Shown here: piece by piece, positions 1-64,000 of the stretch
How the letters are laid out: every line of letters begins with the position of its first letter
Numbering within the stretch: the stretch's first letter is position 1
NCBI GenBank assembly: GCA_028289195.1
Contig: JANQQR010000015.1
Span: 1 to 64,000 of the forward strand
Source: Phycisphaerales bacterium
GTDB taxonomy: Bacteria; Planctomycetota; Phycisphaerae; Phycisphaerales; UBA1924
DNA: 64,000 nt
Direction: 5' to 3'
The notes under the pieces: generated by a model
Told to the model about the DNA's origin: nothing
Databases searched by the model: none
The model's input: the letters and a program-made list of their open reading frames with translations, nothing else
Position numbers and translations under genes: made by a program

Positions 1-2015
1 CCCAGGGCGGCCCCTCGCGCACCAACGACATGGCTGGCATCACGAACGCCGACTGGTTCATCACCGTCGGCGGCGACGGCTTCGAGCCCGCGATCGACCC
101 GCTCGATCACAACATCGTCTACAGCCAGTGGCAGTACGGAGGCCTGATCCGCCACGACCGGCGCTCCGGCGAGATCACCGACATCAAGCCCCGCGAGCGC
201 CCCGGCGACGAGCCTTACGTCTTCAACTGGGACGCCCCGCTGCTCATCAGCCCCCACTCGCACACCCGCCTCTTCTACAGCGGGCGCCGCGTGTTCCGCT
301 CCGAGGACCGCGGCAACTCCTGGACCCCCATCAGCCCCAACCTGACACGCCAGCTCGATCGCAACCAGCTCGAGGTGTTCGGCGAGATCCAGAAGCCCGA
401 CGCGGTCAGCAAGCACCGCTCAACCTCGATCTACGGAAACATCGTGGCATTCAGCGAATCACCGCTGGCCGAGGGCCTGCTGTACGTCGGCACCGACGAC
501 GGCCTGGTCCAGGTCTCCGAGAACGGCGGTGAGTCCTGGCGGCGCATCAACACCGAGGACATCGACGGCGTCCCCGACCTGACCTACGTCGCGAGCATCG
601 TCGCATCGCAGCACGACGCCGACACCGTGTACGCCGCGTTCAACCACCACAAGACCGGCGATTTCGCGCCGTACATCTACATGTCCGAGAACCGGGGCGC
701 CAGCTGGACGGCGATCCACGGCGACCTGCCGGATCGCAACTTCGTGTGGTCGGTCGCCCAGGACCACGTGAACCCGGACCTGCTGTTCGCCGGCACCGAG
801 TTCGGCTGCTACTACACCGTCGACCACGGCAACGAGTGGCACAAGTTCAGCGGCGTTCCGACGATCGCTGTGCGTGATGTCGACATCCAGCGCCGCGAGA
901 GCGACGTCGTCATGGCCACGTTCGGGCGCGGGTTCTACATCGTCGACGACTACTCGCCGCTCCGCACCGTCAGCGAAGAGCTTCTTCAGAACGAGGCGCA
1001 CCTCTTCCCGGTCAAAAACGCTCCGCTGTACGTCCAGAAGAACCGCCTCGGCGGGAACCACGGCAAGGGATTCCAGGGCGCGAGCTACTACGCCGCTTCC
1101 AACCCGCCGTTCGGCGCGACGTTCACCTACTACATCAAGGACAAGCTCAAGACCCTCCAGGAGCTCCGCAAGGAAGCCGAGAAGGAGGACGAGTGGGACT
1201 ACCCGACGCTCGATGAGTTCCGTGCAGAGGAACTCGAGCAGGACCCGCGCATCATCCTGACGGTCCGTGACGAGGGCGGCGCGATCGTCCGTCACATCGA
1301 GGGCTCGCGCAGCGCCGGGACGCACCGCGCCACGTGGGACCTGCGCTACCCGTCGACGCGACCGATCCGCATGAGCGGACGCGCGCTCGCCCCGTGGGAA
1401 GTCGCCGACGCCGGGCCGCTGGTGGCCCCGGGCCGGTACTCCGTCGAGGTCTCCACCGACATCGGCGGCGAGATCACCCGAATCGCCGGCCCCGAGTCGT
1501 TCGACGTCTACCCGCTCAACCTCGCGACGTTCGCGTCCGAGGACCCCGACGCGGACCTCGAGTTCGCCCTGCGTGTCGCCGAGCTCGAACGCTCGGTGCG
1601 CGGCGCCGACGAGTTCGCCGACGAGGTCGACGAGCGCGTGCGCTACGTCCGCAAGGCCATCACCGAGACACCCCGGGCCGACCCGAACTGGCTGAACACG
1701 CTCGACGGCATCCGTCGCAGCATGTCCGAACTCCGGCTCTCGCTCAACGGCGATCGCGTCGGCGCCACCCGAGGCGAGGCGACGGGACCGTCGCTCGTCG
1801 GGCGCGTCGGCACGATCACCGGCAACCTCTGGTACGTCACCTCCGGCCCGACCGGCACCGAGCGCGAACAGTTCCAGATCGCGACAGACGAATACCAGCA
1901 GGTGCGCTCGCGCTTGCTGGCGATCGAGAACGAACTGGCCGATCTCGAGGCGGCGCTCGATGAGGCCGGCGCTCCGTGGACTCCCGGACGTCTCCCCGCT
2001 GGCGCACGCCCCTGA
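1..2015 (+). CDS. BNR/Asp-box beta-propeller protein, 5'-truncated
   Basis: The reading frame is already open at the first base of the window and reads GGPSRTNDMAGITNADWF into the ATG at 30, so that ATG is internal and the true start lies upstream. The visible part (about 670 residues) has at least four Asp boxes of the S-x-D-x-G-x-x-W kind (SEDRGNSW, SENGGESW, SENRGASW and a weaker DHGNEW), the signature of sialidase/VPS10-type propellers. After the propeller comes a segment ending in APGRYSVEV, which looks like an FlgD/Ig-type beta domain, and then a helical tail rich in Glu and Arg. Proteins of this family are usually exported and are often labelled glycosyl hydrolase, but no catalytic residues can be assigned here, so I do not claim an enzyme activity. 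Its location beside secreted peptidases fits an envelope or extracellular role. Confidence 0.85.
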   Translation, partial: QGGPSRTNDMAGITNADWFITVGGDGFEPAIDPLDHNIVYSQWQYGGLIRHDRRSGEITDIKPRERPGDEPYVFNWDAPLLISPHSHTRLFYSGRRVFRSEDRGNSWTPISPNLTRQLDRNQLEVFGEIQKPDAVSKHRSTSIYGNIVAFSESPLAEGLLYVGTDDGLVQVSENGGESWRRINTEDIDGVPDLTYVASIVASQHDADTVYAAFNHHKTGDFAPYIYMSENRGASWTAIHGDLPDRNFVWSVAQDHVNPDLLFAGTEFGCYYTVDHGNEWHKFSGVPTIAVRDVDIQRRESDVVMATFGRGFYIVDDYSPLRTVSEELLQNEAHLFPVKNAPLYVQKNRLGGNHGKGFQGASYYAASNPPFGATFTYYIKDKLKTLQELRKEAEKEDEWDYPTLDEFRAEELEQDPRIILTVRDEGGAIVRHIEGSRSAGTHRATWDLRYPSTRPIRMSGRALAPWEVADAGPLVAPGRYSVEVSTDIGGEITRIAGPESFDVYPLNLATFASEDPDADLEFALRVAELERSVRGADEFADEVDERVRYVRKAITETPRADPNWLNTLDGIRRSMSELRLSLNGDRVGATRGEATGPSLVGRVGTITGNLWYVTSGPTGTEREQFQIATDEYQQVRSRLLAIENELADLEAALDEAGAPWTPGRLPAGARP

Positions 2016-2238
2016 ATCAAGCGGGAAACGCCGATTTGTGATAGTGTTCGGGGTTCGTTGGTAGCCCGATGAGGCGCCTGCGCGCTCAGCGCGGGCAGAC
2101 CGTTGGGCTCTTGCCGAAGCCTGCGCGACCGGTCGGGAGGCCGGATGCGCTCCAGTGCTCTCCGCCGCGAACCTCCCACCCGCGGCGAGCCCTGCGGGAC
2201 GATCCCGTCCCGGTGGTGCTGCGCCGCTGCGAGACTTG

Positions 2239-3624
2239 ATGATCCAGCACGCCCAGGAACAGCCGCGCTACCGAGCGATTACCCGTTCGAACATCAATCA
2301 GCTCCCCCAATGGGAGACCATGGACAGCGACCTCCGCCGGGCCGTGGAGGTCGTCTCGCTCGTCCTGCCATTCCGGACCAACGCCTACGTCGCCGGCGAA
2401 CTCATCGACTGGTCACGCGTCCCCGAGGACCCGATGTTCCAGCTCACCTTCCCGCAGCGCGAGATGCTCACCGACGAGCACTACGACGAGGTCGCGCGCC
2501 TCGTCGATCGTGATGCCCCGAAGCCCGAGATCGACGAGGCCGTCAATCGCATCCGCCTGGATCTCAACCCGCACCCCGCGGGCCAGATGACGCACAACGT
2601 GCCCACGCTCGCGGGTGACGATCTCGACGGGATGCAGCACAAGTACCGCGAGACGGTGCTGTTCTTCCCAAGCCACGGCCAGACCTGCCACGCCTACTGC
2701 ACATTCTGCTTCCGCTGGGCGCAGTTCGTGGGCATGGAGGGACTCAAGTTCGCCTCCAGCGAGGCCGACACGCTCGTGCGCTACCTGCGCAAGCACCCCG
2801 AGGTGTCCGACGTCCTGATCACCGGGGGCGACCCGATGATCATGAAGTCCAAGATCATGCGCCAGTACATCGAGCCGCTGCTCGATGTCGAGACGATCAC
2901 CTCGATCCGCATCGGCTCCAAGGCCCCCGCGTACTGGCCGCAGCGCTTCGTCACCGACAAGGACGCGGGCGATCTGCTCGCCCTGATCGAGCAGGCCAGC
3001 GAGCGCGGCAAGAACGTCGCGATCATGGGCCACTACTCGCACCCGGTCGAGCTCTCGACCGACGTCGCGCGCCAGGCGGTTCTCAACCTGCGCAGCGCCG
3101 GCGCGACCGTGCGCATGCAGAGCCCGGTGCTCCGCCACATCAACGACAACGCCAAGACCTGGGCCGATCTATGGCGCACCGGCGTTGGCCTCGGCGCCGT
3201 GCCCTACTACATGTTCGTGGAGCGCGACACCGGCGCGCGTCGCTACTTCGAGATGCCCCTGGTCCGCTGCTGGAACATCTTCCGCAACGCATACCAGCAG
3301 GTCTCGGGCCTGGCGCGTACGGTCCGCGGCCCGTCGATGTCGGCCTTCCCCGGCAAGTGCCACGTGCTCGGAGTCACCGAGATCGGCGGCAAACAGGCAT
3401 TCGCCCTGGAGTTCCTCCAGGCCCGCGAGCCCGACCTCGTCCGCCGGCCGTTCTTCGCCAAGTACGACCCCAAGGCGACCTGGTACGACCAGCTCGAGCC
3501 CTTCAGCGAGGCCGACAGGCCGTTCTTCATCAAGCCGAGCGACGCACCCACGCCCACGATCGACCTCACGGTCGACAACCGACCGGCAGCCGCGCGCAAG
3601 TCGCGCGAGTCGTCCTGGCTGTAG
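2239..3624 (+). CDS. KamA-family radical SAM protein (lysine 2,3-aminomutase-like)
   Basis: Radical SAM enzyme of the lysine 2,3-aminomutase family. The cluster-binding motif is CHAYCTFC (C150, C154, C157 counted from the ATG at 2239), followed by the family's LITGGDPM. Lysine 2,3-aminomutases use SAM, a 4Fe-4S cluster and PLP to move an amino group; here the C-terminal lysine in AFPGKCHV (K373) is the best candidate for the PLP lysine, but the usual glycine-rich PGGGGK context is missing. The substrate is therefore uncertain. An in-frame GTG at 2155 would add 28 low-complexity residues; I prefer ATG 2239, although neither start has a clear ribosome-binding site. It stands alone, with about 220 bases upstream and 116 downstream before the next gene. 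Confidence 0.85.
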   Translation: MIQHAQEQPRYRAITRSNINQLPQWETMDSDLRRAVEVVSLVLPFRTNAYVAGELIDWSRVPEDPMFQLTFPQREMLTDEHYDEVARLVDRDAPKPEIDEAVNRIRLDLNPHPAGQMTHNVPTLAGDDLDGMQHKYRETVLFFPSHGQTCHAYCTFCFRWAQFVGMEGLKFASSEADTLVRYLRKHPEVSDVLITGGDPMIMKSKIMRQYIEPLLDVETITSIRIGSKAPAYWPQRFVTDKDAGDLLALIEQASERGKNVAIMGHYSHPVELSTDVARQAVLNLRSAGATVRMQSPVLRHINDNAKTWADLWRTGVGLGAVPYYMFVERDTGARRYFEMPLVRCWNIFRNAYQQVSGLARTVRGPSMSAFPGKCHVLGVTEIGGKQAFALEFLQAREPDLVRRPFFAKYDPKATWYDQLEPFSEADRPFFIKPSDAPTPTIDLTVDNRPAAARKSRESSWL

Positions 3625-3674
3625 TGCTGCCCTTGATCGCGGGCGTAGTGCGCGCGGAAAGAGCGCGATCCATC

Positions 3675-3680
3675 TACAAT
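3675..3680 (+). promoter_or_regulatory. Possible -10 element of the M14 peptidase gene
   Basis: TACAAT matches the sigma-70 -10 consensus at five of six bases and sits about 60 bases before the M14 start. No convincing -35 hexamer lies 16-18 bases upstream. Confidence 0.35.
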
Positions 3681-3740
3681 CGCTGCGGTGGGATTCCTCC
3701 GGGAATCACAGAGAATCCGAGCGCTCCGAGATCGAGGGAG

Positions 3741-6506
3741 ATGATGCCGATGCGCATGCGCCTGTCGTCTGTTGTCCTGGCTGCCGCGACCACGGCCCTG
3801 GCTTCCCACGCCTCGGCCGACCCGCTCGGCCCCGGCGAGCGGTTCTTCAGCTTCCTCCCGCCACCCGGCCTACCCGTCGAGCCCCACGTCCCCAGCCCGA
3901 GCGACTTCCTGGGATACGAGACCGGCGAGCGCTTCACGCGTCACCACCAGCTCATCGACTACCTCACAGCCGTCGCCGAGGCGTCGGACCGCGTGACACT
4001 CGAGCAGTACGGCTGGTCGCACCAGCGCCGACCCCTCGTGATCCTCACGATCACCAGCCCCGACAACCACGATCGCCTGGACGAGATCCTGAGCGCGAAC
4101 CGCGAGCTCACCGACCCGCGTGCAACCGACGGCGCCCGCGCCGCCGAGATCGCGCGCACAAACCCGGCGGTGCAGTGGCTCAGCTACAACGTCCATGGCA
4201 ATGAGGCCTCGTGCTCCGAAGCAGCGATGCAGGTGGTGTACACGCTCGCCGCCGGCGCGCACCAAGCCGTCACCGACATCCTCGACAACACTGTCGTCGT
4301 GATCGACCCGTGCCTGAACCCCGATGGGCGCGAACGCTACGTCGGCTTCTTCCAGAACGCCCGGGGCGTCGGCGTCAACGCGAGCCCGCACGCGTTCGAG
4401 CACCACGAGCCCTGGCCCGGCGCCCGGTCGAACCACTACCTGTTCGATCTGAATCGCGACTGGGTCTGGGGCGTGCACCCCGAGTCGCGCTCGCGCGTCC
4501 AGATCTACCGGCGCTACATGCCCCAGCTCCACGTCGACTACCACGAGCAGGGCGCCAGCTCGCCCTACTTCTTCGGGGCGGGAGACACCCCCTACAACTC
4601 GAACATCCCTCAGGAATCCAGAGAGTGGTTCCAGCGCTACGGCGAGGCCAACGCAGAGGTCTTCGACCGGTTCGGTCTGCCCTACGCCACCGAGGAGCGC
4701 TTCGACTACCTCTACCCCGGCTACGGGAAGGTTCTGCCGGTCTACCACGGCGCCGTCGGCCTCCTCACCGAGCAGGCGGGGCACGGGCGCGCGGGCCTCG
4801 CCCTGGAGGTCGAAGACGACCACGGCACCGGCGTGGTGATCACCCTGCGCCGGCGCGCCCACAACCACTTCCTGACCTCCATGTCCAACCTGACCCTGAC
4901 CGCGAACCAGCGCCAGGCCCAGCTCGAGCGCTTCTACCGCTACTTCGAGAGCTCACTCGACCTCCCAGAGAGCGGGACGAGCGCATACGTCATCAGCGCT
5001 GACAACGACCCCGCCCGGCTCGCCAAGGTCCGCGACATCTGCGAGCACCACGGCATCGAGATCCGGACGCTCGAGAGCGAAGTCACCCTCTCCGATGCCC
5101 GCGCCTACTTCCCGCCGTTCGACGTCGACGGTTCCGCGACGGTGCCCGCCGGCTCATGGGTCATCTCGACGACCCAGCCCATGGGACGCCTCGCTCGCAC
5201 GCTCTTCGAACGCGACACCTTCCTCGAAGACATCGACACCTACGACATCACCTCGTGGCCCGTGCCGGTGCTGTTCGGCGTGACGGCGTTCGAATTCAAG
5301 GGCGATCCCGCGTCGCTCTCCCTGGGAGGGGAACCGGGCGCAGCCGATCTGATCCAGGCGCCCGCGCCCTTCGACGGCGCGATCGCGCTGATCGTGCCCT
5401 CGAACCAGCACCACTTCCCGATCGCGCTGGCCGCAGCGGCACGTCACAACCTGTTCGCCCGACTGGTCGATGACGACATCCGATTCTCCGACGGGCGCAC
5501 CGCGCCGGCCGGCTCCCTGCTCGTGCACCTGTTCCGCAATGATGACGAGGCGATCGCCGAGTTCTGGCGCGACGTCACGGCGGCGGCGCTTGAGTCGTTC
5601 GCCACCGCCGAGGGCTACCCGCCGGAGGGCCCGGCGCTGGGCAACAACGCCAACGAGCGCTTCATCCGACCCGACATCGCCGTGCTGCGGGGCGACAACA
5701 TCTCGTCGCTCTCGTACGGACACACGTGGCACATGCTCGATATCGAATCGCCCACGCCGCACACCGCCGTCGACACGAGCGACCTGGGACGCCTCGAATG
5801 GAGCGAATTCAACACGCTGGTCATCCCTTCTGCCTTCCGTCTCGGCACCGTGTTCGACGACGACGGCCTCGAAGATCTCAAGCAGTGGATCCGCGACGGT
5901 GGCAGCGTCATCGCCATCAACCGGGCCGCGCATTGGGCGAGCGAGGCGATCCTCGGCCTCGACGACGACCACGAGGGCGATGACGACCACGAGGATGGCG
6001 AAGAAGAAGATCACTCGAGGCTGTCCTTCGCGGAGCGCGAAGCCGAGTCGGTCCAGGACCGCATCCCCGGCGCGGTGCTCGCAGCCGACGTCGACCGGAC
6101 CCACCCGGTCGCCGCGGGCATCGAGGCCACGCTCGGATTCCACGTGTTCTCCGACACCCCGCTGCCCATCGACACCGAAGACGGCTTCGCGATCGCGCGC
6201 TTCGGCGACATCGACGATCAGGGCGGCCCGCGCATCGGCGGGTCGATCTCGGACGAGAATCTCGAGGATCTCGCCGGCACCCCGGCCGTCACCCACCATC
6301 GGCTCGGGGGCGGCAACGTGATCTGCTTCGCCTCCGACCCCACCAATCGCGCCATGAACCACGCCGGCATGCGCCTGCTGCTGAATTCCATCCTTCTCGC
6401 CCCGTCGCAGAGCTCGGCCCTGCAACCCCTGGGGGCCAACTCGGTGCATACCCACAACGAGGACGACGAAGAGGCCGAGCACCACCGACATCGCCACGAC
6501 CGCTGA
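3741..6506 (+). CDS. Secreted M14-type zinc carboxypeptidase
   Basis: Exported metallo-carboxypeptidase-like protein of 921 residues. It has a signal peptide (hydrophobic run, then ASHASA before DP). Zinc ligands of the M14 family are visible: HGNE (H152, E155) and a later histidine in DYHEQG (H268). NPDGRERY and DLNRDW are further M14 markers, and the Glu of LLTEQAG (about E344) is the likely catalytic acid. The second half resembles a class I glutamine-amidotransferase-like fold, as in other large M14 proteins of aquatic bacteria. A GAGGGAG stretch at about 3734-3740 is too close to ATG 3741 but well placed for the in-frame ATG 3750, which may be the real start. Oddities are an acidic/His stretch near residues 738-755 and a His-rich C-terminus (HHRHRHDR). 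It lies 25 bases before an S9 peptidase gene and is probably co-transcribed with it. Confidence 0.88.
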   Translation: MMPMRMRLSSVVLAAATTALASHASADPLGPGERFFSFLPPPGLPVEPHVPSPSDFLGYETGERFTRHHQLIDYLTAVAEASDRVTLEQYGWSHQRRPLVILTITSPDNHDRLDEILSANRELTDPRATDGARAAEIARTNPAVQWLSYNVHGNEASCSEAAMQVVYTLAAGAHQAVTDILDNTVVVIDPCLNPDGRERYVGFFQNARGVGVNASPHAFEHHEPWPGARSNHYLFDLNRDWVWGVHPESRSRVQIYRRYMPQLHVDYHEQGASSPYFFGAGDTPYNSNIPQESREWFQRYGEANAEVFDRFGLPYATEERFDYLYPGYGKVLPVYHGAVGLLTEQAGHGRAGLALEVEDDHGTGVVITLRRRAHNHFLTSMSNLTLTANQRQAQLERFYRYFESSLDLPESGTSAYVISADNDPARLAKVRDICEHHGIEIRTLESEVTLSDARAYFPPFDVDGSATVPAGSWVISTTQPMGRLARTLFERDTFLEDIDTYDITSWPVPVLFGVTAFEFKGDPASLSLGGEPGAADLIQAPAPFDGAIALIVPSNQHHFPIALAAAARHNLFARLVDDDIRFSDGRTAPAGSLLVHLFRNDDEAIAEFWRDVTAAALESFATAEGYPPEGPALGNNANERFIRPDIAVLRGDNISSLSYGHTWHMLDIESPTPHTAVDTSDLGRLEWSEFNTLVIPSAFRLGTVFDDDGLEDLKQWIRDGGSVIAINRAAHWASEAILGLDDDHEGDDDHEDGEEEDHSRLSFAEREAESVQDRIPGAVLAADVDRTHPVAAGIEATLGFHVFSDTPLPIDTEDGFAIARFGDIDDQGGPRIGGSISDENLEDLAGTPAVTHHRLGGGNVICFASDPTNRAMNHAGMRLLLNSILLAPSQSSALQPLGANSVHTHNEDDEEAEHHRHRHDR

Positions 6507-6531
6507 TCCAAGCCCCCCATCGAGGACCACC

Positions 6532-8802
6532 ATGAAGAAGCTGACCGCCCTTGCCGCCGGACTCGCGCTCGCCACGCCCATGGCACTCGCCGAGCCGATC
6601 GTGACCTCTGACCTCGCGAAGATGAAGGTCATCATGAGCGTGGACGTCTCGCCAGACGCGTCGTTCGCCGTGTACACCCTCATGGAGATGGTTAAGGAGG
6701 GCAAGGTCTACAAGCGGCGCTCCAACATCTGGCGCGTCGACCTCACCGACCCGAATTCCGAGCCCCACCCGCTGACCTCGGGCGCACGCGGCGGCTCGAG
6801 CCCCACGATCAGCCCGGACGGTCGCACGCTCGCGTTTACACGTCGCGGCGAGGGCGAAAAGCCCGGCTCGCAGGTGTGGCTGCTGTCGCTGGACGCTCCC
6901 GGTGAGGCACGCCAGCTCACCACGATCGAGAGCGGCGCCAGCAACATCCAGTGGCTCCCCGACTCGCAGGCGATGCTCGTCTCCTCGTCGACCAAGTACT
7001 CCGACCTCGACGGCGAGCCCGACTGGGACATCGAACGCCCCCTCCGCGCCTGGAACGACACCAAGCCCGACCCGCTCATCGAGGACGAGGCCAAGGCCAC
7101 CCCCGACGGCACGCGAGAAGAGATCCGACGCTGGCTCGCCGGGAACGCGTCGAAGGCCGACCCCTCGGTCTACAACTCGCTGAGCTTCCAGGGTGAGCAG
7201 GGCCTGCGCCCCGAGCGCAGGGCCAGCCACCTGTATCGCGTCGACGCCGAGACCGGCGAGTCGACGCAGATCACCGACGGGTTCCGCTCGTTCGGCGGCG
7301 CGACGCTCAGTCCCGATGGCACCAAGCTGCTGCTCTCGGGCGATCCGCGCGACGGCACCCACCCCGATCGCCTGTTCCGCAACGAGCTGTTCATCATGGA
7401 CGCCGACGGCTCCAACATGACCACGCTGCTGTCGGACGAAGAGCTCACGTTCAACGCCGCCGGATTCAGCGATGACGGCTCGCGCATCCTGTACACCGTC
7501 GCGTCGATGCGTGAGGAGGACCGCTGGGGCTTCCAGTCTGACCTGTTCGCGGCCAACCTCGACGCCTCGGATCCGGTCAACCTGACCTCCGACTGGCCGG
7601 TCAGCCCGGGCGGGATTATCGCCGACGGCGATCGCGTGTACTTCCGGTCCTCGTGGCACGGCGCAGCCCCGATGGTGAGCGTCGGCCTCGACGGCGCCAC
7701 CTCGCCTGAGACGATCATCGATGGCGGCGTCAACGTCTTCAGCGCCGACGTCGAGAACGGCGTCGCGGTCGCCTCGGTGACGAGCACGATCCCCCCGAAC
7801 CAGCTGATCATGACCGACGCCTCGGGCAACACCCGCGTGCTGCACGACCCCAACGCCGAATGGCTCGCGGGCAAGAACATCTCCGAGCCCACCGAGCACT
7901 GGGTCACCCGCGAAGATGGCACCCGCGTGCAGTACTGGGTCATGCCGCCGACGAACGCCAGGCCCGGCGAGAAGTACCCGACCTGTCTGGCGATCCACGG
8001 CGGCCCGTCGGTCATGTGGTCGCCCGGCTCGCTGAGCATGTGGCACGAATGGCAGCTCTCGTGCGCGTGGGGCTACGGCGTGGTGTACTGCAACCCGCGC
8101 GGCTCCTCGGGCTACGGCTTCGAGCACCAGAACGCCAACTTCCGCGACTGGGGCTTCGGCCCGACGGGTGACTGCCTCGCGGCGCTCGACGATGCCGCGG
8201 AGCGCTACGACTGGATCGACCAGGACAACCTCGTCGTCACCGGCGGCTCCTACGCGGGCTACCTCACGGCCTTCATCATCGGGCAGGACCACCGCTTCAA
8301 GGCGGCGGTCGCCCAGCGCGGCGTCTACGACCTCGAGACCTTCTTCGGCGAGGGCAACGCCTGGATCCTGATCCCCTACGCCTTCGGCGGCTACCCGTGG
8401 GAGCCGGGGATGCGCGAGATCCTCCATCGCGAGAGCCCGTTCACCTACGTCGATCAGATCGACACCCCCTTCCTGATCATGCACGCCAGCCAGGACCTGC
8501 GCACCGGCGTCAGCCAGAGCGAGATGATGTACCGCGCGCTGAAGGTGCTGGAGAAGCCGGTCGAGTACGTCCGCTACCCGGGGGCTGGTCACAACCTCAG
8601 CCGCACCGGCGATCCAAATCAGCGCATGGATCGCCTGCTCCGGATCCTCGAGTTCTTCGAGCGCCACGTGGACAACGACCGCCCGGCACCGGTGATCGCC
8701 AAGCCCGAGGCCGACAAGGACGAGGGCGACGATGACGCGGGTGGCCACGACGGTCACGACGACGTCGCGGCGGCCCACGAGCACGCGAGCCGGCGGGACT
8801 GA
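6532..8802 (+). CDS. Secreted S9 family peptidase (DPP/acylaminoacyl type)
   Basis: Serine peptidase of the prolyl oligopeptidase clan, 756 residues. It has a signal peptide (MKKLTALAAGLALA..ALA), an N-terminal seven-bladed propeller built from WD40-like/PD40 blades (TISPDGRTLAF and similar), and a C-terminal alpha/beta hydrolase domain. The triad can be read directly: nucleophile S573 in GGSYAGY, aspartate D655 in SQDLRTG and histidine H687 in GAGHNLS. Such enzymes cleave dipeptides or acyl amino acids from peptides outside the cytoplasm. A GAGGA at 6522-6526 sits five bases before the ATG, supporting this start. The tail after residue ~720 is Asp/His-rich (GGHDGHDD, AAHEH), like that of the M14 neighbour upstream, with which it probably forms a peptide-degrading operon. 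Confidence 0.92.
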   Translation: MKKLTALAAGLALATPMALAEPIVTSDLAKMKVIMSVDVSPDASFAVYTLMEMVKEGKVYKRRSNIWRVDLTDPNSEPHPLTSGARGGSSPTISPDGRTLAFTRRGEGEKPGSQVWLLSLDAPGEARQLTTIESGASNIQWLPDSQAMLVSSSTKYSDLDGEPDWDIERPLRAWNDTKPDPLIEDEAKATPDGTREEIRRWLAGNASKADPSVYNSLSFQGEQGLRPERRASHLYRVDAETGESTQITDGFRSFGGATLSPDGTKLLLSGDPRDGTHPDRLFRNELFIMDADGSNMTTLLSDEELTFNAAGFSDDGSRILYTVASMREEDRWGFQSDLFAANLDASDPVNLTSDWPVSPGGIIADGDRVYFRSSWHGAAPMVSVGLDGATSPETIIDGGVNVFSADVENGVAVASVTSTIPPNQLIMTDASGNTRVLHDPNAEWLAGKNISEPTEHWVTREDGTRVQYWVMPPTNARPGEKYPTCLAIHGGPSVMWSPGSLSMWHEWQLSCAWGYGVVYCNPRGSSGYGFEHQNANFRDWGFGPTGDCLAALDDAAERYDWIDQDNLVVTGGSYAGYLTAFIIGQDHRFKAAVAQRGVYDLETFFGEGNAWILIPYAFGGYPWEPGMREILHRESPFTYVDQIDTPFLIMHASQDLRTGVSQSEMMYRALKVLEKPVEYVRYPGAGHNLSRTGDPNQRMDRLLRILEFFERHVDNDRPAPVIAKPEADKDEGDDDAGGHDGHDDVAAAHEHASRRD

Positions 8803-8839
8803 GCCAAACCCGGGAGCCGGGCCAACAACTCGAGCGTTT

Positions 8840-9616
8840 CTAGCCCTCGATCTCCGCCACCACCGGCGCATGATCGCTTATCGCCAGCCCGGCCTCGCGA
8901 TCGATGCGCACGCTCTTGACCAGCTTCGCTGCCGCGCGGTTGGCGAGGATGTAATCGATGCGCCAGCCCCGGTCGAGCTCGCGGGCGCATCCGCGATTGC
9001 TCCACCAGGTGAAGGGACCGAGCTCGGCGTCCGGGTGCGCCTCGCGGACGAGGTCGTGCCAGCCGGAGTCGAACAGCTCGCCGATCCACTGGCGCTCGTG
9101 GGGGAGGAAGCCGCTCGTTTTGGTGTTGCTCTTGGCGTGGAAGATGTCGCGCTCTGTGTGGGCGATGTTGAAGTCGCCGGCGAGCAGCGTGGGAACGCGC
9201 GAGCGGACCATCGGGGCGGCCCACTCGCGGAACCTCGGAAGCCAGGCGTCTTTCTCGGCCTGGCGGTGGTCGCCGGATGAGCCCGAGGGCAGGTAGATGC
9301 TCGAGAGGCGGACTCCCCCCACCTTGGCTGTGAGCACGCGCCCCTCGGGGTCGTCGTCTGCGGCGCCCAGGCCACGCAACGGACGCTCGATCGGCAGGCG
9401 GCTGAGCACCGCGACGCCCGAGTAGCCCTTGCGCTGGGCCGGGTGCCAGATCGCCTGACACCAGTCGGGCGTTGACCACGCATCTGGGAGTTGATCGGGC
9501 AGCGCGCGCACCTCCTGGAGCAGGACCACGTCGGGCTCCAGGCGCTCGAGCTGCTCGCCGATCCCCTTGCGGATGGCGGCACGGAGGCCGTTGACGTTCC
9601 AGGTGATGACGCGCAT
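8840..9616 (-). CDS. xth: Exodeoxyribonuclease III (AP endonuclease)
   Basis: Endonuclease/exonuclease/phosphatase-fold DNA repair enzyme of 258 residues, the normal length for ExoIII/ExoA. It cuts at abasic sites and removes 3'-blocking groups during base excision repair in the cytoplasm. The family motifs occur in order: WNVNGLRA at the N-terminus, LLQEV with the metal-binding Glu, SIYLPSG, GDFNIAHTE with the catalytic Asp/Asn, the WRIDYIL region, and SDHAPV with the catalytic Asp-His at the C-terminus. The reading frame stays open far upstream over the divergent neighbour, but the conserved N-terminus fixes the ATG at 9616. It is transcribed away from the MBL/rhodanese gene, with only 60 bases between the two starts. 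Confidence 0.93.
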   Translation of the reverse strand: MRVITWNVNGLRAAIRKGIGEQLERLEPDVVLLQEVRALPDQLPDAWSTPDWCQAIWHPAQRKGYSGVAVLSRLPIERPLRGLGAADDDPEGRVLTAKVGGVRLSSIYLPSGSSGDHRQAEKDAWLPRFREWAAPMVRSRVPTLLAGDFNIAHTERDIFHAKSNTKTSGFLPHERQWIGELFDSGWHDLVREAHPDAELGPFTWWSNRGCARELDRGWRIDYILANRAAAKLVKSVRIDREAGLAISDHAPVVAEIEG

Positions 9617-9636
9617 TGGGGGCGGAGTGTATTGGA

Positions 9637-9642
9637 TAGAAT
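9637..9642 (+). promoter_or_regulatory. Probable -10 element of the MBL/rhodanese gene
   Basis: TAGAAT lies in the 60-base divergent spacer, 34 bases before ATG 9677. TTGGAGG at about 9660-9666 is a good ribosome-binding site for the same gene. No clear -35 was found. Confidence 0.4.
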
Positions 9643-9676
9643 GCACCTCTAGGGTGCTGATTGGAGGCTTCTGCGC

Positions 9677-11125
9677 ATGCTGTTCCGGATGATCTACGAC
9701 GAAAGGCTGGCCCAGGCGGCCTACCTGATCGGGTGCCAGCGCACGGGCGAGGCGGTGATCGTCGATCCCGAGCGGGACATCGATCGGTACCTCGACCTCG
9801 CGGCGCGCGAGGGGCTGCGCATCACGGCGATCACCGAGACGCACATCCACGCGGACTTCCTCTCGGGCTGCCGCGAGATGGCCGAGAAGACCGGGGCGAA
9901 GCTGTATCTGTCGGGCGAGGGCGGCGAGGGCTGGGAGTACACCTGGCTGGACCAGAAGTCGGGCGGCGGCTCGTACGACCACCAGATCCTCCGCGACGGC
10001 GATTCGTTCAAGGTCGGCAACATCGAGCTGAAGGCCGTCCACACCCCCGGGCACACGCCCGAGCACATGTGCTTCCTCGTGACCGACCACGGGGCCGGCG
10101 CCAGCGAGCCGATGGGGATCCTCTCGGGCGATTTCGTGTTCGTAGGTGACCTCGGGCGTCCGGACCTGCTGGAAACAGCCGCGGGGGTCGAGGGGGCACG
10201 CGAGCCGAGCGCCCGGCGTCTCCACGCGAGCGCCGAGAAGCTGCGCGAATTCCCCGAGTTCCTCCAGGTCTGGCCCGGCCACGGCGCGGGCAGCGCCTGC
10301 GGCAAGGCCCTGGGAGCCGTCCCCCAGAGCACCATCGGCTACGAACTCCGCTTCAGCCCGGCGCTCGCGTCGATCGGCGACGAGCAGCGATTCGTTGACT
10401 TCATTCTCGAAGGCCAGCCTGCCCCGCCCATGTACTTCGCCACGATGAAGCGCCTGAACCGCGACGGGCCGCCGGTACTCGGGCAGTTGCCCAGGCCGGC
10501 GGAGCTCGACGCGAAGGAGCTTGGCGATGCGGTCTCGGATCGCGTTGCGGTGCTCGACACCCGCTCGTGGGATTCGTTCCGCTTCGAGCACCTGGCCGGG
10601 GCGATCTCGGCGCCGTTCGACAAGACGTTCCCGACGGTCGCCGGGTCGTACATCACCGAAGACGAGCGGATCGTCGTGATCTGCGAGCGCCACCAGGTGG
10701 GCGAGATCGTGCGCGCATTGGTGCGGATCGGTCTCGACAACGTGATCGCGTTCGCGACGCCCCAGACCGCGGGGGCGGCGTCGCCCCAGAACGGAACGGA
10801 GCAGATCAGCGTGAACGACCTGCAGGGCCGGATCGACGCGGAGTCTCCCTTCGTGCTGGACGTCCGTGGTATCGGCGAATACGACGCGGGTCACATCGCG
10901 GGGGCAATGAATGTGCCGCACACGCGATTGGCCGCGCACCTCGAAGAGTTGCCGAAGGACCGCCCGCTGCACGTGCAGTGTGCGGGTGGTGTGCGCTCGG
11001 CCCGGGCGTGCAGCTTCCTGCAGCGCAGGGGCTACGACGTGGTGAACATCGCCGGCGGGTTCCGGGCCTGGCAGCAGGCGGGGCTGCCGGTCGAGACCGA
11101 CGCGCCGCAGCCGGCCGAGGCGTGA
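9677..11125 (+). CDS. MBL-fold hydrolase with two rhodanese domains
   Basis: Metallo-beta-lactamase-fold protein of 482 residues, related to persulfide dioxygenases and similar sulfur-metabolism proteins. The metal-binding motif THIHADFLSG (H56, H58, D60) is followed by HTPGHTPEH (H122, H126) and GDFVFVGDLGRPDLL. Two rhodanese modules follow. The C-terminal one has a canonical active-site loop, QCAGGVRS with Cys435; the first has a cysteine at the equivalent place but an atypical loop (VICERHQVGE), so it may be inactive or have altered specificity. A protein of this layout would handle glutathione or protein persulfides in the cytoplasm; the exact substrate is inferred from the family. The start is supported by TTGGAGG eleven bases upstream. 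Its stop faces the stop of the asparaginase gene with three bases between them. Confidence 0.88.
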   Translation: MLFRMIYDERLAQAAYLIGCQRTGEAVIVDPERDIDRYLDLAAREGLRITAITETHIHADFLSGCREMAEKTGAKLYLSGEGGEGWEYTWLDQKSGGGSYDHQILRDGDSFKVGNIELKAVHTPGHTPEHMCFLVTDHGAGASEPMGILSGDFVFVGDLGRPDLLETAAGVEGAREPSARRLHASAEKLREFPEFLQVWPGHGAGSACGKALGAVPQSTIGYELRFSPALASIGDEQRFVDFILEGQPAPPMYFATMKRLNRDGPPVLGQLPRPAELDAKELGDAVSDRVAVLDTRSWDSFRFEHLAGAISAPFDKTFPTVAGSYITEDERIVVICERHQVGEIVRALVRIGLDNVIAFATPQTAGAASPQNGTEQISVNDLQGRIDAESPFVLDVRGIGEYDAGHIAGAMNVPHTRLAAHLEELPKDRPLHVQCAGGVRSARACSFLQRRGYDVVNIAGGFRAWQQAGLPVETDAPQPAEA

Positions 11126-11128
11126 GGC

Positions 11129-12205
11129 CTACCAGTCGGCGCGATCGAAGAGGAACGCGCAGTCCTCGTGGCGCGCGCCCTGCACGTCGGACACCGCGAA
11201 CTGGCGCCCGCTCCACATTGACGCCGAGCCGTAGGTGCCATCCCTGCGGACCGCGTAGAACAGCACCTGGAAGTTGGGCTTCCCGCTGGGGCGCTGCAGG
11301 CGGGCGACGCGGGTCTTGTCGGCGATCATCCGGAGGGCGTAGAGGCAGGCATCTTCGGGGGTGTCTCCCGACTCCATGCGCGCGACGATGGTCCGCGCGC
11401 CGCAGATCTGGATCACGGCTTCTCCCCGGCCCGTTGCGCCGGCGCTGCCGACCTCGTTGTCGGTGTAGAGGCCCGCGCCGATGATCGGTGAGTCGCCGAC
11501 GCGCCCCGGGATCTTCCACGAGAGCCCGCTCGTCGTCGTCACGCCGGCGAGGTCCCCTCCCGGCGTGAGCGCCGAGCAGTGGATCGTGCCGTAGGTGTGC
11601 GTGATGGAGCCCTCGCGCGCGGCTTGCGGGTCGCGCCCGTCGAGCGGGATGTCGAATTCGTCCGGCGCGAGCCAGTCGTCGCTGTCGTTGAGCTTGCTCC
11701 TCCACTCGAGCCACGCCTTGCGCGACTCTTCGGTCAGCAGGTTCGTCTCCTTGAACCCGAGCTTCTTGGCGAAGCGGAGCGCGCCCTCGCCGACGATCAG
11801 GCAGTGGTCCGTGCGCCGCGCGACCTCACGCGCGACCGCGGCCGGGTTCTGGATGTTGCGCAGCGAAGCCACGGCGCCCGCGCGGTGCATCGGGCCGTGC
11901 ATGACCGAGGAGTCGAGTTCGACGACCCCGTCCTCGTTCGGCAGGCCCCCGAGGCCGACGGTCTGATCGCTGGGGTCGTCTTCCACGAGGCGGACGCCCT
12001 CGACGACAGCGTCGAGCGGGTCGGCGCCCGCGCGGATCATGTCCCGCGCCTTGGCGACTGACCCGAGACCGTTGAAGCTGGCGATCGCGACCGGCCCGCC
12101 GGGTCCGGCGCCCTGGGCGCGGGCGGTTCCGGCCTTGGTTGCCAGCGCGGCCGCCGAAACGGAGACAGCGCCGATGAACCGCCGGCGATCGAGGAACTGC
12201 GTCAT
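11129..12205 (-). CDS. Tat-exported N4-glycosylasparaginase / isoaspartyl peptidase-like Ntn hydrolase
   Basis: Member of the asparaginase-2 (T2) N-terminal-nucleophile hydrolase family, 358 residues. These proteins are made as one chain and cut themselves before a threonine, which becomes the nucleophile; the likely site here is G206/T207 in TYGTIHCSAL. The conserved GVTTTSGL, GRVGDSPIIGAG and GRGEAVIQ segments match substrate-binding loops of glycosylasparaginases. The N-terminus LDRRRFIGAV followed by a hydrophobic stretch is a twin-arginine signal, so the enzyme is probably exported folded. TatA is encoded elsewhere in this window. AAGGAGAG just upstream of the ATG is a strong ribosome-binding site. 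It sits 39 bases after the FmdB-like gene on the same strand, suggesting one transcript. Confidence 0.88.
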   Translation of the reverse strand: MTQFLDRRRFIGAVSVSAAALATKAGTARAQGAGPGGPVAIASFNGLGSVAKARDMIRAGADPLDAVVEGVRLVEDDPSDQTVGLGGLPNEDGVVELDSSVMHGPMHRAGAVASLRNIQNPAAVAREVARRTDHCLIVGEGALRFAKKLGFKETNLLTEESRKAWLEWRSKLNDSDDWLAPDEFDIPLDGRDPQAAREGSITHTYGTIHCSALTPGGDLAGVTTTSGLSWKIPGRVGDSPIIGAGLYTDNEVGSAGATGRGEAVIQICGARTIVARMESGDTPEDACLYALRMIADKTRVARLQRPSGKPNFQVLFYAVRRDGTYGSASMWSGRQFAVSDVQGARHEDCAFLFDRADW

Positions 12206-12244
12206 GGATCTCTCTCCTTGGACTCGGAGGCCTGCGCCCGCCGG

Positions 12245-12544
12245 TCAGTCGTCGGCGTTCAGGGTGCTCGGCCCCTTGCCTGCCGTCTTCTCGTAGTGCC
12301 CGTCGCCGGCCTTGACGTACTTCGTGAAACCGAGTTCTCCGAGCTTCTTGTCGTCGTTGGCCGTGCGCGAGGCGACGTGGTCCGACATGGCCCCGGGGAT
12401 ATAGGGGGGCTGGATGACGCGCCGGACCGGCTCGCCGGTCTCGGGGTGCGAGGTCAGCGCATCGTCGCGCATGCTCTGCTCGACTTCGAACACCTCGCCG
12501 GGCTCGCCGTCGTCGCGGATCACTTCATAGACATAGGTCGGCAT
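12245..12544 (-). CDS. FmdB-like small protein without zinc-ribbon cysteines
   Basis: A 99-residue protein starting MPTYVYEVI, the typical opening of FmdB-family regulators, with the downstream consensus HPETGEPVRRVIQ. Normal FmdB proteins carry paired CxxC motifs that bind zinc; this one has no cysteines, so it is the ribbon-less variant of the family. The function is not known and I do not propose one. The frame remains open upstream to 12664, but homologous proteins begin at MPTYVYE, and that extension would overlap the promoter of the divergent protease gene. It is divergent from the tricorn-like gene and probably co-transcribed with the asparaginase gene downstream. Confidence 0.75.
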   Translation of the reverse strand: MPTYVYEVIRDDGEPGEVFEVEQSMRDDALTSHPETGEPVRRVIQPPYIPGAMSDHVASRTANDDKKLGELGFTKYVKAGDGHYEKTAGKGPSTLNADD

Positions 12545-12579
12545 GGGATTCGCCCCGCAATCGATCGTGGGTGACGCCG

Positions 12580-12587
12580 GTATAGTA
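12580..12587. promoter_or_regulatory. Putative bidirectional -10 element
   Basis: The sequence GTATAGTAG reads TATAGT (12581-12586) towards the tricorn-like gene and TACTAT (12587-12582) towards the FmdB-like gene. It lies in the 103-base spacer between the two divergent starts. Neither direction has a clear -35. Confidence 0.4.
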
Positions 12588-12647
12588 GCGCACGCCGGCG
12601 TTTGATGAACTCCGGCTCCCGACCGATCCCCGCAGAGGTACCCGACA

Positions 12648-15600
12648 ATGCGCACCCTCGCCACGACGTTGCTCGTCTCCAGCGTGACCCTCGCCTCCGT
12701 CGCCGATGGCGCCGGGAAGCCCGGCTACTACCGCCAGCCGGCGATCCACGGAGACACCGTGGTGTTCGTCGCCGAGGGCGATCTCTGGAGCGTGCCGGTC
12801 AGCGGCGGTGTCGCGCAACGGATCACGACCCACCACGGCCAGGAGACGCGCCCGTCGATCTCTCCGGACGGCTCGCTCATCGCGTTCACCGCCGGGTACG
12901 AGGGCCCGGCCGAGATCTACACCATGCCGCTCGGCGGCGGGCTCCCGACCCGACGGACCTTCGAGGGCGCCGGCAGCGACCGGTACCTGCGTCCCGTCGG
13001 CTGGGCTCCCGACGGACGCCTGGTCTACACCACACGGCGCCTCTCGACCGTGCCCAACAGCCAACTGGTCCTGCTGGACCTGGCGTCCGGCGACGAAGAG
13101 CGCGTGCCGCTCGAGCAGGCCGCGGATGGCGTGTACGGCTCGTCATCGCTCGTGTTCACGCGCCTGCCATTCAATGGGAGTTGGGGCAAGCGCTACGACG
13201 GCGGCACGGTGGAGCAGCTCTGGCGATTCGACGGCTCCGGGGATGAGGCGGTCGCGCTGACCTCCGACTTCCGCGGCGCCAGCCGCGAGCCGATGTGGTG
13301 GGACGGGCGGGTGGTCTTCGCGACCGATCGCGACGGCACCATGAACCTCTGGTCCATGACTCTGGACGGCGGCGACCTCCGCCAGCACACGCAGCACTAC
13401 GGGTTCGATGTGCTCGGCCCGTCGAACGATGGCGACCGCGTGGTGTACCAGCACCGCGCCGACCTGCGCATTCACAACCTGAGCACGGGCGAGGACTCCC
13501 TCATCCCGATCACCCTGAACTCGGACTTCGACCAGACCCGCGAGAAGTGGGTCGAGAAGCCGATGGACTACGTCACCAGCTGGGACATCAGCCCGGATGG
13601 CGACCGGGTCGTCCTGACCGCCCGCGGCGAGGTGTTCGCTGTTCCGACCGACCACGGACGCATCGTCCGGGCGACGCGGGCCTCGGGTGTGCGCTACCGG
13701 CGGGGCGCGTTCATGCCCGACGGCGAGCGCCTGATGGTCATGAGCGACGAATCGGGCGAGGTGGAGTTCTGGTCGCTCCCCGCCGACGGCATCGGCGAGC
13801 CCGAGCAGCACTCGGACGATGCAAGCATCCTGATCATGCAGTACGAGGTGTCGCCCGACGGCACAAAGGCGGCCTACGCCAACAAGAACTTCGGAGTCTG
13901 GATCCGCGACCTGGAAACCGGTGAGAAGACCTTCGTCGACGAGGGCGGCTTCTGGTACTCGGACGACCTCGAGTGGTCGCTCGACAGCCGCTGGCTCACC
14001 TACACGCTTGCCGTCGACGGCAGCTCGCACGGCGAGGTGCACCTCTTCGATACCCAAACGGGTGCGATCGAGGCGCTGACCACTCGCGCGTACAACTCCT
14101 ACGACGCCCGCTTCAGCGCCGACGGCAAGTGGATCTACCTGATCTCGGAGCGCCACTTTCGGACGATCGTCGGCTCGCCGTGGGGGCCGCGTCAGCCGGA
14201 GCCCCACTTCGACCGTCCGGCCAAGATCTTCCAGATCGCTCTCGAACCGAACCTGGCGTCTCCGTTCCTCGAGCCCAACGAGCTGATGGGCCAGGAGCAA
14301 GACGAGACCAAGAGCGAGGAGTCCGACACCGACGAGAGCGCCGAGAACGACGGAGAGGACGCCGACGGCGAAGCGGTCGAACCGGTGAGCATCGACCTCG
14401 ACGGCATCGCCACGCGTCTCTACGAGGTGCCCGCGGGCAACGGGAACTACTTCAACCTGATGGTCGGAGAGGACACGCTGTTCTGGATGGACGTCGAGGA
14501 CCTGCACGCGGGCGACCAGATCCTCAAGTCCATGAAGATCACCGGCGAGAAGCCGGAGGTGAAGACCGTCGCCAGCGGCGTCCGCGGCGTGGTGATGAGC
14601 GCGGACCGGAAGAAGCTGCTCCTCCGCAAGGGCGCCGACCTCCACGTGATCGACGCCGCTCACGGCGAGGTGAAGCTCAACGACGAGAGCAAGGTAGACC
14701 TGGGCGATTGGGAGTTCAGCCTCATCCCGCTGGAGGAGCGCCGCCAGATGTTCGTCGACTCCTGGAGGCTGATGCGCGACTACTTCTACGATCCCGGCCT
14801 GCACGGCGTCGATTGGCAGGAGGTCCTGGACCGGCACCTGCCCCTCGTGGATCGTGTGACGGATCGCGCCGAGCTCAGTGACCTGGTCGCCCAGATGGTC
14901 TCCGAACTGAGCGCGCTGCACACCTTTGTCTACGGCGGTGACCAGCGCGACGGCGATGAGAACGTGCAGCCCGCATCGTTGGGAGCTCGCCTGGTGCGTG
15001 ACGCGCGGGGCGGCGGGTTCCGCATCGAGCACATCTATCTGTGGGACCCCGACGAGCCGGAGCGCCAGCCCCCGCTGGGCCGACCCGACCTCAGGGTGAG
15101 CGTGGGCGATGTCATCACGATGATCGACGGCGTGGACCTCTCCGCCGAGGTGTACATCCAGAAGCACCTCCGGGCGAAGGTCGGAGAGCAGGTGCGCCTC
15201 CGGATCAAGGACGCCGAGGACGGATCGGAGCGGGACGTCATCGTGCACCCGATCAGCCAGGGCGCCGAAGCCGACCTGCGCTACCACGAATGGGAGTACA
15301 CCCGGCGCCTCCGCGTCGAGGAAGCGTCGGACGGTCGGATCGGCTACATCCACCTGCGGGCGATGGGCGCCGGCAACATGGCCGAGTGGATCCGTCACTA
15401 CCCGCGGGCCTTCGACAAGGAAGGCCTCATCATCGATGTCCGCTACAACCGCGGCGGCAACATCGACTCATGGATCCTCAACCGGCTCCTGCGCAAGGCG
15501 TGGTTCTTCTGGCAGGGGCGGGCCGGCAAGCCCTACTGGAACATGCAGATGGCGTTCCGGGGCCACAAGGCGACACTCATCAACGAGCGAACGGCCAGCG

Positions 15601-15968
15601 ACGGCGAGGCGTTCGCCGAGGGCTTCCGGCGCCTCGGCATGGGCCCACTCATCGGAACACGCACCTGGGGCGGCGGCATCTGGCTGACGAGCTCGAACCT
15701 GCTCGTGGACGGGGGCATCGCCACCGCTGCTGAGTTCGGCGTCTACGGTCCGGAGGGCGAGTGGATCATCGAAGGTTCGGGCGTGAGCCCGGACATCGAG
15801 ATCGACAACCCGCCCCACGCGACATTCATGGGCGCCGACGCCCAGCTCGACCACGCCGTCGAGTTCCTGCTCCAGAAGATGGAAGAGGAGCCGGTCGAAG
15901 TCACGCCGAAGCCCGAAGGGAAGGACCTGAGCTTCCCCGAACGCCGTATGTGGGGGCAGCAGCCTTAG
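12648..15968 (+). CDS. Tricorn-like S41 peptidase with PDZ domain
   Basis: Large exported protease of 1106 residues with tricorn architecture. It has a short signal peptide, an N-terminal WD40-like propeller (repeats such as PSISPDGSLIAF), a second propeller region, an acidic linker around residues 547-575 (EESDTDESAENDGEDAD), a tricorn C1/PDZ-like segment around residues 790-890, and a C-terminal S41 catalytic domain. The nucleophile is S984 in TASDGEAFAEGF, and H758 in SALHTFVYGGD matches the tricorn catalytic histidine. The family degrades peptides released by other proteases, which agrees with the M14, S9 and M20 peptidases in this window. AGAGG lies upstream of the ATG. Its TAG stop overlaps by three bases the stop of the convergent permease gene. 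Confidence 0.9.
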   Translation: MRTLATTLLVSSVTLASVADGAGKPGYYRQPAIHGDTVVFVAEGDLWSVPVSGGVAQRITTHHGQETRPSISPDGSLIAFTAGYEGPAEIYTMPLGGGLPTRRTFEGAGSDRYLRPVGWAPDGRLVYTTRRLSTVPNSQLVLLDLASGDEERVPLEQAADGVYGSSSLVFTRLPFNGSWGKRYDGGTVEQLWRFDGSGDEAVALTSDFRGASREPMWWDGRVVFATDRDGTMNLWSMTLDGGDLRQHTQHYGFDVLGPSNDGDRVVYQHRADLRIHNLSTGEDSLIPITLNSDFDQTREKWVEKPMDYVTSWDISPDGDRVVLTARGEVFAVPTDHGRIVRATRASGVRYRRGAFMPDGERLMVMSDESGEVEFWSLPADGIGEPEQHSDDASILIMQYEVSPDGTKAAYANKNFGVWIRDLETGEKTFVDEGGFWYSDDLEWSLDSRWLTYTLAVDGSSHGEVHLFDTQTGAIEALTTRAYNSYDARFSADGKWIYLISERHFRTIVGSPWGPRQPEPHFDRPAKIFQIALEPNLASPFLEPNELMGQEQDETKSEESDTDESAENDGEDADGEAVEPVSIDLDGIATRLYEVPAGNGNYFNLMVGEDTLFWMDVEDLHAGDQILKSMKITGEKPEVKTVASGVRGVVMSADRKKLLLRKGADLHVIDAAHGEVKLNDESKVDLGDWEFSLIPLEERRQMFVDSWRLMRDYFYDPGLHGVDWQEVLDRHLPLVDRVTDRAELSDLVAQMVSELSALHTFVYGGDQRDGDENVQPASLGARLVRDARGGGFRIEHIYLWDPDEPERQPPLGRPDLRVSVGDVITMIDGVDLSAEVYIQKHLRAKVGEQVRLRIKDAEDGSERDVIVHPISQGAEADLRYHEWEYTRRLRVEEASDGRIGYIHLRAMGAGNMAEWIRHYPRAFDKEGLIIDVRYNRGGNIDSWILNRLLRKAWFFWQGRAGKPYWNMQMAFRGHKATLINERTASDGEAFAEGFRRLGMGPLIGTRTWGGGIWLTSSNLLVDGGIATAAEFGVYGPEGEWIIEGSGVSPDIEIDNPPHATFMGADAQLDHAVEFLLQKMEEEPVEVTPKPEGKDLSFPERRMWGQQP

Positions 15969-17335
15969 CGGGGGATCGTCTTGCCGTGCGGGTCGATCCC
16001 GGGATCGCCCGATTCGCGTTCGAGTTCCGAGCTGAGCCCGTGCTCGCGGACGTGCTCGAGATCCATGGCCGTCCCGTGCACGTGGTCCGGTCGGAGCCCG
16101 AGCTCGCGCACGAGGTAGGCCTCCCACAGCCGGTGCACGCGCACGAGTGAGCGAGCATGCTCACGCCCGGACTCCGTGAGCGCAAAGCCTTGGTCTCCCC
16201 TCCGCTCGAGCCGTCCTCCGCGCACATTCGAGCGGAGTGCTGCCCGCGCGAGAAGGCGCTCGGTGCCACCTTCGCCGACTCCGAGGGTCAGGTGCCGCCT
16301 CTCGAGCGTCGCATCGCCGTCCGGGGCCGACTCTTCAACGCGATAGAGCATCGCGAGTTGGTCTTCCGACAGCACGCGCACCCTGTATCGGAGCTTCCGC
16401 AAGGCCGAAGCAGCCAGCCCGTATCGCGGCGAAAGGAGCACCGCGACCAGGACACCGACCCCGCCGAGCGTCGCGATCATGCCCGAGGACTCCAACTCGA
16501 CGGCTCCCGGATCGGGAGAAACCGCCGGCCAGCGCGTTGCGAGGAAGTACCCGCCGGTCGACATCACCAGCGCGAGCGCAGCGGACAGCGCTATCTGCAC
16601 TCCCAGTCGGTCCGTCATCATCCGGGCCATCGCCGCAGGGCACGCGAGCATGGCGACGACCAGAATGACCCCCACGGCTTCGAATGAAGCAACGACCGAC
16701 AACGCAACGACCAGGAGGAGCGCCACGTGCATCACCCCGGCGTGCACGCCCTGGGCGCTCGAATGCTCCGGATCGAAGGAGCTGATCCTGAGTTCCTTGT
16801 AGAACAGACCGACGAACACCAGCACGATCGCGAGCGTGAGCGCGAGGCTCTGAACCTGGCGGGGCAAACCGCCGATCGACTCGAGCGAGAACAGTCCGCC
16901 GACCGTTGCCGGCGGCTCCCACACCAGCGAGAGGTGCTCGATCGCGCCGTAGAGCACGCAGTCGGCGTCCACGTGACTGTTCCGCACGTTGATCGATACC
17001 AGCACGACACCGAGCGCAAACATGATCGTGAACACGACTCCCATCGACGAGCCCTCGTCGAGCCGGGCGAGGCGCCGGACGGCGCCCACCAGCAGTGCGC
17101 AGGCCACGCCGGCGACAGCAGCCCCGGCGAGCATCGGGAAGGTCGTCGCCTCTCCGAGCAGGAGGAACGCGACGATGAGACCGGGCAGCACCGAGTGCGA
17201 GATCGCGTCGCCCATCATCGCCATGCGTTTGAGCACGAGGTAGTTGCCGATGATGCCGCAGGACAGCGCCGCGAGCGCAGCGGCGAGGAGCGGCATCAGG
17301 TCGAGCGCCATGAAGTCGGTGAGTCCGGGACTCAT
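15965..17335 (-). CDS. Metal ABC transporter permease fused to DtxR-like repressor domain (second permease)
   Basis: The N-terminal ~300 residues form a multi-pass ABC-3 family permease (MntB/ZnuB/TroD type), recognisable from GDAISHSVLPGL and the EAVGVILVVAMLACPAA segment. The C-terminal ~150 residues are soluble and resemble an iron-dependent (DtxR/MntR) repressor: a winged-helix-like stretch ending FALTESGREHARS, then VHRLWEAYL, HVHGTAMDLEHV, and finally DPHGKTIPR. DtxR metal ligands map onto conserved residues here: His and Glu of HRLWE, His of HVHG, and Glu-His of LEH. Chlamydial YtgC-YtgR is a known fusion of this kind, in which the repressor half is released by proteolysis. The ATG at 17335 overlaps the stop of the first permease by four bases (ATGA). 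Confidence 0.88.
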   Translation of the reverse strand: MSPGLTDFMALDLMPLLAAALAALSCGIIGNYLVLKRMAMMGDAISHSVLPGLIVAFLLLGEATTFPMLAGAAVAGVACALLVGAVRRLARLDEGSSMGVVFTIMFALGVVLVSINVRNSHVDADCVLYGAIEHLSLVWEPPATVGGLFSLESIGGLPRQVQSLALTLAIVLVFVGLFYKELRISSFDPEHSSAQGVHAGVMHVALLLVVALSVVASFEAVGVILVVAMLACPAAMARMMTDRLGVQIALSAALALVMSTGGYFLATRWPAVSPDPGAVELESSGMIATLGGVGVLVAVLLSPRYGLAASALRKLRYRVRVLSEDQLAMLYRVEESAPDGDATLERRHLTLGVGEGGTERLLARAALRSNVRGGRLERRGDQGFALTESGREHARSLVRVHRLWEAYLVRELGLRPDHVHGTAMDLEHVREHGLSSELERESGDPGIDPHGKTIPR

Positions 17336-18657
17336 CGCGGCCCTCCCGCTCCGTTCATCGAGCTCCGCTCGGCGTCGACCGCGCGCTCGAGTTCGGCAAC
17401 GAGCTCCGGGCTGAGGGTGTGCTCGACCAAGTCCGCAGGGCTGTGGACGTGCGTGGGGGCCACGTGCAGATAGCGCTCCAGGTACAGCTCCCACAGCCGG
17501 TGTGCGCGGGAGATCCGTTGAGCCTCGGACGCACCGCGCAGATCGAGCACGAATTCGGCCCCTTCGATCCGAGCGAATCGCCGGACCCGGAGGCTGATCC
17601 GGACAAACCACCGCCAGAGCGGCCAATCCTCGACGGCCCGCAGGGCATCGGCAACCGGGACCCTCGCTCCGTTCTCGACCTGCTCTCCCCGCTCTTCGAG
17701 CCACTCGCACGCGCTGCGGAGAGCGTGCTCGCGACCGATGCGGACGCGCAACCGAGCCAGCCTCAACGCGCTCGCGGCCAGCCCTCGCGAGGGAGCTATG
17801 AGCAGGCTGACCACAAACACCGCGCCCGCGCACAGCACGATCGCGCCGCCGGTCGGCATCCTGGGCACGACCGCGGAGATCGCCGCCCCGACGTAGCCCG
17901 ATACGGCCCCGATCCCCGCCGACAGCGCCACGACCCGCCAGAGCCGATCCGTCCACAGGCGGGCGCTCGCCGGTGGCACGACCAGCAACGCCACGATCAG
18001 CACGATGCCCACCGCCTGGATGCCGATCACCGTGACCGTCACCACGAGCGCCATCAGCGCCAGGTCGATCGCACCCGTCGGCCATCCCCGAGCGCTGGCG
18101 AATTCGCCGTCGAAGCAGACCAGGCGGAGTTCCTTGAAGAGCAGCGTGACCCCGAGAGCGCAGATCAACGCCAGAACGCCCATCGTGATCGCGTCGCCAG
18201 TGCGCATCGCCGCGGCTTGCCCGAGGATCAGCGAGCGCAGCCCCGCCTGATTGCCGCCGGGGAGCGACTGGATGTGGCTGAGAATCACAACACCGAGCCC
18301 GAACATGGAACTGAGGACAACGGCCATTGCGGCATCCTCGGACAGCCGGCGCGACCTGGTCAGCACATGGACGAATCCGACGCCGAGCACGCCGAACACC
18401 GCCGCGCCCAGGAGCAGCCACGCCGGAGCGCGGGGATCCAGGCCGATCGCGCTTGCGATGAGGAACGCGACGCCGATACCCGGGAGGGTGGCGTGGGCGA
18501 GCGCATCACCCATGAGCGATCTGCCGCGAAGCAGCGCGAACGCGCCGACGGAGCCCGCCGCCGCCCCGAGCAGCAGCGTGGCGCTCTGCACGACCGTCGC
18601 GTTGTAGCCCCCGCGCAGGAGCAGGACGTCCCACAGACCGGCGGGCGCCGCGCTCAC
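17332..18657 (-). CDS. Metal ABC transporter permease with degenerate DtxR-like C-terminal domain (first permease)
   Basis: ABC-3 family integral membrane subunit of 441 residues. [18 protein letters not shown] and the hydrophobic segment ending LLVVPPASA identify the permease (about residues 1-300). The last ~140 residues again resemble Dtx[27 protein letters not shown] and [10 protein letters not shown] line up with the dimerisation/metal-binding domain and keep the His, Glu, His and Glu-His ligand positions. The region where the DNA-binding helix should lie is poorly conserved, so this copy may not bind DNA. It starts with GTG at 18657, overlapping the ATPase stop (GTGA), and its own stop overlaps the next permease. 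Translational coupling of all three genes is likely. Confidence 0.87.
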
Positions 18658-19487
18658 GAACCGGCGCCCGGCTCGACGGCCCGCGCCAGTTCCTCCGCGG
18701 CCCGGTCGAGCAGCGTGAGGCGACCGCCGTACGTCTTGCGCAGGTTCTCGTCGGTGAAGACCTCGGCCACGGGCCCCGACGCGACGATGCGCCGGTTCAG
18801 GAGCACAACGTGATCGAAGTACTCGGCCACAGTCTGCAGATCGTGATGGACCACGAGCACCGTTCGCCCGCGTGTTCGAAGGTCTCGCAGCACCTCGATG
18901 ATGGACCGCTCGGTCGCGGCGTCGACCCCGGCGAACGGTTCATCCATGAAGTACAGGCGCGCATCCTGCACGAGAGCCCTGGCGAGGAACACCCGCTGCT
19001 GCTGCCCCCCGGAGAGACGCGCGATCTGGCGATCCTCGTAGCCCTGCATCCCGACCTGAGCGAGCGAAGCGCGGGCGCGCTCCCTAGCGCGCCGTCCGAC
19101 CGGGCGGCACCATCCGATCTCCGAATACAGGCCCATGCACACGACGTCGAGCGCGGAGACCGGGAACGACCAGTCCACGCTTTCCCGCTGCGGCACGAAT
19201 CCGACATCCCGCCGGCGCGCCTTGAGAGGCTCGCCGAAGAACTCGATCCGCCCCGAGAGCATGGGCGTCAGCCCGAGCGCGGCTTTGATCAGCGTTGACT
19301 TCCCGGCGCCGTTGGGGCCGACGATCGCGACAAGCTTGCCTGCGGGTGCTTCGTAGTCGACATCCCACAGCACCGGGCGCCGGTCGTAGGCGACGGTCAT
19401 GTCGTGGATCGAAAGCGGGCTCTCCGGGCTGTGCTCGGGGAACGATGCGAGCGAGTCTGGTCGCGTGCGATGACCGATCCGGGGCAT
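18654..19487 (-). CDS. Metal ABC transporter ATP-binding protein
   Basis: ATPase subunit of the Mn/Fe/Zn importer, 277 residues, cytoplasmic. Walker A is GPNGAGKST, the Q-loop is around [10 protein letters not shown], the ABC signature is LSGGQQQR, and Walker B is [12 protein letters not shown] followed by the H-loop [10 protein letters not shown]. The sequence is of the TroB/MntA/ZnuC group. The start at 19487 leaves about 25 residues before the ABC domain; a later start is possible but none has a better ribosome-binding site. It follows the binding-protein gene by nine bases and overlaps the first permease gene by four. Confidence 0.92.
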
Positions 19488-19496
19488 AAGCGGAGC

Positions 19497-20486
19497 CTAC
19501 TCGGCGCCGTGGAGCCTGCCGTTCATCCCGCCTTCGGGGGCCGAGCCCCCGAGCGCGCGGACGATCGTCGTGATGTTGTGATCGATCATGCCGACGTAGG
19601 TGCCCTCGTACGTCCCGGCCGGGCCCATCGCGTCGGAGAACAACTCGCCCCCGACACTCACGGTGTGCCCGCGCGACTCGGCACCGGCGATGAGGCTCTT
19701 GACGTTCCGATCGGTCACTGTCGTCTCGACGAAGACCGCCGGGACGCGCCGGTCGACGAGGGTGTCGACGATCGAGCCGATGGTCGCGAGGCTGGCCTCG
19801 GACTCGGTCGAGATGCCCTGGATGCCGATCACCTCGAGCTGATATCGATCTGCGAGATAATTGAACGCGTCGTGGGCCGTCACGAGGACCCGCGACCCGT
19901 CGGGGATCGTCGCGAGCGCCGATTCGGCGTACGAGTCGAGCGCCTCGAACTCAGCTCGGACTTCACCGGCGCGAGCGCGATACTCGCTCTCGTTCTCGGG
20001 ATCCAGCGCCGAGAGTTCGGCCAGAACGACATCGATGGTGAGCGCCCAGCGCGCCGGGTCCATCCAGACGTGCGGGTCGGCGTAGCCCTCGTTGCCGTCG
20101 GGATACAGGAGCGCTTCTTCGTCGATCCGCTGGGTGATGGCCACGACGGGCTTGCCGCGGGCGACGGCGATGAGCGCGTCGGTCATCTTTCCTTCGAGAT
20201 GCAGCCCGTTGTAGAAGATGATGTCGGCCCGGCGCATGGCTGCCATGTCGGACCGCGTCGCCCGATAGAGATGCGGATCGACGCCTTCGGCGATGATGGT
20301 GCGGACCTCTACCCGATCGCCGCCGACGGCGCGCACGACATCGGCGATCATCGCGGTGGTCGCGACGGCTTCGAGGGTGTCATCCCCGGTCTGGGCTCGC
20401 GCACAGAGCGGCAAGCACGACAGGGAAACGACCGAGGCAACGGCGAGGCTGACAAAGCGATTGAGCACTGGAACACTCCGAATCAT
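19497..20486 (-). CDS. Metal ABC transporter substrate-binding protein (TroA/PsaA type)
   Basis: Exported binding protein of the cluster 9 (TroA-like) family, 329 residues. Signal peptide is residues 1-31, ending LCARAQ. The metal site can be read as His in DPHLY, His in DPHVWMD, an acidic residue near GISTESEAS, and Asp in YVGMIDHN, the His-His-Glu-Asp pattern of manganese/iron binders. There is no histidine-rich loop of the ZnuA kind, so Mn or Fe is more likely than Zn; this is an inference. It is the first gene of the four-gene importer operon, and an inverted repeat covers its predicted -10 element, so transcription is probably metal-regulated. Confidence 0.92.
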   Translation of the reverse strand: MIRSVPVLNRFVSLAVASVVSLSCLPLCARAQTGDDTLEAVATTAMIADVVRAVGGDRVEVRTIIAEGVDPHLYRATRSDMAAMRRADIIFYNGLHLEGKMTDALIAVARGKPVVAITQRIDEEALLYPDGNEGYADPHVWMDPARWALTIDVVLAELSALDPENESEYRARAGEVRAEFEALDSYAESALATIPDGSRVLVTAHDAFNYLADRYQLEVIGIQGISTESEASLATIGSIVDTLVDRRVPAVFVETTVTDRNVKSLIAGAESRGHTVSVGGELFSDAMGPAGTYEGTYVGMIDHNITTIVRALGGSAPEGGMNGRLHGAE

Positions 20487-20494
20487 GGCGGGGC

Positions 20495-20510
20495 TGTAGC
20501 ATAGGCTACA
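20495..20510 (-). promoter_or_regulatory. Inverted repeat, likely metalloregulator operator
   Basis: TGTAGC-ATAG-GCTACA is a perfect six-base inverted repeat with a four-base spacer, nine bases before the start codon of the metal-binding-protein gene. It overlaps the predicted -10 hexamer. The position suggests a repressor site; the DtxR-like domains encoded in the same operon are the natural candidates to bind it. Confidence 0.55.
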
Positions 20511-20526
20511 ATTGATGCCCGAGCAA
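20498..20526 (-). promoter_or_regulatory. Predicted promoter of the metal importer operon
   Basis: On the minus strand TTGCTC (20526-20521), a spacer of exactly 17 bases and TATGCT (20503-20498) form a good sigma-70-like promoter. The ATG follows 11 bases after the -10, so the transcript would have almost no 5' leader. Confidence 0.5.
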
Positions 20527-20557
20527 ACACCGGCCGGCGGATCCGGGCCCGCCCGGT

Positions 20558-21190
20558 CTATCCCAGCCCCTGGTCCTTCAAACGCCGGATTGCATGGTGC
20601 AGGCGGCTCTTGACCGTACCCTTGGGAATCCGCAGCGCCTCGGCGATGTCCGCCTCGCTCATCCCCGAGGCATACCGCATGAGCAGGACCTCGGACTGGC
20701 CCGACGGCAGGGCCGCGATGGCCTCGCGCAGCTCGCTCGGCCCTTCGCCAAACGCGTGCCGCGCCGACAGGTCGGCCCCGGCTTCCTCGCCCGGTTCTCC
20801 GACCCCCAGGTCGCGCCGCCGGCGCTGGGCGAGGGTGATAGAGGTGTGGCGCACCGCCGGGTACAGGAACGTTGTCAGCTTGGCGTTGAGCTGGAGCGAG
20901 GGGAGCCTCCTGAAGAAGTAGGCCATCGTCTCCTGCAGCACGTCGAGGGCAAGCTCGTTGTCTCCGGTGAACCGATAGGCCAGGGCGACCACCCAGTCCC
21001 GGTATCGCCGGTACAGCTCTTCGAACGCGTCACCGTCCCCGGCGCCCGCCGCCTTCACCAAATCGATATCGGCGCGCTCGCTGAGCCCGGGGACTGATGG
21101 GGTTGAAGCAGGCTTCACACTCGATTTCATCGGCGAGTCGGGTTGGAACGTCTTCCGGACGCCCGGCACGCCTGCAGCAGCGTCGGCCAT
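20558..21190 (-). CDS. ECF-type RNA polymerase sigma factor
   Basis: Extracytoplasmic-function sigma factor of 210 residues. Region 2 is seen in DAFEELYRRYRDWVVALAYR and DVLQETMAYFF; region 4 is seen in LPSGQSEVLLMRY, MSEADIAEALRIPKGTVKSR and the following HHAIRRLK. It would direct RNA polymerase to a small regulon in response to an envelope signal. The start is uncertain: ATG 21190 has a GAGAGA stretch upstream, ATG 21130 would remove the Pro/Ser-rich N-terminus, and the frame is open to 21325. It lies downstream of two genes for a dockerin-bearing membrane protein and a cohesin-like protein; the membrane protein could be its anti-sigma factor, although anti-sigma genes more often follow the sigma gene. 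Confidence 0.88.
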   Translation of the reverse strand: MADAAAGVPGVRKTFQPDSPMKSSVKPASTPSVPGLSERADIDLVKAAGAGDGDAFEELYRRYRDWVVALAYRFTGDNELALDVLQETMAYFFRRLPSLQLNAKLTTFLYPAVRHTSITLAQRRRRDLGVGEPGEEAGADLSARHAFGEGPSELREAIAALPSGQSEVLLMRYASGMSEADIAEALRIPKGTVKSRLHHAIRRLKDQGLG

Positions 21191-21357
21191 CCGTTCATCT
21201 CTCAGTGTCTGCCCGTGTGTTCTCCGCGTCCGCCCCGCCCGCCTCAACATCCGATCGGCATGCCCGCCGGAAGCCCGGCTGCAGCCAACAGCCGGGACCG
21301 GCCTCCTGCCGATACGCCTGCGCAAACGTTCGGATGCATGCGGGCTCCGCCGAAGCT

Positions 21358-21843
21358 CTAGCGCGCACTCGGCACCACCTCAACGATCGCGTTGATCTGG
21401 CGTCCGGCCGCGTTCCCCGCAACCATGACTCGCGAGCCGATCTGCATTGCCTCAGGCCCGTCGATCGAGAACCGGACAGTAGCAACCGGGACGCGACCCC
21501 GCGGCGCGTCCGGCCCGGTGTAGAAATCGCCGAGAACGACCCGATCGCCTCCGAGGAGGGCCTGCGGGTCGAAGTACGGGGGGCGATCGAAAGCCGCGGA
21601 CGGCCCGCCGGCTACCTCGACGAGCGTCGCCCGCCCGCCGGGTGTCGTCAGTTCGACCTGGTAGGCCCCGAGTGCTTCCGGGCCGGAATCGATGAACACG
21701 TCGAACGCCTCGAAGCGCATCTCGGCGACCGACTGCGTGCGCACCACGATCGACTCGCGGAAGCTCGCGGAGGTCGACGCGCTGTACGCCAGAGCGCCGA
21801 TCGCCGTCGCCAGCGTCACCACGATTGCTCGTGTGGGAATCAT
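21358..21843 (-). CDS. Secreted cohesin-like beta-sandwich protein
   Basis: A 161-residue protein with a signal peptide (MIPTRAIVVTLATAIGALAYSA) and a mature part that looks like one beta-sandwich domain: FEAFDVFIDSG, LGAYQVELTT and VPVATVRFSIDG resemble cohesin/CBM-type strands, in which secreted proteins bind dockerins or carbohydrate. I recognise the fold only from pattern, so the call is tentative. The upstream gene overlaps it by four bases (ATGA) and encodes a membrane protein ending in a dockerin motif, which strengthens the cohesin reading. The 167 bases after it, before the sigma gene, hold no gene. Confidence 0.6.
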   Translation of the reverse strand: MIPTRAIVVTLATAIGALAYSASTSASFRESIVVRTQSVAEMRFEAFDVFIDSGPEALGAYQVELTTPGGRATLVEVAGGPSAAFDRPPYFDPQALLGGDRVVLGDFYTGPDAPRGRVPVATVRFSIDGPEAMQIGSRVMVAGNAAGRQINAIVEVVPSAR

Positions 21844-22610
21844 GAGGCACCCCCGGGGATCTCCTCGGCAGGGAGCGCAACCGCGGCCTTCGCGATCGCC
21901 TCCACATCACGGGCGTCGATCACCCCGTCGCCCGTGACGTCCCAGCGGGCATCGACAGCCCTGCGGTCCTTCAGCGCGCTGGCCACGCGGAACGCGTCGA
22001 GCATGGTCGGACGCACCTGGCGAGCCCGGCGCTCGATCGCGGCGCCCGCGCCTTCCGACTCGGCCATCAATGTCGGCATGGACGCCGGAGCCGGAGCGGA
22101 TCGGCCGGTGTTCTGGTATCCGACGTCGTCATCTCTGGCCACATCGCTCTCGGCGGAATCGGCGGGTGCCCCTTTGGATGCGGGCGCCTCTTCGGCACGC
22201 GACTGTTCGCGCAGGTCAACGTGATCGAGCAACGCCTCGCTCGCGCCTTCCCCAGCGCTGTCGGCCTCAGGATCCGGGACCACCGCGAGTGACCCGCTGG
22301 AAGGGCCTGTGGCGCTCGACAGGACGCCGGACTGGACCACGACCGTGGCCGCGATCGCCAGTGACGCCGCGACGAGCATCCCCGCCCCTGCGAATCGCAG
22401 TCGGCGCGGGCGCCGTTCCGGGCGGTGCGCCGGGCGCCGTGGCTCCGGCTCGTGGTGGCGGGGCATCTGCGCCCGCACTGTGGCGAGGAGGCGTTCGTCG
22501 ATCTCAGGCGGGACCCCGGGGCCGGATCCGAACAATTCCCTGATGGCGTTCTGAGCCTCGGGGCTCAGTTCGGGCTCTTGCTCGTGCTGGGATGTGCGCT
22601 CGTCGGGCAT
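21840..22610 (-). CDS. Single-pass membrane protein with C-terminal dockerin-like motif
   Basis: A 256-residue protein: an acidic N-terminus with helical segments (residues 15-48), an Arg/Pro-rich stretch, one transmembrane helix at about 72-94, then a disordered Ser/Ala/Glu-rich region and a C-terminal segment (about 206-248) containing DVTGDGVIDARD, which matches the calcium-binding F-hand of dockerin type I. The first dockerin repeat is degenerate. With a cytoplasmic N-terminus and an outside dockerin, the layout is that of a transmembrane anti-sigma factor carrying a binding module. It precedes the cohesin-like and ECF sigma genes on the same strand. The anti-sigma role is an inference; no zinc-binding anti-sigma (ZAS) motif is present. 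Confidence 0.7.
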   Translation of the reverse strand: MPDERTSQHEQEPELSPEAQNAIRELFGSGPGVPPEIDERLLATVRAQMPRHHEPEPRRPAHRPERRPRRLRFAGAGMLVAASLAIAATVVVQSGVLSSATGPSSGSLAVVPDPEADSAGEGASEALLDHVDLREQSRAEEAPASKGAPADSAESDVARDDDVGYQNTGRSAPAPASMPTLMAESEGAGAAIERRARQVRPTMLDAFRVASALKDRRAVDARWDVTGDGVIDARDVEAIAKAAVALPAEEIPGGAS

Positions 22611-22725
22611 GGAATCGGTCTCTGGTGCACCTCTGGAGGGCGCGGGGCCCGCATCGGTTCACGCCTGTCTCTGGGTTTTCGGAGATTCCCGGCCCCGAGG
22701 TCCGGGAATCGGGTCTCCCGGCCCT

Positions 22726-24156
22726 TCAGGGCTGCCGGGTCGCCGGCTGGGTATGCGTGACCGTGGCCAGATCCGGCAGCGGCGGGAGGCCGTAGGAGGC
22801 TCGGATCTGGTTCTGCTGGGCGAGCTTCCCGGGCATGGCTGCGCCATCGAACCCGTCCGAGGAACCATCCTGGGCGTACACCGTGAACTGGCTTGAACCG
22901 TCCTCGATCACAACAAGCCAAATCGCGGAAGACTGCGCCGTCGCGGGAAGACCGTGATAGGTAAACACGCAGTCGCCCGTCCTGTGGGCGACGACATCGG
23001 ACGGCTGCGCGCTCTTGAATCGTGCGACCTGCTGATTCTGCACCGCTGGCGTCATCTGCAGGAACGAAGAAAAGTCTGTGGATCCGGCGAACGGTGCATT
23101 GAACGAGGACGGGAACCCGGTGGCATAGAACTCGTTAGGACCGAAGATCTGGCCCGCGCCGATCAACTCGGAAGAGTGAACCGGGTAGTCGCCGTTCGCT
23201 GCTGCGAAGCCGTTCAGCGCGGATCCCAGATCGCTCGCCGTGGTTGTAGGGCTGGCGGTGCCGAGCCTCGACGGGAAGGCGTTCACCCACGTCGCGAACC
23301 AGATGATCCCCCCCACCAACGCGACCGCCGCAACCATCGGGAACGCGCACGTCGCGATCGTCGCTCGGAACCAGCCGACCGACTGCGTCGTGCGCAGCAT
23401 CACCGTGCTCACCACAACCCACCACAGCAGCCCGATCGGCGCAAGGTAGAACCCGAAGCACGGCACGGCGCTCACGGCGTTCACCCCTCCACCGAACGAG
23501 ATCGGGCACAGCGTATAGAAGAACGCCCCGCGCATCGGGCCGGTAATCCTCAGGATGAGGTGCGCGCTGCCCGCCCAGACGAGCAGGCCGAGCGCTGAGG
23601 CGACGAGGGTCGCGACGACCAGCACCGCGAATCCCGCCAGAGCGCCGACGACGGCGCTGCGCGATGCCGTCATCACCACGCCGACGAGCATCATCCCTAT
23701 CACCACCGCCGAACCGACGAGGTTGAAGACGCTCTGCGTGAGCACCCCGTACCACAGCACGCTCGCTGTGCGCGCTGGAGCGGATACCGCGACGGCGCGG
23801 GCGAGCTTGTCGGGGTGCCCCATCGCCTGACCGATCGTGCGCCAGACGCCCTTGTGCCCGCGCTCGAACCAGGGAACGAGGTCCGTCCGCGTCCGCGTCT
23901 CGCTCACGCCGGGGGTCGGCACGAGCGCCATCTCGTCCATCGCCACGTGGTTGTTGCAAGACGGGCAGGTGAACTCACGGGGCTCGAGGTGGCCGCTCGG
24001 GTCGGTGCCCTGGAAGCGCTGGGAGCAGTGCGGGCAGACGTAGAGCACCGTCCCACGCCGGAAGCGGAACTCGCTGGGACGGAACCCCGTGCCGCACTCG
24101 GGGCACGTCCGGGCGGTGAGATTCCACAGCGGGTAGTTGCAGGACTTGCAGAACAT
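22726..24156 (-). CDS. Zinc-ribbon multi-pass membrane protein (Yip1-like)
   Basis: A 476-residue protein with cysteine pairs CKSC, CPEC, CPHC and CPSC in the first 70 residues, forming two treble-clef or rubredoxin-like zinc ribbons, followed by about six transmembrane helices (residues ~125-290) in a pattern resembling Yip1-domain proteins, and a soluble C-terminal domain of about 180 residues outside the membrane with conserved hydrophobic strands. The function is unknown. Proteins with this layout are common in planctomycetes. It lies 127 bases after the giant propeller/toroid gene and 115 before the dockerin gene, all on the same strand; neither gap shows a clear terminator. Confidence 0.75.
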   Translation of the reverse strand: MFCKSCNYPLWNLTARTCPECGTGFRPSEFRFRRGTVLYVCPHCSQRFQGTDPSGHLEPREFTCPSCNNHVAMDEMALVPTPGVSETRTRTDLVPWFERGHKGVWRTIGQAMGHPDKLARAVAVSAPARTASVLWYGVLTQSVFNLVGSAVVIGMMLVGVVMTASRSAVVGALAGFAVLVVATLVASALGLLVWAGSAHLILRITGPMRGAFFYTLCPISFGGGVNAVSAVPCFGFYLAPIGLLWWVVVSTVMLRTTQSVGWFRATIATCAFPMVAAVALVGGIIWFATWVNAFPSRLGTASPTTTASDLGSALNGFAAANGDYPVHSSELIGAGQIFGPNEFYATGFPSSFNAPFAGSTDFSSFLQMTPAVQNQQVARFKSAQPSDVVAHRTGDCVFTYHGLPATAQSSAIWLVVIEDGSSQFTVYAQDGSSDGFDGAAMPGKLAQQNQIRASYGLPPLPDLATVTHTQPATRQP

Positions 24157-24283
24157 GCGCCAGCGGGTCTCCGGGCGGTCGACAGAACATCATCGACGAA
24201 CCACCGGATTCACGCCAGATCGAGCGGCGCAGATTCGCCGAGGCGGGGATGCCCACGATCGCGTGAAGAATCGGTGAGGACGA

Positions 24284-27200
24284 TCAGCGCGTCGTCCCGG
24301 TCCTGTCCGTCACGTAGAGCGGCAGGTAGCGGTAGTACACCTCGAGCATCAGGCAGCAGATCGCCGTCTGGTAGAGACGACCGCCGATGCGTGCCCAGCG
24401 ATCGACCGGGTCCCAGCTGCCGCGGGCGCCGTCGTCCTGGCGCTGGTTCTCGACCAGCACTTCGACGAGCCGCCCGTTCCATCGATCCCACGCCGGGCCC
24501 GAGTGCTGGAACATGGCGAGCGTCGCGTAATACCAGTAGTAGGTGCTGGCGGCTTCGTCTTCCCAGTCGGGAAGGTCGGCGAGCACGAACTGCGCGCTCT
24601 GGCTCATACCCACCGCGCTCGGGCCCTCGCCCAGCAGCTGACGAACGAACATCGCCTCGGCCGTCATCGACACGGTGTTGCGCCGGCCCGGCTTGTAGGC
24701 GAACAGGCCGGGACGCTCCGGGCGTGAGACTACGTCGAGCCACTCCCGCGCGCCGCGGAGGGCACTCTCGGGAACCTCCAGGCCGCCGCGCGCGGCGCTG
24801 ACGAGCGCCATCACCTGCCAGCCGAGCACGGACGTGTCGCCGACCTGGCCGGGCTCGTAGCGCCAGCCGCCCTCGTCGGTGTTCCGCGCCCGGGCGATGA
24901 AGTCGATGGCGCGCTGCGTCGGCCCCTGCAGGCGCGGGTCGCGCGTCATGCCGAACGCCTCGGCAAGCGCGATCGTGCCGATGCCCTGGCTGTAGAGCGT
25001 CTCTCCGTGGCGGAGGTCGCCGTCGGGCTCGACCCGCGATACGAGCCAGCCGATGCCGCGCTCGACGGTTTCCTGGTACTCGCTCTCGCCGAGGTGCGTG
25101 TGGCCGGCGCCAAGGAAGCACAGCAGGGCCAGGCCGGTCATGGCCGAGTCGAACTCGTACGCCGCGGAGTCGCCGCCGGCCGTTGCCTCGATGTCGCGCC
25201 CGGTCCAGCGCCCGTCGTCCTGCTGCTGGCCGGCGATCCACTCCAACGCGAGCGTCACGGCGACCTCGGTCTCCTCGCTCCCGCCGCCGGACTCGACGAG
25301 TTCCTGACGGGCCTCCTCGTCCCGCTGCGGGTACAGCTCTTCGATCGGCTCTGTCGGGAGTTCGACCGATGGAAGTGCGAGCGCCAGCGCCGGCGCTTCG
25401 AGCTGCGCCCGGTCGGCGAGGCGCTCGGCGAGCACGGGGCTTGTCTCTGTGAGCGTGACGTCCGGAGCCGCGGTCCGATCGAACGCGTCCGATTGCGTAA
25501 GCGAGCCGATCGCAGACTCCGTGCGCGCGTCGGTCGCGCTCTGGGTCTGTGCCAGGGCGCCCGGGCTCTCGCGGCGGAGCGCCGATGGGTCGCCCGACGT
25601 CGGGAGCGACGGGCCGGACGTCTCGTCGGACCAGGCGGTGCTCGTGGACGCGGGCAGCGCGAGGTCGGGCAGGCCAACCGAGCCGGGGTCGATCGCGAAC
25701 TCGCCCGATGCCGCGCTGGGCGAGGGCGCCGCCATCGCGGCTTCGCGGGTGTCTGTCGGCATCGCAAGCGTCGACTGGGCCGTCGAGGCATCGTTCATCG
25801 CCACAGCCAGCTGCGCGCCGGCATCGCTGGGTCGCTCGCTCGCGGCTCCGGCGGCGGAATCGCTGCGCAGGCGCTGCGACTCCTGGGCGAGCGCCCGCGG
25901 GCGGGCGGCATCGGCCGATTCTTCTGAGCGCTGCTGGGCGCCGCCGGAGGGCATCGCCAGCCCGGCGAGCGCCGGCGACTCGATCGCCAGTTCGAACCCG
26001 CTCGACGAGCGCGAAGGGCTCGACGGCGAGGCCTGCGTTGCGCTCTCACGAGACTGAACCGCCGCGGCCAGCGTTGATTCCGAAGCCACCGTCGCGGCGC
26101 CGGGATCCAGTTCCATCGCGACGCTCGACGCCTGCGCGCCATCCGTGCTCGGCGCTCCTGCACGAGGGCCGGAAGCGGAAGCGAAGCTCTCAGCGCTGAG
26201 CGCAGCAGGCGCCGATTCCGAAGCGGCCCGCTGAGACTCGGGCATCGCGGCCACCGTCGGCACCACCGAATCGATCCGCTGGGTGGTGCCGGGGGCATTC
26301 GGGGAAGAACTGGGCATCGCGGCGCTGCTGGATGACGCGCGCGACGGTTCGGCGCGCACGAGGCGCGACGTGTCGATGGAGGCCGGGACGTCTGTCGCCA
26401 CGCCGAGGTCCGCGGTGCTCGATGATGTCGAAGGCGCGTCGGTCGGATTGGTCGGACGCGCAGCGAGCGCGCTGTCCGTCGCTTGGGGCTGCGCCGAAGA
26501 CGCCTCGCTCGAGGCGCGTCGTCTGGCGATTGCCGGCGAAGCGACACTCACCGGCACCTCGTTCATGGCCACCGTCGGCGTCTCGTCGCTCGCGGGGAGC
26601 CCGCTGGGGCGGCTCGCTCTAGAGTCGGTCGTTTCCAGCGTCTGCATCGCCCGGGAATCGCCGGCATCAACGCCGACAGCCGACGGGGTCTCCAGACGTG
26701 CGAGCGCTCCGGTCGCGGGCGCGAACCGCGGCGTCGCTTCGCTCGAGCGCACGCCCGGGGCGTCGACAGGCTCGGGCTGCGAACGCACGGTCTCCGCACG
26801 GGCCGGAGCCGGAGCGGTCTCTGGGGCGTCGAGCGATTCGACATCGAGTTGCTGGGCGCTCACATCCGGCTGCTGCGCCATGCGGGTCGCCTCAGGCACC
26901 TGGGCGTCGGCCTCCGCCTGGCGCTGGTCGGCTTGGCGCATCGCCGAGCGATCAACGAACTCGGGCTCGGTCTGCGGGAGGATGTCGGCGTTCGTCTGCG
27001 CCGCGCTGGTTGCCGCGGCGGCTTCGGTCTGCGCGAGGCGCGAATCTGCGAGTTCGCGAGACTCGATCACCTGGCTCGATTCCTCGGTTGCCTCGGCAGG
27101 GGCATCGGCCAGGGTCTGCACCGGCTGCGCCTCGCTGGCATCGATCTGCTCGGCCCGCTCGGACTCGAGCAGTTCCGTCTGGAGATCGGGCTCCGCTTCC

Positions 27201-28723
27201 GAAGCCCGGTCTTCGGATTGCATCGCGCTGTCTGCGAGCGTCACGGCCTGGGCCGACATCTGCGCGAGTTGGGCTTCGGCGGGGTCGACGGGGTCGGGCT
27301 CCCGGCGCGTCGAGTCGTCCGGCATCCGCGGATCGAAGTCCAGCTGAGTGAGCCCGCCGCGGAGCTGCCCCGCGATGTCCCCGCCCACGGAACGCGAGAT
27401 CAGCGCGACCTTGGTGCCCCCGGATCGATCGAGGAACTCGCCGATCGACGAGGACACCTGCCAGGCAGCGAGCAGCGCGAGCAGCAACGCGTGGAGGATG
27501 AGCGAGAGGATCAGGCAGCGTGCCAGCAGGCCCAGCGTCCCCCACCGGTCTTTCAACCCGCGGCTCTTGAGCGCGCTCAGCAGCAGCAACAAGAGAAGCA
27601 ACAGCAGGAGGAGCCAGAGCAGCCACGGCCCGAGCAACGCCCACAGCGCGGCCCAGTCGACCTTGAGCCGCTCTCCGTCCAGCGTGCGGAACACCTCGCG
27701 CGATCGGCTGACGTAGATGTCATAGTCGAGCGCCTCGGCAACCTCGCCCTCGGCCAGGCGGTCGGACGAGAAGTGGAGCTCGAACCCCTCCATCCCGAGC
27801 GCCGGATCCAGCTCGTTTGCGATCGAGTTGACCTGCGCCCCGAGATTCTGAGGCTCCTGGAAGGAGCCGGCCAGGAGGCGCGAGCGATAGAGATCGAACG
27901 CCCCGAAGCCTCCGTCGCGATCGGACGCGAAGTACAGGAAGTCTCCCGCGGGGCTGAAGTCCGGCGCGCCCTCGTTGGCGTCCGAGTTCAGCGCGTCGAT
28001 CGCGCTCGTCTGCGCGAACACGCCGCCTTCGTCGAGTTCGGCGCGATACAGGTCGTAATCGTTCTGGAAGAGGTCTTCGCGGAGCGTCGCCGGCCAGCGA
28101 CCGTCTTCGTCGGGGCCGCCCGATGCAGGATCGGTCGGCCGGTTTGATGCGAAGTACAGCGTGCGCCCGTCTGTCGAGAGCGCCGGGCCGTAGTCGTGGA
28201 GCGGGCTGTTGACGCCGGGGCCAAGATTCTCGGGCGCCGACCAGCCTTCAGTCGTGCGTTCGGCACGCCACAGGTCGTAGCCGCCCAGGCCGCCGGTCCG
28301 GTTCGAATAGAACAGGATGGTCGAGCCGTCTGACGAGAGCTCGGGCCCGAGATCGTCGGCGTCCGAGTTGACCGCCTCGAGGGGGACCGCTTCGCCCCAC
28401 CACCCTTCGGGCGTGCGCGTCGAGATGAATATCTCCGCGTTCTCGCCGGCCCTGCCTCGGACGAAGACGAGGGTGTCGCCCCGCGGGCTGACGCGCGGCT
28501 CGTAATCGTCGCGCAGCGAGTTAATTGCCGGCTTGAGCGCTTCGGGAGTGGTCCAGATCACCTCGCGCGACGCGGCTTCGGATGCCGGCACGCGGATCGA
28601 CTCGCCGTCGGTCAGCACCCATGCGTCGCGCTTGTGCAGCGTCCAGGCGATCGCGCCGATCACCGACGTGACCGTGATCACCAGCAGAACGAGGAGGCTG
28701 AATGTCCGGAGCGTCTTGAGCAT
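24284..28723 (-). CDS. Giant PD40 propeller / TonB-like TM / spacer / alpha-alpha toroid protein
   Basis: A 1479-residue envelope protein immediately after ExbB and ExbD. In order: a membrane helix (8-29); five PD40 propeller repeats like those of TolB (about 65-340, e.g. PRVSPRGDTLVF, PDFSPAGDFLYF); a second helix with twelve consecutive leucines (371-382); a short basic loop KSRGLKDR; a third helix (about 398-420); a Ser/Ala/Glu/Thr-rich spacer of ~725 residues; and a C-terminal terpenoid-cyclase/prenyltransferase-like alpha/alpha toroid (about 1153-1470) with QW-like motifs QQQDDGRW, DEGGWRY and QRQDDGARGSW. The third helix has S407-x3-H411-x6-L418, the spacing of TonB's energy-coupling helix. 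No cyclase DxDD motif is seen, so the toroid is probably a binding domain. I infer that ExbBD energises this protein. Confidence 0.85.
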   Translation of the reverse strand: MLKTLRTFSLLVLLVITVTSVIGAIAWTLHKRDAWVLTDGESIRVPASEAASREVIWTTPEALKPAINSLRDDYEPRVSPRGDTLVFVRGRAGENAEIFISTRTPEGWWGEAVPLEAVNSDADDLGPELSSDGSTILFYSNRTGGLGGYDLWRAERTTEGWSAPENLGPGVNSPLHDYGPALSTDGRTLYFASNRPTDPASGGPDEDGRWPATLREDLFQNDYDLYRAELDEGGVFAQTSAIDALNSDANEGAPDFSPAGDFLYFASDRDGGFGAFDLYRSRLLAGSFQEPQNLGAQVNSIANELDPALGMEGFELHFSSDRLAEGEVAEALDYDIYVSRSREVFRTLDGERLKVDWAALWALLGPWLLWLLLLLLLLLLLLSALKSRGLKDRWGTLGLLARCLILSLILHALLLALLAAWQVSSSIGEFLDRSGGTKVALISRSVGGDIAGQLRGGLTQLDFDPRMPDDSTRREPDPVDPAEAQLAQMSAQAVTLADSAMQSEDRASEAEPDLQTELLESERAEQIDASEAQPVQTLADAPAEATEESSQVIESRELADSRLAQTEAAAATSAAQTNADILPQTEPEFVDRSAMRQADQRQAEADAQVPEATRMAQQPDVSAQQLDVESLDAPETAPAPARAETVRSQPEPVDAPGVRSSEATPRFAPATGALARLETPSAVGVDAGDSRAMQTLETTDSRASRPSGLPASDETPTVAMNEVPVSVASPAIARRRASSEASSAQPQATDSALAARPTNPTDAPSTSSSTADLGVATDVPASIDTSRLVRAEPSRASSSSAAMPSSSPNAPGTTQRIDSVVPTVAAMPESQRAASESAPAALSAESFASASGPRAGAPSTDGAQASSVAMELDPGAATVASESTLAAAVQSRESATQASPSSPSRSSSGFELAIESPALAGLAMPSGGAQQRSEESADAARPRALAQESQRLRSDSAAGAASERPSDAGAQLAVAMNDASTAQSTLAMPTDTREAAMAAPSPSAASGEFAIDPGSVGLPDLALPASTSTAWSDETSGPSLPTSGDPSALRRESPGALAQTQSATDARTESAIGSLTQSDAFDRTAAPDVTLTETSPVLAERLADRAQLEAPALALALPSVELPTEPIEELYPQRDEEARQELVESGGGSEETEVAVTLALEWIAGQQQDDGRWTGRDIEATAGGDSAAYEFDSAMTGLALLCFLGAGHTHLGESEYQETVERGIGWLVSRVEPDGDLRHGETLYSQGIGTIALAEAFGMTRDPRLQGPTQRAIDFIARARNTDEGGWRYEPGQVGDTSVLGWQVMALVSAARGGLEVPESALRGAREWLDVVSRPERPGLFAYKPGRRNTVSMTAEAMFVRQLLGEGPSAVGMSQSAQFVLADLPDWEDEAASTYYWYYATLAMFQHSGPAWDRWNGRLVEVLVENQRQDDGARGSWDPVDRWARIGGRLYQTAICCLMLEVYYRYLPLYVTDRTGTTR

Positions 28724-28753
28724 CGTGCTCGACTCTCTCGATCTCAGGCGGTG

Positions 28754-29173
28754 CTAGCGGGCCGGGACGGTGTCGAGGTACGGCTCCTGGACACCGGCCC
28801 CCTTGATGATGTCGAGCGCCTGGGCGATCGACGCGTAGGACGCGTCCCGATCGCCGCGCACGGTGACCTTCTGGTCGGGGTTCTGCTCCACGGCCTGGTT
28901 GACGATCGAGCGCAGATCCTCCACGCCCAGCGTCTGGCCGGCGACGATGAACCGTCCCTCCGCATCGATGTTCACGACCAACTCCCGGAGCGACATGCTG
29001 ATCGGCCCGCCGGACTGTGCCTCGGGCAGCGTGATCTGCATCTCGCGCTCGGTCTGCTGGAAGGTCGTCGCGGCGAGGAAGAAGATGAGCAGGAGGAAGA
29101 CCATGTCGATGATCGGCGTCAGCTCGATCGTCGCTCCCTGACCGGACGGGCCGGTGATCGATTTCATCAGCAT
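28754..29173 (-). CDS. exbD: ExbD/TolR family proton-channel component
   Basis: A 139-residue protein with a single N-terminal membrane helix (about 20-40) preceded by the conserved LTPIIDMVF, whose Asp23 corresponds to the proton-carrying aspartate of ExbD/TolR. The C-terminal periplasmic domain, with VTVRGDRDASYASIAQAL, is the usual ExbD fold. Together with ExbB it would convert the proton gradient into movement of a transmembrane partner. AGGAG sits nine bases before the ATG. The gene lies 18 bases after exbB and 30 before the giant propeller/toroid gene, so the three are almost certainly one transcript. Confidence 0.93.
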   Translation of the reverse strand: MLMKSITGPSGQGATIELTPIIDMVFLLLIFFLAATTFQQTEREMQITLPEAQSGGPISMSLRELVVNIDAEGRFIVAGQTLGVEDLRSIVNQAVEQNPDQKVTVRGDRDASYASIAQALDIIKGAGVQEPYLDTVPAR

Positions 29174-29191
29174 CGTGTGCGCTCCTGTTGC

Positions 29192-30055
29192 CTACGAGGC
29201 CACGACCTTGGGCGAGGCTTCACCCGTCGAGTTCGAACGGGCGTCCTCCGAATCCGATCGGGCGAGGCGTGCGACCGGCGAAGGCTCGACGTCGACCAGT
29301 TGCTCCTCGATGAACCGGATGCACACGCGGTCCATCTCGGCGACGAGCCGCTCGATCTTGGCGCTGATCCAGTGATAGAAGATGAGCGCCGGGATCGCCA
29401 CGAGCAAGCCGGCGGCGGTCGTCACCATGGCCTCGTATATGCCGGTGGCGAGCAGTTCGGTCTTGCCCAGGGCTTCGGCAGACTCCGAGACGGTCTGGAA
29501 CGCCTTGATCATGCCGAAGATCGTCCCGACCAGCCCGAGCAGCGGAGCGACGGCGGCGATCACCGACAGGATTCGGGTGTTCTTGCGGAGCTTGAACACC
29601 TCCCACTCGCCTGCCTCCTGCACGGCCCGCTCGATCGCCTCGACCGGCCGACCGATCTTGCGGATACCCGCGGAGCACACGCTGGCGATCGGGCTCTTGT
29701 TCTTCTTGCAGTACTCCAGCGCCCGGGTGCGATCGTGCCCGGACGAATCCATGAGCTTCTCGAGCTCCTTGATAAACGCCGGTGGGATGATGTTGCGCCG
29801 CCGGAGCGTGATCAGGCGCTCGGCGACAACGGCGAGCATGATGAACGAGGCGATCCCGATGGGGATCATCATCACGCCACCCTTGAGCACGAAATCCCAC
29901 ACAGACTGCACGCTTCCCGCGTTAGCCGCGAGCTGGTCCGCCGCCTGCTGGGCAGTCGATGCGCCAGCGGGTTCGGCGGCTGCGCCGCCGCCACCGTTCT
30001 GAACGTCCTGTCCGATCACGAGCGTCGCGATCATGTATTCGAGTGCTTCACGCAC
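29192..30055 (-). CDS. exbB: ExbB/TolQ/MotA family proton channel protein
   Basis: Three-helix membrane protein of 287 residues. The first helix is around residues 57-80 (GGVMMIPIGIASFIMLAV), a cytoplasmic loop follows, and the last two helices carry the family signature LLGLVGTIFGMIKAF and MVTTAAGLLVAIPALIFYHW. The GTG start at 30055 is backed by AAGGAG six bases upstream; the first ATG is seven codons later. The N-terminal part up to the first helix is longer than in E. coli ExbB and is Gly/Ala/Gln-rich. It is the channel for the ExbD protein encoded next and for the giant energy-transducing protein. Confidence 0.94.
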   Translation of the reverse strand: MREALEYMIATLVIGQDVQNGGGGAAAEPAGASTAQQAADQLAANAGSVQSVWDFVLKGGVMMIPIGIASFIMLAVVAERLITLRRRNIIPPAFIKELEKLMDSSGHDRTRALEYCKKNKSPIASVCSAGIRKIGRPVEAIERAVQEAGEWEVFKLRKNTRILSVIAAVAPLLGLVGTIFGMIKAFQTVSESAEALGKTELLATGIYEAMVTTAAGLLVAIPALIFYHWISAKIERLVAEMDRVCIRFIEEQLVDVEPSPVARLARSDSEDARSNSTGEASPKVVAS

Positions 30056-30124
30056 GGCTCACTCCTTGTCATCCCCCACGGATTCCGGGACTGCGCCCTT
30101 GATCTCTCTATGACGCGCTCCCGC

Positions 30125-33100
30125 TCAGCGGCCCGGCAGCGTGCTGGATTGGCGGATCGCCTCGAGACGTTCCTGCGCCGGAACGGCCCAGTCGCTGTCG
30201 GCGAACCGCTCGGTCACCTGCTCGAACTGCCGGCGAGCGTCGTCGAACTGGCCGAGCGCCTCGAAGCAGCGTCCGGCCTCGTAGAGCGCTGCCGCGCTCC
30301 ACTCGGGGTAGGCGTAGAGGATGTCGACCTCCAGCAGCTCGCGGATCGCGTCCTCGTACCTCTCATCGGCGTAGAGGCACTCACCGATCTGGAACTGGGC
30401 ACGCGCCGCGCTCGGGCCGTCGTGCCCGTCGACCACGCGCTGGTAGGCATCGATCGCCTCCGGCCTTCGCCCCATGTTCTCCAGCGCCCACCCGATGCCG
30501 AACTGCGCCTGGAACCAGACGTCGCTGTCTGCGAAGCCATCCATGTACGCGCTGAAGGCTTCCAGAGCCCTGTCCCAACGCTGGAGCGTCGAACTCGCCT
30601 CGCCCAGGCGCAGCAGTCCGGGGCCGTAGCTCTCGTCCGAAGCGCCGATCTCGACGACACGCTCGAGGTGATCGGCGGCGCGCGAATGCTGGTTGAGCTT
30701 GAGGTGCGACTCGCCGCACATCAGCGACGCAGAGCCCAGCACGTCACTCTCCGGGTACTGGCTGTGGAACTCGTCGAGAAGATCGACGACGTCCGAGTAG
30801 CGCCCGGCTTCAAGGCGACAGGCCGCCAAGCGGTAGGTCGCCCGCTCGGCCAGAGACGGGTCCATCTCCGCCGATGCCGACTGCCCGATCGAGAGCGTCT
30901 CCTCGAGCATCGGCGCCGCGTCCGCGTGGTTGCCGGCCCGCATCTCGATGCCGGCGAGATCGAGCAGCGCGTACGCGCGGAGGGAAGCATCGGGCTCGGT
31001 GGCCAGCAGGTCGCGGTACGCCTCGCCCGCCGCGCTGTCGTTGCCCTGCTCGAGCAGGCACCAGGCCTTCTCGTACAGCGCCGACTGTCGCAGCGGCATC
31101 TCGATCGACTCGAGACCGTCGGACTCAAGCGATTCCATCGCTGCGAGCGACTCGTCGATCCGATCGGCCCTCGCCAGCGCGATGACCCGGTACGCCTGGG
31201 CGGGCGCAGCGCTCGGATGGTCGGGGTGCTCTTCTGCCACACCGGCGAGGACGCCGGCGGCGTCGACGTATTCGCGTGCGGCAAGCAGCGCCCGGCCGCG
31301 CTCGTAGAGCGCCTGGACCTCGAGCTCCTCGCCGCCCGAGGCGCCCGCTCGTCCGAACCACTCGGCGGCCTGGCTGAAGTCGCCGTTGCGCTGTGAGATG
31401 ACGCCAAGATGGTTCATGGCGTGGGGCGCGAAGCGGGAGTCCTCGCCCTGGGCGAGAACAACGGTGAACGAGGCTTCGGCGTCGTCCCAGCGCTCGAGTT
31501 CGACCAGGGCCTGGCCGCGCTCGAATTCGGCTTGTAGGCGGTGCGTGCTGTCTTCGAATCCCGCGAGCAGCGCGTCGTAGTCCTCGATCGCGCCCTCGGG
31601 GTTGCCCTGACGCTGCCGGGCCAGACCCCGCTTGATGAGAGCGTCGTCAGCCGCGGGCTGATCGAGGCCGAACGCCAGGTACTCGCTGAGCGTGGACTCG
31701 GCGGCGGCCCACTGCCCGTCTTCGAACAGACCGTCACCGAGCGCGAGCAGCGCGGGGCGGAACACCTCGGGGGTCTCGGCGCCGCGGGTGACGCTCTCGA
31801 GAAGAGGCTGGGCCAGCTCGAATCGATCCTGGCGATAGCGTGACATGCCCAGACGGAAAGTCGCCCGATCGCGGAACTCGTCGGCGTCCTCCGTCTCGAG
31901 GAGCGCCGTGTACGCGTCCGCCGCCTCATCGAACCGGCCGGACAGGAAGTGGTTCTCGCCGAGCAGGAACATGGCCGGCGCCGCGAGCCGGTGATCGTCG
32001 AAGCGATCGAGGAATCGCCGGCACAGCTCGAGGCTCTCGTCGTACCGCTCGAGCTGGTGCTCGATGCTCGCCTGGGTGTAGAGCGCGTCGGGCGCCAGCT
32101 CGTGGTCCGGGTACTCGCTGCGGAACAGCTCAAGGGCGACAATGGCGCTCTCGTCCGCTCCGGCCCGGGTGAGGGCGATCGCGCGGTCGTAGGTCATCTC
32201 GCTCAGCAGTTCGCTGTCGGGGTAGCGCTGGATCGCGCTGCTCAGGGCGTCGGCTGCCTCGGCGTTGCCTCCTTCGCGCAGATCGCACTTGGCCAGCCAG
32301 TACGCCGCGTCGTCGCGGAGCCCCTCGTCTTCGCTCTGCGCCACGGCCTCGAGCAGCGGGCGGGCGTCGTCGTATTCGTTCTCATCAAAGTAGATCCGGG
32401 CCCGCTGCAGACGAGCCGCATCGGCGAGTTGATCGTCGGGGTAGCCCTCGAGCATCCGATCGAGCAACAGCGCGGCCTCGTCACCGGCGCCCGCCTGGTG
32501 CAGGAGTTGTCCGAGACCCACGAGTGCTTCCGGCAGGTACGCATCGATCGAGCGGTCGACCACACGGCGGTACTGCGCGACGGCCCGCTGCGCTTCGCCG
32601 CCCTGGTGCAGCGATCGCGCCAGAAGCAAGGTGGCCTGCGCGCTGTGCTGGCCTTCGGGGTACCGCTCGAGCATCGACTCGAACCGGGCCGACGCCTCGT
32701 CGACGTTGCCCCTCGCCAGTTCGGCCATCCCCCCGAAGAGCTCGGTTCTTTCGCGCAGAGGGCTGTCGGGCCAGCCGTCGATCAGGTCGTCGGCGGCCTC
32801 GACCGACGCGTCGAAGCGTCCGCCCCGATAGAGCGCCTCGGCGCGGAGCGCGGCGCCGTCGTCCGCAGAGTCGTGGTCGGGATAGCGGGCAACGAGCGTC
32901 GCAAAGCTGGCTGCCGCCTCGTCGAACTTCGCCGTCGCCAGATCGCAGTGGCCGCGGAGCAACTGGACCTCGGCCCCGAACTGGAAGTCTTCGAGATCGG
33001 CGAGCGAATCGAACTGGGACATCGCCTCGCCGTAGCGCCCGAGCCGGAACAGGCACACCCCGAGGCCATAGCGAGCCGCGGGAACGTCGCCGTGCTCCGG

Positions 33101-33310
33101 CGAAGCCTGGAGGAACTTCTGATACTCGGGGATCGCCAGCTCGTAGAGCCCGCGATTCAGGAGGCCGTTGGCGGTGAGGTACGCCCGGTTGTCGTTCGGG
33201 CTCCCCGGGCCGGACGCCTGCGCGTGCCCCGCGCTGAGCGCCAGGAGCGCTGCTCCTGCGAGTGATCCGATCCGTGCTCGCCTCCGCGTTGCTTCGATCC
33301 GTCGGTCCAT
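30125..33310 (-). CDS. Exported tetratricopeptide-repeat protein (CpoB/YbgF-like layout)
   Basis: A protein of 1061 residues that is nearly all TPR helices after a signal peptide (IGSLAGAALLALSAGHAQAS). Repeats recur about every 34-37 residues with forms such as LYELAIPEYQKFLQASP, YDESLELCRRFLDRF and FDDARRQFEQVTERFADS. Similar repeats are found in CpoB/YbgF of Tol systems and in outer-membrane assembly factors. The first residue is uncertain: the frame opens with TTG at 33340, but ATG 33310 has GGGAG at proper spacing and leads directly into the signal peptide. It is followed after 69 bases by exbB, exbD and the giant toroid protein. Confidence 0.85.
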   Translation of the reverse strand: MDRRIEATRRRARIGSLAGAALLALSAGHAQASGPGSPNDNRAYLTANGLLNRGLYELAIPEYQKFLQASPEHGDVPAARYGLGVCLFRLGRYGEAMSQFDSLADLEDFQFGAEVQLLRGHCDLATAKFDEAAASFATLVARYPDHDSADDGAALRAEALYRGGRFDASVEAADDLIDGWPDSPLRERTELFGGMAELARGNVDEASARFESMLERYPEGQHSAQATLLLARSLHQGGEAQRAVAQYRRVVDRSIDAYLPEALVGLGQLLHQAGAGDEAALLLDRMLEGYPDDQLADAARLQRARIYFDENEYDDARPLLEAVAQSEDEGLRDDAAYWLAKCDLREGGNAEAADALSSAIQRYPDSELLSEMTYDRAIALTRAGADESAIVALELFRSEYPDHELAPDALYTQASIEHQLERYDESLELCRRFLDRFDDHRLAAPAMFLLGENHFLSGRFDEAADAYTALLETEDADEFRDRATFRLGMSRYRQDRFELAQPLLESVTRGAETPEVFRPALLALGDGLFEDGQWAAAESTLSEYLAFGLDQPAADDALIKRGLARQRQGNPEGAIEDYDALLAGFEDSTHRLQAEFERGQALVELERWDDAEASFTVVLAQGEDSRFAPHAMNHLGVISQRNGDFSQAAEWFGRAGASGGEELEVQALYERGRALLAAREYVDAAGVLAGVAEEHPDHPSAAPAQAYRVIALARADRIDESLAAMESLESDGLESIEMPLRQSALYEKAWCLLEQGNDSAAGEAYRDLLATEPDASLRAYALLDLAGIEMRAGNHADAAPMLEETLSIGQSASAEMDPSLAERATYRLAACRLEAGRYSDVVDLLDEFHSQYPESDVLGSASLMCGESHLKLNQHSRAADHLERVVEIGASDESYGPGLLRLGEASSTLQRWDRALEAFSAYMDGFADSDVWFQAQFGIGWALENMGRRPEAIDAYQRVVDGHDGPSAARAQFQIGECLYADERYEDAIRELLEVDILYAYPEWSAAALYEAGRCFEALGQFDDARRQFEQVTERFADSDWAVPAQERLEAIRQSSTLPGR

Positions 33311-33390
33311 TGCTGAGTCTCCCACCAGCTGTGTCACCAATGCTCGAGTTGTCGTGCCCTCGGGTTTCCGCAGTGCCCGCGGCTGAAAAG

Positions 33391-33459
33391 GCGGGCCTGG
33401 ATCGGCGAGTGTAAGGAGGTCGAGGGCGCAACCACCCCTTTCCCGCGATCCAGGCCCGC
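33391..33459. repeat. 14-bp perfect inverted repeat with 41-base loop
   Basis: GCGGGCCTGGATCG (33391-33404) and its exact complement (33446-33459) flank a 41-base spacer in the 242-base gap between the M56 gene end and the TPR gene start. The transcript would form a long stem-loop. Purpose unknown: processing site, attenuator or protein-binding DNA site. Confidence 0.6.
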
Positions 33460-33504
33460 TGGCTCTCCGTAGGCGTGCATCCGGCCTCGCTTCACCCGCC
33501 CCTG

Positions 33505-33522
33505 CCCGCCCCTGAGGGCGGG
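33505..33522. other. Short GC hairpin downstream of the M56 gene
   Basis: CCCGCCC-CTGA-GGGCGGG forms a perfect seven-base stem about 30 bases past the M56 stop codon. It could help end that transcript, but no T-tract follows on either strand. Confidence 0.35.
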
Positions 33523-33552
33523 TCTGTGGTCAGGCTCTGGTCGGCCTGTGGA

Positions 33553-36500
33553 TTACACGTCGGCGTCTTCTGTCTCTTCTTCGAGGTCTTGACGAGCCTC
33601 TTCGAGCTCCTCTTCGAGCTCTTCCATCAGCTCTTGGATGGTCTCTTCGTCTTCCTCGATCTCTTCAGCGATCTCCTCGATCGCCTCCATGATCTCCTCG
33701 ATCTTCTCTTCGACGGCCTCGGCCTCGTCTTCCATGGCCTCGACCGCTTCGGCGATCGCCTCCGCCTGTGCCTCTGCAGCCTCGGCTTCACCCTCGGCGG
33801 CCTCGGCCTCGGCCCACATCATCTCGGCCTGGCGGGCGATCTCCTCGGCCTGCGCTTCGATCTCAGCGACGGCGGACTCGATCTCGGCGCGCACGTCTTC
33901 GGAGATCTCCTCTTCGTCTTCCCAGGCCTCTTCGCGCATCTCATCGGCGTGCTCGCGCATCTCGTCGGCCTGCTCCATCAGGGCCTCGCGCTGCTCTTCG
34001 ATCTGCTCGATCCGGGCCTCGAACTCGTCTGAGAAGACGACGCTCTGCTCGGCCTCGGCGGCGAACGCCAGGGCCTGAGCCTCGATCTCGCCGGCCATCG
34101 CCTCGACGTCGGCGACCATCGCTTCGAGCTCACGCATGAGCTCCGCCTTGGCGTTCTGCGCCTCGCGATGGATCTCGATCTCCATCCGGTAGGCGCTGGA
34201 CAGTTCTTCGCTGCGACGCGGCGCGCAGAGGTCGTGATGGCGGTGCTGGTTCTGGTGGCGATGGATCTCGCGGTAGCGCTGGCGCATCTCCTGCTCGCGA
34301 TTGCGGAGCTCGGAGCGGATCTCGTTGCGATGCCGGTGCACATCGGCCTGGCGCTCGGCCTTCTCGCGATGCAGGTGGGCGTGGCGCTCGGCCTGACGCC
34401 GCGCTCGCTCGGCCTGACGGGAGGCCTCGTCGCGCGAGCGCTGGGCCCGACGCTCTGCCCGCTGGCGATCGGCCCGGGCGCGATCGCCACCCGAGTTCTT
34501 GTGCAGGTTCTCGAACTGGCCGCGATTGGTGAACTCCACCGCGCCGCCGTCTTCGGTCGTGACGCTGACTTCGCCGGGTGCGATCAGCTCGGCGAAGGCG
34601 CGGAACACGCGGTGCTGCGGGCGGGTGCCGTACACGGTCAGCGTGCCGTCGCCGGGGCGGACGAGCACGGGAACATCCGAGCGGACCATGAGCTGCGTCA
34701 GCGCACCGAGCCGCCCCTCCGGCAGCGTGTACACGAGCCCGAGGGTGTCAGAGGACGGCGACTGCGCACGCGGCGCCCGCGGAGCGCTCGGCGCCGCCGG
34801 AGTCTTGGGGGCCTTGGCGGCCTTCTCCTTAGACTTCTTCTCGACCATCTCGCGGATGCGGCCTTCGAGGTCGGCCAGGCGCTGCTCGGCCTCGCGCACC
34901 GCCTCTTCTGTGTCGGCGGTCTCACGCTCGCGCATGTGGCGCTCGAACGTGCTCTCACCCTCGTCCTCTTCGTGGTCCTTGTGGGGATGCACCCCGATCG
35001 GGCCGGCGAGCATCAGGCCGTTGGGGCCGATGACCCGCGGAGCAAGGACCACGCTCGGCGCCGGGGCCGGAGTCGGCACCGGGGCGGCCACGAGAACGGG
35101 CTCGGGCTTGGGCGTCGCCTGGCAGTCGTCCTTGTCCTTCGGCGGGCATGCCATTCCCGGGAGCACGAACGCGCCCGTGGCAGCGATCGCGATCGCCGCG
35201 ACCAGGCCCATCGGCGTCGTCCGGGGCTTGATTCGTTCCGTCATCACCATCGTCAGTCTCCTTGCGAATCTCCTCGCCTTTGGCGAGGTCACCCCGAGCG
35301 CGAGCTCCGGCGCGTTGGCGCCGCGCACGCTGAGGTAGTCCTTGGTCTTGAGCAGCGCCTCGGCGTACGCACGCCGGGAGCTGGGAAGCACATTCATGAC
35401 CCACGCGTCGCAGCAGAGATCGGCCTCTTCGCGCAGACGCCGGCGGGCCCACCACACCACCGGGTGCCACCAGTAGAGGATGCCGATGACGAGCTGCAGC
35501 CAGCAGACCCAGTGGTCACGGCGCAGCAGGTGGGCGAGCTCGTGGACCACGATCGCGCGCCTGCCGTCAAGGTCCATCTCGTTCCAGAGCGCGCGGGGGA
35601 TCAGCAGGCGCGATCGCCATCCGACGACGATCATCGGGCTGATGCGCCCATCGGTCAGGTAGGCGCGGGGGGACTCGGGAAGCTCGAGCAGGCGCGAGCA
35701 GTCGTCGACGAGCAGTTGGATCGACTCGGGAGCGGGCGCTGCCGAGACCATGAGCTTCGATCTGCGCGCCACCCTCGCCAGCACTACGAGTCCGAGGAGC
35801 ACGACACCAGCGATCCACAGCGCCGGGGGAGGCGATGGGAGCGCTGCGATGGCGTCGCGCACATCGACGAACGGGCTGGCCCAGTGGGCCGCCGGAACGG
35901 TCTCGGGTTCATCTGCATCACCGGCGGCATCCGGTTCCTCGGCCGAGGATCCGGCCGGTGCCGGCGACTCTGCGGCTTCGGTCTCGGGTTGCTCAGTCGC
36001 TGTTGCCGGCCGCGAAGGCGCACTCGACCGCGACACGGCCTCCGGAGGAGTGACCCGTGATTCGCGAACCGCCGGTCGCCGTTCGTTGGCGAGAGGTTCG
36101 GCAGCGGAGCGCCAGCGCGGCGAAACCGACCGCGAAGGCGCGCTCGCTGCCGAGTTCTCACGGGATCGCTGGCTCTGCAATCCCGCGGAGGAGGATGAAC
36201 GATCCGAAGAAGCTCGCGAATAGGCACTCCGCTCGGCTCGACGCAGTCGTTCGAGCGATTCGTTGCGGGAGGATGTCTGGAACGGGCTGCGGTGCGCCGT
36301 TCGCACGCGAGTGGGCGTGCGCCGTTCGAGCGCGCGGTCAAGCTCGGTTTCCGGTGCCCGCCAGTGAGGCAGCGCCGGCTCTGGGGACTGCACGACGGTC
36401 TGGGCAACCGGCTCGGCCTTCTCGGCCAGGATGGAGTCGGGTTTGTCGGGTCGCTCGGATGGCGCCGAGTCGTCTCGGACCAGATCGTCCGGCTCAGCAT

Positions 36501-36738
36501 CTTCGAACGAGATCGCCTCGCCGAAGATCGCGAACGGGTTCGACTGCCGGGGCATGCCCAGGATCAGCGCGAAGGTCGGGGTCAGGAACGAGACGAGCAC
36601 CACCAGCCACAGCACGTGGCGAGTGGCCGGGCTCTTGACGAACCCCTTGCACGCGGCCCACACCGCGAGCGAGAGCGGGATCGCGGCCAGCGATGTGGCC
36701 CAGAGATGCTCGAAGTACACCGGCGAGAAATCCATCAT
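33553..36738 (-). CDS. M56 (BlaR1-like) membrane metallopeptidase with giant charged coiled coil
   Basis: Antirepressor-type membrane peptidase of 1061 residues. Membrane helices surround a cytoplasmic catalytic loop with VVHELAHLLRRDH (H399, E400, H403), followed by WWHPVVWWARRRLREEADLCCD, the standard M56 core. BlaR1-type proteins sense a signal outside the cell and then cleave their BlaI-type repressor. After the last helix (GLVAAIAIAATGAFVLPG) there is no penicillin-binding sensor domain; instead there are a small domain, an Arg/Glu-rich helix, a histidine cluster HRHQNQHRHHD (about 825-836), and a strongly acidic Glu/Ala coiled coil to the C-terminus. GGAGG lies just before the ATG. The repressor gene precedes it by 17 bases. 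Confidence 0.88.
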   Translation of the reverse strand: MMDFSPVYFEHLWATSLAAIPLSLAVWAACKGFVKSPATRHVLWLVVLVSFLTPTFALILGMPRQSNPFAIFGEAISFEDAEPDDLVRDDSAPSERPDKPDSILAEKAEPVAQTVVQSPEPALPHWRAPETELDRALERRTPTRVRTAHRSPFQTSSRNESLERLRRAERSAYSRASSDRSSSSAGLQSQRSRENSAASAPSRSVSPRWRSAAEPLANERRPAVRESRVTPPEAVSRSSAPSRPATATEQPETEAAESPAPAGSSAEEPDAAGDADEPETVPAAHWASPFVDVRDAIAALPSPPPALWIAGVVLLGLVVLARVARRSKLMVSAAPAPESIQLLVDDCSRLLELPESPRAYLTDGRISPMIVVGWRSRLLIPRALWNEMDLDGRRAIVVHELAHLLRRDHWVCWLQLVIGILYWWHPVVWWARRRLREEADLCCDAWVMNVLPSSRRAYAEALLKTKDYLSVRGANAPELALGVTSPKARRFARRLTMVMTERIKPRTTPMGLVAAIAIAATGAFVLPGMACPPKDKDDCQATPKPEPVLVAAPVPTPAPAPSVVLAPRVIGPNGLMLAGPIGVHPHKDHEEDEGESTFERHMRERETADTEEAVREAEQRLADLEGRIREMVEKKSKEKAAKAPKTPAAPSAPRAPRAQSPSSDTLGLVYTLPEGRLGALTQLMVRSDVPVLVRPGDGTLTVYGTRPQHRVFRAFAELIAPGEVSVTTEDGGAVEFTNRGQFENLHKNSGGDRARADRQRAERRAQRSRDEASRQAERARRQAERHAHLHREKAERQADVHRHRNEIRSELRNREQEMRQRYREIHRHQNQHRHHDLCAPRRSEELSSAYRMEIEIHREAQNAKAELMRELEAMVADVEAMAGEIEAQALAFAAEAEQSVVFSDEFEARIEQIEEQREALMEQADEMREHADEMREEAWEDEEEISEDVRAEIESAVAEIEAQAEEIARQAEMMWAEAEAAEGEAEAAEAQAEAIAEAVEAMEDEAEAVEEKIEEIMEAIEEIAEEIEEDEETIQELMEELEEELEEARQDLEEETEDADV

Positions 36739-36755
36739 CCGCCTCCCCGCTCTCC

Positions 36756-37172
36756 TCAGCTCGTCCTTGAGTCCAGCCGCTCGATGAGCACGCGAAGCTC
36801 ATCGATCTCCTCCGGCGAGAAATCCTCGTTCTCCATGAGTTGCAGCGCCATGGCGCCGGGGGCGCCATCGAACATCTGCTGCATCAGCGAACGCAGTCGC
36901 GCCTTGGCGATCTTGTTGCGGCTGACCTTGGCCTTGTAGACGTACGCCAGGCCCGACTTGTTGCTGACCACGAAGCCCTTCTGCTCGAGCCGGGTCAGGA
37001 AAGTCAGCACCGTCGTGTACGCCAGGGCCTTCTCGCGCTTCTCGTTGAGGCGGTCCAGCACCTCGCGCACGGTCGCCTCCCCCCGGTCCCACAGGGCCTT
37101 GAGCACCTCGAGCTCGGCGTCGCCGAGTTCGGGGTCCTTCTTGGCCGGCTTCTTCGAGTTCTTCAGGGGCAT
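36756..37172 (-). CDS. BlaI/MecI-family transcriptional repressor
   Basis: Winged-helix repressor of 138 residues: LGDAELEVLKALWDRGEATVREV opens the DNA-binding domain, with AYTTVLTFLTRLEQKGFV as the recognition region, and the C-terminal helices (KARLRSLMQQMFDG) form the dimer and the site normally cut by the M56 partner. The two genes are adjacent on the same strand, which is the usual signal-transduction pair. Two dyads in the 195-base divergent spacer are likely binding sites, so it probably represses its own operon. Whether the inducer is a beta-lactam cannot be told; the sensor half of the partner is unlike BlaR1. Confidence 0.92.
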   Translation of the reverse strand: MPLKNSKKPAKKDPELGDAELEVLKALWDRGEATVREVLDRLNEKREKALAYTTVLTFLTRLEQKGFVVSNKSGLAYVYKAKVSRNKIAKARLRSLMQQMFDGAPGAMALQLMENEDFSPEEIDELRVLIERLDSRTS

Positions 37173-37190
37173 AGTCTGTTTCCGGGAGGC

Positions 37191-37216
37191 TCCTACGCTC
37201 TACTACATGCGTCGGA
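37191..37216 (-). promoter_or_regulatory. Upstream-of-BlaI dyad 1
   Basis: TCCTACGC and GCGTCGGA (seven of eight bases complementary) flank TCTACTACAT. The centre contains TACTACA, the half-site of known BlaI/MecI operators. It lies 19 bases before the repressor start codon. Confidence 0.4.
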
Positions 37217-37221
37217 GGTCA

Positions 37222-37243
37222 GGCTACTACGCTGGTCGTAGCC
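37222..37243 (-). promoter_or_regulatory. Upstream-of-BlaI dyad 2
   Basis: GGCTACTAC-GCTG-GTCGTAGCC: nine-base arms with one mismatch around a four-base spacer. CTACTAC again resembles the TACTACA half-site. Likely second operator for the repressor/M56 operon. Confidence 0.5.
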
Positions 37244-37367
37244 CGTCAACGCACTTCTGCGGATTTTGACGCACGGATTTCACGACCCGGGCAAATTTTC
37301 TACCGAAGCACCACCCACCGGGATCCCCCATTCTCTCGTGGGGAGCGCCGCGGCTACCATCCGGGCC

Positions 37368-38189
37368 ATGCCACGAGCCGCCCTGGTGAACGCCAAAGAC
37401 GCCGAGCACGCGCGCCACAGCGCGCATCTGGTTGTGCAGACGCACTTTCGGCTCGCCGAGTTCATCAAGGAAGGCATGACGCTCGGCGAGGTCGACGAGG
37501 AGGTCGCACGCCTGCTCGAGGAATTCTCGTGCAAGTCGTGCTTCAGGCACTATCGAGCCGGGAACCTGCCCCCCTTCCCCAGCCACGCGTGCCTAAGCCT
37601 GAATGAGTGCATCGTCCACGGAACCGCGAGCTACGAGTCCCGCCCGCTGCAGGCCGGCGACATCTTCTCGATCGACATCGGCGTGACAGCCAACGGCTGG
37701 ATCGGCGATGCAGCGTGGACCTACGCCATCAAGGAGCGCTCCCCGGAAGCCGAGACCCTGATGGAATGCGGCAAGGAGTCGCTGCGCCGTGGCGTCGAAC
37801 GCCTGCGCCCCGGCAAGCCCTACATCGACTGGGCCCGGGCCGTGCAGAGCTGCGTCGAGCAGGAGAAAGGATTCCACTGCGTCCGGGGCCTCGGGGGCCA
37901 CGGCATCGGTCGCTCGCTGCACACCCCGCCGTTCATCGCCAATGTCGTGCCGACCTACCCGGGCGAGTGGCCCGAGGCCTTCACCAAGGCCCAGCCGGGC
38001 GTGCTCGTGGCCGTGGAACCCATGATCGCGATCGGCACCGGCTCAACCGAGCAGGCCCCGGGCGAGTGGCCGATCTTTACAGCCGACGGCTCGCTCAGCG
38101 TGCACTACGAGGCGGACGTGCTGATCACAGAAGACGGCCCGGACAATCTGACAGAAGGGTTGTTCGAGTTGCCCGATGTGATCGGGTAA
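37368..38189 (+). CDS. map: Type I methionine aminopeptidase
   Basis: Cytosolic dinuclear metallopeptidase that removes the initiator methionine, 273 residues. Metal ligands are visible: Asp of SIDIGV and DAAWTY, His of GHGIGRSLH, Glu of AVEPMIAIG and Glu of VHYEADVLIT; His of ECIVHGT binds substrate. The frame is open from 37266, but the upstream part has no matching sequence and the ATG at 37368 (MPRAALVNAK) gives the usual length. TACCAT at 37355-37360 might be a -10, which would make the message nearly leaderless. It is divergent from the BlaI gene, sharing 195 bases with it. Confidence 0.93.
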   Translation: MPRAALVNAKDAEHARHSAHLVVQTHFRLAEFIKEGMTLGEVDEEVARLLEEFSCKSCFRHYRAGNLPPFPSHACLSLNECIVHGTASYESRPLQAGDIFSIDIGVTANGWIGDAAWTYAIKERSPEAETLMECGKESLRRGVERLRPGKPYIDWARAVQSCVEQEKGFHCVRGLGGHGIGRSLHTPPFIANVVPTYPGEWPEAFTKAQPGVLVAVEPMIAIGTGSTEQAPGEWPIFTADGSLSVHYEADVLITEDGPDNLTEGLFELPDVIG

Positions 38190-38210
38190 CCAGCGTTTTC
38201 GCGACCGGGC

Positions 38211-39800
38211 TCAGCCCTGGTACGGCCGGTAGATCTCGACCATCAGCGTGTCGTCCTGCGCGGGGCCGAACCGTCGCTCCTCCACCGCGTGCAGCACGCT
38301 CGCGGCCCAGCCGCCGTCCTCTTCCGGGCGACCCGAGGCGATGATCTTCTGAAGGCCGTCGATGCCGAGCATGCGTCCCTTGTCGTCGCGCGATTCGATC
38401 GCGCCGTCGGTGTAGGCGATGAGCGTGTCACCGGGATGGAACCGGGTGCTCTGCTCGTTGGCGGGGAAATCTTCGCCCCGCGCGGCGCCGAGCATGATCG
38501 TCGTCGAGTCCAGGCGATCGATCGTGCCGTCGAGGGCCTTGAGGAACGCCGGTGGGTGCCCGGCGCTCGCCCAACTGAGCGTGTTCTCGTTGGGATCGAA
38601 GCGCAGGAAGATGGCCGTTGCGTACACGCTGTGGGTCGCGAGCGTGAGGTGGAGGTAGCTGTTGAGGCCGGTCAGCAGCTCGCCGGGAGTCGCGGATTCG
38701 CTCTCCCCGAGGAGGCGCTCGATCTCGCCGTGCAGGCGATTGACAGTGAGCGCTGCGCCGATGCCATGGCCGGTCACGTCGACGATCGCGAGATTGAGAA
38801 CCGACTCGTCCCCGTTGGCGCCCTCGAGCACGCGGGCGAAGAGGTAGTCGCCGCCGATCTGACGCATCGGCTCGTAGCGATACTCGAATCGCACCGGGCC
38901 CTCAAGCAGCGGATCGGGGAACATCGCGTCGTGGATCTGTCGCGCGACGCCCAGGTCCTGCTTGATATCCGCGTAGCGGCCCTTCAGCATCTTGAAGTGG
39001 AACTTGTTGCGGAAGCGGCTGTTGCGGTACCAGCAGATGATCATGCCCGGCCCCGCGACCAGCGGCGACAAGGCGATGCCGATCGAGCCCCCCACCGGCA
39101 CCAGCCGGATGTAGACCAGGATGATGACCGCGTTCAGGATCAGCAGCGGCACGATGGGCTTGAGGCTCTCGCGGGGTGTCCACGGGATGAACAGACACGC
39201 GAAGAAGTGGATGACGAAGATCGATCCGATCGACCCGCCCAGCACGATCAGCCGGGCGCCGGTGCGCTGGATGCGCCGGTCGCGCTCGGCCGGATCCAGT
39301 TCGGTCGCGGCCGCTCCGGGTGCATCGCTTTCAGGGGACGCAGCGACGCCGGGCTCCGGCGTCGCAGGCAGCGCTCCTTCGGTGGTGGTCACGCCGACGT
39401 TGCCGATACGCGCCCCATTGGCGGTCAGCGAGGCCTCGTAGAGCTCTTCCTTGGCGATCTCGACGGTGACGACGTTCGAAACCAGCGAGAACGCACCGGT
39501 GCCGAGGATGAGCCAGAACACGACCCCCAGCAGCTGGCCGCGGGTCATCGGCTTCCGCGCAACCAGCCACCAGCAGAGCCCGTAGGCGATCAGCGCCGGG
39601 ATCTGCGCGAACAGGTTCAGCATGGTGTACGTCGGCTGGTCCGGATTCAGGCCGAAGATCCACACCGTCGCGGTCAGCCCGGTGGTGATCAGCCCGAGGA
39701 TGAACACAACACCCGCGTACCACAGGAAGCGCCGGCGCAGCATCCGCTCGCGCTCTGCCTCGTATTCCTCTCTGAAGTCTGTTGTGACGGTTGATGTCAC
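38211..39800 (-). CDS. SpoIIE-type PP2C phosphatase with multi-helix membrane domain
   Basis: A 529-residue signalling protein. The N-terminal half has about six membrane helices, interrupted by a Glu/Ala/Pro-rich loop (residues ~140-175). The C-terminal PPM/SpoIIE domain starts around residue 270 with QIHDAMFPDP and carries the metal-binding motifs GGDYLF, VDVTGHGIGAAL, YTDGAIES and QDDTLMVEI. Such RsbU/SpoIIE phosphatases usually dephosphorylate anti-sigma-antagonist proteins; none is encoded nearby, so the target is unknown. The GTG start at 39800 has GGGAGAGG eleven bases upstream; the next in-frame start is ATG 39743. It is 34 bases after the adenosyltransferase gene on the same strand. 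Confidence 0.9.
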   Translation of the reverse strand: MTSTVTTDFREEYEAERERMLRRRFLWYAGVVFILGLITTGLTATVWIFGLNPDQPTYTMLNLFAQIPALIAYGLCWWLVARKPMTRGQLLGVVFWLILGTGAFSLVSNVVTVEIAKEELYEASLTANGARIGNVGVTTTEGALPATPEPGVAASPESDAPGAAATELDPAERDRRIQRTGARLIVLGGSIGSIFVIHFFACLFIPWTPRESLKPIVPLLILNAVIILVYIRLVPVGGSIGIALSPLVAGPGMIICWYRNSRFRNKFHFKMLKGRYADIKQDLGVARQIHDAMFPDPLLEGPVRFEYRYEPMRQIGGDYLFARVLEGANGDESVLNLAIVDVTGHGIGAALTVNRLHGEIERLLGESESATPGELLTGLNSYLHLTLATHSVYATAIFLRFDPNENTLSWASAGHPPAFLKALDGTIDRLDSTTIMLGAARGEDFPANEQSTRFHPGDTLIAYTDGAIESRDDKGRMLGIDGLQKIIASGRPEEDGGWAASVLHAVEERRFGPAQDDTLMVEIYRPYQG

Positions 39801-39834
39801 CCGATTGCCGCCTCTCCCGATAGTCCCCGCGTGT

Positions 39835-40455
39835 TCACCTGTTGGCGCCGGGCTTCCAGAGCACGTCGCCGGCGGCCCCCCCGTGGGCCGCGTTGCAGGC
39901 TCGCGCCATCACGAACAGCAGGTCGCTGAGGCGGTTCAAGTAGACCACCGCCTCGCGGTTCATCCGCTCGGGCTCCGCGTCCGCCACCTCGCACGCCCGG
40001 CGTTCGGCGCGACGGACAACCGTCCGCGCTGCGTGCAGCAGCGTCGCGGCCTTCGTCCCGCCGGGGACGACGAACGAATTCAGCGGCGTGAGCCCCTCAT
40101 TCAGCCGGTCGATCACCTGCTCGAGGCGCTCCACCTGGCTGCTTGTTATTCGCAAACGCTCCTCGGGCCTTTCATCCGGAGTGACCGGCACGCAGAGGTC
40201 GGCGCCCGCATCGAACAGATCGTGCTGCACGCGAGCGAGTTCTTCCGCCACCGCACCGTCGACATCGTGGTCGTCGACCAGTTCGAGCACCGCGAGGCCG
40301 ATGATGGCGTTGGCCTCGTCGATGGTGCCGTAGGCCTCGACCCGGGCGTCGTGCTTGGGCACGGTCTGGCCGTCGCCGAGCATGGTCTGCCCGCCGTCGC
40401 CGGTCTTGGTGTAGATCTTGCTGAGCCTGACCACGCCGAACTCCGCGCCGCTCAT
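39835..40455 (-). CDS. pduO: PduO-type cob(I)alamin adenosyltransferase
   Basis: Cytosolic enzyme that adds the adenosyl group of ATP to reduced cobalamin, making coenzyme B12. The N-terminal ATP motif IYTKTGDGGQTML, the E-YGTIDEANA helix, and NRLSDLLFVMAR near the C-terminus are characteristic of the PduO/CobO2 family. Length is 206 residues from the ATG at 40455 (MSGAEFGVV), close to the normal 180-200; the open frame upstream to 40512 is Arg/Pro-rich and unlikely to be coding. No B12-dependent enzyme is encoded in the window. Confidence 0.93.
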   Translation of the reverse strand: MSGAEFGVVRLSKIYTKTGDGGQTMLGDGQTVPKHDARVEAYGTIDEANAIIGLAVLELVDDHDVDGAVAEELARVQHDLFDAGADLCVPVTPDERPEERLRITSSQVERLEQVIDRLNEGLTPLNSFVVPGGTKAATLLHAARTVVRRAERRACEVADAEPERMNREAVVYLNRLSDLLFVMARACNAAHGGAAGDVLWKPGANR

Positions 40456-40532
40456 CCGAAAGCCCCCATTGGCGCCCGGACGGGAAGGTGCGCTCCGCTT
40501 CCCAAGGCACAACGATAGCGGATCGGCCTATG

Positions 40533-40560
40533 AAAAACGCCCGCGCTGGGCGCGGGCGTT
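40533..40560 (-). terminator. Rho-independent terminator of fusA
   Basis: AACGCCCGCGC-TGG-GCGCGGGCGTT is a perfect 11-base stem with a three-base loop. On the minus strand it is followed by GTTTTTCAT, giving the U-tract, 35 bases after the EF-G stop codon. Confidence 0.85.
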
Positions 40561-40594
40561 CGAGAATCTCTAGTGAGACCGACGACCCGGAGGA

Positions 40595-42700
40595 TCAGAC
40601 CTCCGCGACGACTTCCTTGACCATGTTCGGCGGGAGCGGGCGGTACTCCAGCGGCTCCATCGTGCTCGAAGCGCGGCCCTGGCTGAGCGACCGGAGGGTC
40701 GTCGTGTAGCCGAACATCTCGCTCAGGGGGACCTCGGCGTTCACGATGCGCGTGTTGGCGCGGTCCTCGGAGCTGACCACCATGCCGCGACGAGACGAGA
40801 GGTCGCCGGTGACGGCGCCGAAGTACTCGTCCGGGGTGGTGATCGTGACCTTCATGATCGGCTCGAGCAGCGTGAGCTTGGCCTTCTGGCAGGCGTCGGT
40901 GAGCGCGAGGCGCGCGGCCTGCTCAAAGGCGACCTGCGAGGAGTCGACCGCGTGGAACGAGCCGTCCACGAGAGTCGCCTTGATGTTGATCAGCGGGTAG
41001 CCGGCCATGACGCCGGAGACGGCCGTCTGGCGGATGCCGGCCTCGACCGACGGGATGTACTCCTTGGGCACCGCGCCGCCGACGATCTTGTTCTCGAAGG
41101 CGATGCTGTCCTTGAAGTTCAGACCCTCTTCTTCGGCCTGCGCCGCGGTGAACGGCTCGAGGTTGATGATGACGTCGCCGAACTGGCCTCGGCCGCCGGT
41201 CTGCTTCACGAACTTGCCGCGGACCTCGGTGGCGGTGCCGGTGATCGCCTCGCGGTAGCTCACGCGGGGCTTGCCGACGTCGACGCCAACCTTGAGATCG
41301 TTCAGGAGCTTGTTCTTGATGATCTCGAGGTGGAGCTCGCCCATGCCCGAGATGATGGTCTGTCCGGTCTCATCGTCGTAGAGGCTCCGGAACGAGGGGT
41401 CCTCGCGTCGGATCACGGTGAGCGCGTCGCCGAGCTTGCGCTTGTCTTCGCTGGTCTTGGGCTCGATGGACATCGAGATCACAGGGTCGGGGAAGGTCAT
41501 CCGCTCGAGCACGATGGGGGCATCGGGGCTGCAGAGCGTGTCGCCGGTCGTCGAGGTCTTCAGACCGACGACGGCCACGATCTTGCCCGCGTGGGCTTCG
41601 TCGAGCGAGAGGCGGTCCTTGGCGTGCATCTCGTACATGCGGCTGATGATCTCGCGCTTGCCGTTCACGGAGTTCAGCACACGCTCGCCCTTAGCGACCT
41701 TGCCCGAGTAGACCCGCATGTAGGTGAGATCGCCGTGCGTGTCGGCGACGACCTTGAACACCAGCGCCGAGAACGGGGCGTCCACGGCGTTGGGCCGGGT
41801 CATCTTGACCTCTTCGTCCTTCGGATCGGTGCCCTGGGTGTCGGGGACCTCCGTCGGGGCCGGGAGGTAGTCGATGACGCCGTCGAGCAGCTTCTGCACG
41901 CCGATGTTCTTCAGGGCCGAGCCCGTGAACACGGCGGTCGCCTCGCGGGAGATCACGCCCTTGCGAACGGCGTTGCGGAGCTCTTCCGGCGTCGGATCCT
42001 CATCATTGAGGACCTTCTCGAGCAGCGAATCATCGAAGTGGGTCGCCTGCTCGATGAGCTCGTGGCGATGGATGGCGGCCAACTCGGCGAGGTCTTCGGG
42101 GATGTCCCGCTCCTCGATCTTGGCGCCGAGCTCGCTGGCGTCGAAGTAGTACGCCCGCATGTTCAGCAGATCGACGATGCCCTCGAAGTTGTCGCCGTGG
42201 CCGATGGCGATCTGGACGGCGATCGGGTTGGCCCCGAGGCGCTCCTTGATCGAGTTGAAGCTGAACTCCCAGTCGGCGCCGGTCTTGTCCATCTTGTTGA
42301 TGAAGCAGATGCGGGGAACGCCGTACCGCTCGGCCTGACGCCAGACGGTCTCGGACTGGGCCTCGACGCCCTCCTTGCCGTCGAACACCGCGACCGCACC
42401 GTCGAGCACACGCATCGAACGCTCCACCTCGATGGTGAAGTCGACGTGGCCCGGCGTGTCGATCAGGTTGACCTCGTAGGTCGTGCCGCTCCGCTCCCAG
42501 GGGCAGGTGGTGGCGGCGGACTGGATCGTGATGCCGCGCTCCTGCTCCTCCTTCAGGAAGTCCATGGTCGCGGTGCCCTCGTGGACCTCACCCAGCTTGT
42601 AGTTCTTGCCCGTGTAGTAGAGGACGCGCTCGGTGACGGTGGTCTTGCCGGCGTCGATGTGGGCGCAGATACCGATGTTGCGGATGTTTGACAGATCCAT
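40595..42700 (-). CDS. fusA: Translation elongation factor G
   Basis: GTPase that drives ribosome translocation, 701 residues, full length. The GTP-binding motifs are AHIDAGKTT (G1), RGITI (G2), DTPGH (G3) and NKMD (G4). Domain II contains AFSALVFKVVADTHGDLTYM, domain IV contains RGQFGDVIINLEP, and the C-terminal domain V has PLSEMFGYTTTLRSLSQGRAS. It looks like the canonical form rather than a paralogue. It stands alone rather than in a str operon with rpsL, rpsG and tuf, is preceded by an unusually long non-coding leader and followed by a clear terminator. Confidence 0.97.
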   Translation of the reverse strand: MDLSNIRNIGICAHIDAGKTTVTERVLYYTGKNYKLGEVHEGTATMDFLKEEQERGITIQSAATTCPWERSGTTYEVNLIDTPGHVDFTIEVERSMRVLDGAVAVFDGKEGVEAQSETVWRQAERYGVPRICFINKMDKTGADWEFSFNSIKERLGANPIAVQIAIGHGDNFEGIVDLLNMRAYYFDASELGAKIEERDIPEDLAELAAIHRHELIEQATHFDDSLLEKVLNDEDPTPEELRNAVRKGVISREATAVFTGSALKNIGVQKLLDGVIDYLPAPTEVPDTQGTDPKDEEVKMTRPNAVDAPFSALVFKVVADTHGDLTYMRVYSGKVAKGERVLNSVNGKREIISRMYEMHAKDRLSLDEAHAGKIVAVVGLKTSTTGDTLCSPDAPIVLERMTFPDPVISMSIEPKTSEDKRKLGDALTVIRREDPSFRSLYDDETGQTIISGMGELHLEIIKNKLLNDLKVGVDVGKPRVSYREAITGTATEVRGKFVKQTGGRGQFGDVIINLEPFTAAQAEEEGLNFKDSIAFENKIVGGAVPKEYIPSVEAGIRQTAVSGVMAGYPLINIKATLVDGSFHAVDSSQVAFEQAARLALTDACQKAKLTLLEPIMKVTITTPDEYFGAVTGDLSSRRGMVVSSEDRANTRIVNAEVPLSEMFGYTTTLRSLSQGRASSTMEPLEYRPLPPNMVKEVVAEV

Positions 42701-43202
42701 GGCTTGCGTTCCTGCCGCGAGGGGTGCGGCGGCTCTCCTGGGGTGAATGAGTGAAGTGTCTCTGGTGAATCGCCGGTTGGGGGATCACACCCCGGACCGG
42801 TGGGTCGCTGTGACTGGTCGGGGACGATGCGCTCCGGATCGAGGCTCTCGCCTCCGGGGCGTCGTCACCGCCTGGTTGTCCGTGTCGTTCGCGTCGCTGT
42901 TCGCTGGTCGGACTAGAAGGCCCGCCCGCTCGTCTGTTCGCCAACCCGCAGCCACTCAAGCCTGCGGCTGCCCCGGGTCGGCGTACCTAGGGGCGAGAGC
43001 AGGCACCGTCTTCTTCGTCTGAGTCCATACCTCGAACACTCCGAACTGAGCCCGACGCGCAAGCCGAAAACCGGCTCCCGCACACAGGCGACATTTCTAT
43101 CGGCACATCCCCGGAACAAACCCGCCCCACAGAAGGAAAAACACTAACAAAATACGGCTTCGAGTCAAGCCAGCCGCTCCAAGAAAGGCAAAAAAGCCCG
43201 GA
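42701..43202 (-). other. 502-base non-coding region, fusA leader
   Basis: No open frame here has a start with a ribosome-binding site or a recognisable product. The end nearest the upstream gene is locally A+T-rich and holds a plausible promoter (43141-43168). A short hairpin, AGCCG-GTTTT-CGGCT on the minus strand, lies at 43062-43076. If the promoter is real, the fusA transcript has a leader of about 430 bases. Confidence 0.5.
43141..43168 (-). promoter_or_regulatory. Possible fusA promoter
   Basis: On the minus strand TTGACT (43168-43163), a 16-base spacer and TAGTGT (43146-43141). The -35 is good and the -10 is weak. Confidence 0.35.
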
Positions 43203-43209
43203 TCAGGGC
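43193..43209 (-). terminator. Weak terminator overlapping stop of O-antigen-ligase-like gene
   Basis: On the minus strand GGCCC-TGATCC-GGGCT is followed by TTTTT. The stem has only five pairs, one of them G-U, and the loop contains the stop codon. Confidence 0.35.
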
Positions 43210-45614
43210 CGACGGCCGACGCCCGAAGCCGCGATCCGCTCCATCTCGGCCCGCGTCTCTGGCGGGAGCTGGCGCAGCGGATCGAGGCGCATGGCCTCGC
43301 TGATGAGCAGCGCCCGGCGGGCCCAGTGGGCGCCCGAGCGCAGATCACCGAGCTGGGCGTTGAGCCGGGCCAGACGCGTCACCGGCCCCAGCCCGTGGGG
43401 ATCCAGCACACTCGCGCGGATCCAGGCGTCGCGAGCCAGCACCAGATGCTCCGTGTCGCCGGTCATCGGGTGCAGAGCCTGGTGGAGGGACGCCAATCGC
43501 CCCCACGCCCCGGCCGATCGCGGCGCCAGTTCCGTCTCCGCTTCCGCGTGGGCGAGCGCCTCGCGAGCGTGCCGGGCTGCGCCGGCGTAGTCGCCGGCGT
43601 CCCACGCGCCGCGCGAGGCCTGCAGCCTCAGGCGGGCGAGGAGCACTTCGGTCCGCGCCGCGGCGGTGCTGGGCCCCGGCTCCGGCGGGGCGAGCGCCTC
43701 GATCGCTCCTTCGAGCGACGAGCTCGCCAGCGACACAAGCAGGGCATCCAACTCTTCGCGGCTGGTCGGCTCGGGCGCGCCAAGGCTTCGTGCCGCGCGG
43801 CTCAGCACCGATTCGACCGCGGCCATGCGCGCCGGATCGTCGGGCTGGGCGACGAGACCTCGCTCTGCTGTCCGGAGCTCGCCGAGGGGCTTTGCGCGCA
43901 CGGCTCCGGCCTGCAGGCGTGCCTGCCACTCCATCGCCGGCAGGACCCCCGCGATCACGACGAGCGACGCGACCACGATGGGCGCGACCAGTATCGCCAG
44001 CGATCGCGACGGACCTCGGAACGATGCGTCGCGCTCCTCCGGCGCCGAGGCGATCGCGAGCATGGCCATCGCCAGGCCTGCGCTCCCGGGCAGTACCGGC
44101 GTGATCTCGAGCATGGAGTGCGCCGCCAAACCGAACGCACCGCAGGCCATCGCGCGACTGACCAGACGCTCCCGGTCCGCCGACATGATTCGCGCGCACA
44201 CCAGAGCCGTGACGAACCAGACAAACGCCCCGAGCGGGACGAGGAATCGCTCGGTCGGCGCCTCGTTCTGCCAGCCGATCATCTGGGACACGAGCGTCGT
44301 CGCCGCGATCACGCCAAGAACCCACAGGGTGGTTGGGCCGTTCTCCGGATCGGAATCGGCGTCGCCTGGATCTTCATCCGGGCCATGAGCGAGCTTGCGG
44401 GCCGCACTCTCCAGCCAGAGCCAGCACACCATGACCCAGGCGATCGAGAGCACGCCGAGCGTCGCGAGCCAATCGAACACCAGCGAGTGCGGGCTCTCGA
44501 CCTCCTCGGGGCTCGTCGGTGGCTTGGCCAGCAGGTAGGCATCCTTGAAACCGTCCGGCCCCACGCCGAACGCCGGGTGGTCGGCGATGATGCGCATCGC
44601 GCCCGACACGTATTGCCACCTGAAGTAGATGCTGACCTCGGCGAGCCGCTCGCCGACAATGCCACGAACGAACACCAGCGCCAGCACACCGACAGGGACA
44701 GCGAGCGCGATGGCCGGCAGCCTGCGCAGAACCGACCCAGGCAGGCGACGGCGCCAGAGCACGACTCCGAACATCGCGAGCCCGATCAGTCCGGCGCCCC
44801 AGGCCCCCCTCGACGCCGACAGCCAGAGACAGGCCATCGTTCCCAGCGCGACCAGAGCGACCAGGCCGGGCTCACCCGACTGAGCCTCCGCACGTCGCAC
44901 GCGCCGGAACCCGGCGACGCACACGCCGATGACGCCCGGCAGCAGCGCCGCGAGCACCGAGCCGTAGACATTGGAGAACCCGAACCAGCCGGTCGCGTCG
45001 GGCTGGAGGAGTCGACGCTCAAAGATCTGCGCCGTCGAGCTCCCCGGTTCCCATCCCTGCGCCCGGAGGACGCCCTCCGGATCGGCTCGGAATCGCTCAA
45101 CCACCTGCGGGTGCTCGAAGAAGACCTGGTGAGCGCCCTTGGCGACGAACAGGCAGACGCTCGCGAGAACCGTGGCGGCGATCGCTCGGCGCAGTGCGGG
45201 GTCAGCGCACGCGGATCGCAACGCGACGGCCCCGAAAAGCGCGCTGCCCCAGGCCGAGCCCCGGACGAGCGAGAAGAAGTCTCCGCGCACGCTGGCGCCC
45301 TTCGAGATGGCCGGCTCGAGCACCAGCCCGTGGAGCATGACCGACACCTGGCCGAGCAGCACGAGCACCACCATCGCCAGCGGGATCCGCCGCCCGAGCA
45401 ACCAGCCCGCGCCCAGGACAACGCTCCCCGCCAGCCACACCAGCGCATCGAGCCCGAGCATGTCGAGCGGCGTCAGCGTCGCTTCGGGCACCCATCCCTG
45501 GGTCGGGTCAGAGTCCCACCACGGAACCCGGGCGCCGACGGTCGTCGCACGCACGAAGAATGCCCAGAGGATGGCGCCCGCTCCGACCCACACCATCGTG
45601 CGCGCGTGTTTCAC
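43203..45614 (-). CDS. O-antigen-ligase-like (Wzy_C) membrane protein with TPR-like C-terminus
   Basis: An 803-residue membrane protein with about a dozen helices. The Wzy_C signature is around ADHPAFGVGPDGFKDAYLL and PHSLVFDWLATLGV, with a preceding WLSASRGAW. O-antigen ligases and polymerases transfer polysaccharide chains assembled on undecaprenyl diphosphate on the outer face of the membrane; bacteria without classical LPS use similar proteins for other surface glycans. The last ~250 residues are soluble and helical, with TPR-like segments (AGAARHAREALAHAEAET, LGDLRSGAHWARRALL). It begins with GTG overlapping the stop of the WecA-type gene (GTGA), so the two are co-translated. Confidence 0.82.
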   Translation of the reverse strand: MKHARTMVWVGAGAILWAFFVRATTVGARVPWWDSDPTQGWVPEATLTPLDMLGLDALVWLAGSVVLGAGWLLGRRIPLAMVVLVLLGQVSVMLHGLVLEPAISKGASVRGDFFSLVRGSAWGSALFGAVALRSACADPALRRAIAATVLASVCLFVAKGAHQVFFEHPQVVERFRADPEGVLRAQGWEPGSSTAQIFERRLLQPDATGWFGFSNVYGSVLAALLPGVIGVCVAGFRRVRRAEAQSGEPGLVALVALGTMACLWLSASRGAWGAGLIGLAMFGVVLWRRRLPGSVLRRLPAIALAVPVGVLALVFVRGIVGERLAEVSIYFRWQYVSGAMRIIADHPAFGVGPDGFKDAYLLAKPPTSPEEVESPHSLVFDWLATLGVLSIAWVMVCWLWLESAARKLAHGPDEDPGDADSDPENGPTTLWVLGVIAATTLVSQMIGWQNEAPTERFLVPLGAFVWFVTALVCARIMSADRERLVSRAMACGAFGLAAHSMLEITPVLPGSAGLAMAMLAIASAPEERDASFRGPSRSLAILVAPIVVASLVVIAGVLPAMEWQARLQAGAVRAKPLGELRTAERGLVAQPDDPARMAAVESVLSRAARSLGAPEPTSREELDALLVSLASSSLEGAIEALAPPEPGPSTAAARTEVLLARLRLQASRGAWDAGDYAGAARHAREALAHAEAETELAPRSAGAWGRLASLHQALHPMTGDTEHLVLARDAWIRASVLDPHGLGPVTRLARLNAQLGDLRSGAHWARRALLISEAMRLDPLRQLPPETRAEMERIAASGVGRRP

Positions 45615-46741
45615 GCCCGCACCCCGTCCCGGCGCGGCGCGAACTCCAGCGCCGCGAGGATCGCCAGCACCAGGAGGGTCTGCGCACCGATCAGCGCGGC
45701 CTGCCAGGGCTGGGCTCCGGTCAGCAGGATGCCCCCCACTCCGGTCACGGCGCAGCAGGCGCAGATCACCCCCACCGCCCCCGTCTTCGTCAGCCCGCGC
45801 TCAACCAGGCGATGGCTGAAGTGCTGCTGGTCGCCGACCAGCGGGCTCTTTCCCTGGCTCAGGCGCAGGAGCGAGACGCTCGTCAGGTCGTACAGCGGCA
45901 CCGCGAGCACGCACAGGGGCATGCAGACGGCGTACCACGCGCCCGCGTCCCACGCCGATTCGCCCACGAATGTGGTGCGCACCGTGAGGAACGCGAGCAG
46001 GTAGCCGACCACCAGCGACCCGCCGTCTCCCATGAAGATCGTCGCCCCGCCGCGTCGGGGGGCGTTGAACACCAGAAACCCCAGCAGCGCGCCGACGAGG
46101 ATCGCCAGCGTCGCACCCACGAACCACTGGCCGCCCGTCAGCGCCGCCACGAGGAACAGCAGGCCCGCGACGACACCGGAGCCCGCGCACAGCCCGTCCA
46201 TGTTGTCCATGAAGTTCATGGCGTTGGTGATCGCCACGAGCCAGAGCACCGTGAGCAGCACGCTGAGCCATGCGCCCCCGGCGTGCGCATCCAGCGCGTG
46301 CAGAAGGCGAACGTCGAACACGACCGGCATCACGAGCGCGACGCCGATCATCGCCCCGAGCTTCCCGAGCGCCGGGAGCGCCCTGCGATCGTCGACCAGG
46401 CCCAAGACATGGAGCGCCAGCACGCAGAGCATCAGCCCGATGGCCATCGGCGTCTGCTGACGAGCGCCGGCCAGGTGCTCGCCGGCGCCGGGCGCCAGCC
46501 GATCGACCAGGTCCCCAGGCGCGAACCAGACGGCGATCAGGCCGGAGGCCATGCACGCCAGGATCGTCCCCACGATCGCGACGCCCCCGATGTTCGGGAC
46601 GGCCCGCAGGTCCTTCCTGTGGCCGTCGCTGCCCGCGCTGTCGAACAGCGTGCGCCGCCTGCCCGCGGCGCGCACGGCAAACGTCAGCACAGCGGACAGT
46701 CCCGCCGCGGCAGCCAGAAGGATGAACGCCAAGCCGGTCAT
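45611..46741 (-). CDS. WecA/MraY-family polyprenyl-phosphate sugar-1-phosphate transferase
   Basis: Integral membrane enzyme of 376 residues with about ten helices, of the GlcNAc/MurNAc-1-phosphate transferase family. It starts a surface glycan by moving a sugar phosphate from a UDP-sugar to undecaprenyl phosphate. Catalytic-loop motifs are present: VLGLVDDRR, NAMNFMDNMDGLC, ATIFMGDGGSLVVGY and QHFSHRL. NAMNFMDNMDG is of the WecA/TagO rather than the MraY type. The ATG at 46741 opens directly into the first helix; the open frame ahead is not conserved-looking. It overlaps the ligase-like gene by four bases, which supports a two-gene glycan operon. Confidence 0.92.
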   Translation of the reverse strand: MTGLAFILLAAAAGLSAVLTFAVRAAGRRRTLFDSAGSDGHRKDLRAVPNIGGVAIVGTILACMASGLIAVWFAPGDLVDRLAPGAGEHLAGARQQTPMAIGLMLCVLALHVLGLVDDRRALPALGKLGAMIGVALVMPVVFDVRLLHALDAHAGGAWLSVLLTVLWLVAITNAMNFMDNMDGLCAGSGVVAGLLFLVAALTGGQWFVGATLAILVGALLGFLVFNAPRRGGATIFMGDGGSLVVGYLLAFLTVRTTFVGESAWDAGAWYAVCMPLCVLAVPLYDLTSVSLLRLSQGKSPLVGDQQHFSHRLVERGLTKTGAVGVICACCAVTGVGGILLTGAQPWQAALIGAQTLLVLAILAALEFAPRRDGVRA

Positions 46742-46831
46742 CGCCCTGACAGTATCGGCAAACGAACGCGGGGCGCACTCCAACCGGGTTCCGGCTGGGA
46801 TGCGCCCCGCGCGATGACGTTGCGTCCGGGG

Positions 46832-48982
46832 TTACGGGCGGGTGAGCTGGATGTCCATATCGAGGTTCTCCGCCGTGAACGCCAGGATGTCGGCGGCCTC
46901 TTCGATCCGCTTGCTCACGGGCTTGCCCGCTCCGTGGCCGGCTCGGGTCTCGATCCGGATCATCACCGGGTTGTCGCCGGTGTGCGCCTCCTGGAGTCGA
47001 GCCGCGAACTTGAAGCTGTGGCCTGGGACAACGCGATCGTCGGTGTCGGCCGTGGTCACCAGCGTCGCCGGGTATTCCGTGCCGTCGTGCAGGTTGTGGT
47101 ACGGCGAGTAGCCCTTGAGGTACTCGAACATCTCAGGGTCGTCGGGCGACCCGTAGTCGTCGACCCAGAACCGGCCCGCCGTGAACTTGTGGAACCGGAG
47201 CATGTCCATGACGCCGACAGCCGGGAGCGCCACGCCGAAGAGGTCGGGCCGCTGCGCCATGCAGGCTCCCACGAGCAGGCCGCCGTTGGAGCCGCCGCGG
47301 ATCGCGAGCTTGTCCGGGCTGGTGTAGCCCTCGGCGATGAGATACTCGCCCGCCGAGATGAAGTCGTCGAAGACGTTCTGCTTGTTGTACAGGCGCCCGG
47401 CGTCGTGCCAACGCTTGCCGTACTCGCCGCCACCGCGCAGGTTCGCCACGGCGTAGACGCCGCCCATCTTCATCCACATCAGGTTGACGACGCTGAAGCT
47501 CGGCGTGATAGGGATGTTGAACCCGCCGTAGCCGTAGAGCATGGTGGCGTTGGTGCCGTCGAGCTTCAGCCCCTTCTTGTGGGAGATGAACATCGGGACG
47601 CGCGTGCCGTCCTTGGACGTGTAGAACACCTGCCTGGTCTCGTACTGATCAGGGTCGAACGCGACCTCGGCCTGACGCATCAGCGTGCTGCGCCCGGTCT
47701 GCATGTCGTAGCGGTAGATCGACGGGGGCACAGCGAAGCTGCTGAAGGTGTAGAAGGTCTCGGTGTGGTCGCGCCTGCCGTTGAAGCCGCCGGCCGAGCC
47801 GAGCGTCGGGAACTTCACGTCCCGGACGAATCCGCCGGCGGGCGTGTAGATCTTCACGGCCGTCACGGCGTCCTTGAGGTAGCTGGCAACGAACATGTCG
47901 TTCACGAACCCGACACCCCGGAGCGCCTCGTCGGACTCGGGGATGATCTCGCGCCACTCGCTCTTGGCCGGGTTCTCCGTGTCGATCGCGATCACGCGAC
48001 CGTTCTTGGCGCTCTCGTCGGTGCGGAAGTAGAACACGGACCCGTCGTTTCCGACGAGGCTGTAGTCGTTGGCGAACTCGCCGATGAGTTCGACGAACTC
48101 GGCGCCAGGCGAGGCGAGCGGCTTGTAGTGCACCAGGTTCTTGTTGTCGGTGCCCTTCCAGGTGGACACGACGACGTAGTCACCCGCTTCGGTGACCTGG
48201 GCGCCGAACCCCCAGGTCGGTTCGTCGGGACGCTCGTAGACCAGGACGTCCTCGCTCTGATCGGTGCCGAGAGCGTGGTAGAAGACCTTCTGGTTGTAGT
48301 TGAGGCTCTGGAACTCCGAGCCCTCTTCCGTTTCGGGGTAGCGGCTGTAGAAGAAGCCCGTGTTGTCGGGCGTCCATGACACGCCGCTGAACTTCACCCA
48401 CTGGATGCGATCGTCGAGGTCTTCACCGGTGTCGATGTCGCGGATGCGCCACTCCCGCCAGTCGCTGCCCGCCGAAGCCACGCCATAGGCGGCGTACTTG
48501 GCGTCGTCGCTGATCGACAGGCCGGCAAGGGCCACGGTCCCGTCCTCGCTCCACGTGTTCGGGTCGAAGAGCACCCGACCTTCATCCTCCAGGCCTTCCT
48601 GGACATACAGGACCGACTGGTTCTGCAGGCCGTCGTTGCGGGAGAAGAAGTAGCGATCTCCGACGCGGAACGGAGCGCTGAAACGCTCGTAGTCCCACAG
48701 GTCGGTGATCTCCTGCTCGATGAGCGAGCGGTCCTCGAGGCCCTCGAGGTAGCCGAACGTCACGGCGTTCTGGGCCTCGACCCAGTCCGCGACCTCTTCG
48801 CTCGTGCGGACGTCGTCCTCGAGCCACCGGTAGGGATCGGCCATCTCCTGGCCGTGGAGCGTCTCGGTGTAGGTGGACTTGTGGGACTCGGGGTAGTGGA
48901 CCCCTGCCCCGTTCTGCGCGATCAGCGCCGCTGGAGCGGCGCCGAGGACGGCGATGGCGATCAGTCGCGAGCGATAGTTCAT
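46832..48982 (-). CDS. Secreted prolyl oligopeptidase (S9A)
   Basis: Prolyl endopeptidase of 716 residues with a cleavable signal peptide ([17 protein letters not shown]). The N-terminal half begins with the family sequence DPYRWLEDD and then forms the seven-bladed propeller that filters peptides. The catalytic half has the complete triad: S565 in [11 protein letters not shown]648 in [10 protein letters not shown] (with the substrate-binding R650), and H683 in RAGHGAGKP. It cuts short peptides after proline. Together with the M14, S9, tricorn-like and M20 enzymes it suggests that peptides are an important food source. It is 58 bases before the ABC ATPase gene end and reads in the same direction. 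Confidence 0.95.
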
Positions 48983-49041
48983 GTCGTGGTTCTCCGATGA
49001 CCCCGGACGCGGGTGATTCTCTCAGGAAAGCCCAGGAAAGA

Positions 49042-50019
<978 letters not shown>

Positions 50020-50026
50020 CGGCACG

Positions 50027-52441
50027 TCAGGATGCTCCCTGGTCGATCGGATGCGGCGCCCGGCTCCGTGCCCCGGCGCTCGAATCGGAGCCGGCGGCGA
50101 ACGGGCGTGGACTGAGAGGGTAGACCCACTGGAGCTCGACGACCCCGTCGGCGCCCGCTTCTGCAGTATGGATCCGGCGCCCGTCGACCCGAACCGGAGC
50201 GGGACACGGCGCCCCCTCGATGCGCCCGAGCACAATCACGCACGCCTGGGTGAACCACGGCCCGAGGTCCATCCCGTGGGTCAGACGCCGGCTGAGCACC
50301 GCCGGGATCGAGCCCGACGTCGTGGGGCGCTCCGTGTAGTCGGGCGGCTGGAGCACGGGGAAGAGCGGCACAGCGTGCACGCTCCGGATCGAGAGCGGAT
50401 CGGCGACGCCCGCGAACGCGCCGCGGGTCTTGGGCACCAGCGATTCCAGAAGACGGGTGATGTTGCTGGCGGGATCGGCCGGCGCCCAGATCGAGCCGAG
50501 GTCGAGTTCCGCTCCGGGCGCCCACGCGCCGCCCAGCGCGTACGCGGAGCCGATCGCCTGCAGCTCTCCCCTGGCGCGCTCCTCGAGTTGTTCGGCGATC
50601 GTCGTCGGGCGCTCGATGACGAGGATTCGAACATCCGTGAGCGCGCCCGGCAGGTTGTGCACGAGACGACCGACGAGGTCAGCGCCCTCGAATCGCGGGG
50701 CATCGTCAGGCGACACCGGCCCGGGGGTCTCCCATCGCGGCCCGCCCAGGTACTCGATCTGCACCTGCTTCGTCGTCGAGCGCGCCGGAGAATCGAATTC
50801 GATCATGGCCCGGGCATCGAGCGCGTATGCGCGCGAATCGGGGAACGGCGCCGCGATGTCCGCACCCGGGTCCTCCCACGGCGTCAGCGACTGGCGGAAC
50901 TGCTCGTCCACGCCGGGTTCGCCGACGGCGATCGCCTGCTCGCCGTAGTCCGGCAGCAGGACGCTGGCAAAGACGCGGGATCGTTCGGTCGGCTGTCCGT
51001 AGACGCGCTGGAGCGTCGTGTGGTGCCACATGCGCACCTCACCGGGTTTCATCGCGCTCACGGCGGTCCAGCTGACGAACGTGAATAGCGCAGCGGAGGC
51101 AACAAACAGCAACCACGAATGACGTTCCCAACCCTTGGAGCGCAGGAAGTAGAAGCCCGTCTGCCCGACCAGGACCCAATACACGACGAAGACGATGAGC
51201 GCAAGCAGCACGCCGAGGCTCGCAGCGCGGCTCTTGGCGATCGAAGACGCGATCGACAGGTCGACCCAGTGCATCACACCGGCGGCCCGCCGTGCGCTCG
51301 CCGACGAACGCGCCTCGGCCAACTCGGCTCCGTCGAGATGGTCGACCCGGCGCCCCAGCATGCGGTTCCAGAAACGCTCGATCGACAGAACCTGGGCGAC
51401 GTCGCGCTGAGCGATGTCGATGCCGCAGAGCGTCACCATCCCGTTGCCCACCAGGCGCCTCACCACGACGTCCCCGTGCGGCCCGACCATCAGCGGCGTC
51501 GCAAGGCTCTGCTCGGCGCCCTCGATCGGAGTGAACGCGTGGATGATCTCGCGGTCGGGCAGTCTGCCGCCGCGCGAGACGTGGGGCATGGTCAGCGCTT
51601 CGCGATAGTCATTGAGATCGGCCGCCGGGAAGCGATCCACCTCGACCGCCGGGAGCAACGAGGCGACGGGGTTCTGCCCGCTGAACCAGTTCGACCCAAC
51701 GCGCTCGAGCACGATGAACAGGTGCCCGCCCCGATTGACCCATTCGATCAATGCCTCGGCCTGCTGGGTCGAAAAGTTGGTGAGGTCGGTCGGATCGGCG
51801 CCGGCCCACACGATCACCGAGAACGGCTCGAGGCCGTACCAGCGATCGGGGAGTTGGCCCGTCGAGAGCCCGGCGAGCGTCTGCGTGGGCTCGTGCGCTG
51901 CGGCGAGCGCGCCGCTGGTGGGCAGCGCCCGGTTGTACTCGCGCAGGCCCAGATCGGAGCGAGCGCCGATGACCGCGAACATCGCCGTCTCCGCCGGCTC
52001 GACGCGCTGGGGGCGGATCTTGGCGAGCCCGAGTTCTGCACCGGCCAGCAGGACACCGTCGCCGGCATCGACCGCCTCTCTTACGGACACAAGGAACTCG
52101 GCGTTGGCGCCGAGGTCCCAAGGCATGCGTGCGTGGATCCAGACCCCCCAGTCCGCTCCCGGGGTGAGCGTGACCTCGCGCGTGTAGTTCACGGTGTCGC
52201 GATCGCCGTCGTCGATCGCCAGCTGCACGACCACGTCGCGAGGCACGGCGCCGCGATCTCGGAGGTTGAGCCTCACGGAGGCCAACGAGCCGGGACGGAC
52301 GACGCCTCCGACGCCGAAGGAGTCCAGCGTGATCGCGATATCGCCCGACCCCATCTGGAGCGACGAGGGCTCGGGAGACGACTGGGCCCGAGCGGCCTGT
52401 CCGAGCGACAGCACCGACGCCCACGCCACGAGCACCCACAT
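50027..52441 (-). CDS. Large exported membrane protein, GldG/DUF4350-like, partner of ABC ATPase
   Basis: An 804-residue protein with signal peptide (MWVLVAWASVLSLGQAARAQ), a beta-rich region (~30-140), a Rossmann-like segment of the GATase type (WVNRGGHLFIVLER), and two membrane helices in the second half (ASLGVLLALIVFVVYWVLV and LLFVASAALFTFVSWTAV), followed by a large outside domain. In GldG-type systems a protein with such a GATase-like domain pairs with an ABC ATPase; the resemblance is limited, so the call is tentative. ATG 52441 is chosen because it starts a signal peptide; no strong ribosome-binding site is seen. It is divergent from the small membrane-protein gene at 52565. Confidence 0.7.
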   Translation of the reverse strand: MWVLVAWASVLSLGQAARAQSSPEPSSLQMGSGDIAITLDSFGVGGVVRPGSLASVRLNLRDRGAVPRDVVVQLAIDDGDRDTVNYTREVTLTPGADWGVWIHARMPWDLGANAEFLVSVREAVDAGDGVLLAGAELGLAKIRPQRVEPAETAMFAVIGARSDLGLREYNRALPTSGALAAAHEPTQTLAGLSTGQLPDRWYGLEPFSVIVWAGADPTDLTNFSTQQAEALIEWVNRGGHLFIVLERVGSNWFSGQNPVASLLPAVEVDRFPAADLNDYREALTMPHVSRGGRLPDREIIHAFTPIEGAEQSLATPLMVGPHGDVVVRRLVGNGMVTLCGIDIAQRDVAQVLSIERFWNRMLGRRVDHLDGAELAEARSSASARRAAGVMHWVDLSIASSIAKSRAASLGVLLALIVFVVYWVLVGQTGFYFLRSKGWERHSWLLFVASAALFTFVSWTAVSAMKPGEVRMWHHTTLQRVYGQPTERSRVFASVLLPDYGEQAIAVGEPGVDEQFRQSLTPWEDPGADIAAPFPDSRAYALDARAMIEFDSPARSTTKQVQIEYLGGPRWETPGPVSPDDAPRFEGADLVGRLVHNLPGALTDVRILVIERPTTIAEQLEERARGELQAIGSAYALGGAWAPGAELDLGSIWAPADPASNITRLLESLVPKTRGAFAGVADPLSIRSVHAVPLFPVLQPPDYTERPTTSGSIPAVLSRRLTHGMDLGPWFTQACVIVLGRIEGAPCPAPVRVDGRRIHTAEAGADGVVELQWVYPLSPRPFAAGSDSSAGARSRAPHPIDQGAS

Positions 52442-52564
52442 CGAAGGGGCTCGGAGCCGGCTTAGCGCTCTGATCGGCCTGTCCAGTCGCGTTCGGGCCC
52501 GGGAAAGCACAGCCGCAGTATATCTCCCTGAATTCGGGCTCCGATCGCGTCGATCAGGCCCTCC

Positions 52565-52840
52565 ATGGAGTTCGAAGGCCTCGCAACCGGCGTCTCGATC
52601 GGAATCACCGCCCTGTGTGCGTTTGCCGTGCTGTTCGTATCGAGCAAGTCTTTCCTGCACAAGATCCACCTGCACAACCTGACCGTGGAGGCGCGGACGC
52701 TCCGGAACGAGTACCAGCGCCGGCTCGAGGCGATCCGGAGCGGTCGCTACGAGGCGGTGCAGCTGCTCCCGGGCCTCGCACAAACCGACGAAGAGCCGTT
52801 CATGGAAGTCGGTGAGGCGCCACCTGCCAAGGCAGCCTGA
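52565..52840 (+). CDS. Small single-pass membrane protein
   Basis: A 91-residue protein with one N-terminal membrane helix (SIGITALCAFAVLFVSS) and a basic amphipathic helix (ARTLRNEYQRRLEAIRSGRY) on the inside, ending with an acidic Pro/Ala tail. No family recognised. It fills the gap between two genes on the opposite strand, and its stop codon abuts the stop of the M20 peptidase gene without any spacer. The codon use is like that of neighbouring genes. Ribosome-binding site is weak. Confidence 0.65.
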   Translation: MEFEGLATGVSIGITALCAFAVLFVSSKSFLHKIHLHNLTVEARTLRNEYQRRLEAIRSGRYEAVQLLPGLAQTDEEPFMEVGEAPPAKAA

Positions 52841-54289
52841 TCACTTGCCCATACGAACGAACGCGTCGACAAGGTGCACGTGGGAGCGCACTCCCATGCG
52901 GAACGATGGGATCTCGAACTTCTCGTTGGGCGAGTGGACTCGATCGTCGTCGAGGCCGAAGCCGATCATGAGCGAGTCGAGCCCGAGCTGGCCCTTGAGC
53001 ATGCCGACCACCGGGATCGAGCCGCCCGACTTGATGAGGTGGGGTTCCTTTCCGACGGCGTTCTGCAGCGCGCCCCGCGCGGCCTGCAGGTAAGGCGAGT
53101 CGATCGAAACATTGCCCGCGTGCCCGGTGCCGTGGCGGGAGAACTCCCACCGGCAGCCGGGAGGCGTGCGCTGGCGGATCCACTCTTCGAACGCGTCGGC
53201 GATCTTCTCCGGATCCTGGTTCGCCACCAGACGGAAGCTGACCTTCGCGGCGGCCCATGAGGGGATCACGGTCTTGGCGCCCGCGCCCGTGTAGCCGCCC
53301 CAGATGCCGTTGACGTCGCACGCCGGCCGGGCCCACTCCCGCTCGACCGCGTCGAAACCCGCCTCACCGATGTCGGCGTCCGCGTCGAGACCGATCTTGC
53401 CGAGCGCTTCGATCTGATCCAGCGGGAGCTGCGACCACGCTTCCTTTTCTTTCGGCGTGATGGGAAGGACGTCGTCGTAGAACCCCGGGATCGTGATCTT
53501 CCTGTTCTCGTCCCACAGCTGGGCGAGAACCTTCGCGAGTTCGTTGTTGGGGTTCGGGCATCGACCGCCCCACATCCCGCTGTGGAGATCCTGGTCGCTG
53601 GCGATGAGCTTCAACTCGTGGTAGCTCAAGCCACGCAAGCCGTAGGTGATCCCCGGCGTCGTCCGCTCGAGCATCCCCGTGTCGCTGATGACGCAGATGT
53701 CGGCCTGGCTCAGCGCGTCGCGATTCTCGGCGAAGAACTGCTCGAGGTTCGCGCTCCCGGACTCTTCCTCGCCCTCGATCAGCACGGTGAACTTCACCGG
53801 CACCGAGCCGGCGCTGTCCTTCCAGGCCCGCATGGCCTCGAGGAACGTCGCCACCTGCCCTTTGTCGTCGCACGCCCCGCGCGCGACGATCCGGTCGGCC
53901 GGTTCGCCCGGCTTCCCGCTCCCCTTCACGATCACCGGCTCGAACGGCGGGCTGTGCCACAACTCCAACGGGTCCGGGGGCTGCACGTCGTAGTGGCCGT
54001 AGAACAGCACGTGCGGCCCCTTGTAGTCCGCAGCGCCCTCGTTGGTCGCCCACACGATCGGGTTACCCCGCGCCTCGGGCGAACCGGTCTCGCGCAGGCA
54101 CGCATCGAACCCTGCTGCGCTGAGCTGGTCGGCGCACCACTGTCCCGCTTGCCTTGTCTGCTCGCGATAGGCCGGGTCGGTGCCGATGCTGGGCATGCGC
54201 AGCCATTCCATCAGGCGCTCGAGCGCCTGGCTCTCTCTCGACTCGAGCGTCGAAGCAACTGTCTCGACGGACATCGACTCCACGGACAT
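52841..54289 (-). CDS. M20 family dipeptidase
   Basis: Zinc metallopeptidase of 482 residues, cytosolic by lack of a signal peptide. Metal-binding residues appear in the normal order: His in YGHYDVQPPDP, Asp in RGACDDKGQ, the catalytic/metal Glu pair in IEGEEESGS, Asp in ISDTGML, and the final His in DDRVHSPNE. The lid/dimerisation domain lies between residues ~210 and 390. This form acts on dipeptides or small peptides (CNDP/PepV-like group). AGGAGG five bases before the ATG is the strongest ribosome-binding site in the window. It may finish off peptides produced by the secreted peptidases. Confidence 0.94.
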   Translation of the reverse strand: MSVESMSVETVASTLESRESQALERLMEWLRMPSIGTDPAYREQTRQAGQWCADQLSAAGFDACLRETGSPEARGNPIVWATNEGAADYKGPHVLFYGHYDVQPPDPLELWHSPPFEPVIVKGSGKPGEPADRIVARGACDDKGQVATFLEAMRAWKDSAGSVPVKFTVLIEGEEESGSANLEQFFAENRDALSQADICVISDTGMLERTTPGITYGLRGLSYHELKLIASDQDLHSGMWGGRCPNPNNELAKVLAQLWDENRKITIPGFYDDVLPITPKEKEAWSQLPLDQIEALGKIGLDADADIGEAGFDAVEREWARPACDVNGIWGGYTGAGAKTVIPSWAAAKVSFRLVANQDPEKIADAFEEWIRQRTPPGCRWEFSRHGTGHAGNVSIDSPYLQAARGALQNAVGKEPHLIKSGGSIPVVGMLKGQLGLDSLMIGFGLDDDRVHSPNEKFEIPSFRMGVRSHVHLVDAFVRMGK

Positions 54290-54338
54290 AGCGACCTCCT
54301 GGGGGCTCGGGACCGTGCACAGTACCGCGCGTCGGCGC

Positions 54339-54707
54339 TCAGAGCAGACCGGATGCCACGGCGCCCCATGCGACCAGGGCTCCCATGCACAGGCAGGCGA
54401 CCATCGCGCCGAGGACCGCGAGCCCCAGCCCGTGGCGCTGCCTCAAGGGTGCGACGTCCAATCGCTGCAGGATCAACGGAGCGCGTCCGCCGATGAGATC
54501 TCCGGGATCCATCGAGGGAACGTCGTCGAGCAGCCCCTCCATCTCGGCGTACGAACGAGGGGGCCGGGCGTAGAGATCCTCAGCGCACGAGGGGCACACC
54601 AGCGCGGTGTCTCCAGGGTCCCCCTGGAGGGTCGCGCCCGCGTAGCCGCAAGAGAGGCACATCCTGCGCCCGTGGCGTTTGGGGATGACGTGTCCAACCC
54701 GCGCCAT
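54339..54707 (-). CDS. Zinc-ribbon protein with C-terminal membrane helix
   Basis: A 122-residue protein with CLSC and CPSC pairs (residues ~17-42) forming a zinc ribbon, a middle linker, and one hydrophobic helix at the C-terminus (LGAMVACLCMGALVAWGA), so it is probably tail-anchored. The function is unknown. The ATG at 54707 (MARVGHVIPKRH) is preferred over the GTG at 54752. It is divergent from the gene at 54779, leaving 71 bases for two promoters. The ribbon resembles the first module of the protein at 22726-24156 only in general type. Confidence 0.68.
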   Translation of the reverse strand: MARVGHVIPKRHGRRMCLSCGYAGATLQGDPGDTALVCPSCAEDLYARPPRSYAEMEGLLDDVPSMDPGDLIGGRAPLILQRLDVAPLRQRHGLGLAVLGAMVACLCMGALVAWGAVASGLL

Positions 54708-54778
54708 GGGTCGAGAGCATATCAGCGGGACGCGGCGCGGGAGCACTCTCACCGTCTTTCCACGATGATCCCCCGCAG

Positions 54779-55408
54779 ATGCGAACAGACACCACCGAAT
54801 CCTGGATCCGCAAGCTGCGGGCGGTCGCCGCGCTCAACCCCGTCCGCGGCGCGCAAGTCGCGGACGAAGCTGGGAATACGCGGGCCCTCGATGGGCTCGT
54901 CGTCGCGCGTCTCTCAGGCGAGCCAGCGCCCTCGATCCGAGCCGATGAGACGCCTGACGAACGCCTGTGGCGCTCGGTTGTGGACAACTCGATCGATCCC
55001 TCGCCGCTGCTGGAAGAGTTCCGCCGGATGCCTCGCTCGGATCTTGACTCCGGGTCGCTGGTGCCGCGCGCACTCGCGCCCGCCGTCGAGGTCTGGACGG
55101 AGACAGAATTCGCATCGATGCATGCACTCGCGTGGCTCTCGATATCGCGATCGTCTCCCGAATTGCTCGATCGGGCGCTCGATGCGGCCCGCTGGCATGT
55201 CACCCACACCGGCCCGGACAACGCGACGAATCGGCCGTGGGCGATCCACCTGTTCGTCCTGCTCAGCGAACGCGACAACGCGCCCGAAGCGGCACTGATG
55301 GCCGAGTCGCTGCTGCACTTCTGTCAGATTTCCGGGGGGCGTCCCGATCGGGTGAGCGCTTCGATCCTCGAAGACGGCGCCGACGCGCTCGAACGACTCG
55401 CGGTCTAG
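54779..55408 (+). CDS. Hypothetical helical protein
   Basis: A 209-residue soluble protein; no family recognised. It has no signal peptide or membrane helix and is rich in predicted helix (LLEEFRRMP, LLDRALDAARW, APEAALMAESLLHF), a repeat-like spacing that might be a pair of degenerate TPRs. The C-terminal codons share the palindrome CTAG with the stop of tatA on the other strand, so the two genes overlap by four bases at their ends. Codon use is normal for the region, which makes it a likely real gene. Confidence 0.65.
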   Translation: MRTDTTESWIRKLRAVAALNPVRGAQVADEAGNTRALDGLVVARLSGEPAPSIRADETPDERLWRSVVDNSIDPSPLLEEFRRMPRSDLDSGSLVPRALAPAVEVWTETEFASMHALAWLSISRSSPELLDRALDAARWHVTHTGPDNATNRPWAIHLFVLLSERDNAPEAALMAESLLHFCQISGGRPDRVSASILEDGADALERLAV

Positions 55409-55716
55409 TGCGCGGTGCCCTCAACCGAGTCGCTGCGGCTGACCCGCCTGGGGTCCGCGGCTTCGGCGTGCTCGCCCTCGGCCGTCTCGACGCTCGACTC
55501 TTTCTTGTCGCTGATCTGCTTCGAGCTCTCCTGGCGAGACGCCTCGTCGATCTCGTCCTGGATCCCGGCGATCCCCTTCTTGAACTCGACGATGCTCTTG
55601 CCGAGGCTCCGCCCGATCTCGGGAAGGCGGCGCCCAAAGATCAGCAGGCCGAGGGCCAGGATGATCACGAGCTGGAGTGGGCCGATGTTCTGGATGAAGG
55701 CGAGCTGGCTCAGCAT
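55405..55716 (-). CDS. tatA: Sec-independent translocase protein TatA/E
   Basis: Small membrane protein of 103 residues that forms the pore of the twin-arginine pathway. It has the N-terminal helix LQLVIILALGLLIFG followed by GRRLPEIGRSLGKSIVEFKK, the TatA/E amphipathic-helix signature, and an acidic, Ser/Glu-rich C-terminal tail. The Tat-exported asparaginase at 11129-12205 is a likely client. The ATG at 55716 (MLSQLAFIQNIG) is the proper start. It lies downstream of folD by 59 bases on the same strand; the tatB and tatC genes are not in this window. Confidence 0.93.
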   Translation of the reverse strand: MLSQLAFIQNIGPLQLVIILALGLLIFGRRLPEIGRSLGKSIVEFKKGIAGIQDEIDEASRQESSKQISDKKESSVETAEGEHAEAADPRRVSRSDSVEGTAH

Positions 55717-55775
55717 GCGGAGCTCCGATGGGGGGCGGGCCGAAAGCGGCATCCTGCCGGATACCGAACGATCAT

Positions 55776-56705
55776 TCAAGCGCCGCCGGGACTTTCGGTC
55801 AATGAGGCCTGTGAACTGATATCGACCGGGTTGGAGCCTGTTGCCGCGGATTCGGCGGCCGAGACCACATTCCCGAGCAGCACGGCAACCGTCACCGGGC
55901 CAACGCCCCCCGGTACCGGGCTGATCCAGCCGGCAACCTCGGAGATCTCGTCGAAGGCGACGTCCCCCACCGTGCGCCGCTTGCCGTCGTCACCCTCGAT
56001 CCGGTTGATCCCGACGTCGACGACCACAGCGCCCGGCTTCACCCAGTCGGCGCGCACGAGGCCCGGCACCCCCGCGGCCGCGATCAGCACGTCCGCGCGG
56101 CTCGTCAGATCGGTGATCGACTCCGTGTATTTGGTGCACGAGACGACCGTCGCCTCCCGGCGCATCAGCAGGACCGCGACGGGCTTGCCCACGATGTCCG
56201 AGGCGCCCACCGCGACACAGAACTTGCCGCGCAGCGCGACGCCGGTTGATTCGATCATCTCCAGGACCGCGAGCGCCGTGCACGGCGCCAGCGACGATCG
56301 CCCGTAGACGATGTTGCCGATGTTGGCGGGATTCACGCCCTCGACGTCCTTGGCCGGGGCGATCCGGCTCTGCACCGCGTACGGATCCACCCCCTCGGGC
56401 AGCGGCATGTGCACCATGATCGCGTGCACCCCAGGGTCGGAGCCGAGGGCGTCGACGACATCGAGCAGTTCCCGCTGCGTGCACCCCGGGCCGGGCTCGT
56501 GCAGTTCGTAGTCGATCCCCAGCGTGCGGCACATCTTGGCCTGGTTCAGCGCGTACACCCGCGCGGGCGCGTCGGCGTCGCAGCCGGCAAGCACGGCATC
56601 GAGGCGGACCGGGCATCCCCGATCCCGCAGCGCGCGGGCCCGCGACGCGATGCGGTGCTGCATCTTCGCCGCCAGAGCTCTGCCGTCGATGAGCTTCGCT
56701 GCCAT
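55776..56705 (-). CDS. folD: FolD-like methylenetetrahydrofolate dehydrogenase with altered active site
   Basis: Member of the bifunctional methylenetetrahydrofolate dehydrogenase/cyclohydrolase family, 309 residues. The general structure is preserved: MAAKLIDGRALA at the N-terminus, KDVEGVNPANIG, the NAD(P)-binding VGASDIVGKPVA, and PVPGGVGPVTVA at the end. However, in VYALNQAKMC the tyrosine is kept (Y51) but the catalytic lysine four residues later is Gln (Q55), and in VHMPLP the conserved Gln of VQLPLP is His (H99). D120 of KDVEG is retained. Loss of the lysine is known to remove cyclohydrolase but not dehydrogenase activity in the human enzyme, so this protein is probably a dehydrogenase only. 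It is divergent from ligA by 45 bases. Confidence 0.88.
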   Translation of the reverse strand: MAAKLIDGRALAAKMQHRIASRARALRDRGCPVRLDAVLAGCDADAPARVYALNQAKMCRTLGIDYELHEPGPGCTQRELLDVVDALGSDPGVHAIMVHMPLPEGVDPYAVQSRIAPAKDVEGVNPANIGNIVYGRSSLAPCTALAVLEMIESTGVALRGKFCVAVGASDIVGKPVAVLLMRREATVVSCTKYTESITDLTSRADVLIAAAGVPGLVRADWVKPGAVVVDVGINRIEGDDGKRRTVGDVAFDEISEVAGWISPVPGGVGPVTVAVLLGNVVSAAESAATGSNPVDISSQASLTESPGGA

Positions 56706-56711
56706 GCCCGT

Positions 56712-56719
56712 ACCATACT
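56712..56719. promoter_or_regulatory. Possible back-to-back -10 elements of folD and ligA
   Basis: TACCATACT in the 45-base divergent spacer reads TATGGT towards folD (ending six bases before its ATG, so a leaderless message) and CATACT towards ligA. No clear -35 on either side. Confidence 0.3.
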
Positions 56720-56750
56720 GGCCCCACACCCGGCGAGGTCGGCCCGACAG

Positions 56751-58832
56751 ATGCCCGCTCCGAAATCCGCTGCAAAGAGAGCCCTGGCGCTGCGCGCCGA
56801 GATCCGCGACGCGGACCATCGCTACTACGTGCTGGCGAGCCCGACGATCAGCGACCGGGAATACGACGAGAAGCTGGCCGAACTCCAGAGTCTCGAACAG
56901 GAACACCCGGACCTCGACGACCCCGAGAGCCCCACCCACCGGGTCGCGGGGGAGCCCATCGAGGGGTTCCGCACCGTCGCGCACAGCGTGCCGATGCTCT
57001 CGATCGACAACACCTACCACCCCGACGACGTGCGCAAGTGGATCGACGAACGGATCCCGCGCATGCTCGGCACCGATGACGAGGACGGAGGCCTGTTCGG
57101 CGGCGCGACCACGCCTGTATTCGCCTGCGACCCCAAGATCGACGGAGTCGCGCTGAGCCTTCGGTACGAAGGGGGCCGGCTCGTCCACGCCCTCACCCGC
57201 GGGGACGGCGAGAAAGGCGACGACGTCACGCACAACGTGCGCACGATCCGTGCGGTGCCGCTGTCGATCGAGGGCAAGGGCGTGCCGCGCGTGCTGGAGG
57301 TGCGCGGAGAGGCCTACATCCCCAACGACGAGTTCGCGCGCATCAACGCCGAGCGCGAGGAGGCGGGCGAGGAGCTGTTCATGAACCCGCGGAACACGTG
57401 CGCGGGAACGCTGAAGCAGCTCGACCCATCAATCACGGCCTCGCGGCGCCTCGGGTTCGTCGCCCACGGACGCGGACAGATCGAGCCGGGTGGCTTCGCG
57501 AGTTCGTACTCCGAGCTGCTCGACGAGCTGCGGTCTCTGGGGTTCCCGATCAGCGGAACGACCCGGTGCGAGAGCGCGGACGAGGTGCTCGGAGCGATCG
57601 AAGCGTTCCACGCGCGCATGGGCGAGCTGCCCTACATGGCCGACGGGATGGTCGTGCGCGTCGACGACTTCGAGACGCAGGCGCGCCTCGGCTCGACGAG
57701 CCGGAGCCCGAGGTGGTGCATCGCCTACAAGTACCCGGCGGAGCGCAAGACCACGACGCTCGAGGCGATCGAGGCGCAGGTGGGCAAGACCGGGAAGATC
57801 ACGCCGCGTGCAGTGATGGAACCCGTGCTCCTCGCCGGCACCACGGTGCGTCACGCCACGCTGCACAACTGGGGTCAGGTCCTGAAGAAGGACATCCGCG
57901 TCGGCGACACGGTCGTCGTGGAGAAGGCCGGCGAGATCATCCCGCAGGTGATCGAGGTGGTCGGCGAGAAGCGGAAGAAGGGTGCCCGCAAGACGAAAGC
58001 GCCCGAGCACTGCCCGGTGTGCGAGAGTGAAATCGAGATTGAAGAGGACGCCGCGGGCTCCGAGACCGCCCGGCGCTGCATCAACCCCGAGTGCCCGGCG
58101 CAGATCCGCGAGAAGCTCATCTGGTTCACGGGACGCGGGCAGATGGACATCGACGGCCTGGGCGAGAAGACGATCGACCAGATCCGCGACGAGTCCGACA
58201 TCCCGCTCGGCCACTTCGCCGACATCTTCAGGCTCCACGATCATCGCGACGCGCTGCTCGAACTCGAGCGGATGGGCCAGAAGAAGGTCGAGAACCTGCT
58301 CGCGGGTGTCGAAGAGGCCAAGTCGCGATCGATGGCGCGGATCCTCGGCTCGCTCGGGATCCGGCACCTGGGCGCCTCGAACGCCAAGCTGCTCGCGCGC
58401 CGGTTCGAGACGCTGGACGACCTTCTCAAGGCCGCAACGGAGGACCTCGAAGGCGTCGAGGGCTTCGGCCCGATCCGCGCCGAGGTAGTGCACAGGTACC
58501 TCCACTCGGAAGCGGGAAAGTCGACGTTCGGCGCCCTGCGGGGCGCGGGCCTTGCGTTCGACAACCCGGATTACCGGGCCCAGGACCAGGAGCCGGACGC
58601 CGATTCGGCCTTCGCCGGGAAGACCATCGTGCTCACCGGGACGCTCGAGAATTACGATCGTCCCGCGCTGAAGGAGATCCTGGAGTCGCTGGGGGCGAAA
58701 GTGACGAGCGCGGTGTCGAAACGGACCGATCTGGTCATTGTCGGGGCGGAGCCCGGATCGAAGTACGAGAAGGCCCGAGAACTGGGCGTCGAGACCTGGG
58801 ACGAGGCCCGCCTGCTTGGCGAGCTTCCGTGA
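56751..58832 (+). CDS. ligA: NAD-dependent DNA ligase
   Basis: Essential replicative DNA ligase, 693 residues. It has the Ia domain at the N-terminus (RYYVLASPTISDREYDE), the adenylation motif KIDGVALSL with nucleophile K129, the OB-fold, the four-cysteine zinc finger CPVC...CINPECPAQI, helix-hairpin-helix repeats (LGIRHLGASNAKLLA, VEGFGPIRAEV) and a C-terminal BRCT domain (about 605-690, GKTIVLTGTLENYDR). Domain order and length are standard. The frame is open upstream to 56409 over folD, but conserved sequence begins near the ATG 56751. It is followed 24 bases later by the CYTH gene. Confidence 0.96.
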   Translation: MPAPKSAAKRALALRAEIRDADHRYYVLASPTISDREYDEKLAELQSLEQEHPDLDDPESPTHRVAGEPIEGFRTVAHSVPMLSIDNTYHPDDVRKWIDERIPRMLGTDDEDGGLFGGATTPVFACDPKIDGVALSLRYEGGRLVHALTRGDGEKGDDVTHNVRTIRAVPLSIEGKGVPRVLEVRGEAYIPNDEFARINAEREEAGEELFMNPRNTCAGTLKQLDPSITASRRLGFVAHGRGQIEPGGFASSYSELLDELRSLGFPISGTTRCESADEVLGAIEAFHARMGELPYMADGMVVRVDDFETQARLGSTSRSPRWCIAYKYPAERKTTTLEAIEAQVGKTGKITPRAVMEPVLLAGTTVRHATLHNWGQVLKKDIRVGDTVVVEKAGEIIPQVIEVVGEKRKKGARKTKAPEHCPVCESEIEIEEDAAGSETARRCINPECPAQIREKLIWFTGRGQMDIDGLGEKTIDQIRDESDIPLGHFADIFRLHDHRDALLELERMGQKKVENLLAGVEEAKSRSMARILGSLGIRHLGASNAKLLARRFETLDDLLKAATEDLEGVEGFGPIRAEVVHRYLHSEAGKSTFGALRGAGLAFDNPDYRAQDQEPDADSAFAGKTIVLTGTLENYDRPALKEILESLGAKVTSAVSKRTDLVIVGAEPGSKYEKARELGVETWDEARLLGELP

Positions 58833-58856
58833 CCGCCGCCCGAGCACACCGCCCCC

Positions 58857-59375
58857 ATGCAGAACGTTGAGTACAAATGCGAGCTGCGCGACCCCGAGAT
58901 CGCGCGAGCCGTGCTGCAGCGGATCGGCGGGCGCAGGGTCAACTCGGTGCGCCAGGACGACGTCTACTTCAAGATGTTCGAGGGGCGCCTCAAGAAGCGC
59001 AAGGCCGAGGGCGAGCCGCTGGAGTGGATCCAGTACCACCGCCAGGACCGCCTGGGCTCCAAGCTCTGCCACTTCAAGATCATGAGCGAATCAGAGGCGC
59101 GCCTGCGCTTCGGCGAGCGCCCGATGCCCGAATGGGTGCGCGTCGGCAAGACGCGCGAGCTGTGGATGTACGGCTCCGCCCGAGTGCACATCGACGAGGT
59201 CGACAACCTCGGCATGTTCTTCGAGATCGAGGCGCTGGTGACCCCGCGCCAGCACATCGGTCGCTGCCACAGGCTGATCCGATCGCTGCTGACGCGATTC
59301 GGCCCGACCCTCGGCGAGCCCATCGCCTGCAGCTACGGCGACATGATGGCGATCGAGGAAGAGACCGCGGCCTAA
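58857..59375 (+). CDS. CYTH-domain protein (class IV adenylate cyclase / thiamine-triphosphatase-like)
   Basis: A 172-residue protein starting MQNVEYKCELRDP, the beginning of the CYTH tunnel fold, where paired Glu/Lys residues bind triphosphate and metal. Further family segments are QDDVYFKMFEGRLKKRK, EWIQYHRQDR and FEIEALV near the C-terminus. Members bind ATP, thiamine triphosphate or inorganic triphosphate; I cannot tell which applies here. It is short and single-domain, in the CyaB group. It follows ligA on the same strand and its stop overlaps the convergent pseudouridine synthase stop by four bases. Confidence 0.85.
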   Translation: MQNVEYKCELRDPEIARAVLQRIGGRRVNSVRQDDVYFKMFEGRLKKRKAEGEPLEWIQYHRQDRLGSKLCHFKIMSESEARLRFGERPMPEWVRVGKTRELWMYGSARVHIDEVDNLGMFFEIEALVTPRQHIGRCHRLIRSLLTRFGPTLGEPIACSYGDMMAIEEETAA

Positions 59376-60493
59376 GGCAGAGCCTCGTCGAGATCCACCG
59401 TCGCCCCCGGGATCGTCAGGACCTCCGACGAATCCCATGATTTCCGCAGCACCCGCACAACTTCCAGCATGTCCGCGTGCAGCGGCGCCGTGAACACGCG
59501 CTTCTCGTTGGTCGCAGGGTGGTGGATCCCGAGCAGCGCGGCATGCAGCGCCTGGCGCTCGAACACCTCGCCGCGACGCGAGGGGTCGATCGTGCCGAGA
59601 TCGAGCGCATCCCCCTCGTACATGTCGTCGCCCACCAGGGGGTGGCCCCGGTGGGTCATGTGCACGCGGATCTGGTGGGTCCGGCCCGTCTTGAGCTCCA
59701 GCTCGACCAGCGTGAACGCCCTCCCGCTCCCGCTCGGGTCGGAGAAGCGCTGGCGCACCCGGCAGACAGTGTGAGCGTGCTTGCCCAGCTCGTCGTAGCG
59801 CACCACCATCTTCTCGCGCTGGCCCTTGACCTTGCTCGGGCTCGGCCCGATAGGCAGCTCGATGTGGTCTGCGTCGACCTCGACGTTCCCCTGCACCAGC
59901 GCCAGGTAGCGCTTATCGACGGCCCGGTTCTCGAACTGGCGCCCGAGCTTCCAGTGGGCCTCGTCGTCCTTGGCCACGACCATCACGCCCGACGTCCTTC
60001 GATCGAGCCGGTGCACCACGCCCGGTCGCGCCTTGTCCTCGCCCACGCTCGAGAGCGTCGACGTCCCGCCGCCCTGCTGCGCGAAGTGGTGCACGAGCGC
60101 GTTGAGCAGCGTCCCCGAGTGATGGCTCCGCGCCGGGTGCACGATGATGTCCGGGCGCTTGTTGAGCACGATCATCGCCTCGTCCTCGAACAGCACGTCG
60201 ATCGGGATGTCCTCGCCCTGGATCTCCTTCGACGGAGGAGGCGGCAGCGCGACCTCCACCTCGTCGTCCAGACGCAGCTTCGTCGACGCCTTGGGTGTCC
60301 GCGCGTTGACCGTCACAAGCCCCGCTTCGATCAGCCCCTGCAGCTGCGTGCGGCTCATGAACGTGATTCGATCGGTGAGATACTTGTCGAGGCGCTTGTT
60401 GAGGTCGCGTGTGAGCTTGAACGCCACGCGGCACAGCCCCTCGCCCTCGTCGTTCTCGCCTTCCCCGGACTGCTCGCCCACCCACACGCGCAC
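59372..60493 (-). CDS. RluA/RluD-family pseudouridine synthase
   Basis: Pseudouridine synthase of 373 residues that modifies 23S rRNA or tRNA. An N-terminal S4 domain (NKRLDKYLTDRITFMSRTQL) is followed by the catalytic domain with GVVHRLDRRTSGVMVV, whose Asp is the catalytic nucleophile, then KRYLALVQG and KTGRTHQIRVHM. The start is uncertain: a GTG at 60493 gives ~30 residues before the S4 domain, and the frame is open further upstream into the preceding gene. It lies downstream of the membrane protein gene at 60559, on the same strand. Confidence 0.9.
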   Translation of the reverse strand: MRVWVGEQSGEGENDEGEGLCRVAFKLTRDLNKRLDKYLTDRITFMSRTQLQGLIEAGLVTVNARTPKASTKLRLDDEVEVALPPPPSKEIQGEDIPIDVLFEDEAMIVLNKRPDIIVHPARSHHSGTLLNALVHHFAQQGGGTSTLSSVGEDKARPGVVHRLDRRTSGVMVVAKDDEAHWKLGRQFENRAVDKRYLALVQGNVEVDADHIELPIGPSPSKVKGQREKMVVRYDELGKHAHTVCRVRQRFSDPSGSGRAFTLVELELKTGRTHQIRVHMTHRGHPLVGDDMYEGDALDLGTIDPSRRGEVFERQALHAALLGIHHPATNEKRVFTAPLHADMLEVVRVLRKSWDSSEVLTIPGATVDLDEALP

Positions 60494-60558
60494 CGCGTCC
60501 GGGTCGACCTTGCCCCCGGGCAGGACGAGCGGCGGGCGTTCGTTGTCGGCTTCGGCGC

Positions 60559-61674
60559 TCAGTTGCCGCCCTGGGGATCCGACGGCTCGGTGTCCTCTTC
60601 GGACTCACCTTCGCCGGTCGTGTCCTCGGCCTCGCCCCCTTCGGCATCAGGTTCGGCGAAGGGATCGTCGTCGGCCTGGGCCGGCTCCTGACCCTCCTGC
60701 TGCTGGCGCTCCTGCTCCTGGCGCAGGCGCTCCTGGATGTCGATGGGCACCTGGTCCGGGTCGAAGCCGGGAGGCACGAAGCCCTCGGGCTGGGGCTGCA
60801 CGAGGTAGTTGTTCGGACCGATCTGGTCGACGAACGGGTCGGTCGAGTTGGGGTTGTCGGGGTTCAGCGGCAGCGTGGCCGGGTCGGCCGGGGTGCTGGT
60901 CCCGGGCGAGGCGAACGGGTCGTCGAGCGGGCGCTCGGGCGGCAGATCCGCCTGAGCGATCAGCTGGATCGGCGTCGACACCTCGGGGAGGATCTCGATG
61001 CGGGCGCGGGCCTCTTCGGCCTGGGGCAGGTAGCCCCGCTCCTCGGAGACCGCTGCCGCGGCTTCGAGGTGGGTGCGGGCGGCGTCGGAGTCGTAGCGCG
61101 ACATCGCCACCGCGGCACGCCCGAACAGGGCGCGGATGTTCAGCATGGTGCGATCGCGATCGCCGGAGGTCTTCGAAGCGACCTCCTCGTACAGCGCGTC
61201 GGCCTTGGCCAGAAGATCGCTGGTCTCGGTCTCGTCGAGGATGTCGGCCTCGACCTGGTTGGTTAGGTCGGCGCCCGGGGCGAGGCCGCGACGGGCGGCG
61301 CCCGCGTAGATGTCGGCGGCGTCCAACTTGGCCATCACGGCGATCGCGCCGTGGCCGGCGTGCTCTTCTGCGACTGCGAGCAGGCTGTCGGGGCTGCCGG
61401 TGCGGATGCCGTCGGTGCCGACGCTGCCACGGGCCTCCTCGAAGGCGACGAAGGCGCCATCGAGCTTGGCGGCCTGCCACTCGCCGAGCTTCTGCACGCC
61501 GACGTAGATCGCGGCGAGCACGGCGATGACCGTGAGCGCGGGCATGCCCCACTTGTTGAGGAAGTCGGCGAAGTCCTGGTTGATGCGGTCGTCCTGGAGA
61601 CCGGCGCCGACCTGGATGTTCTCGCCAGACAGCTTGGGCTGCTGGTTGCCGTTCTTGTTGTTCTCGTCAGCCAT
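60559..61674 (-). CDS. Single-pass membrane protein, YfgM/TPR_21-like
   Basis: A 371-residue protein: a short cytoplasmic N-terminus rich in Asn/Gln, one membrane helix (WGMPALTVIAVLAAIYVGVQ), then helical periplasmic repeats resembling YfgM-type TPR proteins (EEARGSVGTDG, LLAKADALYEEVAS, ARTHLEAAAAV), and a long acidic, Pro/Gln-rich tail (QERLRQEQERQQQEGQE, then an Asp/Glu-rich end). YfgM works with PpiD at the Sec translocon, but here the resemblance is limited to the general layout. It is followed 65 bases later by the pseudouridine synthase gene. Confidence 0.68.
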   Translation of the reverse strand: MADENNKNGNQQPKLSGENIQVGAGLQDDRINQDFADFLNKWGMPALTVIAVLAAIYVGVQKLGEWQAAKLDGAFVAFEEARGSVGTDGIRTGSPDSLLAVAEEHAGHGAIAVMAKLDAADIYAGAARRGLAPGADLTNQVEADILDETETSDLLAKADALYEEVASKTSGDRDRTMLNIRALFGRAAVAMSRYDSDAARTHLEAAAAVSEERGYLPQAEEARARIEILPEVSTPIQLIAQADLPPERPLDDPFASPGTSTPADPATLPLNPDNPNSTDPFVDQIGPNNYLVQPQPEGFVPPGFDPDQVPIDIQERLRQEQERQQQEGQEPAQADDDPFAEPDAEGGEAEDTTGEGESEEDTEPSDPQGGN

Positions 61675-61778
61675 GGTGTGTCTTCTACCCGGTGCTGAGG
61701 TGATCGGTTCAGGCGAACCCCCAAGGGTAGCCGCACCGGCGAACCTGAACAACACCCAAGCGCACGCCCGGAAACGGT

Positions 61779-62729
61779 CTACAGGGCCTCGTGGAAGCGC
61801 CAGGGCGTCTCGCTCGCGAGCGCCGAGTCCGGCACGAGGCGTTCCCGGACCTCCCGCGCCAGGTGCGTGAGCCCTGCCCTCTCTCGGGCGCTGGTCTGCA
61901 CGTCGACCCCCTCGCTCTCGCGGAGGTCCGCTCGAAGACCGACCCGGAGCACCGGGGCCCCGCTCTCCATCGCGATCGCGGGCGTCTGGGCGTCTCGGGC
62001 GCTCACGATCAGATCGGCTCGATCGGCCAGCGCGCGGACCGCATCACCGGACCGCGCATCGATCGCGTCCCGAGAATCGGACGCCAGGCCCGCGCCGTCG
62101 ACCCAGCGGACGACCAGCCCGTCCAGATCGAGCGTCACGCCGACATGGTCACGAGTCGTGCCCGGCTCGTCGGCAACGATCGAGACGGCCCGCTGCGCCA
62201 GCGCGTTGGTCAGGGAGCTCTTTCCGATATTGGGAGCGCCGACGAGGACGACGAGCGGGGGCGTGAGCAAGCGGTCGAGCTCGGGCGATGCGCTCGCTCT
62301 GCCACCGCGTCGAACGAGCTCGGCGTGACGGAGGATCACATCGATCGCCCGCGTCGAAGATGCCCGCGCGATCGCGTCCATCGCACAGGCCTCCGCGTGA
62401 TCGCGGGCTTCGGGGTACCGACCGCCCGGAGCCTCGGGAGCGCCCACCTCTGCACCACTCGCCGCCAGCGCGTGCAGGATGGTGTCGATGATCAGCGCGC
62501 CGCCGTGCGGCATGAGCTGCGCGCTCGACGCCTCCCATCGGGCGACAAGGCCGGTGTCGACGCCGGCGATATCCGCGAGGCGGACCTGGCCCGTTCGAAG
62601 AACCGGGATGCCGACCGCGCCGAGCACCCCGTCGAGAGCGTCTGGCGCAGCCGCTCGGACCTCGATCGAAGCGATCGCGGCACCGCCGGGCGCACGCGCC
62701 GTGCTCAGCCAGGCGACGGCGGCGCTCAT
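61779..62729 (-). CDS. Minimal MnmE/TrmE-like GTPase
   Basis: A 316-residue protein with the N-terminal TrmE-like start (LSTARAPGGAAIASIEVR), a helical middle, and a GTPase domain with GAPNIGKSS (G1, 164-172), PGTTRD (G2/G3 region, 189-194) and DGAG (D211). Normal MnmE has about 450 residues, a G4 motif NKxD, and a C-terminal Cys motif (CxGK) needed for tRNA wobble-uridine modification. Here the G4 position reads GLRAD (264-268), and the chain ends FHEAL without a cysteine. It may be a non-classical GTPase of the same fold or a degenerate paralogue. Its stop overlaps the start of nothing else; its start overlaps the end of the coaX gene by four bases. Confidence 0.78.
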   Translation of the reverse strand: MSAAVAWLSTARAPGGAAIASIEVRAAAPDALDGVLGAVGIPVLRTGQVRLADIAGVDTGLVARWEASSAQLMPHGGALIIDTILHALAASGAEVGAPEAPGGRYPEARDHAEACAMDAIARASSTRAIDVILRHAELVRRGGRASASPELDRLLTPPLVVLVGAPNIGKSSLTNALAQRAVSIVADEPGTTRDHVGVTLDLDGLVVRWVDGAGLASDSRDAIDARSGDAVRALADRADLIVSARDAQTPAIAMESGAPVLRVGLRADLRESEGVDVQTSARERAGLTHLAREVRERLVPDSALASETPWRFHEAL

Positions 62730-63526
62730 CCGTCCGAGTCGTGGTCGAGCAATCGCCGACAGGCGACCTCGATGCCCCGGAGCGTCAGGTCGGGCACGAT
62801 GCGATCGACGATCTCGTCGTCTTCAAGAAGGAGCGGCGCGTCTGTACCGGTGGCGACGACCGGCGGGAACGCGTCGTATGCGATCGCGAAGCGCTCCACG
62901 AGCGCCCGCACCATACCCCGGACCGCGAAGTGCGTCCCGAGCATCATCGACTCGGCGGTGTTCTTGCCGAACGCGTTGTCGGGGACCCTCTGCAATTCGA
63001 GCTGAGGAAGCGCCTCGGCGCCCTCGTGCATGGCGTGGAGCATCATCGATGCGCCGGGCGCGATGGCCCCGCCCTGGAACACGCCCTCGCCGTCGACGAA
63101 GTCGACCGTGATCGCCGTGCCCGTATCGATCACGCAGCACGCCTGCTGCATCAGGTCGAACGCGGCGAGCGCGTTGAGGAGGCGGTCCCGGCCGGGCGTG
63201 GCATCGGGCAGCAGCGCCCGCTCGATGGGCACCTCGAGATCCTGCCCGAATCGGTAGACCTCGGCCTCGAGCGAGCCGCGCACCGCGGTGAGCACCGCGT
63301 CGAGCACGGGGTCGTTGTCGGAGGCGACCACGATCGCTGTCTGCTCCCCCGAAAGCTGCCCCTGCCCGCCCCTGATCAGCGCGGCGATCTCGTCGATCGA
63401 CGAGTTGGGGGCTCGGCTGCTCGAAAGCAGCTCTTTCCCCTGAAACACACCGACGCGGGTGTTCGTGTTGCCGACCACCACTCCCAGGAGCGACAGCGCC
63501 CCGGTGTTGTCCACAGAGTCAAACAC
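62726..63526 (-). CDS. coaX: Type III pantothenate kinase
   Basis: ASKHA-fold kinase for the first step of coenzyme A synthesis, 266 residues from the GTG at 63526, the usual size. GGGAG lies seven bases upstream of that GTG, which overlaps the end of the aminotransferase gene by eight bases. Recognisable motifs are VVVGNTNTRVGVF (phosphate 1), ATPGRDRLLNAL with the catalytic Asp, and VIDTGTAITVDFV with GGAIAPG. In the first motif the expected DxGNT aspartate is a valine (V17), which is unusual. It is the second gene in a run of three overlapping genes on this strand. Confidence 0.85.
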   Translation of the reverse strand: MFDSVDNTGALSLLGVVVGNTNTRVGVFQGKELLSSSRAPNSSIDEIAALIRGGQGQLSGEQTAIVVASDNDPVLDAVLTAVRGSLEAEVYRFGQDLEVPIERALLPDATPGRDRLLNALAAFDLMQQACCVIDTGTAITVDFVDGEGVFQGGAIAPGASMMLHAMHEGAEALPQLELQRVPDNAFGKNTAESMMLGTHFAVRGMVRALVERFAIAYDAFPPVVATGTDAPLLLEDDEIVDRIVPDLTLRGIEVACRRLLDHDSDG

Positions 63527-64000
63527 GCTGGGTCTCCCGTTCCTGACCGGCTTCCTGGAGGATCCTGGCGACCAGCGATTCGTGCATCCGCTGCGCGACC
63601 GGACCGGGCTCGCCCGACCCGATCGCCTTGCCATCAAGAGAGACGACCGACGCGACCATCGTGCGTGTCCCGACGAGCATCAACTCCCGTGCCCGACCGA
63701 GTTCATCGACGCTCACCGGTCTCTCGACGATCTCGGGCATCGCTTCGAGCGTGAGCGCACGCGTGACACCTTCGAGCATGCTCGCGCTCTCGAGGCTCGG
63801 CGTGGCGATCTCGGATTCGAATGCCGCGAAGAGGTTCGTGGCCGTGCCCTCGCTGACGACGCCGCCCCGGTGGATGATCGCGTCGTCGCAGGCATCACCG
63901 GACGCATCGAGCGCGATCAGCACGCTGCCCATGAGCGAGATCGACTTGAGGTGGCCTCTTGTCCATCGGCAATCCTCGATGAGCGCCGCGTGCTTGGACT
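63519..64000 (-). CDS. Class IV aminotransferase, C-terminal fragment cut by window edge
   Basis: The window holds only the C-terminal ~160 residues; the frame is open through the last base at 64000. The start of the visible part reads DCRWTRGHLKSISLMGSVL, which matches the D-alanine aminotransferase / branched-chain aminotransferase motif DxRWxRCDIKSI, and VSEGTATNLFA is the cofactor phosphate-binding region. These PLP enzymes make D-alanine or interconvert branched-chain amino acids. The match to the D-amino-acid group is better, but the catalytic lysine is outside the window. Confidence 0.82.
   Translation of the reverse strand, partial: SKHAALIEDCRWTRGHLKSISLMGSVLIALDASGDACDDAIIHRGGVVSEGTATNLFAAFESEIATPSLESASMLEGVTRALTLEAMPEIVERPVSVDELGRARELMLVGTRTMVASVVSLDGKAIGSGEPGPVAQRMHESLVARILQEAGQERETQRV

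Follow-up and report, generated by a model that had tools for sequence, protein, structure and literature searches.

The window analysed here, a 64,000-nucleotide stretch of a Phycisphaerales genome (contig JANQQR010000015.1), carries a cassette of four genes on its minus strand, in the order TPR protein (1061 aa), ExbB, ExbD and a giant protein (1479 aa). The gaps between them are 69, 18 and 30 bp, which reproduces the single-strand, closely spaced arrangement described in the initial annotation of this DNA. The features of the cassette, of the giant protein and of the two genes upstream are as follows.

30125..33310, minus strand: TPR protein, 1061 aa counted from the ATG; by inspection a secreted protein that has a signal peptide but lacks a lipobox
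29192..30055, minus strand: ExbB/TolQ-like motor subunit, 287 aa, with Thr178 and Thr213 (MotA_ExbB, PF01618, 4.7e-31; PDB match to TolQ)
28754..29173, minus strand: ExbD/TolR-like motor subunit, 139 aa, with the proton-carrying Asp23 (ExbD, PF02472, 1.1e-27)
24284..28723, minus strand: giant putative transducer, 1479 aa, comprising TM1, TolB-like propeller, TM2, TM3 (SxxxH), spacer and toroid
28628..28720, minus strand: TM helix 1, residues 2-32 (hydropathy and AF2 helix)
27680..28561, minus strand: TolB-type beta-propeller, residues 55-348, predicted periplasmic (PD40, 3.8e-27; AF2; Foldseek TolB, 2.1e-12)
27566..27655, minus strand: TM helix 2, residues 357-386 (hydropathy, AF2)
27425..27529, minus strand: TM helix 3, residues 399-433, TonB/TolA-like, with S407 and H411 (H411 conservation; pattern scan)
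25349..27424, minus strand: A/S/P/E-rich spacer, residues 434-1125, predicted disordered (composition)
24287..25348, minus strand: alpha/alpha toroid domain, residues 1126-1479 (AF2; remote squalene-hopene cyclase match; Foldseek)
33553..36738, minus strand: BlaR1-like membrane peptidase (M56) whose tail is a long, charged coiled coil (PF05569, 8.8e-32)
36756..37172, minus strand: BlaI-type repressor (PF03965, 1.5e-31)

The product of the TPR gene matches many TPR families (best 1.2e-68) and also the tol_pal_ybgF model; it had been likened to CpoB, an identification that is too narrow, since being a large TPR protein does not single out CpoB. Directly upstream of this gene lies the BlaI/BlaR1-like pair, which occupies the same position in both order-level relatives examined (G278 and G368). 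These genes are probable regulators of the cassette, and the pair may be tied to envelope sensing. Further downstream, at a distance of a few kb from the cassette (window positions 19497-20486), is a gene for a ZnuA-type zinc-binding protein; the close relatives L077 (9959-10864) and L072 have one there too.

Each motor subunit can be aligned with solved structures of its kind (TolQ/ExbB or TolR/ExbD), and each scores higher against the TolQ/TolR models than against the ExbB/ExbD ones. The pore threonines of ExbB, Thr178 and Thr213, are kept in 61/62 and 60/62 homologues, respectively, and the proton-carrying aspartate of ExbD in all 64 of 64. With the motor residues kept and the TolQ/TolR models scoring above their ExbB/ExbD counterparts, the earlier assignment of a TolQ/R-type motor stands.

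The giant protein has a low-complexity spacer of ~690 residues. GC3 ranges from 0.74 to 0.95 across the whole frame and stays coding-type through the spacer, so we regard the giant as one gene and its spacer as coding; homologues keep an open spacer as well, of about 107 to 1208 residues. An AF2 model of the N-terminal part, built with an alignment of homologues as input, reaches a pLDDT of 80, with the propeller mostly above 90. The claim of a TolB-type propeller is borne out by fold, since the best 17 PDB matches in Foldseek are all TolB (17/17, top E 2.1e-12). By sequence, the closest NCBIfam models are those of CHU_0125 and PorE (2e-39 and 7e-33), not TolB. The helix count and the positively charged loop between TM2 and TM3 suggest that propeller, spacer and toroid are all periplasmic.

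The third helix (C-LILS-LIL-H-ALLLALLAAW) places Ser407 and His411 as in the S-x-x-x-H of TonB and TolA, in which the SHLS motif and the histidine are motor-docking elements (PMC12204202). H411 is nearly invariant among 27 homologues, in keeping with the TonB/TolA-type character first ascribed to this helix. A pattern scan for a [S/A/G]xxxH helix hit 80 toroid ORFs of the non-redundant set, the hit in L128 being spurious. Among ExbBD-linked proteins the histidine was found in the last helix in 58/67, against 6/60 for the first helix. The nine exceptions comprise five helix-picking errors for which the pattern scan recovered the His helix (L051, L054, L087, L090, L091), one truncated protein (L138) and three tandem propeller-toroid proteins with an N-terminal helix only. 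The helix was also present in 19 of 20 further loci hand-chosen from largely complete genomes. It is thus a constant feature, occurring in nearly every toroid relative including the shorter, propeller-less ones, and because it is constant while the propeller is not, we take motor, His helix and toroid as the core of the family. A D-box-like strand, of the kind that serves ExbD binding (PMC10907165), follows the helix in 10/80 proteins versus 3.0+/-1.7 in shuffled sequences, with the giant's TKVALIS failing the strict pattern; as a sequence pattern this is only suggestive of an ExbD-binding strand in the toroid family.

AF2, again with an alignment of homologues, predicts the C-terminal domain to be an alpha/alpha toroid with high confidence (pLDDT 92.9, pTM 0.92). 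Pfam yields a weak match, under the family cut-off, to SQHop_cyclase_C (1.9e-4), and the closest PDB sequence match by profile is squalene-hopene cyclase (1.3e-15). The Foldseek matches are alpha/alpha toroids with various functions (TM about 0.6, 10-19% identity), among them the sugar-active GH76 mannanases and sugar epimerases, and include no specific structural relative. Conservation centres on the invariant D1296, E1255 and E1461 together with Tyr/Trp-rich residues, and QW-like repeats occur in 47/51 toroids. None of the catalytic or thioester motifs known from toroids is conserved: the DxDD catalytic pattern occurs in 2/51 and the thioester motif in 0/51. Five relatives (L051, L071, L073, L074, L078) extend ~230 residues beyond the toroid, the tail of L051 being carboxypeptidase-regulatory-like by inspection.

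A toroid search in which five or fewer candidates per genome were scored gave matches in 327 of 392 Planctomycetota genomes. Within the window's own order, strong matches were found in 3/31 sampled genomes, its own included; the two strong orthologues (55%) are G278, from the same family, and G368, from the same order. As the cassette is patchy there, it is not essential to its order. A scan of GTDB genomes gave 80 loci, distributed over Phycisphaerales, Pirellulales, other Planctomycetia, a Sumerlaeia bin, Opitutia/Opitutales and Kiritimatiellia. The locus samples are weighted towards higher-scoring relatives and were not drawn at random. Among 100 non-redundant toroid ORFs, 77 came with 3.5 kb or more of upstream sequence, and ExbB and ExbD lay upstream on the same strand in 57 of these 77. 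The linkage held for every propeller+toroid ORF with enough upstream DNA (28/28, a count that includes a few second members of tandem protein pairs behind one motor) and for 29/49 propeller-less ones. By simple arithmetic from the seven MotA/ExbB places in the 3.63 Mb genome, a random gene would have a MotA/ExbB gene within 6 kb upstream on its own strand in ~0.6% of cases, against the 28/28 observed. The initial annotation had allowed that homologues of the giant might mostly occur without ExbB/D; the neighbourhood survey found the propeller+toroid proteins linked to them wherever this was testable.

The order TPR-ExbB-ExbD-toroid is kept across Planctomycetota, Verrucomicrobiota and Kiritimatiellota; as a unit, the cassette is old and conserved. 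At the 20 hand-chosen loci ExbD lies directly upstream in 12, some of them without ExbB, and many Planctomycetia have ExbD without ExbB or a toroid protein standing alone. Toroid proteins at seven loci (L053, L061, L066, L107, L121, L147, L149) have an AWL-S-LVFH-type helix, a spacer of ~110 residues and no ExbBD neighbours, and may share a motor encoded elsewhere. A quick tree with SH-aLRT support places the window in a supported 16-row set (SH-aLRT 99) of nearly all propeller-bearing proteins from Phycisphaerae-type bins, and the proteins with a propeller fall into more than one clade. Because propeller-less homologues keep the same operon, the TolB part is accessory: the propeller is an optional attribute of several clades and not what defines the family. 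Several variants of the layout were seen. At three Opitutia/Kiritimatiellia loci (L126, L134, L144) a second propeller+toroid protein, lacking the His helix, precedes the giant, its toroid (281-606) enclosed by the PD40 propeller region (about 82-734); in L091 the giant and such a second protein seem to be fused; and L080, from a planctomycete bin, has two complete TPR-ExbB-ExbD-giant cassettes in tandem.

The order of the genes and of the domains, the motor residues, the His helix and the conserved linkage found here, together with the modelled toroid fold, lead us to propose, with a probability of roughly 0.7, that the cassette encodes a Ton/Tol-type force transducer that spans the envelope, is driven by the PMF and bears a new, toroid tip. 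Topology, docking, force transmission, target and physiological role might then be as follows. ExbB, presumably in five copies, and ExbD, in two, would build the motor, and the giant would dock on it with its third TM helix, through the SxxxH face, as TonB and TolA do. The long disordered spacer would span the periplasm, and the C-terminal toroid, as the working tip, would take hold of a peptidoglycan or outer-membrane partner. Flanked by TM1 and TM2, the TolB-like propeller, an accessory of the long-form subfamily, would stay near the inner membrane, and the TPR protein could act in the periplasm as a scaffold or partner. Expression would probably be set by the BlaI/BlaR1-like pair according to the state of the envelope.

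A more specific reading, which we consider rather unlikely though the best of the alternatives, is that the cassette is the equivalent of Tol, driving outer-membrane constriction and stabilisation in division, with TolB and TolA merged and the toroid replacing both TolA domain III and Pal. The TolB fold of the propeller, the TolQ/TolR-like motor and the tol_pal_ybgF match of the TPR protein all fit this idea, as does the scarcity of TolB_N, which reaches threshold in 11/392 Planctomycetota genomes, all weakly, compared with the 327/392 that have the toroid. The Tol-Pal set of Planctomycetes was found to be largely reduced in a 2022 survey (PMC8871954). In the genome studied here (94% complete), profile searches gave no match to TolB_N, TonB_C or the TonB-receptor plug, a missing profile match not being proof of absence, so the regular tolQRAB-pal set that might have been present elsewhere was not encountered, no TolB_N having been found. 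Speaking against a Tol equivalent, no OmpA/Pal protein is linked to the cassette: the three OmpA-domain proteins of the genome lie elsewhere, one being MotB-like and two being lipoproteins by inspection, near Mla-type genes. Moreover, the propeller is missing from many conserved cassettes and is nearer in sequence to CHU_0125/PorE than to TolB, and the cassette is patchy in its order. The view that all Tol functions appear here was overstated: neither the C-terminal fold of TolA or TonB nor the N-domain of TolB was found, and no Pal is linked to the cassette. What survives of the 'Tol-like machine' is its anatomy, namely the motor, the His helix, the TolB-type propeller and the linkage, with the TolB part an accessory without which homologues keep the operon, and with a Tol function only putative.

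The sugar-active enzymes among the fold matches, together with the conserved aromatic and acidic residues of the toroid, would suit PMF-driven uptake or handling of glycans or other polymers, with the toroid as a polysaccharide-binding or -processing tip. We think this unlikely, since the fold matches are generic, the cassette showed no glycan-degradation genes and the genome has no match to the plug domain of TonB-dependent receptors. Less probable still is that the toroid is a periplasmic enzyme, terpene/squalene-cyclase-like or other, merely tethered near ExbBD with no transmission of force; its closest PDB sequence match is indeed squalene-hopene cyclase, but the DxDD and thioester counts are those given above, and the His helix, which a mere tether would not need, is kept in distant members. 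A coincidental neighbourhood of unrelated genes, to which the toroid proteins without ExbBD neighbours might be thought to point, is refuted by the 28/28 linkage of the full architecture across three phyla.

If the cassette is indeed a force transducer, it matters in a genome in which profiles recognise none of the usual Ton or Tol components. The toroid, a widespread tip that one subfamily carries together with a fused TolB-like propeller, would be a further type of tip for such transducers, and a 'prenyltransferase-repeat' protein family would gain a concrete, testable mechanism. How planctomycetes with reduced Tol-Pal (PMC8871954) energise their outer envelope would likewise become testable. 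We can imagine, while leaning against so broad a claim, that toroid-tipped transducers form a third great ExbBD/TolQR-driven branch beside Ton and Tol, replacing the missing Tol-Pal in much of Planctomycetota.

TolA and TonB have long been the best-known carriers of proton-motor force to the outer membrane, with vWA tips added in 2025. The cassette belongs to none of the Tol-Pal, Ton and vWA classes. It resembles Tol-Pal in its TolQ/R-type motor with conserved Thr and Asp, SHLS-type His helix, long spacer, TolB-type propeller fold and TPR protein, but three defining features of Tol-Pal are lacking, as the C-terminus is a toroid instead of TolA domain III and neither TolB_N nor a linked Pal was found; it also differs in combining propeller and transducer in one chain. 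With the Ton system (ExbBD-TonB) it shares the motor subunits, the SxxxH helix and a Pro-containing spacer, whereas it has a toroid tip and its genome lacks matches to TonB_C and the TBDT plug domain. The CHU_0125/PorE family of TPR-propeller-OmpA lipoproteins provides the NCBIfam models closest to the giant's propeller, yet the giant has neither the OmpA peptidoglycan-binding domain nor lipidation, and its propeller sits between TM helices. The alpha/alpha fold and QW-like repeats are common to the cassette toroid and to squalene-hopene cyclase/prenyltransferase-type toroids, from which it differs in having no DxDD acid motif and in being membrane-tethered via a motor-type helix.

Among described systems, the vWA force transducers (Williams-Jones et al., 2025) come closest; they consist of a TPR protein, a TolQ-like protein, a TolR-like pair and a protein with His helix, linker and vWA tip, and occur in the PVC group, Planctomycetes included (PMC12204202). 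At least one further ExbBD locus of the same genome looks like a transducer of this type: on C14 (L014, 5114-8925), ExbB-ExbD-ExbD accompany a His-helix protein with the helix VSLFIH and a VWA_3 match (9.7e-15). A similar set with a weak vWA match lies on C6 (L013, 7148-9871). A possible fourth motor set, on C24 (L017, 4065-5691), has a weak ExbB (1e-4, phmmer), an ORF that looks ExbD-like on inspection, and a 274-aa protein whose helix reads S-GAL-H. The statement in the initial annotation that no system with this layout had been described consequently holds for the toroid tip and not for the plan, which is known in vWA-tipped form with TPR, TolQ and TolR partners; the main text of that report (PMC12204202) has no mention of toroid, squalene or prenyl, and in the open-licence literature we found no description of a toroid or prenyltransferase linked with ExbB/ExbD in planctomycetes. 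TPR, TolQ-like and TolR-like neighbours, an SHLS/His TM helix, a linker and a globular tip are thus common to the cassette and the vWA transducers, the latter differing in their vWA tip and often in a pair of TolR-like genes, with no in-chain propeller described; the plan is shared, and only the C-terminal domain, here a toroid, is of another kind.
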